Assembly: GCA_022567655.1 (NCBI GenBank)
Contig: JADFGO010000014.1
Coordinates: 1-33,235, forward strand
DNA from: Candidatus Neomarinimicrobiota bacterium
Lineage (GTDB): Bacteria; Fidelibacterota; SORT01
Reading direction: 5' to 3'
DNA length: 33,235 nucleotides
Part shown: piece by piece, positions 1-33,235 of the stretch
How positions within the stretch are numbered: the stretch's first letter is position 1
Layout of the letters: each line of letters opens with the position of its first letter
The notes under the pieces: model-generated
What the model was told of the DNA's origin: nothing
The model's database searches: none
What the model saw: the letters and a program-made list of their open reading frames with translations, nothing else
Position numbers and translations under genes: made by a program

Positions 1-246
1 TACCGGATGAATCTGCACCTCTTTTATTACAACTTTCTTGGCGTCGGCATCGCCCATTTTCATATTTATTATCACATTTCCCGAAGCGATTATTCCAAGC
101 AGCTCCCGCTCCTCTATCAAAAGTAGTTCCGGCTCATCTCCCGAAGAATAGTACACGCCGGGAATTCCACCCTCGCGCCTCGTGCTGCTTAAAACGCTTT
201 TTTTTACTACTTCCCGAGACCTGACGTTAAGTAAATCATTTGCCAT
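1..246 (-). CDS. rplY: Ribosomal protein L25 (partial, C-terminus outside window)
   Basis: About 82 N-terminal residues are visible, beginning MANDLLNVRSREVVKKSVLS and continuing with RREGGIPGVYY and a VVIKEVQIHPV segment. These match the L25/Ctc general stress family, which binds 5S rRNA in the large ribosomal subunit. The ATG has a good Shine-Dalgarno (AGAGGAG). It starts 20 bp after the prs stop, an order (prs then rplY) common in bacteria, so the two are probably co-transcribed. The gene runs off the left edge, so whether it is the short form or the long Ctc form cannot be seen. Confidence 0.9.
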   Translation of the reverse strand, partial: MANDLLNVRSREVVKKSVLSSTRREGGIPGVYYSSGDEPELLLIEERELLGIIASGNVIINMKMGDADAKKVVIKEVQIHPV

Positions 247-266
247 ATCTTGCTCCTCTAATCAAT

Positions 267-1217
267 TCAATAATCCTGTTCGTCAAAAAGTTTGCTGATA
301 GACCTCTCTTCGTGTATTCTGATGATTGCTTCGCTGAAAATATTAGCTACGGATACTACTTCCAACTTTTCAGATGAATGGTCTTCCCTTAACGGAATTG
401 TGTCGGTAACTATGAGTTTTTCTATCGAAGATTCATCTATTTTTTGCAGAGCGTTTTCGGAAAGAACCGGATGGGTAGCCAAAGTATAAACCGCTTCCGC
501 TCCCTTTTTGATAGATGTTTCGGCAGCGTTTATCAGCGTTCCTGCCGTATCTACAAGATCGTCCAACAACAGAACTATCTTACCCTCTATATCTCCAATA
601 ATGTTCACAACTTCCGATTTATTTGCTTTCTCCCTCCGCTTGTCCACTACGGCTAAATCAAGGTCTAAACGGCGCGCAAACGCTCGTGCCATCTTTATAC
701 CGCCGATGTCCGGCGCCATAACTACCGCGTCCTTGATATATTCCTTCTTGGATAGATATTTAATCAGAACAATCGACGAGTACAGATGGTCGAACGGTAC
801 GTCGAAAAATCCTTGAATTTGAGGCGAGTGCAGGTCCATTCCTATCACCCTGTCGGCTCCCGCCACGTTGATCATATTGGCGAAAAGCTTTGCGGAAAGA
901 GCGACTCTCGGTGTGTTTTTCCTGTCCTGCCGGGCGTAACCATAATACGGGATAACAGCTGTTATCCGTTTTGCCGATGCGCGCCTCGCGGCGTCCATCA
1001 TTAAAAAGAGCTCTATGTAATTTTTCGCCGGAGGATTGGTCGATTGAATGATGAACACGTCACGACCGCGGATGTTTTCGCCGAATTTCACAAACATTTC
1101 CCCGTCTTTGAACTCTACGATTTCGAGCTCACCGAGAGGCTGACCGAGATTTTTCGCTATCTTCTCCGCTAAGGCTCTGTTAGCCCTTCCGCTGAATATT
1201 TGAAGATTACTTTCCAT
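267..1217 (-). CDS. prs: Ribose-phosphate pyrophosphokinase (PRPP synthetase)
   Basis: This 316-aa protein makes PRPP from ribose 5-phosphate and ATP, feeding purine, pyrimidine, His, Trp and NAD synthesis in the cytosol. Seen in sequence: the N-terminal LQIFSGRANRALAEKIA, the flexible loop RQDRKNTPRVALSAK, DLHSPQIQGFFDVPFDHL, the VVDKRREKANKSEVVNIIGD catalytic segment, and the PRPP-binding LLLDDLVDTAGTL. Length is normal for the family. The start is the ATG at 1217. The frame stays open upstream to 1301, but that extension would translate the tRNA-Gln gene and has no family counterpart. It lies 20 bp downstream of the tRNA 3' end and 20 bp before rplY. Confidence 0.96.
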   Translation of the reverse strand: MESNLQIFSGRANRALAEKIAKNLGQPLGELEIVEFKDGEMFVKFGENIRGRDVFIIQSTNPPAKNYIELFLMMDAARRASAKRITAVIPYYGYARQDRKNTPRVALSAKLFANMINVAGADRVIGMDLHSPQIQGFFDVPFDHLYSSIVLIKYLSKKEYIKDAVVMAPDIGGIKMARAFARRLDLDLAVVDKRREKANKSEVVNIIGDIEGKIVLLLDDLVDTAGTLINAAETSIKKGAEAVYTLATHPVLSENALQKIDESSIEKLIVTDTIPLREDHSSEKLEVVSVANIFSEAIIRIHEERSISKLFDEQDY

Positions 1218-1236
1218 TTCTGTCCTATTTATCTCG

Positions 1237-1307
1237 CTGGGGTGGGAGGATTCGAACCTCCGGTCCAGGGACCAAAGCCCTGTGCCTTGCCGCTTGGCCA
1301 CACCCCA
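1237..1307 (-). tRNA. tRNA-Gln (anticodon TTG)
   Basis: The reverse complement folds as a complete cloverleaf: acceptor TGGGGTG/CACCCCA, anticodon arm CAGGG-CTTTGGT-CCCTG with anticodon TTG, and T arm GGAGG-TTCGAAT-CCTCC. The discriminator is G and CCA is not encoded. It sits between ispE (stop 6 bp upstream) and prs (start 20 bp downstream) on the same strand, so it is probably cut out of a longer mRNA. Confidence 0.95.
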
Positions 1308-1313
1308 AAATAT

Positions 1314-2177
1314 TTAGTATGTGTAAGCGGGAATTAATCTCAAGACCCAACTCCGCGGATTTCCGCCAAGCGCTCTTTTCCCCTTTTCCGCTTCGGTCAG
1401 TGATTCGAAAAACCCGTAAACCGCCGAACCGCTGCCCGAGAGCGATGTAAAAACTGCACCCGATCTTGATATCAACTCCTTCAATCTGCCGATCTCCGGG
1501 TACCTGCTGAAGACCAACTCTTCAAAATCGTTTCTAAATCCATTCTTTAACGTCGCTTCCCCGTTATGCGGGAAACGAGCTAGATTAACGTCTTCCGAAT
1601 CCCTTGTCAAGCTTAAATGGTTTAGCGAATTATAAGCCCAGGACGTTTCTATCCTTATCTCCGGAACCGCAAGCAGGACGCTTAAGTCTTCGGGTATATT
1701 ACCCGGAGATAATAGATCGCCTATGCCTTCGGCGTACCGGCACCCACCCTGTATAAAAAACGGCACATCCGCCCCGACTTCAGAAGCGATATTTTCCATT
1801 TCCCTGCCGGTCAGTCCGATTTTCAGCAGGTCGTTAAGTCCGCGGATCACGCACGCGGCATCGCTGCTTCCGCCGCCCAGTCCGGCGCCGACCGGTATCT
1901 TTTTATCAAGGAATATGCTTACCCCTCCGCTTTGGCTTATCGATTCAAGAAATATCCGGGCGGCACTTACGCAAAGGTTTTCTTCTCCATCCGGTACCTT
2001 CTCACCCTTCGACTCAAATTCAACTCCCGGTTCATTTTTCAATTCGATTTTCACCACGTCGTGCATGCTTACAGTTTGAAACAGCGTCTTTAAGGTGTGA
2101 TAACCGTCTTCTCTTTGTCCGGTAATTCGTAACCCTACGTTAATTTTTGCGTACGCTTTTAGCTCTGCGGAATTCAA
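1314..2177 (-). CDS. ispE: 4-diphosphocytidyl-2-C-methyl-D-erythritol kinase
   Basis: This is the GHMP-family kinase that phosphorylates CDP-ME, the fourth step of the MEP isoprenoid pathway. The 287-aa product has the substrate-binding N-terminus AYAKINVGLRITGQREDGYHTL, the GHMP ATP-binding loop PVGAGLGGGSSDAA at about residue 95, GADVPFFIQGG, and the C-terminal SLSGSGSAVYGFF glycine-rich motif. Length is normal. Its ATG overlaps the gltX stop by 4 bp, so translation is probably coupled. ispD and ispF are in the same run, three genes away. Confidence 0.95.
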   Translation of the reverse strand: MNSAELKAYAKINVGLRITGQREDGYHTLKTLFQTVSMHDVVKIELKNEPGVEFESKGEKVPDGEENLCVSAARIFLESISQSGGVSIFLDKKIPVGAGLGGGSSDAACVIRGLNDLLKIGLTGREMENIASEVGADVPFFIQGGCRYAEGIGDLLSPGNIPEDLSVLLAVPEIRIETSWAYNSLNHLSLTRDSEDVNLARFPHNGEATLKNGFRNDFEELVFSRYPEIGRLKELISRSGAVFTSLSGSGSAVYGFFESLTEAEKGKRALGGNPRSWVLRLIPAYTY

Positions 2178-3613
2178 ACCGTACCTTTTGCCTTTTTCAT
2201 TCGGGATAAAACTTCATCTTTTCCAAAGTATTCAACCAACCTTGGCAGTTCGGGTCCGTGGCTTTGCCCCGTTAGGGCAATTCTCACAGGCATCCACAGA
2301 TTTTTACCACTACTGCCCGTCGCTTCCTGAACCTCTTTCATAATCGCGCGGAATTCATCTGTGCCCATGTTGTCATAACTTCCTGAGGCTGCGATAAAAC
2401 TATTAAAAATCTTCCTCGAATCTTTGCTTTCCAATATTTTTCTCTCGTCTTTTCCAGCAGGCACAGCTTCGTCTTCGTAAAATAGAGATGCGTATTCAGG
2501 CAGTTCGGAGAGGGTTGACAGGTTGTCTTTAACGGCGTTTATCACCATTATGGTTCTCTCCCTGTTCTTTGTCGGATAACCGGCTGAATTAAGATACGGG
2601 ATTGATAACTCCAATAACCTCTCCTCGCTTAACGAACGGATATACTGGCCATTCATCCATAAGAGCTTATCATCATCGAATACTGCCGATGAAGTTGTCA
2701 TTCTTGCAAAATCAAATTCGTTTATGATCCTTTCGAGGTTCAGTATATCGTCCCCGCTCTTTGATGACCATGAGAGCAGACTCAGATAGTTGATAAGGGC
2801 GTCCGGTATATATCCTTCTTCTCGATAACGTCTGATAGACAAGGCGCCGTTCCTTTTGGAGAGCGTTTTTTTCTCTTTGTTCAGAATCGTCGCCGTGTGC
2901 GCAAATTTCGGAGGCTCAAGATTCAATGCTTCATATAGCAACAATTGCTTTGGAGTGTTAGATACATGCGCTTCACCCCTTATCACATGACTTATTTTCA
3001 TGAGCGCATCGTCAATCACTACGGCAAAGTTGTATGAAGGCATCCCCGAAGATCGAATAATTACAAAATCTCCTATGTTGGAGAGCTTCCACGATATTTC
3101 ACCCTTAATCTGGTCTGTGAACGACAGCTCGCCTTCCCGCACCATAAATCGCAACACGGGTTTAATGCCGGCGGATTTCTTTTCATTCTCTTCAGCGACT
3201 GAAAGCTCGCGGCACTTCCCGCTGTACCTCGGCTGAAGGCTTTTACTCAAAGCCTCTTTGCGGGTTATCTCCAACTCCTCCTCACTACAGTAGCATTTGT
3301 ACGCAAACCCGTTCTCTAACAGTTTTTCCGCATATTCCCTGTGATATTCGATTCTGTCTGATTGGAGATATGGACCGAAATCCCCGCCTATATCCGGACC
3401 TTCGTCCCACTCGATACCCAGCCATTTTAAATCTTCTGCAAACCCTTTCTCCGAACCGATAACGTATCTATCCTGATCGGTATCCTCAATTCTAAGTATC
3501 AGCTTTCCGTTCTGCTGCTTCGCGTACACCCAGTTCAACAAAGCCGTGCGAATGTTACCCGCATGCAACTCGCCTGTGGGGCTTGGAGCGAACCTGACCC
3601 GAACATCCGACAA
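2174..3613 (-). CDS. gltX: Glutamyl-tRNA synthetase
   Basis: Class I synthetase that charges tRNA-Glu with glutamate. The 479-aa protein carries the HIGH-like motif FAPSPTGELHAGNIRTALLNW at the N-terminus, the IEDTDQDRY segment, a Zn-ribbon-like CYC plus YSGKC pair, and the KMSKS-like signature KKTLSKRNGA. The full length with a C-terminal anticodon-binding domain separates it from the short GluQ enzyme. It lies 2 bp after the DedA gene and overlaps ispE by 4 bp. Whether it also charges tRNA-Gln, as in organisms with GatCAB, cannot be told from this window. Confidence 0.95.
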   Translation of the reverse strand: MSDVRVRFAPSPTGELHAGNIRTALLNWVYAKQQNGKLILRIEDTDQDRYVIGSEKGFAEDLKWLGIEWDEGPDIGGDFGPYLQSDRIEYHREYAEKLLENGFAYKCYCSEEELEITRKEALSKSLQPRYSGKCRELSVAEENEKKSAGIKPVLRFMVREGELSFTDQIKGEISWKLSNIGDFVIIRSSGMPSYNFAVVIDDALMKISHVIRGEAHVSNTPKQLLLYEALNLEPPKFAHTATILNKEKKTLSKRNGALSIRRYREEGYIPDALINYLSLLSWSSKSGDDILNLERIINEFDFARMTTSSAVFDDDKLLWMNGQYIRSLSEERLLELSIPYLNSAGYPTKNRERTIMVINAVKDNLSTLSELPEYASLFYEDEAVPAGKDERKILESKDSRKIFNSFIAASGSYDNMGTDEFRAIMKEVQEATGSSGKNLWMPVRIALTGQSHGPELPRLVEYFGKDEVLSRMKKAKGTV

Positions 3614-3615
3614 GG

Positions 3616-4236
3616 CTAAGATTCCTCCGAAGGAACCGGCTGCCGGTTCTTTTTCATAACGATTAAAACGCCCGCTGTCAGCGCAAGAATAATAAAGATC
3701 GTTATTATTATGTTATAATTACCCACAACCGCTTTTACATACTGCCAATTTTTTCCCGCATAATAACCTGCGGTTATCAGCAATCCGTTCCATATCAAGC
3801 TGGAAATAAATGCAAGGATCGTTACCTTGAGAATATTAAGGCGGGCGAAGCCTGCAAATATGGACACAACAGATCTCGTCCCGGCAAGAAACCGGTTCCC
3901 CATTACTACAAAGTATCCCCACCTGTCAAACCATTTATCAATTTTATCGATTTTCTTCGCACCGAACCATTTAAAGTTTTTCCTATCAAAATATTCCCTG
4001 CCGAAATACCTCCCGACCGCATAATACGTCATAAACCCAGCTAAACTCCCTATTGTCGTCATGGCAAGACTTGGAAGAAATTCTATTTTCCCCAACCCTA
4101 CAAGGTATGCGCCGAATATCACGACAGTGTCGCCGGGAACAGGTGGAACGATATTTTCAACATACGCAGCTATCAGAAGAGAACCGTACAACCACGCGGG
4201 ATTCAACCCGCCTATCGTATCTAATATTCCTTCCAC
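3616..4236 (-). CDS. DedA-family integral membrane protein
   Basis: The 206-aa polytopic membrane protein has the DedA/SNARE-associated signature ENIVPPVPGDTVVIFGAYL near residues 27-46 and the second conserved block NRFLAGTRSVVSIFAGFARL near 113-132, with hydrophobic helices at the C-terminus (about residues 165-195). DedA proteins act as polyprenyl-phosphate or phospholipid flippases in the inner membrane, and some are needed for membrane homeostasis; the specific substrate here is unknown. It lies between ispF and gltX with gaps of 6 and 2 bp. Placement beside isoprenoid genes is suggestive but only circumstantial. Confidence 0.88.
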   Translation of the reverse strand: MEGILDTIGGLNPAWLYGSLLIAAYVENIVPPVPGDTVVIFGAYLVGLGKIEFLPSLAMTTIGSLAGFMTYYAVGRYFGREYFDRKNFKWFGAKKIDKIDKWFDRWGYFVVMGNRFLAGTRSVVSIFAGFARLNILKVTILAFISSLIWNGLLITAGYYAGKNWQYVKAVVGNYNIIITIFIILALTAGVLIVMKKNRQPVPSEES

Positions 4237-4242
4237 TTTATT

Positions 4243-4722
4243 TTATTCTTTCTTTTCCAATAGGGCAACGGCATAAGCCGCAATCCCTTCACCCCTGCCG
4301 AGCGTTCCGAGTCCTTCGTTAGTCGTCGCCTTGATCGAAACCGTACCAGAATCAGAGTTCATAGCCCCGCTTATTTTTTCGATCATTTCTTTTTTATACT
4401 GCGCTAATTTAGGTTCCTCTGCAATGACGGATACATCGACGTTGACCGCTCTCCATCCTTTATCTTCGAGAGTAGCTGTTGCCTTCCCGAGTAGTTCAAG
4501 AGATGAAATGTTTTTGTAAGCATCATCTGTATCTGGAAAATGTTCGCCGATATCGCCGAGGTTTGCGGCTCCAAAAAGCGCGTCCACTATCGCATGACAA
4601 ATAACGTCCGCATCGGAATGTCCAAGTAAGCCGAGCGGGTGGGGGATATTCACTCCACCCAATATCAAAGGCGTACCCTCATTGAGCGGATGGATGTCAT
4701 ATCCGATGCCTATCCTAAACAT
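4243..4722 (-). CDS. ispF: 2-C-methyl-D-erythritol 2,4-cyclodiphosphate synthase
   Basis: Converts CDP-ME 2-phosphate to the cyclic diphosphate with release of CMP (MEP pathway). The 159-aa product has the metal-binding GYDIHPL motif at the N-terminus, LLGHSDADVICHAIVDALFGAANLGDIGEHFPDTD in the middle, and the C-terminal KATTNEGLGTLGRGEGIAAYAVALL. The length is standard and all metal ligands are present. It overlaps the end of ispD by 8 bp, the usual ispDF arrangement but as separate proteins, not the fused IspDF. Confidence 0.96.
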   Translation of the reverse strand: MFRIGIGYDIHPLNEGTPLILGGVNIPHPLGLLGHSDADVICHAIVDALFGAANLGDIGEHFPDTDDAYKNISSLELLGKATATLEDKGWRAVNVDVSVIAEEPKLAQYKKEMIEKISGAMNSDSGTVSIKATTNEGLGTLGRGEGIAAYAVALLEKKE

Positions 4723-5407
4723 TTACGGCATTATCCCGGAAGTAACGTTCTACTAATATGAGGTCCTCCTGCACCGTAACTTTTATGTTATCGCTCCTGC
4801 CTTCAACAATAGAAATTTCGACGTTCATGCGTTCAACAAGCGACGCCTCATCAGTTCCGATATATCCGTCCCTTTCCGCTGTCGCAAGAGCTTCCGTTAA
4901 TATATCTTTTCGGAATCCCTGCGGCGTCTGGGCTAACCATAAAGAGTCCCGTTTAATCGTTTTCACGATTTTTCCGTTCTCCACTTCTTTGACAGTGTCT
5001 TTACACCTGGTCGCAAGCAAAGAGGCGCCATGATTATAGACATCTTCGGTAAGGGAATCGATGTCGGAAGGATCTACCAAGGGTCTTGCGCCGTCATGAA
5101 TTAGAACCAATTCAGATTCCCGGGACAGTGCTCTTAATCCGTTTTCTGTGGAGTTCTGACGATGGGTTCCTCCTGCGACAACAGAGTTGATTTTTCCGAA
5201 TCCCTCTCCCTTTACCAGTTCTTCTACAAAACCGAGAGAATCTTCCCGTGCGACGATTATGATCTCATCCACGCTGTCCGCTGCTTCGAATCTCGAGATA
5301 GTCCATGCAAGCAGCGGTTTACCGTTTACCTGCACCCTAAGTTTATCCACGCCGTTATCCATGCGTTTCGAACTTCCCGCAGCGACTATGACAGCGGATA
5401 CGGCCAT
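4715..5407 (-). CDS. ispD: 2-C-methyl-D-erythritol 4-phosphate cytidylyltransferase
   Basis: Transfers CMP from CTP to MEP, the third step of the MEP pathway. The 230-aa protein begins with the nucleotide-binding VSAVIVAAGSSKRM and KPLLAWTI, has LVLIHDGARPLV in the middle, and ends with an IKVTVQEDLILVERYF helix typical of the family. The start ATG lies 9 bp after the queA stop. Overlap with ispF suggests coupled translation. Confidence 0.95.
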   Translation of the reverse strand: MAVSAVIVAAGSSKRMDNGVDKLRVQVNGKPLLAWTISRFEAADSVDEIIIVAREDSLGFVEELVKGEGFGKINSVVAGGTHRQNSTENGLRALSRESELVLIHDGARPLVDPSDIDSLTEDVYNHGASLLATRCKDTVKEVENGKIVKTIKRDSLWLAQTPQGFRKDILTEALATAERDGYIGTDEASLVERMNVEISIVEGRSDNIKVTVQEDLILVERYFRDNAVNV

Positions 5408-5416
5408 CTTTTCTAA

Positions 5417-6454
5417 TTAAAGAATCAGCATAGCATCGCCGTAACTGTAAAAGCGATACTTATTCTTTTTTGCCACTTCGTATGCATGAAAAATCAGATC
5501 ACGTGACGCAAACGCCGATACAAGCATTAGGAGTGTCGAACCGGGCATATGGAAATTGGTGATCAGCTTATCAGCCACTTTGAAATCATAAGGCGGATAA
5601 ATGAACTTATCAGTCCAACCCATTCCGGGATTGATCCTGTTTTGCGTTATGAATACGGATTCCAATGCTCTGGTAGTAGTCGTTCCCACGCCGACTATTT
5701 TTTTACCTTTCTCCATCGAATCATTTACTATAGTGGCGGCATCCACCGATATTTCAAAATATTCCGAATCCATCCTATGACGGGACAAATCTTCTACATG
5801 AACCGGTTTAAACGTCCCGAGCCCCACGTTAAGAACAATCGGGATAACATTTACCCCTTTTTTCTTGGCTTTTTCGAGAAGCGGTTTGGTGAAATGCAAT
5901 CCTGCTGTCGGAGCAGCGACGGCTCCGATATGGCTTGCGTAAACCGTTTGATACCGTCTTTTATCCACCGCAGTCGCTTTTCGTCTAATATACGGCGGCA
6001 AAGGTGCGGCGCCGACTTTATCGAGAATCTTATAAACGTCATCCCCGTTGCAGGAAAACCTTACAACCCTCCCGCCGGAAATTGTGTTGTCGATTACGTC
6101 GCATGACACAGTTTTCGTGATAGAGAGCTTATTCCCAATCCTGACTTTGCGAGCCGGTTTGACAAGCACTTCCCACATGTTGCTCTCGAGCTCTCTCAGT
6201 AGAAAGAGTTCCACATGTGCATTCGTCTTCTGTTTAATCGCCTGAACTCTTGCCGGAAAGACCTTTGTTTTATTGATTACGAGGCAATCGTCCTTATCAA
6301 GGTAATCTATTATATTGAAAAATTTTCGGTGCTCAATTTTTCCCGTATCCTTGTGAAGGACCATTAGTTTCGATCTATCCCTTCGGGGCAGCGGTTTTTG
6401 CGCCACGTATTTTTCCGGTAAGTTATACTGAAATTCTGCTAATCTCATCCCCAT
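5417..6454 (-). CDS. queA: S-adenosylmethionine:tRNA ribosyltransferase-isomerase
   Basis: QueA moves the ribosyl part of SAM onto preQ1 in tRNA to make epoxyqueuosine. The 345-aa sequence shows the N-terminal LPEKYVAQKPLPRRDRSKLMVL, PPYIRRKA, the VAAPTAGLHFTKPLL signature, VLNVGLGTFKPV, and the C-terminal NFHMPGSTLLMLVSAFA block. Length is standard. Two ATGs lie near the start (6454 and 6448) and the Shine-Dalgarno GGAG upstream fits either. It is followed by ispD and preceded by ruvB; ruvB-queA is a widespread neighbour pair. Confidence 0.95.
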   Translation of the reverse strand: MGMRLAEFQYNLPEKYVAQKPLPRRDRSKLMVLHKDTGKIEHRKFFNIIDYLDKDDCLVINKTKVFPARVQAIKQKTNAHVELFLLRELESNMWEVLVKPARKVRIGNKLSITKTVSCDVIDNTISGGRVVRFSCNGDDVYKILDKVGAAPLPPYIRRKATAVDKRRYQTVYASHIGAVAAPTAGLHFTKPLLEKAKKKGVNVIPIVLNVGLGTFKPVHVEDLSRHRMDSEYFEISVDAATIVNDSMEKGKKIVGVGTTTTRALESVFITQNRINPGMGWTDKFIYPPYDFKVADKLITNFHMPGSTLLMLVSAFASRDLIFHAYEVAKKNKYRFYSYGDAMLIL

Positions 6455-6467
6455 ATCTTTTTATCTC

Positions 6468-7511
6468 CTACTCTGTAAAAATTGTTCCTTGTGTGTTTTT
6501 CGTTGCTTTCATTCCAAAATGTTTATACGCATGAAGAGTAACTTCTCTTCCCCTCTGCGTGCGTTGGATAAAGCCTTCTTTGATCAAAAACGGTTCATAT
6601 ACTTCCTCGATGGTGTTTCTTTCTTCTCCCACGGCTACCGCAAGACTGCTTAATCCGACGGGACCGCCGGAAAATTTTCCAATGATGGTTAAGATTATTT
6701 TCTTATCCATATCGTCCAGGCCGATCTCATCCACTTCAAGTTTCTCGAGCGCATTCTCGGATACATCCTTCGTTATGACACCCTGAGCTTCGACCTGCGC
6801 AAAATCCCTGATCCTTCTGAGAAGCCGGTTGGCTATTCGCGGAGTACCCCTCGAACGTTTTGCGATCTCCCATGTTGCATCGTCGTCAATTTCGATATCA
6901 AGGATTCTTGCCGACCTGATAATAACGTCTCTCAATTCTTCCGTTGTATAATAATCCAACCGCTCGACGACGCCGAACCTGTCTCTCAGCGGAGACGTGA
7001 GTAAGCCGGCGCGGGTTGTTGCTCCCACAAGAGTAAATCCCGACAATTTCAACTGGACACTTCTGGCATTCGGTCCTTTATCTATCACTATATCTATCTG
7101 ATAATCTTCCATCGCCGAATATAGATATTCTTCTATCGTGGCATTCAACCTGTGGATTTCATCTATAAATAGTACGTCTTTCTCGCCCAACTTGGTCAGA
7201 ATACCCGCCAGATCTCCCGCCTTTTCGAGCGCCGGACCGGAGGTCATCGAAATGTTCACACCGAGTTCCTTAGCGATAATATTGGCGATTGTTGTTTTTC
7301 CTAATCCGGGTGAACCAAACAGTAACACGTGATCAAGCGGTTCATCTCTTCCGAGCGCAGCCGTAATATATAATTTCATATTGTTGACAATTTTTTTCTG
7401 ACCGATAAATTCAGAAAATGACTGCGGACGCAAAGATTTTTCTATATCGTGGTCTTCCTTCAGCTCGCTCGGCTTGGAAATTTCCGTTTTTGAAATTGCT
7501 TTGTCAGTCAC
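6468..7511 (-). CDS. ruvB: Holliday junction branch migration helicase RuvB
   Basis: RuvB is the AAA+ motor of the RuvAB complex that drives branch migration of Holliday junctions. The 347-aa protein has [18 protein letters not shown], Walker [12 protein letters not shown], Walker [10 protein letters not shown], the sensor [20 protein letters not shown], and the arginine-finger/winged-helix region [18 protein letters not shown]. The start overlaps the preceding transketolase stop by 4 bp. ruvA and ruvC are not in the window. Confidence 0.96.
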
Positions 7512-8494
7512 TTGTTTTTCAACACCCTCTTTACGGCTTTCTTGATATCGCCCGACGTCAGTCCGTATTTACTCATCAGCTCATCCGATTCGCCGGATTC
7601 TCCGAAGCTGTCATCGACTCCCACCAATTCCATCGGAACCGGCTTTAAAACCGACAACACTTCCGCGACCGCGCTCCCCAGGCCGCCGATCTTTTGGTGT
7701 TCCTCGGCTGTTACTACCGCGCCGCATTCCCCGGCAGCTGACACCAGAGCATCCGAATCAATAGGTTTGATTGTATGGCAGTTCAGTACTTTTGCCTCGA
7801 TTCCATCAGCCGAGAGCTCCTTCGCGGCAAGAAGTGATTCGTACACCATCCTTCCGCATGCTACTATGGCAACGTCGCCACCTTCCTTTAACAGATTAAT
7901 TTTTCCGCCTTCAAAGGGGGTTTCCTCCGTTGTGTACACCGGCGCGTTCTGTCTTCCGAACCTGATATACACAGGTCCTATCGTCTCAGCGGCATATAAC
8001 GTAGCTTTTTTAGTTTCGATACGGTCGGAAGGCGCTAACACGGTCATATTGGGAAGTACCCTCATCATCGCTATATCTTCTAACGCCTGATGAGTCGCGC
8101 CGTCGGGACCGACGGTGATGCCGGTATGGGATGCGGCGAGTTTTACGTTTGCTTTGTTATAACAAACAGAAATCCTTATCTGGTCGATGGTACGCATCGG
8201 CATGAATACGCCGAAACTCGTGGCAAAAGGTATCTTCCCCGATAATGCCAAACCGGTAGCCATTCCAACCATGTTTTGCTCCGCAACGCCGCTTTGGAAA
8301 AACCGTTCAGGCCATTTTTTTATAAAATCACCTAATTTCAGGCTGCCCGACAGGTCGGCGCAGAGCGCCACAACGTCTTCATTTGAGTTTCCGAGCTCCA
8401 CCATTGCTTCCCCGAATCCCGACCTCGTGGCTGCTTCTTCATACCCGTTGAACAAATCGGAGATCAAATTCATCTGTGAATTAATCCCCGTCAT
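7508..8494 (-). CDS. Transketolase, C-terminal subunit
   Basis: The 328-aa product corresponds to the pyrimidine-binding and C-terminal domains of a split transketolase (also like the C-terminal half of DXS). It has [21 protein letters not shown], the [22 protein letters not shown] block containing the conserved Glu that activates thiamine diphosphate, and [15 protein letters not shown]. Together with the upstream N-terminal subunit it would move two-carbon units between sugar phosphates, supplying ribose 5-phosphate for the downstream prs. It overlaps the upstream partner by 14 bp; a second ATG (8473) is an equally good start. Confidence 0.92.
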
Positions 8495-9332
8495 AACCCA
8501 CCTCTTCGAGACCCAATTCAGCCAGCGCCTCCATCATCTCTAACCGGTTCGGGGCTATACCGTGCCATTCATACTTATCTTCGAGAAACGATACTCCTTT
8601 TCCCGGAGTAGTATGCGCTATTATGCAGACGGGCTGTTTCTTTATCTCTATTGCGGCATCGATTGCCTGGAGAATGTGGTTCATTTCATTCCCGTTAATC
8701 TCAAAAACCATCCAGTTAAACGCTTCAAATTTATCCCTCAGCGGTTCTAACGGGAAAATGTCTTCGGTGAGTCCGTCGATCTGTATGTTGTTCCTGTCCA
8801 CAATGGCGATGAGGTTATCCAACTGCCATTTCGCCGCAGCGTTAATCGCTTCCCAGCTTGAGCCCTCTTCCAGCTCCCCGTCACTCAAAAGAGCGAATAT
8901 CCGATGCTTTGCCTTATCGAGACGGGCGGCTAATGCCATTCCCACCGCTATACTCAGTCCCTGACCGAGAGATGCCGCGCTTGTTTCTATGCCGGGCAAA
9001 TCAAGTCTGCTCGGATGACCTTGCAGCCGTGAATCGATCATTCTTAGGGTTTTGAGCTCTTCCATATCGAAATAACCCGCTCTCGCTAACGTCGAATAAA
9101 GTACCGGGCAGATATGACCGTTTGACAGAACAACCCTGTCACGTTCATTCCAATCCGGATCATCCGGATCATGATTCAGAATATTAAAGTATAAAGCGGT
9201 AAAAATATCAGCCATTCCGAGTGGACCGGCTGTATGTCCCGAGCCGGCTTTTTCGAGCATACGTAAAATATCACCCCTAATTTCCTTAGCGGTAACTTCA
9301 AGAGAATCTATGTCAAGATGGTGAGAATTCAT
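8481..9332 (-). CDS. Transketolase, N-terminal subunit
   Basis: The 283-aa protein is the ThDP pyrophosphate-binding half of a split transketolase. Visible motifs are GSGHTAGPLGMADIFTALYF, LSNGHICPVLY, LGQGLSIAVGMALAARLD, and the ThDP/Mg motif LSDGELEEGSSWEAINAA followed about 30 residues later by NN. Split transketolases occur in many anaerobes and FCB bacteria. The partner follows with a 14-bp overlap, which suits a fixed-ratio complex. The gap to uvrA upstream is 62 bp with no clear promoter. Confidence 0.92.
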   Translation of the reverse strand: MNSHHLDIDSLEVTAKEIRGDILRMLEKAGSGHTAGPLGMADIFTALYFNILNHDPDDPDWNERDRVVLSNGHICPVLYSTLARAGYFDMEELKTLRMIDSRLQGHPSRLDLPGIETSAASLGQGLSIAVGMALAARLDKAKHRIFALLSDGELEEGSSWEAINAAAKWQLDNLIAIVDRNNIQIDGLTEDIFPLEPLRDKFEAFNWMVFEINGNEMNHILQAIDAAIEIKKQPVCIIAHTTPGKGVSFLEDKYEWHGIAPNRLEMMEALAELGLEEVGYDGD

Positions 9333-9394
9333 AAAATAAAATTGCCTTAAGCTATTGTAATATAAGCATTTTTAAGCCTCTTTCCAAGAACTTT

Positions 9395-12229
9395 CTATTG
9401 CACACCGTTAAGAATTTCTTTCAAAAATTTGCCCGTATATGATCCCTTGACCTTAGCCACTTCTTCCGGTGTACCGGTAGCCACAACCCTTCCGCCTTCG
9501 TCTCCCCCCTCCGGTCCCAGATCGATCACATAGTCAGCCATTTTTATCACTTCTAAGTTATGTTCTATTATCAGGACGGTATTTCCGAGATCAACGAGGC
9601 GGTTCAATACGGAAAGCAGCATTTTTATATCCTCAAAATGCAGCCCTGTTGTAGGTTCGTCGAGAATGTAAAGTGTATTACCTGTGTCTATTTTACTCAG
9701 TTCGGATGCGAGCTTTACCCGCTGAGCCTCTCCCCCGGAAAGCGTTGTCGCCTGTTGACCGAGATGTATGTAGCCTAATCCGACGTCGGAAAGAGTTTGC
9801 AGTCTCCTTTTTATTCGAGGAACTTTATCGAAAAAGGAGAGAGACTCTTCGACCGTCATCTCAAGGATATTAGAAATATTCATCCCCTTATATCTGATTT
9901 CAAGCGTTTCCCGGTTGTACCGCTTACCTGTGCAAGTCTCACATGTTACATATACGTCCGGGAGAAAGTGCATCTCTATCTTCTTTATTCCGTCACCCTC
10001 GCACGCCTCACATCTGCCGCCTTTGACATTGAAGCTGAACCTGCCCGGTTTATATCCTGCAATTTTTGACTCCGGCAGATTGCTGAAGAGTTCTCTGATA
10101 TACGTGAACGTCCCTGTATAGGTTGCGGGGTTTGAGCGTGGAGTTCTTCCTATGGGTGACTGGTCGATATCAACTACCTTGTCGATATATTTGAGCCCCT
10201 TAATGGAAGAGTAAGCGAGCGCTTTTGCCTTATTCGAATAGAGATGTCTTTGTAATGCGGGAAAGAGAGTTTCATTGATAAGCGTGCTCTTCCCTGAACC
10301 CGATACACCGGTAACCGCTGTAAACGTGCTGAGAGGAATCGTTATGTCTATCCCCTTGAGATTATGACCTCTCGCCTCTATTAACTCGAGAAATTTCCCG
10401 TTGCTTTTACGCCTTTTTTTGGGAATCTCGATCTTCAATTTCCCTGAAAGATATTTCCCGGTAATTGACTTATTAGACCTTTTCAGTGTAGCTAACGTTC
10501 CTGCCGCGACTATGTTTCCACCGCTTTTCCCGGCGCCCGGACCCAAATCCACAATCCAGTCTGCTGCTTCGATTATCTCTCTGTCGTGTTCAACCACTAA
10601 GACAGTATTACCCAAGTTTTTAAGTTTGGTCAGCGCCTCGATCAAACGCAGATTATCGCGCTGATGCAGACCTATTGAGGGTTCGTCGAGAATATATAAA
10701 ACACCGACAAGCTGAGACCCTATTTGCGTCGCAAGCCTGATTCTCTGCGATTCTCCTCCGGACAGAGTGCTGGAACGCCTGTCGAGCGAAAGGTAATCCA
10801 GGCCTACGTTAACCAAAAATTTCAACCGGGATTTTACTTCGCTGATTATCTGTTTGGCTATCTCTTTTTCCGATTTTGAAAGGCTCAGAGAAGAGATAAA
10901 AGAGTGTGCGTCCTTAATGGACATCGAGGTAATATCCTGAATGTTCGAGTCTCCTATCCTGACCGCGAGACTTTCTTTCCTCAACTTGCTGCCTTTACAT
11001 GCCGGGCATGATTTAATCGACATGAATTTTTCAATCCACTGCCTGATGCCCGATGATCCGGTCTGAGAGTACCTCCTCTTTAAGTTCGGTATGACGCCTT
11101 CAAATTTGCTCAGGTACTCTCCTTTAACTTTCCCGTCGCTGTGAGTGTATTTTACGCTTATCTCTTTGTCTCCGGATCCATTCAGCAATACGTCTTTAGC
11201 CTCGTCCGAGAGGTTGACCCACGGGGTTACAAAATCGAAACCAAACTCTGCCGCTACGCTCTTTAACACGGATGAAAACCAATTACCCCTCGGCTGACCG
11301 CCGATCGGTTCAATGGCGCCCTGAGCAAGCGATTTCGACGGGTCGGGAACAACCATATCCGGGTCTATGTCCATCTGAGTTCCGAGACCGTGACAGTGAT
11401 GACAGGCGCCGTAAGGGCTGTTGAATGAGAACATTCTCGGAGTGAGCTCTTCATAGGATATTCCGCAATCGGTACATGCGAAATGCTCGCTGTACGGATG
11501 TATCTTGCCGCCTAATTCTTCGATGTAGATCAACCCGGAACTCAACTTAAGAGCCGTTTCCACAGAATCCGTCAACCGCTCTTTGATCTTCGGCTTCACC
11601 ACGAGCCTGTCCACGACAACCTCAATAGTGTGTTTTTTGTTTTTAATAAGTTTCGGAGGATTGTCAACGTCGCTCACTTCGCCGTCGACTCTGACGCGGA
11701 CAAACCCCTTTTTTCTGACGTCCTCGAAGACTTCACGGTATTCCCCTTTTCGCCCTCTGATCAAGGGTGATAGGACATGAATACGTTTACCTTCCGGGAG
11801 ATTCAGGATAGAATCTACGATCTGCTGTACTGTTTGCCGCTCTATGCGTTTACCGCAATTGTAGCAATACGGCGTGCCGACCCTCGCGAAAAGAAGGCGC
11901 AGATAATCATATACTTCCGTAACCGTTCCGACAGTAGAACGCGGATTTTTCGACGTCCCCTTCTGTTCGATGGAAATTGCCGGAGACAGACCTTCGATAT
12001 ACTCAACGTCGGGTTTCTCCATGAGACCGAGGAATTGCCGGGCATACGCCGACAGGGATTCAACGTAGCGCCTCTGCCCTTCAGCATATATCGTGTCGAA
12101 AGCCAGCGAAGATTTGCCGGATCCGGACAAGCCTGTGAGAACTACAAATTTGTCTCTTGGGATATCAACATCTATGTTCTGAAGGTTGTGTTCCTTCGCT
12201 CCGCGTACAATTATCTTATTACCTGCCAC
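9395..12229 (-). CDS. uvrA: Excinuclease ABC subunit A
   Basis: UvrA is the damage-sensing dimeric ABC ATPase of nucleotide excision repair. The 944-aa sequence has two ATPase modules: Walker [21 protein letters not shown] with signature [16 protein letters not shown], and Walker [16 protein letters not shown] with signature [15 protein letters not shown]. Zinc modules are seen at CYNC, CTDC/CHHC, CPAC and CEAC/CETC. Length is normal. The start appears to be GTG at 12229; an ATG 11 bp upstream is out of frame. No obvious LexA-type operator was seen. Confidence 0.96.
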
Positions 12230-12256
12230 CGCTGTCCCATTTAATTCCGAGCATAG

Positions 12257-12285
12257 AATATACTAAAATTTGGGAGCAAATTCAA
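12257..12285 (-). promoter_or_regulatory. Candidate sigma70-type promoter for uvrA and the downstream run
   Basis: On the minus strand, TTGAAT (12285-12280) is followed after exactly 17 bp by TATATT (12262-12257). The predicted transcript would begin near 12250, about 20 nt before the uvrA GTG. No comparably good match was found in the 62-bp uvrA-transketolase gap, so this may drive much of the uvrA-to-rplY run. Confidence 0.55.
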
Positions 12286-12499
12286 GCGTTATTTAGCGGA
12301 TTCCCCTTCGATTAGAAGATAATTCGGGAATTGATAAAAAACTTCATTGCTTCTGAGTTAATTAACAGGGATTTTGAAATTGAACCTGCAATTTAGCTAA
12401 AAACTCCCGCGCGTCATCCTGTCTACCGGCATCTTCTCCTACATCTCGGACTCCTGCTCCGTCATGCACGTGTCCGGCATATCGGGTCACCCCTGTCTC
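12286..12499. other. Intergenic stretch without recognisable gene
   Basis: About 215 bp between the uvrA promoter and the stop of the YjbH-like gene. I see no start-plus-RBS ORF and no clear terminator with a T-run. Nothing further can be supported. Confidence 0.5.
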
Positions 12500-13255
12500 T
12501 TAGAAAAATTCCAAATATATGATCTTTATCTCTCTGCTTGCAGCGGCTGTATCTTTCCTGTTTCCAAGAATATTGTTCACGTCAAACTCTATGATCAATT
12601 CATCGACGAACGACCACCTTAGAGCCGCGTTCAAATATCCGTTCCCGGAACCGAATGTTTCACCGCGGTTGTCGTTCAACGCAAAATCATATTCACCAAG
12701 AATCGAAATTTCTTCGTTTATACTCTTATCAAAACCGATCCACATGTTTATATCTTCATCACCGTCTTTGTTCTCAAAACTGAAATTGACTCCCCCGTGG
12801 AATCCGAGATTACCCATCATCGAGTAATTCTTGCTCGCCGCCGCATATACTCCGGGCGACTTAATCTGATAGCGATTCAGTGAGTCTGACCAAGCCCCGA
12901 AACCCTGACCGCTGTAGCCGAGGGAAATTGCCGGACCGGAATACGACTCCTCGAAAAGTCTGTATTTTATATTGACTTCCGGTCTGGCGTTCCACTCTAC
13001 TTTGCCCTCGCCGATGATGTTCAAGCCGCCGTAAGTCGCTCCGAACGTAATACGGTCGGTAAGACCCACAGCCACTCCGCCGAGTAACCCGCCCTGAGAG
13101 TATATCCGCAATTCTATGTCGTAACTTCCCCGTTCCAATGACCCGGCAGTAGGCCTGTTTATAAGGGTTCGCTGCTCCGAAATGGGGATATTTTGTGCGT
13201 AAACCGCCGTCTGGAGCAGAAGATATATTAAAACCACTCTAATCTTACCGTACAT
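12500..13255 (-). CDS. YjbH-like outer-membrane beta-barrel protein
   Basis: The 251-aa product begins with a signal peptide (MYGKIRVVLIYLLLQTAVYAQ) and then alternating amphipathic strands, ending in a terminal Phe, as expected of an outer-membrane beta-barrel. The block INRPTAGSLERGSYDIELRI followed by GGLLGGVAVGLTDRITFGAT resembles the YjbH/DUF940-type barrels of FCB genomes. The ATG at 13255 is chosen because an AGGAG lies upstream and the signal peptide starts there; a longer reading from 13297 adds 14 residues with no support. It lies about 140 bp downstream of the asparaginase-like gene on the same strand. Function is unknown. Confidence 0.6.
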   Translation of the reverse strand: MYGKIRVVLIYLLLQTAVYAQNIPISEQRTLINRPTAGSLERGSYDIELRIYSQGGLLGGVAVGLTDRITFGATYGGLNIIGEGKVEWNARPEVNIKYRLFEESYSGPAISLGYSGQGFGAWSDSLNRYQIKSPGVYAAASKNYSMMGNLGFHGGVNFSFENKDGDEDINMWIGFDKSINEEISILGEYDFALNDNRGETFGSGNGYLNAALRWSFVDELIIEFDVNNILGNRKDTAAASREIKIIYLEFF

Positions 13256-13436
13256 ATATAGGGAGCTCCTTAGGTGAATTAAACTTAATATAAACAACCA
13301 CCTCTCAAAAATACAAGCAAAAGAGGCTCCTACTTATACGTACCAGATCGGATTTTTCTCCCGAATATTTTTTCACCCGTGAAATCACCGGAAACAGGGG
13401 CAGCGAACTGATGATAGCCTGAAACAGTTTCGAAAA

Positions 13437-14354
13437 CTACTTATCATCCTTCACTTCTATCCAGCCCACATCAGTTCCCACATGATTTTTCAACACCGGT
13501 CTTCTTAAGTTATCGAAATCGCCTCCCGGGGTTACACCCATCTTGTCGAGTATATAGAAGACGGCAGGGGCGACCGCCCTACGGCTTCCGTCATGCGCCT
13601 TGAGCGCTATCCCGACCGGTCCGTCTGGCGTTTTTATAGCCATGCACTGAACTCCTTCCGCACCCATCTTCGAGAGTATACTCCCTTTTCCCGATGTCAT
13701 CAGCACGGTGTCGAAGCGTTCGGTTCCGGCGACCATTAGAGGATACGACGTCATCTTTTCCCATATATCATTTAACAGACTCCCTTCCTCCGCCTCTGCA
13801 AGTTTACTGTACATCAGCGCCATTTTTTCAATAGTGAGGTAGAATACGGGAGCCGAACAACCGTCAACCCCCACGCGAATCTCATTTTCTTCCGAATATT
13901 TTTTGATTTCTTCGAGGATTCTTTGCTGTACCGGATGGGCAGGGTTCAGATAGTCATCAAGCGGTTCATCCCTCATCTTAGCAGTGGCAAGCATCGCTGA
14001 ATGCTTTCCCGAGCAGTTGTTGTGAAGTAGTGACGGCGCTGATCCCTCTTTATTCATTTTCCGCCTCACTTCCTTGCCAAGCGGAGGATGAACTCCGCAG
14101 CCGAGCAGGGAAGAATCCAAACCCGTCTTATCGAGTATGCTTTTTACCGCTTTCACGTGCATCTCCTCTCCGGAATGCGAGGAACAGCAAACCGCAATCT
14201 CTTCATCGCTTAATCCGAATTCAGTGTGCATTCCGATCTGAAGCGCCGGCAGCATCTGAAACGGCTTAGCGGCGGAACGAATGTAGGTGTACATCTCAGG
14301 TTCTCCGTACCCTGCGATGAGTTCACCTGATACTCCTACAACAGCAGCGCTCAC
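13437..14354 (-). CDS. Asparaginase II family protein (start uncertain)
   Basis: Matches the thermolabile asparaginase II family (Rhizobium etli type, PF06089), which hydrolyses asparagine to aspartate and ammonia. Seen: YIRSAAKPFQMLPAL, VCCSSHSGEEMHVKAV, LGCGVHPP, LLHNNCSGKHSAMLATA, GVDGCSAPVFYL and a C-terminal VLKNHVGTDVGWIEV. The only canonical start is GTG at 14354, but family members carry about 20 more N-terminal residues. The same frame is open upstream to the pdxJ-like stop and encodes INVYRNGEIESVHE, which looks like the true N-terminus. A GAAGGA lies upstream of ATC and ATA codons there. The real start may therefore be non-canonical, between about 14438 and 14390. Confidence 0.85.
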   Translation of the reverse strand: MSAAVVGVSGELIAGYGEPEMYTYIRSAAKPFQMLPALQIGMHTEFGLSDEEIAVCCSSHSGEEMHVKAVKSILDKTGLDSSLLGCGVHPPLGKEVRRKMNKEGSAPSLLHNNCSGKHSAMLATAKMRDEPLDDYLNPAHPVQQRILEEIKKYSEENEIRVGVDGCSAPVFYLTIEKMALMYSKLAEAEEGSLLNDIWEKMTSYPLMVAGTERFDTVLMTSGKGSILSKMGAEGVQCMAIKTPDGPVGIALKAHDGSRRAVAPAVFYILDKMGVTPGGDFDNLRRPVLKNHVGTDVGWIEVKDDK

Positions 14355-14438
14355 TTCATGAACGCTTTCGATCTCACCGTTTCGATAAACGTTTATTTTG
14401 ATAAGAAAATTTCCTTCGGGAGGGAACGATTCAGAAAT

Positions 14439-15128
14439 TCATTTAACGAGGTCTATCATATCCCGTACGGCGTTTTCCAATCCGATAAGCATCGCCCTGC
14501 TTATGATTGCGCCCCCGATTGATATCGTGTCAATCTGTTCGATCTCCGCTACGTAAGCTGCGTTTTGATAGGTCAATCCACCTCCGGCGGAAACTCCGAG
14601 ATCGAATTTGAACGCAGCTCTCGCGACTGACGCTATCCGCTCAAGCTCTAATGTCCTGTCGTGATAGTTTTGTGTGCCGGCGAATCTTGTGGTATTCAGA
14701 TCGACATAATCGGCGCCTAACCGGGAGGCGGTCTTAGCATCCGAAACTTCCGGATTTATTCTGATTGCCACTGCGAGGTTCTTGTTGTTTTTCAGTACAG
14801 AAATAGCTTCTTTCATATGTGAAGCGACCCTGGAGTCGGTCAAACCCAATTCATCGTCAAGAGTTACCATCGCGGAGTTTATCGATAACGCCTTGTCAAC
14901 CAGGCGTTTGGAGGAACTTATGACCAAATTTAATCGGGAATGTACCACTTCCTGAAGGATATTTAGATCCCTCAATCGCTCTTCTTCTCTTTCCTCTGTG
15001 AGCCTGATACTCACAGCGTCCACGCCGGCTAATTCAGCCGCGACAGCTGCTTTAACGGGGTCTATGGAACGGTCTATGGTGTCTCTCATTTTCGCCACCG
15101 GGTCCAACTTTACCTCAAGTAATGCCAT
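14439..15128 (-). CDS. PdxJ-like protein lacking the family's catalytic signature residues
   Basis: The 229-aa protein aligns end to end with pyridoxine 5'-phosphate synthase PdxJ, a TIM barrel. It keeps the frame of every conserved block but not the active-site residues. NIDHxA reads KLDPVA; HLREDRRHI reads RLTEEREEER; NLEMA reads NLVIS; the PEKRxE segment reads LDDELGL; E(I/L)HTG reads VDLNTTR; NAGHGL reads SAGGGL; NIGHAII reads SIGGAII. All signature histidines are replaced. It is therefore unlikely to be an ordinary PdxJ; a different reaction, a ligand-binding role or a structural role are all possible. It has its own RBS (AGGAG) 23 bp after the deacetylase stop and is followed at once by the asparaginase-like frame. 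Confidence 0.8.
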   Translation of the reverse strand: MALLEVKLDPVAKMRDTIDRSIDPVKAAVAAELAGVDAVSIRLTEEREEERLRDLNILQEVVHSRLNLVISSSKRLVDKALSINSAMVTLDDELGLTDSRVASHMKEAISVLKNNKNLAVAIRINPEVSDAKTASRLGADYVDLNTTRFAGTQNYHDRTLELERIASVARAAFKFDLGVSAGGGLTYQNAAYVAEIEQIDTISIGGAIISRAMLIGLENAVRDMIDLVK

Positions 15129-15151
15129 ATTTAAAACTCCTAAGAAATTGG

Positions 15152-16213
15152 TTAGTTCATGAGCTGTGAAGGATAGACAAAATCAAAACCTTCTTCGATT
15201 ATTAAAGGAATTTCTTTTTTCAATGCCGAAATAGTTTTAGCGTTTACGTGGCCAATGCCGATAGCGGAACCCTTTCTAAAAGCCTCATTTTTCAATTCAT
15301 GAATCCTCTGTTCAACAGTCATTAAATCATCCGAATTATCCAGAAAGACCGCCCTTTTCGCCGCCGGAACGCCCATCTTAAGCGCTTCTGCATAGCCGAC
15401 ACTTGACGCATGGGTCGCGCTGTCAATAAAATATAAGTCGTAAGGACGGATTACGGCAAGAAATCTCTGAATTATCTTCACTTCTGATGTCACCTTCGAG
15501 CCTTGATGATTGTTCAACCCCACGGCTCCCGGTACACTGATAAGCGCTCTTGAGATTCGCTCGGAGATTTCGCTCTCTGTCATGCCGCTCATTATGATAT
15601 ACTCCTCCTCCCCGCCTCGATAATCATACGGTTCCATAGGAAGATGCAGCAGTACTTCTTTTCCCTGTGAGACGGCAATTTTGGCTACTTGGGTGGAATG
15701 TTCATGCCCTGGGATTACCGCAATTCCCAGCGGAATCGGCATCCGGAGAAGTTCATCAACCCGGTCGTCCCAGAAATAGCCGAAATCGTCAATGAGTATT
15801 GCTATTAGTCCGGAAGATATATCGTCTGTTTCTTTGAAACGGAACAAAAAGTCTTCTTCATTTCCGTACTTGATCAGCGCTTGAAATTCGCCTTCTCCGA
15901 CGTTCCAATTGAACTCGGGTAATAATCCTGTTTCGCCGAGTGTCTCAGTTATTACTTTTTTCATCCAGACTTTTCCCAGCCCTCTTGCATACATAAAGAG
16001 AGTCGTGCCATTCTCATCTACAGGAAATACTTTAAACCCTTTTTCGTTCAATGAGGATACAAATTCGTTGTCAATATACACTTCAAGAGCTTCCGCTGAC
16101 ATGATCCCGTTACCCTCTTCATCGCCAAAGTAAATGTACGCTATGATTATTGCGTCAATGATAAGCCAGATGACGATCCAGACAACTAACGTCTTCTTAA
16201 AAAATCGATTCAT
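15152..16213 (-). CDS. Divergent polysaccharide deacetylase family protein
   Basis: The 353-aa product has an N-terminal membrane anchor (about residues 8-30, VVWIVIWLIIDAIIIAYIYF) and a C-terminal divergent polysaccharide deacetylase domain (PF04748/DUF610, YibQ-like). Marks are IAILIDDFGYFWDD, PLGIAVIPGHEHS, VLLHLPMEPYDY, VGLNNHQGSKVT and YFIDSATHASS, which keep the Asp/His pattern of the NodB-like barrel. It probably acts in the periplasm on a glycan, substrate unknown. ATG at 16213 overlaps the upstream lipoprotein gene by 17 bp; an adjacent in-frame TTG (16216) is less likely. Confidence 0.88.
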   Translation of the reverse strand: MNRFFKKTLVVWIVIWLIIDAIIIAYIYFGDEEGNGIMSAEALEVYIDNEFVSSLNEKGFKVFPVDENGTTLFMYARGLGKVWMKKVITETLGETGLLPEFNWNVGEGEFQALIKYGNEEDFLFRFKETDDISSGLIAILIDDFGYFWDDRVDELLRMPIPLGIAVIPGHEHSTQVAKIAVSQGKEVLLHLPMEPYDYRGGEEEYIIMSGMTESEISERISRALISVPGAVGLNNHQGSKVTSEVKIIQRFLAVIRPYDLYFIDSATHASSVGYAEALKMGVPAAKRAVFLDNSDDLMTVEQRIHELKNEAFRKGSAIGIGHVNAKTISALKKEIPLIIEEGFDFVYPSQLMN

Positions 16214-16748
16214 CAACCCATCTCTCTATCCGCCAGCTCTCTCCGGGCGCATTTTTATCGAAAAAGAAGACTGCCGTTCCCGTCAACTGTATTTCCGTAT
16301 CTAACTTCAGCACAAAACTTTTTGACACTTTTGCTTTTTTAGCTCCCTCGAAATATATGACGCTTAATGCAGAATCCGGCGCGGGCGACCAGTAAGCCTC
16401 CTCGACCGTACTGTTCCACTCGAGTGATATGTTCCTTACCGCGCGGAACAGACCTGCCGTCGTTTTCAGCTCGGTGTCCCTCCCCCAACTGTCAAACCTG
16501 CCTGTTCCTTCCACGCTCGGATCAAAAAATACAAATACAAATCCCGTATCGATCACTTCGCTGTAAACTAACGAGTCACCGAAAATATACGCGAAACGAA
16601 AATTTTCCAATACTTCCTCGGGGTTCAGTCTTTCCGTCAAAACGGCGTCTGTTCCCGATTCCACCACTCCGAGTTCAGGTGCAAACGGGTTCACACATCC
16701 ATACATCGTAACCAGTAAACCCATCAGAAGCGAATCAGAGAACTTCAT
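16197..16748 (-). CDS. Small lipoprotein, paralogue of the upstream gene
   Basis: The 183-aa protein starts with a lipoprotein signal (KFSDSLLMGLLVTMYGC, lipobox Cys at about residue 18). The mature part contains NPEEVLENFRFAYIFGD, GRFDSWGRD and a C-terminal WRIERWVDES. The same landmarks, in the same order, appear in the upstream lipoprotein (MVLENMSNAF, AFDSW, WSIYRWEDL), so the two look like diverged paralogues, possibly with an NTF2/SnoaL-like fold. Start ATG at 16748 overlaps the upstream stop by 4 bp; a longer frame to 16826 has no signal peptide. Function unknown. Confidence 0.7.
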   Translation of the reverse strand: MKFSDSLLMGLLVTMYGCVNPFAPELGVVESGTDAVLTERLNPEEVLENFRFAYIFGDSLVYSEVIDTGFVFVFFDPSVEGTGRFDSWGRDTELKTTAGLFRAVRNISLEWNSTVEEAYWSPAPDSALSVIYFEGAKKAKVSKSFVLKLDTEIQLTGTAVFFFDKNAPGESWRIERWVDESIF

Positions 16749-17356
16749 TGAGCCCTCGCCTTCATCTCGCTCCATGTAGGAAGTTTTAGCGTATCGTCCT
16801 CGCTGCCGAACGTCAGATCCTCCCACCGGTATATCGACCAGCTACCGCTGAAATCCTTCGCCATCCTGAGTTTGGCAATCCCTTTCATCCGTGTGGGGAC
16901 GTTCTCGAGCTGGTGCATGATATCCAGATCATATACCTCCTCGAACGTTGCAGTGTCTGAGGGTATGGATGGTTCCTCGAATTCCTCGAACCCCAGCAAA
17001 GCAAGCGCTCCTGATGGCAGTGAAGATTCAGAAAAGATAAGATTGATGTATCTCCTCTCATCTTCAAGCGTCCAACTGTCAAAAGCGCCGGGATTGTTGA
17101 TCGCCGTCTCCTGATCGGGAATATATACGAAATCTCTCTCCGAGTTGCTCGAATCCGTCAGACAGCGCATGTAGTTATCCGCGTTCCGCTCCAAAAAAGC
17201 GTTTGACATATTTTCAAGCACCATATCAGGTGAAGTAGGCTGCTGCCAGAGACTTCTACCGACATTTTCGTCAGGGTCTTCCGCCTCACGAGTTCCGAAC
17301 AGTGAATCGCAGCCGAAAAACAGTATGGATAGGATCAGCAAAAGATACTTTTTCAT
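16745..17356 (-). CDS. Small lipoprotein, first gene of the operon
   Basis: The 203-aa product opens with MKKYLLLILSILFFGCDS, a clear lipoprotein signal with lipobox FFGC. The mature protein is acidic and carries SPDMVLENMSNAFLERNADNY, GAFDSWTLEDERRY and a C-terminal WSIYRWEDLTF. Shared landmarks with the next gene indicate duplication. I choose ATG 17356 because the signal peptide begins there; 17377 would add MFPYVQT with no function. A strong promoter ends only 6 bp before this ATG, so the mRNA may be leaderless. Family not recognised. Confidence 0.72.
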   Translation of the reverse strand: MKKYLLLILSILFFGCDSLFGTREAEDPDENVGRSLWQQPTSPDMVLENMSNAFLERNADNYMRCLTDSSNSERDFVYIPDQETAINNPGAFDSWTLEDERRYINLIFSESSLPSGALALLGFEEFEEPSIPSDTATFEEVYDLDIMHQLENVPTRMKGIAKLRMAKDFSGSWSIYRWEDLTFGSEDDTLKLPTWSEMKARAQ

Positions 17357-17362
17357 CGTTTG

Positions 17363-17391
17363 AACATAAGGAAACACCCGCCGAATGTCAA
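17363..17391 (-). promoter_or_regulatory. Strong candidate promoter for the lipoprotein-deacetylase operon
   Basis: Minus-strand TTGACA (17391-17386), a 17-bp spacer, then TATGTT (17368-17363). Only CAAACG separates the -10 element from the ATG at 17356, so transcription would start at or next to the first codon. Confidence 0.6.
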
Positions 17392-17512
17392 CGAATCTGA
17401 TTCACTATAAGGGAGCATTCTCAAATCTCGGAACCCCCCGGAAACGCTATGCGGGGACACTTACCCGCCGGAACTCAGCTCATGGGGTACTTATTCGAGG
17501 TAGTTGCAGTAG

Positions 17513-17532
17513 GGACAACTCAGGAGTTGTCC
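17513..17532 (+). repeat. GTAGGG-headed palindrome
   Basis: GGACAACT-CAGG-AGTTGTCC is a perfect 8-bp stem with a 4-nt loop, preceded by GTA to give GTAGGGACAAC. A similar unit, GTAGGGGCAATTC on the opposite strand, lies at 29987-30009. The GTAG head followed by a hairpin is the architecture of some REP elements. Confidence 0.5.
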
Positions 17533-17537
17533 GCCAA

Positions 17538-17639
17538 ATTACACACCCCGCCCCGCTGGAAGCGGGGCACCCCTCTCAAGAGGGGATTTTTCCCTCACCC
17601 TTGAGAGGAGCATCCGCCGGCTGGAGGAGGAGGGGTGTA
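17538..17639. repeat. Inverted pair of ACACCC double-hairpin repeats (copies A and B)
   Basis: Copy A (plus, 17538-17584) reads ATTACACCCC, then an 8-bp stem GCCCCGCT/AGCGGGGC with a GGA loop, then CCCCTCT/AGAGGGG. Copy B (minus, 17639 down to about 17591) begins with the same ATTACACCCC and continues into weaker hairpins. The two heads form a perfect 10-bp inverted repeat bounding about 100 bp. No gene is present here. Confidence 0.65.
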
Positions 17640-17668
17640 ATCCTCCCGGTGTAGTGAAATCACACCCT

Positions 17669-17715
17669 CCCTTCTGGAGGGTTTCGCGGGCGATGACGAG
17701 ACGCCGTATTCCGTG
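17669..17715 (-). pseudogene. Remnant of a second acyl-CoA dehydrogenase gene
   Basis: This stretch matches the 3' end of the intact acyl-CoA dehydrogenase gene (19134-19180) at 41 of 46 aligned positions, in the same orientation. The frame reads IRRLVIARETLQKGG against IQRLVIARETLKKGG. Three of the five differences are synonymous, so it probably derives from a paralogous coding sequence and not from very recent copying. Nothing else of that gene remains. Confidence 0.6.
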
Positions 17716-17745
17716 GATGTCAGAGATTGTCCCAACTCGCACTCT
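17713..17745. repeat. Degenerate REP-like unit
   Basis: CCGTGGATGTCAG at the left and AACTCGCACTC at the right match the flanks of the better REP units (CCGTGGCGGTCAG; GACTCGCACTC at 19092-19102), but the central palindrome is decayed. Confidence 0.35.
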
Positions 17746-17751
17746 ACATTT

Positions 17752-17799
17752 ATTCTGAGTGCTTGAGATTCTTCGTCCCGAAGCTTCGGGACTCAGAAT
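17752..17799. repeat. Nested inverted repeat
   Basis: ATTCTGAGT (17752-17760) and ACTCAGAAT (17791-17799) are perfect inverted arms enclosing an 18-bp perfect palindrome GTCCCGAAGCTTCGGGAC (17775-17792). Similar CATTCTGAG...GAAGAATCT units are dispersed intergenic repeats in many bacterial genomes (general knowledge, not checked here). Confidence 0.55.
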
Positions 17800-17837
17800 G
17801 ACAGCGTTCATTGTGGCGCAGTCACCCTGACTAGCGT

Positions 17838-18152
17838 TTAAACATTACTAAACAAAATGACAGATGATTTTTCGAGTCCCTTCTTTATTGTCGAAGTTTT
17901 TTCATCAAACAGTTCGATATGAACTTTCTTACCAAGTCTATTTGATAATTCGTTTTGCCATAAATCTTGGAAATCAATCATAATCAGAGTCCGTTCTGAT
18001 TCTGGCAGCGAAGGAAATTCCATAGCAATATCAATATCACTCATCTTTACTGCCTCGTTTCTAGCGTGAGACCCATATAGATAAATTTTCATCTTAAAAG
18101 GCTTAGTACTTGCCCAATCAGTTATACGCTGTTTAATAAGTTTAATGATCAT
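17838..18152 (-). CDS. Minimal nucleotidyltransferase (MNT) domain protein
   Basis: The 104-aa protein has the nucleotidyltransferase signature YLYGSHARNEAVKMSDIDIAM (GSxAR...SDxDx) near residues 24-44 and a later VHIELFDE strand that could give the third acidic residue. Such MNT proteins are usually the antitoxin of MNT-HEPN pairs, AMPylating the HEPN toxin. No HEPN gene lies next to it, so its role is open. ATG 18152 is chosen because AGAGGT sits 4 nt upstream; a longer frame to 18206 would translate the REP palindrome. It follows the RAYT gene on the same strand. Confidence 0.78.
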   Translation of the reverse strand: MIIKLIKQRITDWASTKPFKMKIYLYGSHARNEAVKMSDIDIAMEFPSLPESERTLIMIDFQDLWQNELSNRLGKKVHIELFDEKTSTIKKGLEKSSVILFSNV

Positions 18153-18164
18153 TAATACCTCTAA

Positions 18165-18192
18165 TTCCGTGGCAGTCAGGGCTTGCCCTGAC
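18165..18192 (+). repeat. REP palindrome 1
   Basis: TTCCGTGGCA head followed by GTCAGGGC-TT-GCCCTGAC (18175-18192), an 8-bp perfect stem. It lies between the RAYT stop and the nucleotidyltransferase start. The left 18 bases repeat at 18883-18900 with one mismatch. Confidence 0.75.
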
Positions 18193-18202
18193 GCCATGTT
18201 TA

Positions 18203-18763
18203 TCAATAGATAATTCCTTTTATATCGGTTAGTGTCAGAAATCTCTCATCTCCATCATCATACCAACCGGCACTTGAATAGAGAAATTTCTCCGCTGTTT
18301 CCATAAGACCTTTTCTCACCGGATTTCCATGGATATAATTTATTTTCGTTCTCGTCGTCTCAGGTTTTCTTAACTGCAAATCGTCAAACCTCGGCATCCA
18401 TACTTGGTTGGATTGTTCTTTTGTCAGTCCAAATTCTTCTGCCGATCTCCTGAACAGTTCTAAGAGTGCAGGAGATTGTTCATTAGCGAATTCTAATATC
18501 TTTTTAGCTGAAAACGATTTCCACTCTCTGATAAAATTTGATAAGTCTCCCTTGTTGATTGATTGTACTATCATATGAATATGGCTCGGCATTAGACAGT
18601 AGCAGTAAATTTTCATCTCGTATTTCTTTCGCACATCTTCCAACAATTGAAGACACGACGTTGCTAATAACTTGATATGAAATACACTGATATGATGTGT
18701 AATCGTAGTGGTGATGAAAACCGGGAATTCGGAATCGTCGTATTTTGTTCTTCCTCTTTTCAT
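18203..18763 (-). CDS. REP-associated tyrosine transposase (RAYT, Y1/IS200-like)
   Basis: The 186-aa protein is a single-domain HUH nuclease of the Y1_Tnp family. It has the HUH motif in CLMPSHIHMIVQ near residue 60 and a catalytic-Tyr region INYIHGNPVRKGLM near residue 150, followed by YSSAGWY, all typical of RAYTs. These act on REP hairpins as single-strand DNA endonucleases. REP palindromes occur on both sides of the gene here (18165-18192, 18772-18795, 18883-18916, 19077-19100). The ATG is 8 nt after the hairpin at 18772-18789, and no Shine-Dalgarno is seen between. Confidence 0.92.
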   Translation of the reverse strand: MKRGRTKYDDSEFPVFITTTITHHISVFHIKLLATSCLQLLEDVRKKYEMKIYCYCLMPSHIHMIVQSINKGDLSNFIREWKSFSAKKILEFANEQSPALLELFRRSAEEFGLTKEQSNQVWMPRFDDLQLRKPETTRTKINYIHGNPVRKGLMETAEKFLYSSAGWYDDGDERFLTLTDIKGIIY

Positions 18764-18771
18764 ACTTTGCT

Positions 18772-18795
18772 GTCAGGGCAAGCCCTGACTAGCAC
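18772..18795 (-). repeat. REP palindrome 2 (RAYT leader)
   Basis: Minus strand GTGCTA head followed by GTCAGGGC-TT-GCCCTGAC (18789-18772). It is opposite in orientation to unit 1, so the RAYT gene is bracketed by inverted REPs. A second small palindrome AGCACT/AGTGCT overlaps its head at 18791-18804. Confidence 0.75.
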
Positions 18796-18882
18796 TTGAG
18801 TGCTTCCACTCTCCGAGTTCTGTATTGTAATATACATCACTATAGATAGTGCCATGGAAAATCCAACCTCTAATCTCCTTTT

Positions 18883-18916
18883 TTCCGTGGCGGTCAGGGC
18901 AAGCCCTGACTCTCAC
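18883..18916. repeat. REP palindrome 3
   Basis: GTCAGGGC-AA-GCCCTGAC (18893-18910) with a GTGGCG head on the plus strand and a GTGAGA head on the minus strand, so either orientation is readable. Confidence 0.75.
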
Positions 18917-18925
18917 GTTATTCCT

Positions 18926-18971
18926 CTCCCCTTAAGGGGAGTGTCCCGGCTGAGCCGGGACAAGGGGTGTT
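18926..18971 (-). repeat. ACACCC double-hairpin repeat, copy C
   Basis: On the minus strand: AACACCCCT, then TGTCCCGGC/GCCGGGACA (9-bp perfect stem), then CTCCCCTTAAGGGGAG (16-bp perfect palindrome). Same order of parts as copies A and D with different stem sequence. Confidence 0.65.
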
Positions 18972-19008
18972 ATTATTGGGTAATAAAAACTATTGAGAAA
19001 ATATTACA

Positions 19009-19066
19009 ATTACACCCTCCGCCTTTGATAATCTTGGATTATCAAAGCCACCTCCCACAAGGGAGG
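19009..19066 (+). repeat. ACACCC double-hairpin repeat, copy D
   Basis: ATTACACCCTCC, then CTTTGATAATC-TTG-GATTATCAAAG (11-bp perfect stem), then CCTCCC-ACAA-GGGAGG. Its first stem is AT-rich and unrelated in sequence to those of copies A and C, yet pairs perfectly. Faces copy C head to head across 37 bp. The region 18764-19122 holds no gene, only these repeats. Confidence 0.65.
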
Positions 19067-19076
19067 AGGTTCTGCG

Positions 19077-19100
19077 ATCAGGATAAATCCTGACTCGCAC
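19077..19100 (-). repeat. REP palindrome 4 (diverged)
   Basis: Minus strand GTGCGA head followed by GTCAGGAT-TT-ATCCTGAT. Two base pairs of the stem differ from the other units but pairing is kept. It ends 23 bp downstream of the acyl-CoA dehydrogenase stop. Confidence 0.65.
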
Positions 19101-19122
19101 TCATACCCTATGTATGAGAGTA

Positions 19123-20274
19123 TCAATATCCCCCCTTCTTGAGCGTTTCGCGGGCGATGACGAGGCGCTGTATTTCGTTCGTGCCCTCGAAGATGCGGTG
19201 AACGCGGGAGTCTCGGTACATCCGTTCGATCTTCAGCTCGCTTGAATAGCCCATGCCGCCGTGTATCTGAACGGCATGATCGACTATCCTATCAAGCGCT
19301 TCGGAACAGAAGAGTTTTACGCACGACGCCTCCCGTGTGATTTGCTTCCCTTCATCGTACGCATTAGCGGTACGGTAGAGTATGCTTTCCATCGCGTAAA
19401 TATCGGTTGTCATTTCCGCCAGCATCCACTGTATTGCCTGGAAATCCGCGATCGGCTGCCCGAACTGTTCCCTCTGCTGCGAGTATAACGTGCTGAGCCG
19501 GAGTGACTCCTTCGCCTGACCGAGAGTTACGGCGCCGAGACCGAGCCTTCCCACATCGAGAATCGTCAATGCAATATTGAATCCCTGTCCGGGATCACCG
19601 AGCAGATTTTCATTAGGAATACGGAAATCGCTGAAAGATATCGCCGCCGTTTCGGAACCCTTGAGACCCATCTTTTTTTCGATTTTGTCGATGTTGAATC
19701 CGTCATTCGCTGTTTCAATCACAAAAGCGCCCGGACCAAGGTCCTCTCCGTCTTTTTCCATCTTGGCGTAAACGACTATGACGTCCGCTATCGGCCCATT
19801 GGTCACCCAAATCTTTGTGCCGTTCAGCACCCAATCACCGCCGTCATAAACGGCTTTCGCCTTCATCGCCGCGGCGTCTGAACCTGAACCCGCCTCGGAG
19901 AGCGAATAAGCGGCGATCAATTCACCCTTTGCGAGACCGGGAAGATATTTCTTTTTTGTTTCTTCAGAACCGAAAAGAATTATAGTCTGAGAACCGATAG
20001 ACAGGTGCGCTCCGAGAAAGGTAGCCGTCGATGCACACCCCTGGGATATCTCCTCCTGCATAGCGCAGTAGCCGAGCTCTCCAAACCCGCCTCCGCCGTA
20101 TTCCGGAGGAATGAGAACGCCCATCAATCCGGTCTCGCCTAACTTCTTGATCAGCTCCTCCGGGACCTTTTCCTCGCGCTCTATACTGTCTGCTAACGGA
20201 CGAATCTCCTGATCTGTAAACTTCTTCGCCGTGTCGCGCAGCATTTCGATCTCTTCAGGCAGTCTAAAATCCAT
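19123..20274 (-). CDS. Acyl-CoA dehydrogenase (short/medium-chain type)
   Basis: FAD-dependent dehydrogenase that oxidises acyl-CoA to enoyl-CoA in fatty-acid or branched-chain amino acid breakdown. The 383-aa protein has the substrate/FAD segments AYSLSEAGSGSDAAAMKAKA and WVLNGTKIWVTNG, the GRLGLGAVTLGQA and QAIQWMLAEM helices, VQIHGGMGY, and the C-terminal catalytic-base motif IFEGTNEIQRLVIARETL. Length is standard for the butyryl/short-chain group. ETF and other beta-oxidation genes are not nearby. A GGATAGGGA ribosome-binding stretch precedes the ATG. A remnant of a paralogue lies at 17669-17715. Confidence 0.93.
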   Translation of the reverse strand: MDFRLPEEIEMLRDTAKKFTDQEIRPLADSIEREEKVPEELIKKLGETGLMGVLIPPEYGGGGFGELGYCAMQEEISQGCASTATFLGAHLSIGSQTIILFGSEETKKKYLPGLAKGELIAAYSLSEAGSGSDAAAMKAKAVYDGGDWVLNGTKIWVTNGPIADVIVVYAKMEKDGEDLGPGAFVIETANDGFNIDKIEKKMGLKGSETAAISFSDFRIPNENLLGDPGQGFNIALTILDVGRLGLGAVTLGQAKESLRLSTLYSQQREQFGQPIADFQAIQWMLAEMTTDIYAMESILYRTANAYDEGKQITREASCVKLFCSEALDRIVDHAVQIHGGMGYSSELKIERMYRDSRVHRIFEGTNEIQRLVIARETLKKGGY

Positions 20275-20336
20275 ATTCCCTATCCTCGTTATTTAATGAT
20301 CTGATCCGTTCGCTTATTTTTCTTAATACTGATCGG

Positions 20337-20780
20337 TTATTCTACCCCACTTCTTACCGGTCTCTCCCGGAACGTCCACAGATCGTTAATGATAAAGTTT
20401 ATAATCATACCTATACTGATTCCAATCAGGTTCGCGAGCAGGTAGTTCCAGCCGAAAACCTCTTTCAGCGCCACAAGAACGGCAATGTTTCCGATCAAAG
20501 CCGCAACACTTACAGAGAGGTTATACTTCATGAGTCGCCGGAGGTAGTCCCATCCTTCAGCTTTTTGTCTGTCCCCCCACGTCCAAAAATTATTCCAGAC
20601 GAAATTATTTAACACAGAAAGTTCTATAGCGATGATACTTGCAAAGAGATAATACAATCCCGCAATTTCCTTCAGAAACCATAGAAAAAACATGTTGACA
20701 AGCAGACCGGATCCGCCCACAATTGCGAATTTAACGAATCGCAGGGAGGCAAATTCCCTTCTTATACTCCCGATAGACAT
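20337..20780 (-). CDS. GtrA-family membrane protein
   Basis: The 147-aa product has four hydrophobic helices and the GtrA/DPMS signature: FVKFAIVGGSGLLVNM near the N-terminus, ELSVLNNFVWNNFWTW in the middle, and a C-terminal GMIINFIINDLWTF. GtrA-like proteins are thought to move or position polyprenyl-phosphate sugars in glycan synthesis. Start ATG 20780 is preferred because GGAG lies 5 nt upstream; ATG 20819 would add 13 residues. No glycosyltransferase partner is next to it. Confidence 0.85.
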   Translation of the reverse strand: MSIGSIRREFASLRFVKFAIVGGSGLLVNMFFLWFLKEIAGLYYLFASIIAIELSVLNNFVWNNFWTWGDRQKAEGWDYLRRLMKYNLSVSVAALIGNIAVLVALKEVFGWNYLLANLIGISIGMIINFIINDLWTFRERPVRSGVE

Positions 20781-21021
20781 ATCAACTCCATGAATCCATT
20801 TAGAGACTCGACGATTCAAAACAGATGATCATTTTCAGCGGAAGCATGAAATATTCTCTTCCGTTCCTCTGTCGTTTACTGAAAGGAAATTAAGGTTTGA
20901 TCGTTCTAAACTTCAAGGGATAATGGAGTGCGGTCCCGGGTTTATTCGCCCGTGTACACCATGAAACTACCCGCCTGACATTAGTCGGGCGCTCAGAGAG
21001 ACAGATCGACCGGTTAGTTCT

Positions 21022-21843
21022 CTACCCGATAATAAATCTTTTCTGTACTGCTTTGACCAATCCGGCTACGGCTATTATCAAACCGAAAGTGGTTACTATC
21101 GCAGCGCCTGTCGGCAAGTCGAATTGCACGGAGAAATACATCCCGAGCAAATTACCGAGCAAGCCGAGCGACCAGCCTATGATGAGTCTTATCTTAAAGT
21201 CCTTGGCAAACAACATGGCACACACTGCTGGAACAACAAGATACGCAAACACGAGCAGGACTCCGGCTATCTGTACTGCGGTTGTAACTACAAAACCGAA
21301 GGAGATGTAGAACAGAAAATCCCAGAGTTTTACGTTTATCCCGCTGTTGAAAGCCCCTTCAGGGTCCCGCGATATATATATCATTCTCTTCCGTACCAAT
21401 ATATGAAAAGCACCTATTATTGCGTAGAGAACCGCTATCCGAATAATATCATCCCAATTTACAAGGAGTATGTATCCCACGAGCATTCCCTTAACTTGCT
21501 CGGCGCCGTTTGGGGCACGGTCCATCAGAAGAATAAACGAAGCTGCGGATACCGCGTAGACAATCCCGATTATCGCTTCCTGAGGAACGACTTCCTTCCG
21601 CATACGGGTCAGGGCGAATATTGCAGCCCCGATAAAGGTGAAGAACAGCGCCGAAAGAAAAGTCTCAAGCCCGCCAAGTTCATACCCGAGCAGCACTCCG
21701 ACACCGGCTCCGGCAGCGGCTATCTGCGCCAGGGCTAAATCTACAAATATCACCTTCCTCTCGACTATGTGTATCCCGAGATAAGAGTGGATCGAAACAA
21801 TAATAAATCCCGCAAGCAGCGGCAATGAAATCAGTTCAAACAA
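21022..21843 (-). CDS. Zinc/manganese-type ABC transporter permease
   Basis: The 273-aa polytopic protein belongs to the ABC-3 (ZnuB/MntB) family: IHSYLGIHIVERKVIFVDLALAQIAAAGAGVGVLLG at the N-terminus (family pattern of the second helix), QEAIIGIVYAVSAASFILLM in the middle and AGVLLVFAYLVVPAVCAML near residue 210. It would form the inner-membrane channel for the metal delivered by the ZnuA-like protein encoded 13 bp upstream. The ATPase subunit (ZnuC) is not encoded in this cluster, which is unusual. Confidence 0.9.
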   Translation of the reverse strand: MFELISLPLLAGFIIVSIHSYLGIHIVERKVIFVDLALAQIAAAGAGVGVLLGYELGGLETFLSALFFTFIGAAIFALTRMRKEVVPQEAIIGIVYAVSAASFILLMDRAPNGAEQVKGMLVGYILLVNWDDIIRIAVLYAIIGAFHILVRKRMIYISRDPEGAFNSGINVKLWDFLFYISFGFVVTTAVQIAGVLLVFAYLVVPAVCAMLFAKDFKIRLIIGWSLGLLGNLLGMYFSVQFDLPTGAAIVTTFGLIIAVAGLVKAVQKRFIIG

Positions 21844-21856
21844 TTTATCAATCTCC

Positions 21857-22789
21857 TTATTGTATATTCTCTTCCCATTTGAACGCCTTCACTAACTCAT
21901 TCAGGTTATAATCGAACATATCGAAGTAGCTGTCAACACCGTCGAAAGCGCCGACGCTTGGGGCTACGCTAATAACTTTTCCACCCACTTTGTCAGCAAT
22001 AACATTCGCCGGCTTATCGTCGAAATACGGTGATATAATGATCGTTTTTATCTCCTGACTACGCATCTTTTTAATTAATTGCACGAGGTGATTCGGGCTG
22101 GGCGGTATTCCGGGTTTAGGCTCTATGAAATCTACGATCACGAACCCGAACCGTTTCTCCAGATAGGGCCAGGAGTTATGGTATGCAATTATCTTCCTGC
22201 CCTTGAATGGATCCATCAATTTATTCCATTTCTTAAGTGATTCATCCAATCTCGAATTGAAATCCTCCAAATTACGCTTAAAATATTCTTTATCTTCCGG
22301 AGACGCGCTCACAAGCGCATTATAAATGTTTTGAGCTATTATCTTTCCGTTGATTGGATCATGCCAATAATGTGGATTTCCGTAAACATGGATATCGCCA
22401 CCCGCCCTGAGTTGAGCTGCCGGTATGTTCGGGATTTCGAGAAGGGATACCCCCTTCGACGCGTCCGCATTCCCCGGAGCGCCCCATAAGATTTTTTTAT
22501 TACGGGAGTTCTCAAGCAGTGGTGTGAGCCAGTAGATTTCGAGGTCCAATCCCGCCCACACGAGTATGTCAGCCTTTTTCATCTTGATTATGAAACTCGG
22601 CTTCGGGTCGACAAAATGAGGATTTTGATATCCCTTTGCAATGGTGGTCACTTCTACCCTGTCTCCGCCTACTTCTTTTGCTATCGCGGTAAAGTTGGGC
22701 AGCGTCGATACAATACGCAGCTTAGCATGAACTTGTGAAGCTCCGACAAATAGGATAAGTAAGATTAATAATTTCTGTATTAATTTCAT
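21857..22789 (-). CDS. Zinc ABC transporter substrate-binding protein (ZnuA-like)
   Basis: The 310-aa secreted protein (signal peptide MKLIQKLLILLILFVGASQVHA) belongs to the cluster A-I metal-binding family. Candidate ligands are His in GYQNPHFVDPKPS, His in NPHYWHDPINGK, His in IIAYHNSWPYLEKRF, and Asp in ISPYFDDKPANV. It lacks the long His-rich loop of many ZnuA proteins, so Zn versus Mn cannot be settled by sequence alone. The start is ATG 22789 with GGAG 8-9 nt upstream; a longer frame to 22849 lacks a signal peptide. It follows the porin-like gene by 17 bp. Confidence 0.88.
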   Translation of the reverse strand: MKLIQKLLILLILFVGASQVHAKLRIVSTLPNFTAIAKEVGGDRVEVTTIAKGYQNPHFVDPKPSFIIKMKKADILVWAGLDLEIYWLTPLLENSRNKKILWGAPGNADASKGVSLLEIPNIPAAQLRAGGDIHVYGNPHYWHDPINGKIIAQNIYNALVSASPEDKEYFKRNLEDFNSRLDESLKKWNKLMDPFKGRKIIAYHNSWPYLEKRFGFVIVDFIEPKPGIPPSPNHLVQLIKKMRSQEIKTIIISPYFDDKPANVIADKVGGKVISVAPSVGAFDGVDSYFDMFDYNLNELVKAFKWEENIQ

Positions 22790-22806
22790 TTTAACACTCC
22801 GTTTTT

Positions 22807-24009
22807 TTAATATATGTGCGCTCCATGAGCGCCTATAACGAAATTCCACTGAAGCGATAATAGTGTGCTGCTCTTTCCTTGAGAATCTTTGCTTGTGGTG
22901 GACTGCAACCTTATAGTCTGAAAATTGCTCGGAAAGTAGGTCAATGCCGCCACATATTTCTGATCCGCATTTCCTGAGTTGTCCTGCAATTCAGCTCTGT
23001 CATATCTTCCGAGGACAAACCATCTTCTTCCGATTTGATATTCCACGTACGAATAAAAACCGGCAGCTTTAATATTTTCAGGCGTTCCTTCCTCCCTGTC
23101 CAGGAAAAAGAGTTCTGTCTGCCAGGTAAACGAATTGTAAAGCTGTCTTCGCAGCGGTTTCCATTTGTACGTAATGTCTATCCCGTAAAGATTCGTTTTA
23201 TACAGCCCTAAACTATCATTAACGCCCGACATTGCTGTGCCGCCGAGCAGAAGCGCCGAGTTATCCCCTAAATTAAAAAAGGAGCTGAAATGTCCGTTAT
23301 ACGCCAGATCGTTCGTAGAATTTCCATTGAATATCATTTCGTTATCACCGTTTGTCACCTCAAACGTCGCCTCCCAAAAGAGGTCCCACTTATTCGGTAT
23401 CAGATAACTAACGGAAACACCCGTTTCGACCAATCCTTCGCCGCCGAAATACATTTCTAACGGGAGCGGGTAGTCCACGAAGACAACTTCCGGCGGATGA
23501 ATCGGATTCAATCTACCCAGCTTCGTCCTAATTATCCCCGCCTTTGCTCTGAGGTCGAATGGAAGAGAAAAAACCGTGATAAACGCCTCCTCTAATTCTA
23601 CCGCTTCTTCTTCAGGAAGAAACGCTATAAAAAAGTCCGCTCGCGCATAGGGGTCAATTACCATCTGAAAGGAAAGTTCAACTTCGTGAAAGTTAAATCC
23701 TTCCGGCGAACCCTCTTCAATGTCGATCTCAACTTCACCATTTGCCAGAACATCTCCGCTGAATTTCGTTATCAACCCGATATTCGGATTCATATTGCTG
23801 AAGCCGCCCACCGATGCGGTCGGAATCTGTACTCTCGGTTGCAGAACCTGCTTTGATGAACTTTTGTCCTCAACCAGCATTTTAGCTAATTCAGCTTCAA
23901 GCGCTGCGTCTGCGCTGTCAACTGCCGAGCTGTCTGTCTCTACTTGCTGAGCTTTTAGCGGTATTGAACTTAAAACCGATATAAATGATATAAGTGCTAT
24001 AATTTTCAA
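22807..24009 (-). CDS. Outer-membrane porin-like protein of the zinc cluster
   Basis: The 400-aa protein starts with a signal peptide (KIIALISFISVLSSIPLKAQQ), then an acidic alanine-rich helix (about residues 25-45), then beta-barrel-like strands. It ends in QWNFVIGAHGAHIY; a C-terminal GAHGAH is a recurring ending in outer-membrane proteins found next to zinc transporters (family knowledge). LGRLNPIHPPEVVFVDYPLP is a well-marked inner block. I place the start at TTG 24009 because AGGAG sits 7 nt upstream and the signal peptide begins there; the TTG at 24051 adds 14 residues with no signal. It probably brings the metal across the outer membrane. Confidence 0.75.
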   Translation of the reverse strand: MKIIALISFISVLSSIPLKAQQVETDSSAVDSADAALEAELAKMLVEDKSSSKQVLQPRVQIPTASVGGFSNMNPNIGLITKFSGDVLANGEVEIDIEEGSPEGFNFHEVELSFQMVIDPYARADFFIAFLPEEEAVELEEAFITVFSLPFDLRAKAGIIRTKLGRLNPIHPPEVVFVDYPLPLEMYFGGEGLVETGVSVSYLIPNKWDLFWEATFEVTNGDNEMIFNGNSTNDLAYNGHFSSFFNLGDNSALLLGGTAMSGVNDSLGLYKTNLYGIDITYKWKPLRRQLYNSFTWQTELFFLDREEGTPENIKAAGFYSYVEYQIGRRWFVLGRYDRAELQDNSGNADQKYVAALTYFPSNFQTIRLQSTTSKDSQGKSSTLLSLQWNFVIGAHGAHIY

Positions 24010-24091
24010 TAATTTACTCCTATTTAGTGCTGCGTTGATGTTCGCAGACAATAAAAAATTTGATTATGTATATAAAGAAATTAGGGTGGAA

Positions 24092-24412
24092 CTAAGCGGG
24101 GGGCGATCTCTCCACAAATAGAGAAGCAAAATAACTGTCGCTTAAGATCAGGTGTTCAACATGAACCGACTGACTTGCTCTATATATGTCGTGTACGATT
24201 TCTTCCGAATCAAGGATAGCGCTTAATTGGTGCCTTCTCAACAACAGGCAAATATGAGTACCGTTCAGTACCGGGTGGCTGTGCTCTTCGTTCTCGCATG
24301 ATGAGAAAGTTAACTCGTCATTACCCGGAAGGGCATGATGGTCGAGAAATTGAAGCGCTCCCATCGCCGTGATTATCAGGGCGAGTATTATATGTGTCAG
24401 TTTTTTCGTCAT
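24092..24412 (-). CDS. Small secreted His-rich protein
   Basis: The 106-aa protein has an N-terminal hydrophobic export segment (LTHIILALIITAMGALQFL) and ten histidines, several clustered in LDHHALPGNDELTFSSC, NEEHSHPVLNGTHICLL and HVEHL, plus two cysteines. It is the gene before the porin-like protein and ZnuA, so a periplasmic zinc-binding or metal-buffering role is a reasonable inference. I do not recognise a named family. The stop-to-start gap to the porin gene is about 80 bp. Confidence 0.65.
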   Translation of the reverse strand: MTKKLTHIILALIITAMGALQFLDHHALPGNDELTFSSCENEEHSHPVLNGTHICLLLRRHQLSAILDSEEIVHDIYRASQSVHVEHLILSDSYFASLFVERSPPA

Positions 24413-24443
24413 AACTTGATTATTCCGTAAAAATAGTTACGTA

Positions 24444-24472
24444 ATAATAAGCTATGAGGTTGCATTTAACAA
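24444..24472 (-). promoter_or_regulatory. Candidate promoter of the zinc cluster
   Basis: Minus-strand TTGTTA (24472-24467), 17-bp spacer, TATTAT (24449-24444). An imperfect 23-bp inverted repeat ATAG...CTAT (24433-24455) covers the -10 element and is where a Zur-type repressor could bind, but its symmetry is poor. Confidence 0.4.
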
Positions 24473-24497
24473 GATTTATGTTGCGGGACAGTATCCT

Positions 24498-25454
24498 CTA
24501 TCTGAATACAAATCCGATTCTCCACGAATGACTTTTCTCACGATAGTCTCGGAGCCATTGTCCTGTCCCGTCCCATCTTTGTATGTATAACCACAATTCC
24601 CAGTCGGCATAGCTAATCATAATTTCGTTTTTCAGGTTCCTGCTGTGTAAGCCGTGAGTTCTCCAGGTGACAACATAAGACAACTTAAGCTTCTTCGCCT
24701 TATCGGTGGGTAATCTACCCAAAACGAAATGATCTCCTGTCTTTTTAATACCCAAATGGATTTTAGTCTCTAATGTGCCCATGAATCTTTCAATATCAGG
24801 ATTGTTTAGTTTATCCAAACCGAACGGCCAATGATATTTGAATCTTATACCGGGATAATCGACTCCCAACAATTTTCTTGTATCTTCGTCTATATTGAAC
24901 TTTCGGCCGGTGTTGACGATGTTTATCTCTTCATCGGTTCCTATTTGAGCGAATAGCCAGTTCCAGCCTCGGGATGCGCCTCCTGTTCCGCCATTTGACT
25001 CATGTTCCAAGCCAACAGATCCTGAAATTCGAAGACTTTCTGATATATTTCTGTCTATGTTATCCCATCTCCAGTATATCTCAGGATTATTGCGGGTCTC
25101 CACAATCGGCCAGGATTGAACATCCCAACCGTCACCCCAGTACCAGAGTGATTTTTGTGTAAATCCAAAATGTGCCGGACCTAAGAATTCGCACAACACT
25201 TTTTTTCTCTTACGGGCGTATTCTAAGTTATCCTCGCTGCACAAATTTTCTGCCAATCTTTTCTTTACACTTATTTGGAAGACCGTCTCCCATCTGTCTG
25301 CTTCTATTTTTCTCCACGAAAAATAGTTTACTTCATGTTGGATTACTCCGAAAACTCTGTTTTCAGGTAAATCCTGAGTGAGACCCTTTCCGCTTAGAAT
25401 AAAAATTGTTGATATTATTATTGTTATGACTCGTCCAAATATGGTTGATTTCAT
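24498..25454 (-). CDS. Outer-membrane phospholipase A1 (OMPLA/PldA-like)
   Basis: The 318-aa protein has a signal peptide (ITIIISTIFILSGKGLTQ) and the OMPLA catalytic block GLEHESNGGTGGASRGWN, which supplies His and Ser of HxSNG and the Asn of SRxWN, the catalytic triad in E. coli PldA. A second match to PldA is NPDIERFMGTLETKIHL. OMPLA removes phospholipids that have strayed into the outer leaflet of the outer membrane, activated by dimerisation and calcium. Start ATG 25454 has a perfect AGGAGG 6 nt upstream; the frame to 25487 is open but unsupported. It precedes the zinc cluster on the same strand. Confidence 0.85.
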   Translation of the reverse strand: MKSTIFGRVITIIISTIFILSGKGLTQDLPENRVFGVIQHEVNYFSWRKIEADRWETVFQISVKKRLAENLCSEDNLEYARKRKKVLCEFLGPAHFGFTQKSLWYWGDGWDVQSWPIVETRNNPEIYWRWDNIDRNISESLRISGSVGLEHESNGGTGGASRGWNWLFAQIGTDEEINIVNTGRKFNIDEDTRKLLGVDYPGIRFKYHWPFGLDKLNNPDIERFMGTLETKIHLGIKKTGDHFVLGRLPTDKAKKLKLSYVVTWRTHGLHSRNLKNEIMISYADWELWLYIQRWDGTGQWLRDYREKSHSWRIGFVFR

Positions 25455-25527
25455 ACCTAACCTCCTGTCCGATATAATGGAAACCAATTTAGTGCTCTTT
25501 TCTCACTGATCGGTGTCATATATTATA

Positions 25528-25549
25528 ATTTCATAAATATTTATGAAAT
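25528..25549. promoter_or_regulatory. 22-bp perfect palindrome in divergent intergenic region
   Basis: ATTTCATAAAT/ATTTATGAAAT is perfectly symmetric and lies 74 bp upstream of the OMPLA ATG in a very AT-rich gap (25500-25620) between divergent operons. It has the size and form of a dimeric regulator operator. The regulator is not identifiable. Confidence 0.45.
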
Positions 25550-25695
25550 ATCTTTCGTATATTTGATATATGATAATAATATAATACTATTATAAGTATA
25601 TTAGCAAGTTCAGTTTTATTTCGTCCTCATCTTCTCTGTTTTGCTTATTGCAACCCGTGCGCTTCGGTTAAGTGTCGACTTACTTATCTTACCGC

Positions 25696-25726
25696 TTGAC
25701 AAATCTGCCTACCCCGTGTATATTTG
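25696..25726 (+). promoter_or_regulatory. Promoter of the secretion cassette, with Bacteroidetes-like -10
   Basis: TTGACA (25696-25701), 17-bp spacer, then TATATTTG (25719-25726). This satisfies both the sigma70 pattern and the TAnnTTTG consensus of Bacteroidetes-type promoters. Predicted start near 25731 leaves a leader of only about 10 nt before the ATG, with no Shine-Dalgarno. Confidence 0.65.
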
Positions 25727-25741
25727 CCCGTAATTTTTACG

Positions 25742-26542
25742 ATGAAACAGACATATTCGAACGCGCAAGCGCTGACATTTTCAGCGCTGTTCGCCCTTAT
25801 GATATTCATATCCGCTTGCGAGGAAGAATTTCCCGTAGAATCTTTCGACCGGGATACCTCAGCCGTCCAACCATCGATAGACACTGTCCGCGCCGTATAT
25901 AACGACCTCATTCAGCAGTTCTTTCTCGAAGCCGCGGTTTCCGACCCGCAGGGACTTACCGACATAGATACGGTTACGTACACAGCAATGAGAATTGGAA
26001 GTTCGGACAGCATCACGGGAGGTTTGAACGACAACGGCACGAACGGAGACATAATTCAGGGCGACGGCAGATATTCCGCCTATCTATCTCCGCAGCTCGT
26101 AGATTCAGTCACAGGCAGCTTCAAGTTCACTGTGTATGCTTCCGACTTGGATTCCAATGCGAGTCCACAATTTGAACTTCTCTTCGACATAACGAACTAT
26201 CAGCCGGAATTGAGTCTCTTTTCCGTTACCGGTTCCGTAGCGTTGGGAGATACGATATTTATCGAAACGGCGGTGTCCGATGCCAACGGTCTCTCCGACA
26301 TCCGCAAAGTAACTTACGACATCTTCCGAGTCAGCGATTCAACACTGATCGAAGACCAGTCGTTTGTCATGCGTGACGACGGCAGTTTCGGGGACAGGGT
26401 TGCGCTGGACGGCATATATTCGGTGAAACAGCCTACCAATCCGACAGGGGCTACCGGCGTATTCATTTTCCTCATAACAGCGGAGGATTTCGCCGGACTG
26501 AAAAGCGAAGAGCTCGGCGTCCCGGTAACTATCACGGATTGA
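25742..26542 (+). CDS. Lipoprotein with two choice-of-anchor X-like repeats
   Basis: The 266-aa protein has a lipoprotein signal (FSALFALMIFISAC, lipobox Cys near residue 27) and two tandem Ig-like repeats. Each repeat has V(S)DP/ANGL(S/T)DI..VTY, then an aspartate/glycine-rich turn: NDNGTNGDIIQGDGRYS in the first and RDDGSFGDRVALDGIYS in the second. This motif resembles the choice-of-anchor X domain and may bind calcium. Start ATG 25742 is where the signal peptide begins; a TTG at 25724 lies inside the promoter. It is the first gene of a four-gene operon. Confidence 0.75.
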   Translation: MKQTYSNAQALTFSALFALMIFISACEEEFPVESFDRDTSAVQPSIDTVRAVYNDLIQQFFLEAAVSDPQGLTDIDTVTYTAMRIGSSDSITGGLNDNGTNGDIIQGDGRYSAYLSPQLVDSVTGSFKFTVYASDLDSNASPQFELLFDITNYQPELSLFSVTGSVALGDTIFIETAVSDANGLSDIRKVTYDIFRVSDSTLIEDQSFVMRDDGSFGDRVALDGIYSVKQPTNPTGATGVFIFLITAEDFAGLKSEELGVPVTITD

Positions 26543-26544
26543 GC

Positions 26545-28131
26545 ATGACGAACCGCATGCAGAAACATATTGTTTTGCTCCTGTTCACTATCTTCCTGAG
26601 TAGTGAATTCGCTTATTCTCAGGTCGTAAGAAATTATGAAATTACGGAATGGGTTTACCTAAACAAGAGCTCCCGGCTCCTCGGAAATTCCGTGACCGAC
26701 CTTGTCTATGGAAACTCTAACCGCTTGTGGATAGGCACCGGAAGAGGGTTGAATTCTACCGCAGATAACGGTCTCTCATTTGATGAATACACGCATGACG
26801 AGTTCGAGATCGGAATCGGCGGAGTCTCCGCTCTCGCCGTGCTGGGGGATATCGTCATCGTCGCCAACGCATTCGACGATCCGGACGTGGAGGAATCAAA
26901 TTCCACGGGAAGCGGTCTCGCTATCTCCACCGACAACGGTTTCAGCTGGACGCACATCGATCAGCCGAAAGATTCGAACGATGCTGTCTTCGAACTGATT
27001 TACGGTGACACTATAGATGCACTGCCGGTCGTGATCAACGTTGATAACGTCACTTTCGACATTGCTATCACAGAGGACAGCACAATTTACATTACCTCAT
27101 TCGCGGGCGGCTCCCGAAAATCTACCGACCTCGGAGTGACCTGGAACCGGATCGTACTGCCGCCCGACGATATGGATTCGCTCACCGCATTTTCCGACCA
27201 CGAGTTCGACCTCAGTCCGGTCGATAACAGCAATTTCGGAGTCACGGGAAGCCTGAACCACAGACCGTTTTCTGTCATAGCATGGGGGGATACGGTCATC
27301 ATAGGCACAGCGGGGGGGATCAACCGCTCATATGACAGCGGCGTCTCCTGGTTCAAATCGAACACGGGCAACAGCGGTATCAGCGGAAACTGGGCAGTCG
27401 TTCTGCATCGCCATGTATGGAACGGAAATGAAACGCTGCTTGCGGCGACCCGGCCTACAGTCGAGGGCGAGTTCTTGGGTATATCGCTCAGCAGGGACGG
27501 CGGTGAAAATTGGAGGACGGTTCTCTCCGACGAAAGGGTCTGGAACTTTTCTTCCGACGATTCGGTTATTTACGCCGCAGCGGACAGCGGACTCTTTAAA
27601 TCGGTCGACGGGGGCGTTACATGGGCTTCGTTCCCACCGATAATCGATGGGGCTACCGGGGACCCTCTTTACACGCAAACTTTCTATTCGGTTATAAAGA
27701 CGCCGGATAATCGCCTCTGGGCGGGAACAGCCGGCGGGCTTATTTACACTGATAATAACTCTTCCTCCTGGACGATTTTACGCGCAGTTAAGCCTTTGAC
27801 CGAAGACCTCTCCGTCCGGACCTATTCCTATCCCAACCCCTTTTCCCCTTCCCGGCATAACAGACTTGGAGGGGACGGATATGTTCGCTTTCATTATTCT
27901 CTCTCTGAACGCTCGACGGTTTCGATAAACGTATATGACTTTTCCATGACGCTGGTGGCAAAAGCCGTGAAATCTGTGTCAAGAGATAAGGGGGAATGGG
28001 ATGAAGTCTGGAACGGCAGGAACGGTTTCGGTTCAGTTGTGGCGAACGGGACTTACTTCTATAAAATAATCGTTAACAAAAGCTCCGGCGGCGGGGAAGT
28101 TCATTGGGGTAAGGTGATGGTGATAGAGTGA
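26545..28131 (+). CDS. Secreted Asp-box (BNR/sortilin-like) protein with type IX-style C-terminal domain
   Basis: The 528-aa protein has a signal peptide (HIVLLLFTIFLSSEFAYSQ) and seven Asp-box repeats of the form S.D.G..W: STADNGLSF, STDNGFSW, STDLGVTW, SYDSGVSW, SRDGGENW, SVDGGVTW and YTDNNSSSW, indicating a beta-propeller. The C-terminal 100 residues begin SYPNPFSPSRHN and continue with NVYDFSMTLV, DEVWNGRNGFGSVVANGTYFYKI, a FlgD-like Ig/type IX sorting-type domain. It is probably exported to the cell surface. ATG 26545 lies just after the preceding stop (TGA 26540-26542), so the genes are translationally linked. Confidence 0.85.
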   Translation: MTNRMQKHIVLLLFTIFLSSEFAYSQVVRNYEITEWVYLNKSSRLLGNSVTDLVYGNSNRLWIGTGRGLNSTADNGLSFDEYTHDEFEIGIGGVSALAVLGDIVIVANAFDDPDVEESNSTGSGLAISTDNGFSWTHIDQPKDSNDAVFELIYGDTIDALPVVINVDNVTFDIAITEDSTIYITSFAGGSRKSTDLGVTWNRIVLPPDDMDSLTAFSDHEFDLSPVDNSNFGVTGSLNHRPFSVIAWGDTVIIGTAGGINRSYDSGVSWFKSNTGNSGISGNWAVVLHRHVWNGNETLLAATRPTVEGEFLGISLSRDGGENWRTVLSDERVWNFSSDDSVIYAAADSGLFKSVDGGVTWASFPPIIDGATGDPLYTQTFYSVIKTPDNRLWAGTAGGLIYTDNNSSSWTILRAVKPLTEDLSVRTYSYPNPFSPSRHNRLGGDGYVRFHYSLSERSTVSINVYDFSMTLVAKAVKSVSRDKGEWDEVWNGRNGFGSVVANGTYFYKIIVNKSSGGGEVHWGKVMVIE

Positions 28132-28132
28132 G

Positions 28133-29059
28133 ATGAGAAATGCCTTATTCATATCAGTGATGTTATTTACACCGCTCACGGTGATCGCGCAGGGCGAGGG
28201 GGGATTTGCGGCGCCGTTTCTCCGCATGGGACTCGGCGCGCGGGCAATATCGATGGGAGGCGCCTTTACCGCCGTTGCCGACGACGGATTTGCCGCCTAT
28301 TACAATCCCGCAGGGCTTCCCTACCTGACTAAAAGGCACTTTACAACGACCTATTCATTCCTCTCACTCGACAGGCGGTTCCATTATATTTCATACTCGC
28401 AAAGTTTGAAACCCACCGCCGGTCTCTCCCTCTACTGGCTTGCCGCGGGGACCGACAATATCGACGGACGTGACCTCTCAGGTAATCATACCTTCGATTA
28501 CAGCGATGCTTCGAATGCGTTCGGGATCTCTTTTGCAAACAGGTTCCATGAATCCATCGCAATCGGAATAACTCTTAAGATTATCACACAAAATCTTGAT
28601 CTCGCCGACGAAAATCTCAGCTCGAACGACCTCGCATTCGATGCCGGGCTTATGTTCATCCCGGTGGAGAACCTGAAGTTAGCTGTGGTTATCAAGGATT
28701 TGAACGCCAGTTTCAGTTGGAGCACTCAGGACCTTTTCAGCCTCGGGACCGTCTCCATCGATACGATCCCTTACACGCTGAACGCGGGCGCATCGTATCT
28801 GTTCGATAACGGACTGACAATTTCAACCGCCGCACTATTCAATCAGTCGCAGCAGGAGAGGATGCGTTTCGGAATCGAGTACCGGAGAGATGAGCTCTAT
28901 TCACTCCGGGCTGGCTCCGACGACGGCGCGTTTTCCTTCGGCGGTGGAGTTCGATATCAAGTTTCGGGCGGAGTTTATACAAACATAGATTACGCCTTTC
29001 GACCGGAGGTCGTCGGAGAAGGGGGAACTCATCTCTTCAGCTGGGAGTTTACCTTTTAA
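28133..29059 (+). CDS. PorV/PorQ-family outer-membrane protein, first copy
   Basis: The 308-aa protein has a signal peptide (MRNALFISVMLFTPLTVIAQ) followed by the family block MGLGARAISMGGAFTAVADDGFAAYYNPAGLPYL, then 12-14 predicted beta strands and a terminal Phe. In Bacteroidetes, PorV-type barrels (FadL-like) receive type IX substrates at the outer membrane. It is directly downstream of a candidate substrate. Start ATG lies 1 bp after the previous stop. Confidence 0.86.
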   Translation: MRNALFISVMLFTPLTVIAQGEGGFAAPFLRMGLGARAISMGGAFTAVADDGFAAYYNPAGLPYLTKRHFTTTYSFLSLDRRFHYISYSQSLKPTAGLSLYWLAAGTDNIDGRDLSGNHTFDYSDASNAFGISFANRFHESIAIGITLKIITQNLDLADENLSSNDLAFDAGLMFIPVENLKLAVVIKDLNASFSWSTQDLFSLGTVSIDTIPYTLNAGASYLFDNGLTISTAALFNQSQQERMRFGIEYRRDELYSLRAGSDDGAFSFGGGVRYQVSGGVYTNIDYAFRPEVVGEGGTHLFSWEFTF

Positions 29060-29971
29060 GTGAAAATTTTGTTCTACACTCTGTTATTCGCCGCGGTTCA
29101 GCTGCCGCAGGCTCTTTATGCGGGTGATCCCTCATCAACCGGAATGGCGTTCCTGAAGCTCGGTGTCGATGCCGCTTCAACCGCTATGGGCGGAACCGGT
29201 GTTTCCAACTCGGAGGGGGCTGTCGCCTCGTACTGGAACCCGGCGGGATTGGCTTCCGCAGAAGAGTCTGACGTCGTCATTTCACATCAGGAGTGGCTCG
29301 CCGGTTCGAGCAACCAGTATTTAGGCGTCTCTTTCCCCGGCAGCAGTTACTCGTTCGGTCTGAGTTTAGCGCTGTCTGGAGTAAGCGACATCGAGCGGCG
29401 CGATGAACGTCCTACTGCGGAACCGCTCGGTTATTTCAGCGCCAACTCGATCGCGCTTTCACTCTCAGCCGCTGCCGGAAGGGGCAGCGGTTTACAATTT
29501 GGCGCCACAGCGAAACTACTCTATGAAAAGATCTCCTTTTACACGGCAAACGGATTTGCGTTCGACTTCGGTCTGATCAAGAGTCTGAATTTTCATAATA
29601 TCCGCACGGCTCTTGTAGTCAAGGACGTCGGCGGGATGTCATCTCTGAACATTGAGTCAACCTCGCTGCCCGCGCGGATCACAGCCGGGATCAGCGGTAG
29701 GTTCAACCCCCGCTCAACCACATCCTTCAGCTGGGCTTTCGATGCCGGTAAATATTTCGAGTCGGGAACGTTCATCAGGCTCGGCGGTGAGCTGAACCTT
29801 AACGAGATCCTCAGCCTCCGCGGCGGTTACAAACGGAACTCGGAGAACTCGTCCGGCATCACGGCGGGAATCGGCATAACACGCAACCGCTACCGCTTCG
29901 ACTACGCGTACCTCCCCTTCGACTTCAACCTCGGCGACACACACCAGATGAGCTTCGGTATAGGGTTTTAA
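29060..29971 (+). CDS. PorV/PorQ-family outer-membrane protein, second copy
   Basis: The 303-aa protein, a paralogue of the previous gene, has a signal peptide (ILFYTLLFAAVQLPQALYAG), FLKLGVDAASTAMGGTGVSN, VASYWNPAGLA and VISHQEWLAGSSNQYLGVSF, and ends in SFGIGF. The HQEW segment is more like PorQ-type members than PorV. The start is GTG 29060, touching the previous TAA. Two diverged barrels in tandem suggest two roles in handling the same cargo. Confidence 0.86.
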   Translation: MKILFYTLLFAAVQLPQALYAGDPSSTGMAFLKLGVDAASTAMGGTGVSNSEGAVASYWNPAGLASAEESDVVISHQEWLAGSSNQYLGVSFPGSSYSFGLSLALSGVSDIERRDERPTAEPLGYFSANSIALSLSAAAGRGSGLQFGATAKLLYEKISFYTANGFAFDFGLIKSLNFHNIRTALVVKDVGGMSSLNIESTSLPARITAGISGRFNPRSTTSFSWAFDAGKYFESGTFIRLGGELNLNEILSLRGGYKRNSENSSGITAGIGITRNRYRFDYAYLPFDFNLGDTHQMSFGIGF

Positions 29972-29986
29972 TACGGCTTATTTCCA

Positions 29987-30009
29987 GGCGATTCGTGAAT
30001 TGCCCCTAC
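29987..30009 (-). repeat. GTAGGG-headed palindrome, second copy
   Basis: GGCGATTC-GT-GAATTGCC (29987-30004) is followed by CCCTAC, so the minus strand reads GTAGGGGCAATTC plus hairpin. Same architecture as 17513-17532. It lies just after the secretion operon and marks the boundary where base composition becomes AT-rich. Confidence 0.45.
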
Positions 30010-30069
30010 ACGCTATTCCCTTTGCAGTTGAGATTCTTAATAGTAATTAATTTGAATAAATTCGTAAGC

Positions 30070-30552
30070 CTATAAATTAGATTTGATATACTTATCTAGT
30101 GGTTTATAAGATCCGCATCTTTTAAGGGATGAAATAGTACAATTATTAGCTATTTTTGCATTATGAACAGTGTGTAAATATCTCTTGTAACTCATTTTCC
30201 ATACGATATCACCAAGATATTTTTTGGGGTCTTTTATTAGTTCGGTATTTTGTATTTTTTTAGGTCTCTTTTGTAGTTTAAACGTTGTTTGAATTGCAGT
30301 CGAATCAGATAAGAGCCATGCTTCTATCTCAATAATAGGAATAAGAATTAAATAGTTGGTAAATGGTGAATTGTTCAATTTAGTTACAAGTAATTTTCTA
30401 AGCGTACTCTCATTTTTCGTATCAAGATCATGAATCAAGATGAGATATTTACAACCTATGTCATATAGATAATTCGCCCACCCTATACACTTCTTTGGAA
30501 TGCTACCAGACCCTCGCCCTAGTCTTTTTTTAATTTTGAAAGAACTCCCCTT
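30070..30552 (-). pseudogene. DUF4276 family gene, N-terminally truncated
   Basis: The frame, open from 30552, reads GRGSGSIPKKCIGWANYL, LILIHDLDTKNESTLRKLL, LILIPIIEIEAWLLSDSTAI, IKDPKKYLGDIVWKMSYKRYL and ends RCGSYKPLDKYIKSNL. These follow the DUF4276 pattern (TOPRIM-like fold, often beside AAA/OLD-type ATPases in defence loci) from the GSIPK block to the C-terminus. The family's N-terminal IVEGxTE strand is absent, and the only start codon is TTG at 30438, which would remove still more. It is strongly AT-rich. A stop (TGA 30555-30553) closes the frame upstream, in the middle of a phage-type ORF. Confidence 0.65.
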
Positions 30553-30677
30553 TCATTAGCAAGATCCATTTTTATCTGATTAATTTCATTAGTTGAGATA
30601 AAACCATTAGCAATTTCGTTATCCAAGGTACTATATATGTCACCAAGATAAAATGAATTCCTGTGTAATAGATTCAT
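30519..30677 (-). CDS. Small phage ORF, possibly truncated
   Basis: A 52-aa frame (MNLLHRNSFYLGDIYSTLDN...) starts at an ATG overlapping the stop of the BR0599-like gene by 4 bp, typical of phage operons. It ends at 30519 inside the DUF4276-like frame. The last residues (LSKLKKD) may be an artefact of the junction. No family recognised. Confidence 0.5.
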   Translation of the reverse strand: MNLLHRNSFYLGDIYSTLDNEIANGFISTNEINQIKMDLANERGVLSKLKKD

Positions 30678-31510
30678 ATGTTCAAACAACACTTTTTTCC
30701 ATCCATCGGGTTTTTCTGTGGGATGAAAGGAAATCCACCGTAGTTATCTATTGCATCAAATTTCCCGTCGCACGTCGCGACTGTATGATCACACCCTGGG
30801 AAAGCAGTGACAGTATCACCGACAATTATCCCAGTAAAAGACAGATTCAAGGTTAATACACCTGTCGCGTTATTATGGTCGGTAATAAAACGCCTATTAA
30901 CCAAGCCTGAAACAACAAATTCAACATACCCCCCGACAAAATGCGTACTATCAAATGTAGGATTTATTGAAACAATAAAACTCGAGCTTGTTATAGTCAG
31001 CCCGGAAACATCGGTAAGAACACCATTGACATCATGTAAAGTACGTATCACGGCACATTGAACACCATAAAGTACATGTGGACATGCGGTTTGATAAAAC
31101 CTCCGTAACCCTGGCCTACGTAAAGTAGATTGAATCGGGCTACAAGTAACTTCGCCTTCGTTTTCAATTAATTTGACATTGATTACTTTACCTTTAAAAG
31201 TAATAGCAGGATCACTATCGGACGCATGAATCCGCGTAATCGTAATAGTTATAATATCTGTTGGAGAAGTTGCTATAAACTGATCAAGAAAAGTAACATT
31301 TCTACTTAGCGTTATTTTTAAAGAAGTCTTACCCAGGTCCTGAGTCGATAATATTGCACTCCTTTTAAGCGGCACCGATAGATAGATGTTACCACTGAAA
31401 TCGATATCTTCATCGCCAGAAGTATAGTACCAACTAAACACCCCTCGCTTGAATTCGTATAATTCAAGCGGTTGAAAAAATTCAGAAATTTCAACATCAT
31501 TAAAAGCCAT
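30674..31510 (-). CDS. Phage tail protein, BR0599/DUF2163 family
   Basis: The 278-aa protein has the BR0599-type C-terminus: ACPHVLYGVQCAV at about residue 142 and FPGCDHTVATCDGKFDAIDN at about 239, then GGFPFIPQKNP. The four cysteines are in the places where lambda gpL-like tail-tip proteins bind an iron-sulphur cluster. The N-terminal half (DUF2163-like) contains the ITITRIHASDSDPAITFKGKV strands. These proteins form the tail tip/baseplate hub of siphophages and gene transfer agents. RBS GGTGA precedes the ATG, 7 bp after the upstream tail gene. Confidence 0.82.
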   Translation of the reverse strand: MAFNDVEISEFFQPLELYEFKRGVFSWYYTSGDEDIDFSGNIYLSVPLKRSAILSTQDLGKTSLKITLSRNVTFLDQFIATSPTDIITITITRIHASDSDPAITFKGKVINVKLIENEGEVTCSPIQSTLRRPGLRRFYQTACPHVLYGVQCAVIRTLHDVNGVLTDVSGLTITSSSFIVSINPTFDSTHFVGGYVEFVVSGLVNRRFITDHNNATGVLTLNLSFTGIIVGDTVTAFPGCDHTVATCDGKFDAIDNYGGFPFIPQKNPMDGKKCCLNI

Positions 31511-31517
31511 AGTTCAC

Positions 31518-32888
31518 CTAATTATTTATCACAGTTGTTGGAACGACTGCGTTGGCGGTATCATTACCGTTCCAATTAATTTGTAAATTATCTGAAGTCA
31601 AACGTTTACGTCCAAGCCATGAAATCATAATTACATCCTCTGCATTAACTCCGGCACTAGAGGTAAGCGTAACTTCTAGATTCGGTGCAGAAATAGTAAT
31701 TGATGAAATTTCTCTAAAAATCCATCCAGATGTTGTTAAAATACCGATATCGTCTCTTTCGGCAGATAATGTATCTTGTCCATCATCCTCAATGAACAAC
31801 TGAATATCTAATGCACCTGTAGAAACCAATATCATGTTCGCCTCAAAAGTCGGCATCCAAAATGGACGTAATTTTCCTTCTCGCCTGTGTAACCACAATC
31901 GGTAGTTCCAGACATCTTCAAGGGTATCGAATTGGAGTCCGAATTGCCTTTGGATTTTTGTTTTTAACCATGGCGCGAAAGTATCTTGTAGGCCGGTACC
32001 GTAATCTGCAACGTCTACTCGATTCGTATATTGGTCAGTAGCGAAGTTGTCAATTGTTAGCGGGGGGTCTAAAAAGACATCTAGACCTTTATATTGAACA
32101 GCTGAAGGACTCGTCGCGAGCGTAGCATTTTCAGTTATAATAAAGTTGAAATCTAACCGCTGGTTATCACCATCCGTACTCCTTATTGGAGATGACAAAA
32201 ACCTACCGACTCTCATTGGCATAACTAGAGCAGTTATCCCAAAAACAGTTGAAATAATTGCTGTCGCTTCTATTTGGGTGGTAGTTAAAGAATTTATAGT
32301 GAATAATTCAAAATTTCTTGGAGATATATAAATCATCCCAAGACCGCCAACTCTAAAATCTGCAAATTCAGTACTAACATTAATAATAGTACTCGAACCA
32401 GTTGTCGGAGAAGTAAGATTTCGACACTCAGACGATACCGGCACTCCAAACCGGTTGATACGCCATCCGTATAACAATATGTCTAGTGGAATTATTTCAC
32501 CTCTTGGGATAGAAATATTACCCGTAAATCCTTGCCGAGGTGAACTTCTCAATTTCGTTCGTTGTTCATACCCGTCATTAGAAGTCATTACCTGGGTCTT
32601 CCAATTAAGAGTTTCTTGTAAACCTGCCTGGAATAGATAAGGTAGTGCTAAAACTCTAGTTCCAGTAACGAGAACAGTAATATCGTTGATACCGGGTTCA
32701 AAGTCAAACAGGATAGAACCGTCTATGGTAGGTGGACCAGTATCAACTGAGATCTCAAGAGTTAACTGGAGTTCTTCTAAAGGACCGAGATCAACGGGCG
32801 TACTTATCCCGGTTAATACTATCCCACCAAGGTTACTGGGAATAATATTGGTTAAAGTCGTTGTTGTGAAAAAAGCGTTGAAAATCAA
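31518..32888 (-). CDS. Phage tail protein (start uncertain)
   Basis: The 456-aa frame contains ETLNWKTQVMTSNDGYEQRTKLRSSPRQGF and later YRLWLHRREGKLRPFWMPTFEANMIL, two blocks that recur in siphophage tail or baseplate proteins encoded next to DUF2163 genes. Between them are serine/threonine-rich beta segments. The only canonical start upstream of the first block is TTG 32888, with no good RBS; the frame stays open upstream to 32984, so the true N-terminus may be missing. Its C-terminus is complete. Confidence 0.65.
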   Translation of the reverse strand: MIFNAFFTTTTLTNIIPSNLGGIVLTGISTPVDLGPLEELQLTLEISVDTGPPTIDGSILFDFEPGINDITVLVTGTRVLALPYLFQAGLQETLNWKTQVMTSNDGYEQRTKLRSSPRQGFTGNISIPRGEIIPLDILLYGWRINRFGVPVSSECRNLTSPTTGSSTIINVSTEFADFRVGGLGMIYISPRNFELFTINSLTTTQIEATAIISTVFGITALVMPMRVGRFLSSPIRSTDGDNQRLDFNFIITENATLATSPSAVQYKGLDVFLDPPLTIDNFATDQYTNRVDVADYGTGLQDTFAPWLKTKIQRQFGLQFDTLEDVWNYRLWLHRREGKLRPFWMPTFEANMILVSTGALDIQLFIEDDGQDTLSAERDDIGILTTSGWIFREISSITISAPNLEVTLTSSAGVNAEDVIMISWLGRKRLTSDNLQINWNGNDTANAVVPTTVINN

Positions 32889-33235
32889 TCCAAATTTTGT
32901 CGTTATCCTCTTTGATAAAACTAATCCAAATGGATTTGAGGAAGGCAGACTAAATCCAAACCTTCCTACAATCTGGAAACATCGCTACGGCATCAGAATT
33001 GGTGATGAGGCTAGAGGCAACATGAGAATTGGTGGTCGAGATCTCAAAGAAACAGTTTCAGTTCCAAACACATTATCTGCTTTGAAAATTGCAGATGAGA
33101 TTTTGGAGGGAGCAGAACCTTGGAGCGACTGGAAACAATATGCTCGTTTGATAGATATGGATGCTCCAAAAGTTAACGTGCCTTTGACTAAATACACAGA
33201 TACAGTTGGTGGTTCAATTGCTGATCAAAAAGGAT
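32878..33235 (+). CDS. Startless plus-strand ORF, possibly phage capsid-like (partial)
   Basis: The plus frame is open from well before 32880 to the window end. The clearly protein-like part runs from DKTNPNGFEEGRLNPNLPTIW (32914) through IRIGDEARGNMRIGG, SVPNTLSALKIADEIL and GAEPWSDWKQYARLIDMDAPKVNVPL. The last block resembles the N-terminal part of some HK97-like major capsid proteins, but weakly. No ATG exists before residue ~45; GTG or TTG codons near 32866-32878 lie over the start of the minus-strand tail gene. It continues past the edge. Confidence 0.4.
   Translation, partial: MKINPNFVVILFDKTNPNGFEEGRLNPNLPTIWKHRYGIRIGDEARGNMRIGGRDLKETVSVPNTLSALKIADEILEGAEPWSDWKQYARLIDMDAPKVNVPLTKYTDTVGGSIADQKG

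Follow-up and report, generated by a model that had tools for sequence, protein, structure and literature searches.

In one published survey, pdxJ served as the signature of the DXP-dependent route to pyridoxal 5'-phosphate (PLP) (PMC9997740). In the literature that we searched, a search for PdxJ pseudoenzymes returned only proteins of the PdxS/PDX1 kind, such as plant PDX1.2, a regulator of vitamin B6 biosynthesis descended from PdxS/PDX1 (PMC6829848); no PdxJ homologue recruited to a different function was found described there. Two further described systems bear on the locus reported here. The E. coli SddA/YibQ type of deacetylase acts on denuded septal glycan strands and has the zinc ligands D31, D32, H78, and H123 (PMC12440217). 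For the asparaginase ReAV, the single replacements S48A, K51A, S80A, and K263A each abolish activity (PMC12292245).

Here we describe a PdxJ-derived protein encoded between relatives of these two enzymes. Judged from its sequence and those of its homologues, it is an old metabolic enzyme turned to a new job and kept by at least 48 species of one phylum under strong selection. The window (the whole stretch of DNA analyzed, 33,235 nucleotides) contains the following genes, which are referred to below as F0 to F3:

13437..14354, minus strand: F2, L-asparaginase II (class 3, ReAV-type) protein (PF06089, 4.7e-101; match to 7os3; motif columns)
14439..15128, minus strand: F1 (P0001, 229 aa), PdxJ-derived protein without PdxJ catalytic residues (Pfam PF03740, 8.1e-42; NCBIfam PdxJ equivalogs below cut-off; AlphaFold2 model; 48-member conservation)
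15152..16216, minus strand: F0, YibQ/SddA-type divergent polysaccharide deacetylase with an N-terminal membrane anchor (PF04748, 2.6e-64; match to 2nly; motif columns)
16197..16826, minus strand: F3, small putative lipoprotein (lipobox-like MYGC; cluster F3; no Pfam or NCBIfam family)
16745..17377, minus strand: F3, small putative lipoprotein, a paralogue of the preceding gene (lipobox-like FFGC; cluster F3; no Pfam or NCBIfam family)

P0001 keeps the PdxJ fold and lacks the PdxJ catalytic residues

The P0001 reading frame (14439 to 15128, minus strand) starts with ATG and encodes 229 aa. The Pfam PdxJ model PF03740 matches residues 4 to 227 (224 residues; E value 8.1e-42; 143 bits against a cut-off of 24.5), so that the domain spans the whole length of the protein. 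All six NCBIfam PdxJ equivalog models also align end to end, with scores far under their cut-offs (for instance, 111.7 against 192.75 for TIGR00559 and 143.9 against 190 for NF003625). Because the Pfam E value is this low and six further models align end to end, the sequence resemblance to PdxJ is not due to chance. P0001 is the sole PdxJ homologue in the window's genome.

The motif replacements listed by a first-pass annotation of this DNA are all present in the alignment with E. coli PdxJ: NIDH to KLDP, HLREDRRH to RLTEEREE, NLEM to NLVI, PEKR to the LDDE region, HTG to NTT, NAGHG to SAGGG, and NIGH to SIGG. We take the catalytic residues of the E. coli enzyme to be His45, Glu72, and His193, following its UniProt entry; the corresponding residues of P0001 are R42, V69, and G183. 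Of ten positions that we likewise presume to be substrate ligands (N9, D11, H12, R20, R47, H52, T102, G194, G215, and H216), only D11, G194, and G215 are kept. The statement that every catalytic signature had been lost therefore holds for the three catalytic residues and not for the pocket as a whole, where D9 (E. coli D11), D143 (E153), G184 (G194), and G205 (G215) survive. A search for catalytic residues supplied by nearby positions found none. Loss had also been described as confined to the active site. This proved incorrect, as P0001 is only ∼31% identical to PdxJ overall, is ∼10 residues shorter after strand 4, and has acquired new invariant residues.

An AlphaFold2 model of P0001, built on an alignment of 48 family members, reached a pLDDT of 94.5 and a pTM of 0.90. 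Its best 16 matches in the PDB are all PdxJ crystal structures, with TM scores of up to 0.94 by query length. The PdxJ TIM barrel is also predicted for L029, the most divergent member, which is 16 to 27% identical to the others (pLDDT, 87.8).

A single clade within one phylum

Homologues were surveyed in the window's genome and 60 relatives (61 genomes) and then across 245 genomes of the phylum. The phylum is likely Marinimicrobia (SAR406, Marinisomatota). What we presume to be the SAR406 probe target, TAAACTGGCGAACGGGTG, is found in 70 of the 245 genomes, never more than once in each (reversed control, 0; window's genome, 0), and falls in the 16S gene in both loci checked. Two adjacent PorV/PorQ-family genes, related to type IX secretion, lie at 28133 to 29971 on the plus strand of the window and recur near the cassette in family f7; genes of this type fit the same broad group.

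One PdxJ homologue each was found in 31 of the 61 genomes, and a PdxJ-domain protein was found in 49 of the 245. All but one of these 49 lack the catalytic residues, so that the orthologues with the same substitutions which the first-pass annotation had proposed to look for number 48. The position of His193 is glycine in 48/48, His45 is kept in none (Thr, Ser, Lys, Arg, or Pro instead), and Glu72 is kept in none (Arg, His, Val, Ile, or Lys). Every member has an intact reading frame without stops. In a tree with three canonical sequences, which does not place the origin of the family within PdxJ, the 48 members form one clade apart from canonical PdxJ (support, 100/100), and the window's family, f1, branches first.

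The remaining protein (L052/L162, G134:C35), canonical in sequence, is the only such PdxJ among the 245 genomes. It lies on a 9.9-kb contig of a genome that is 76% complete and reflects either horizontal transfer or contamination. A single-protein scan of genome contigs matched only a canonical Sumerlaeota PdxJ.

PLP is supplied by PdxS

PdxS is present in 59/61 genomes, including that of the window, and in 43/43 of the best. PdxA was found in 3/61 genomes; searches of the other 58, the window's genome among them, returned none. The proposed check of the genome for other routes found PdxS and no second PdxJ homologue. PdxJ works with PdxA in the DXP-dependent route. On gene content, PLP is made by PdxS in this group, and because PdxS fills this role and the window's genome has no PdxA, F1 is predicted not to be a pyridoxine 5'-phosphate (PNP) synthase. 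A match to the PdxJ domain consequently does not prove that PLP is made by the DXP-dependent route, and these genomes would be misread by a search at the domain level.

F1 is constrained and its pocket is rewired

In most pairs with usable dS, the dN/dS of F1 lies between 0.016 and 0.14, as expected of purifying selection, for which the first-pass annotation had proposed a test. The exceptions are two shallow pairs (0.22 and 0.90); the higher value, from L069/L079, was set aside, as a dS of only 0.03 is too little to use. Within family f1, F1 evolves more slowly than the other two cassette genes (0.016 and 0.075, compared with 0.13 to 0.14 for F0 and 0.10 to 0.13 for F2).

New invariant or near-invariant residues of the family are E5, R65, T89, G183, and an acidic residue at position 200. 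Others are common though not invariant (N7/D9, N67, R69, R123, and E143); G205 is kept in 45/48 members, and position 206 may be any of R, K, E, G, D, or N. From strand alternation, as opposed to measured pocket geometry, we infer that E5, K7, D9, R65, N67, and V69 of P0001 face the barrel. In 42 members, a strand 3 Arg, His, or Lys at position 69 (E. coli 72) accompanies a strand 1 Asn at position 7 (E. coli 9); in the five f1 members, the arrangement is swapped, with Val or Ile at 69 and Lys or Arg at 7. This is suggestive of a positive pocket charge that moved from strand 3 to strand 1 in f1, in what is one tree event only. Because the loss is common to one clade and is accompanied by purifying selection and new invariant residues, the sequences indicate that the F1 pocket has been rewired and not left to decay. 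Selection for a new role, as first proposed, is borne out by the shared losses, the constraint, the conserved operon, and PdxS as an alternative source of PLP.

The trio F0-F1-F2 is the constant part of the neighborhood

Neighborhoods of up to 20 kb were compared at 21 loci. Only the trio F0-F1-F2 is constant, and the flanks differ between families. F0 lies directly upstream of F1 in 48/48 genomes and F2 directly downstream in 46/48, giving the order F0-F1-F2 in 46 genomes and F0-F1 in 48. A strict partnership of F1 with F2 was ruled out by the two f10 genomes, which keep F0-F1 without F2. Most F1-negative genomes examined have F0 and F2 directly adjacent; family f18 has them separated. An extension at the N terminus of F0 was also considered as a marker of F1 and rejected as not exclusive. 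An operon link had been suggested with the deacetylase, the lipoproteins, or the asparaginase-like protein. It is strongest for the deacetylase, followed by the asparaginase-like gene, and extends to the lipoprotein-like F3 pair in only some families, the pair preceding the trio in 10/21 loci.

Near the upstream end of the window's operon (17838 to 18763, minus strand), a REP-associated tyrosine transposase adjoins a nucleotidyltransferase with weak similarity to the MntA antitoxin; this pair was not seen in the relatives' neighborhoods. Farther away (30674 to 31510, minus strand), the window encodes a baseplate hub protein of phage or gene-transfer-agent type (TIGR02218, slightly below the cut-off).

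The partners lose their own catalytic residues in some lineages

The F0 of the window has the PF04748 domain, a membrane anchor read from its sequence, and the zinc-ligand motifs DD, H, and H, as expected of the SddA/YibQ type. All four ligands are kept in 101/104 sequences. The window's F2 (domain at 13455 to 14396) keeps all seven catalytic and zinc residues (SKSCKCK), which comprise the two Ser-Lys tandems and the Cys/Lys/Cys zinc site of ReAV-type class 3 L-asparaginases. Its conserved N terminus reaches ∼14402 and so extends, across 14354 to 14402 on the minus strand, upstream of GTG at 14354, the first of the usual start codons; the gene may begin at an unusual one.

All seven F2 residues are likewise kept in the f1, f2, f3, and f7 sequences tested and in the F1-negative sequences tested, with the exception of genome G037. 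In the sub-clade f8/f12/f4/f13, many F2 members lack from one to all seven, including residues at which replacement by alanine inactivates ReAV. The G037 locus (L186, family f13, ∼3276 to 5790, minus strand) lacks F1 and has an intact F0 next to a degenerate F2, with EATFLSK at the key positions; its sister genome G045 lacks F1 and has an intact F2. As G037 has a degenerate F2 without F1, the idea that F2 degenerates strictly as a consequence of F1 being present was ruled out. From the distribution of the sequences, F2 degeneration characterizes the sub-clade and is not tied strictly to F1.

In genus g83 of family f13 (L148 and L150, from G226 and G227), the F0 zinc ligands are gone as well (NNHY). 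All three proteins there lack their catalytic or zinc residues, and yet they are full length and constrained, with rough dN/dS values, at a dS near saturation, of 0.125 for F0, 0.05 for F1, and 0.106 for F2; both genomes are drafts, 57 and 77% complete. Three constrained proteins that are all predicted to be inactive argue for a non-catalytic role, at least in g83. Because partners lose catalytic residues in some lineages and all three genes are still constrained, the conserved role of the cassette is probably not catalytic. A bolder and rather unlikely extension is that the cassette is a non-catalytic assembly derived from three enzymes, whose shared role in the cell envelope would be structural or sensory; PdxJ would have died once in the common ancestor, asparaginase II repeatedly, and the peptidoglycan deacetylase in one genus. 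If true, this would point to an unfamiliar side of the cell envelope in a major phylum that is mostly uncultured.

What F1 may do

The reading we favor, at about even confidence, is that F1 is a PdxJ-derived TIM barrel that has ceased to be a PNP synthase and is retained in a new binding, regulatory, or scaffold role tied to its partners. We infer a binding or scaffold role associated with the cell envelope, with a new enzyme as the main rival. F1 would act with the ReAV-like protein and the SddA-like deacetylase, the latter anchored in the membrane, would probably hold a ligand in its rewired pocket, and might take part in cell-wall remodeling or its metabolic coupling. This non-catalytic reading follows from the later loss of catalytic residues by the partners in some lineages while their genes stay constrained. 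Against it, F0 and F2 keep their catalytic residues in most lineages, the window included; the conserved polar barrel residues of F1 would equally suit a new catalytic site; and the tie to F1 is weakened by F2 degeneration in G037, which has no F1. Direct contact between F1 and F0 is uncertain, as no export signal was seen in the F1 sequence and the site of F0 action is outside the membrane.

A serious candidate, though one that we consider doubtful, is a new enzyme: the rewired barrel would catalyze another reaction, whose substrate might be a phosphorylated or an amino-sugar metabolite connected with the deacetylation of glycans or with asparagine/ammonia. The conserved charged, barrel-facing set (E5, N/K7, D9, R65, R69, T89, R123, and E143) and the partly kept glycine loops of strands 7 and 8 (G183, and G205 in most members) speak for it; members vary, however, at R69 (to V/I), at N7 (to K/R), and at position 206, and F1 stays where its partners lose catalysis. 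It is improbable that F1 is a hitch-hiker with a housekeeping role unrelated to the genes whose operon it occupies. The F0-F2 pair is kept alone where F1 is absent and the flanks beyond the trio change between families, as such a reading predicts, but the unvarying F0 upstream and nearly unvarying F2 downstream, across families with otherwise different flanks, oppose it. Continued PNP synthesis with relocated catalytic residues would suit the PdxJ fold and the partly retained equivalents of D11, E153, G194, and G215; with all catalytic His and Glu positions replaced (His193 by Gly throughout), PdxA absent, PdxS present, and scores far under the PdxJ equivalog cut-offs, it is scarcely credible. 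Equally remote is the view of F1 as the remains of a pdxJ in decay, for which PdxS/PdxT left no need: PLP synthesis by PdxS would leave PdxJ free to decay, but all 48 frames are intact, dN/dS stays far under 1 in almost every pair, new residues have become invariant, and the operon position is fixed across families with 25% identity.

Comparison with known systems

On the reading that F1 is a repurposed barrel, it is a clear example of how a vitamin enzyme can become a new protein under constraint, in a cassette whose changes can be traced over some ten families. F1 resembles PdxJ (PF03740, TIGR00559) in fold (TM score, 0.94), in block order, and in length to within ∼13 residues; it differs in the loss of the three catalytic residues and most ligands, in the lack of PdxA, in the supply of PLP by PdxS, and in its operon. 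With PDX1.2, the plant pseudoenzyme of the PdxS-type PLP synthase, it shares the condition of a catalytically dead relative of a vitamin B6 synthase kept under selection (PMC6829848). Unlike PDX1.2, F1 has PdxJ as its parent, and the genome retains no active PdxJ. The g83 form of F0 is likewise comparable to ATU2773, an SddA-like protein of the deacetylase family that is without zinc ligands and has a suggested regulatory role after losing catalysis (PMC12440217). ATU2773, in contrast, is encoded with an EnvC homologue, and no PdxJ-like or asparaginase-like partner is described for it (PMC12440217).

Follow-up and report, generated by a model that had tools for sequence, protein, structure and literature searches.

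REPs and RAYTs are one of the foremost examples of how a bacterial transposase can be domesticated and live with a long-lived, private population of repeats, and most of the work devoted to them concerns γ-proteobacteria. The E. coli TnpAREP acts on single-stranded REP and needs both a GTAG foot and an irregular stem (PMC8266576), the foot being contacted by the region of the protein that follows the conserved W (PMC6006769). Non-proteobacterial REPs are also in print: Bacteroidetes RAYTs accompanied by non-canonical repeats were reported in 2018 (PMC6006769), a work in which subclass 2.4 RAYTs with REPs are placed in Cyanobacteria, Bacteroidetes and other groups and in which subclass 2.6, mostly from Bacteroidetes, is credited with “atypical secondary structures”, while CGTC repeats are known from Bacteroidetes and Chlorobi (PMC3733652). 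REPs devoid of a RAYT have been described both in Pseudomonas, where they were read as a possible loss of the RAYT (PMC3686654), and in E. coli (PMC8049555). The locus dealt with here belongs to a kind, that of RAYTs with REPINs, which is already known; new are the type of REP, the rule by which two different REPs are joined in a REPIN and the conservation of the repeat across phyla. The remark of an earlier note on this DNA that RAYT/REP systems are well known mainly in Proteobacteria therefore needs correction; the combination of head and hairpin (GTCAGGGC), which the note took to be undescribed, has no record in the literature searched.

The window, i.e., the whole stretch of DNA analysed (33,235 nt), is an entire contig (G000:C14) of a genome of 2.14 Mb, G000, assembled in 150 contigs and 96.6% complete. 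The RAYT gene (18203–18763, minus strand) encodes a TnpA_REP-like Y1 HUH transposase of 186 amino acids which matches Pfam PF01797 (Y1_Tnp) with 39.2 bits and NCBIfam NF047646 (REP_Tyr_transpos) with 89.2 bits, above the curated cut-off of 80. The HxH motif and the single catalytic Tyr that characterize a Y1 HUH domain are found in the Pfam match, in the alignment and in the AlphaFold2 fold; the HIH motif corresponds to H61/H63, the catalytic residue is probably Y143, and H61, H63, W122, Y143, N147 and P148 are invariant in an alignment of 25 RAYTs. The AlphaFold2 model (pLDDT 92.7, pTM 0.88) has its best PDB match (E 2.5e-9) in 4er8, the structure of a RAYT in complex with a REP hairpin, the transposases of ISDra2 and IS608 ranking behind it. 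Protein and family searches of this 96.6%-complete genome indicate that the gene is present in a single copy and return neither a second member nor any other RAYT that might own the REP. Directly after the RAYT lies an MNT/Polbeta nucleotidyltransferase ORF (17838–18206, minus strand) whose start is uncertain and whose likeness to the MntA antitoxin (34 bits) stays under the cut-off of 60; the ORFs with which the contig ends on the right (30674–32888, minus strand) look phage tail-like, as judged from their translations alone.

With the E. coli TnpAREP of subclass 2.2 (4er8), whose Y and Z REPs are assembled into BIMEs, the system shares the fold, the presence of two REP types in inverted pairs and the irregular stem, but the identity over the fold alignment amounts to 19%. 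Like TnpAREP subclass 2.6, or RAYT group 5, as described in PMC6006769, the protein displays HxH, YIHxNP and SS motifs and an insert before the conserved W, and the gene has at its flanks “atypical” hairpins of which the genome holds further copies. It nevertheless departs from the published motifs of this subclass, in that the window RAYT reads SHIH, WM and YIHGNP instead of NH[LIV]H, WQ and YIH[QN]NP, and its REPs differ from those described there in being strong hairpins, one of the two types having a GTGG foot. Several relatives belonging to the GTCAG clade described below read NHIH and WQ.

The repeats were located with R1, a covariance model of the REP whose training copies were chosen by their exact GTCAGG...CCTGAC core; window units 1–3 are rows of its alignment (A1) and unit 4 is not among them. 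R1 recovers the four clear units announced by the earlier note, and a direct-repeat search of the window also yields a four-copy family. REP 1 (18169–18196, plus strand; 48.0 bits), with a GTGGCA head and a GC upper stem, is separated by 6 b from the stop codon of the RAYT, and REP 2 (18768–18795, minus strand; 46.8 bits), whose GTGCTA head goes with a lower stem compensated to TGCT/AGCA, precedes the start codon by 4 b. Both heads point outward, so that the gene is indeed bracketed by units in opposite orientations, as had been claimed, the whole forming a REPtron-like unit REP–RAYT–inverted REP of 627 b (18169–18795, as placed by R1). REP 3 (18889–18916, minus strand; GTGAGA head; 43.1 bits) retains two of the four lower-stem pairs and is possibly a hybrid, and REP 4 (19073–19100, minus strand; GTGCGA head; 40.8 bits) has an AT upper stem and one G–T pair. 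Folded as single-stranded DNA, REP 1 reaches −11 kcal/mol (z −4.3), REP 2 a z of −4.0 and REP 4 a z of −6.1; upper and lower stems form in three of the four units and the upper stem alone in REP 3. The statement that the stem of unit 4 differs and yet pairs is thus borne out, AT replacing GC and the first pair being G–T in a unit that still folds. On the other hand, the two heads of unit 3, said to lie on opposite strands, are reduced to one: the plus strand reads GTGGCG, without the defining A, R1 assigns 43.1 bits to the minus and 18.6 to the plus strand, and the second “head” is the lower stem’s 3′ arm viewed from the other strand. Of the fifth, decayed unit (17713–17742, minus strand), recognized by eye, there remains a 75% match in the direct-repeat search; R1 finds no match there at E ≤ 1, and the fold of 17709–17738, in which the reverse-strand head is cut off, is no better than that of shuffled sequences. 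A half-REP remnant, GCTAGTCAGGGT on the minus strand (17815–17838), was read by eye only. Unrelated hairpin repeats occur in the same gap (17752–17799) as well as beside many REPs of G000 and of its relatives G001–G004.

From its 5′ end the REP consists of a foot G, a 4-bp lower stem, a bulged A, an 8-bp upper stem that starts with GTCAGG, and a TT loop. The commonest units are G-TGCG-A-GTCAGGATTTATCCTGAC-CGCA and G-TGGC-A-GTCAGGACTTGTCCTGAC-GCCA, with lower stems TGCG/CGCA and TGGC/GCCA, respectively, and both heads occur also with a GC upper stem; the frame of REP 2 is TGCT-A-GTCAGGGC-TT-GCCCTGAC-AGCA. It follows from this anatomy that GTGnnA, considered by the earlier note as a head placed in front of the hairpin, is the sum of the foot, the lower-stem arm and the bulge: there is no free head, nn being part of the covarying lower stem and A the bulge; the GTCAG core is kept in the RAYT clade. 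The pairing is supported by 22 distinct rows, in which two-sided changes affect the two inner pairs of the lower stem and the two free pairs of the upper stem in 8, 9, 10 and 7 rows, and in which this structure outscores every slid version; the six GTCAGG pairs, having served as selection criterion, provide no evidence of covariation. Compared with the canonical GT[AG]G foot, found 0–2 nt 5′ of the hairpin, the GTGGCA type reads GTGG and the GTGCGA type GTGC, and in both types all foot bases except the first lie within the lower stem.

Throughout G000 (2.14 Mb) the GTCAGGNNNNNNCCTGAC palindrome is present in 45 exact copies, while the reversed-pattern control gives 0, and 60 places reach at least 33.3 bits with R1; these copies, returned by the genome-wide hairpin search that the earlier note had proposed, together with the NF047646 score (89 bits vs 80) uphold its view of a RAYT endowed with a dispersed REP family. 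The 125 matches that R1 produces in G000 were rejected as a copy number because antisense echoes score too, up to 21.6 bits; on account of these echoes and of the fact that R1 scored 150 candidates per genome, the 60 strong places were used instead. At the same threshold G002 has 47 places, G003 and G004 19 each and G001 5. The headed motif GTGSSA-GTCAGG-N6-CCTGAC is found in 4 of the 245 genomes of the phylum, every one of them in the family of the window, and four same-phylum genomes outside the family have 0 or 1 weak R1 match each. The location is extragenic, 44 of the 45 exact copies lying outside ORFs of at least 100 amino acids (coding fraction 0.72) and the remaining one inside the extended N-terminus of ORF 17838–18206.

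Of the 34 pairs of neighbouring REPs within 400 b, 24 are head-outward, 1 is head-inward and 9 are same-strand, and in 19 of the 24 head-outward pairs the units are 9–22 b apart, which is the fixed, short spacing required of a REPIN. A regular-expression search over the fetched loci, rather than whole genomes, with heads restricted to G[TC]GnnA, gave 17 distinct doublets of 65–71 b, all of which (17/17) join a GTGCGA REP to a GTGGCA REP; their upper stems are AT+AC in 10 cases, GC+GC in 5, AT+TC in 1 and TC+AC in 1. The two REPs around the RAYT (GTGGCA and GTGCTA) keep the order of a doublet, with 571 b between the units. The REPIN spacers vary among copies and so bear no visible trace of a single master having been copied; in published REPINs, too, the spacers are diverse (PMC8049555). 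In one case (L281 10072–10165, i.e., G003:C7:30072–30165) the REP loop is split by a palindrome, CCCGCCATCGGCGG, the counterpart in G004 being intact, and several R1 matches of ~50 b suggest interrupted loops at other REPs too.

These arrangements recall the REPINs of Pseudomonas fluorescens SBW25 as presented in PMC3116915, where inverted doublets, spacers of lower conservation, a RAYT in the vicinity of a pair and lone REPs regarded as likely remnants are also found and where the simulation segments measure 71 and 110 b; unlike in SBW25, the head types differ here between the partners of every doublet found. With the GTAG and CGTC superfamilies, as defined in PMC3733652, the repeats share the nature of short, tagged, extragenic hairpins forming inverted hetero- or homodimers, but the tag that they have in common is their stem, GTCAG; neither the GTAG nor the CGTC consensus accommodates GTGC, whereas GTGG agrees with the GT[AG]G foot.

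How far the pairing of this protein with this hairpin extends can be judged from the related RAYTs. The scan of named genomes covered the best 80 of 316 confirmed RAYT relatives, to which three same-phylum loci were added to give 83; its top match is a Zixibacteria MAG (40%), and the RAYT of genome G047 is 76% identical to that of a Neomarinimicrobiota MAG, which makes Neomarinimicrobiota (Fidelibacterota) the probable phylum. The same hairpin flanks the gene on both sides in 43 of the 83 loci as opposed to 1 of 269 shifted placements, and the sequences of these hairpins vary widely. After 2 of 96 loci had been dropped for want of an ORF match, a GTCAG-stem hairpin was counted beside the RAYT in 10 of 94 rows (9 distinct loci, L018 and L202 being one and the same) vs 3 of 263 shifted placements. 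In a tree of 83 RAYTs built by a quick method, which omits L202 and 11 other rows, the ten GTCAG rows, window included, all fall inside a group of 13 whose support (75) is weak and whose other members are L176 and L177, with a GTCGG core, and L130, with no hairpin; the GTCAG label requires 3 changes on this tree compared to a shuffled mean of 9.6, and none of 500 shuffles is as low. The sister of the window RAYT is L122 (support 98), in whose repeat there also seems, by eye, to be a one-base bulge below GTCAG. L123, from a MAG titled Deltaproteobacteria and placed in Myxococcota by the taxonomy of the tree, has the repeat TGCT-GTCAGGAG-GAAA-CTCCTGAC-AGCA, a frame which, with the bulge added, is that of the REP upstream of the window gene.

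The core is multicopy within this clade: GTCAGN{8,10}CTGAC is counted 7–119 times in ten clade genomes vs 1–6 for the control (54 vs 4 in G000), and in two RAYT genomes outside the clade 1 vs 2 and 5 vs 3, so that, between RAYT clades, the abundance of the repeat goes with clade membership in the 12 genomes counted. Among the loci examined, GTCAG repeats beside the gene are restricted to the clade of the window RAYT, and their confinement there in multicopy form ties this RAYT lineage to the repeat core. On the protein side, the 25-RAYT alignment has RFD after the conserved W in most RAYTs of the clade (RYD in L142, RSD in L018), and RFD is not present in the RAYTs outside it. A second clade-wide type of repeat was encountered in the Flavobacterium/Chryseobacterium RAYTs L126, L129, L136, L143, L155, L166, L182 and L194, which are bracketed by a CGAGCG-CGCTCG hairpin adjoining CGC[TC]AGC.

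The protein family and fold, the conserved catalytic residues, the anatomy of the repeat and its covariation, the order of the REPs in the REPIN and their intergenic location are established. From these data we infer that the locus is very probably a REPtron, i.e., a single-copy RAYT placed between inverted cognate REPs, and that this enzyme would bind and cleave the REP hairpin and render the REPINs mobile. Most likely, the RAYT would bind the hairpin in single-stranded form and recognize it by its GTCAGG stem, its bulge and its GTG foot; cleavage beside the hairpin would be carried out by HIH and Y143, in a register that, by analogy with the E. coli TnpAREP, may be taken from the GTG foot. 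What moves would be the REPIN, a GTGCGA REP and a GTGGCA REP joined tail to tail over 65–71 b, of which new copies would rarely arise in the gaps between genes; lone REPs would represent remnants.

A rather improbable alternative, though the best of those considered, is that the REPs are older than the RAYT, the gene having landed beside them at a later time, so that the enzyme responsible for their spreading was lost or was a different one and the present RAYT acts little or not at all. This view draws on the situation in the relatives, for G000 is the only genome of the family in which a RAYT is found. In G002 (96% complete) none emerges from protein, PF01797 or NF047646 searches, and yet this genome is rich in REPs, 22 of 47 reaching at least 46 bits as compared with 23 of 60 strong REPs in G000 (counted by eye); in G003, G004 and G001, too, REPs occur in the absence of a RAYT. 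Thus, inside the family, presence and preservation of the REPs do not track the RAYT, and the finding of the repeat in abundance in relatives lacking any RAYT, which the earlier note considered fatal to its proposal, is in part what G002 offers; the other outcome that the note named as refuting, a lack of further copies in the genome, is not what G000 shows. The proteins that match PF01797 in G001 and G002 were rejected as cognate RAYTs, being IS200-type TnpA by full-length match and sequence (NF047646 scores of 36 and 26 bits, respectively). Furthermore, the neighbours of the RAYT site are syntenic in all four relatives, with neither the RAYT nor the nucleotidyltransferase gene between them and with no RAYT remnant above noise in the gap. 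In G001 this gap holds a single REP with the rare GTGCTA head (27 b, 92.6% match), as would be expected if the gene had arrived next to a pre-existing unit, but its flanks do not align with those of the G000 REP, so that orthology is only putative. A chance landing does not explain why RAYTs related to this one, in other phyla, have retained the GTCAG core both next to the gene and in many copies.

A gene that, from its sequence alone, was named YbhB-like occupies the RAYT site in G002–G004, and a remnant of its 3′ end persists in G000 at ~17439–17503 (78% over 65 b with G002); the 3′ end of an acyl-CoA dehydrogenase gene is found twice, at 17666–17714 and 19130–19178 (49 b, 88%), with the body of the gene missing from the left copy, and this doubling points to a duplication or to recombination in the surroundings of the RAYT. 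The REP set has changed since the species split, as REP segments present in some of G002, G003 and G004 are absent in others; their comparison yields no clean target-site rule, and in a single case a REPIN of G004 is missing in G003, with CAC at the junction. Loss of the RAYT fits G001, whose REPs are few and weak, and does not fit G002, unless the loss was recent or the gene resides in the unassembled part.

The REPtron reading is challenged even less by the idea that the hairpins are ordinary structural repeats (intrinsic terminators, mRNA stabilizers or protein-binding hairpins) that crowd the gap by chance. They are in fact strong, extragenic and conserved in sequence; however, a terminator scan of 17300–19200 names two sites, neither of which is a REP, the RAYT/REP stretch has no Rfam match at gathering score, and, where the ORFs on both sides of an exact copy could be seen (33 copies), the genes are tandem in 23 cases, divergent in 5 and convergent in no more than 5. 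Taken with the inverted doublets, their fixed spacing and the rule that their partners differ, these data make such an origin very unlikely. As to a young IS-like element moving as a whole (REP–RAYT–REP, 627 b), its compactness and its inverted ends at 4 and 6 b from the ORF would suit it, but its occurrence as a single copy in the genome leaves this idea with practically no credit.

Beyond the REPtron itself, we tentatively raise the possibility, which may well prove too far-reaching, that the repeats constitute, besides those with a GTAG or CGTC foot, a third superfamily of REPs whose tag is the stem (a TG-lower stem with a GTCAG core), and that this superfamily has remained bound to a single RAYT clade in no fewer phyla than Zixibacteria, Myxococcota, Ignavibacteriota, Bacteroidota and that of the window, while REPs elsewhere change quickly; in the family of the window, the REPINs that persist, well preserved, in a genome without the RAYT would then be maintained either by selection for a host function or in trans by a RAYT that re-enters repeatedly. 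The most useful outcome of the analysis is the combination of a clade-wide GTCAG core with relatives that are rich in REPs and devoid of RAYT. A clade having one core across phyla offers a natural set in which to search for the recognition code, by setting the RFD segment against the GTCAG stem, and a family whose members have the same REPs with or without the RAYT lets one ask what keeps REPINs intact after the enzyme is lost.
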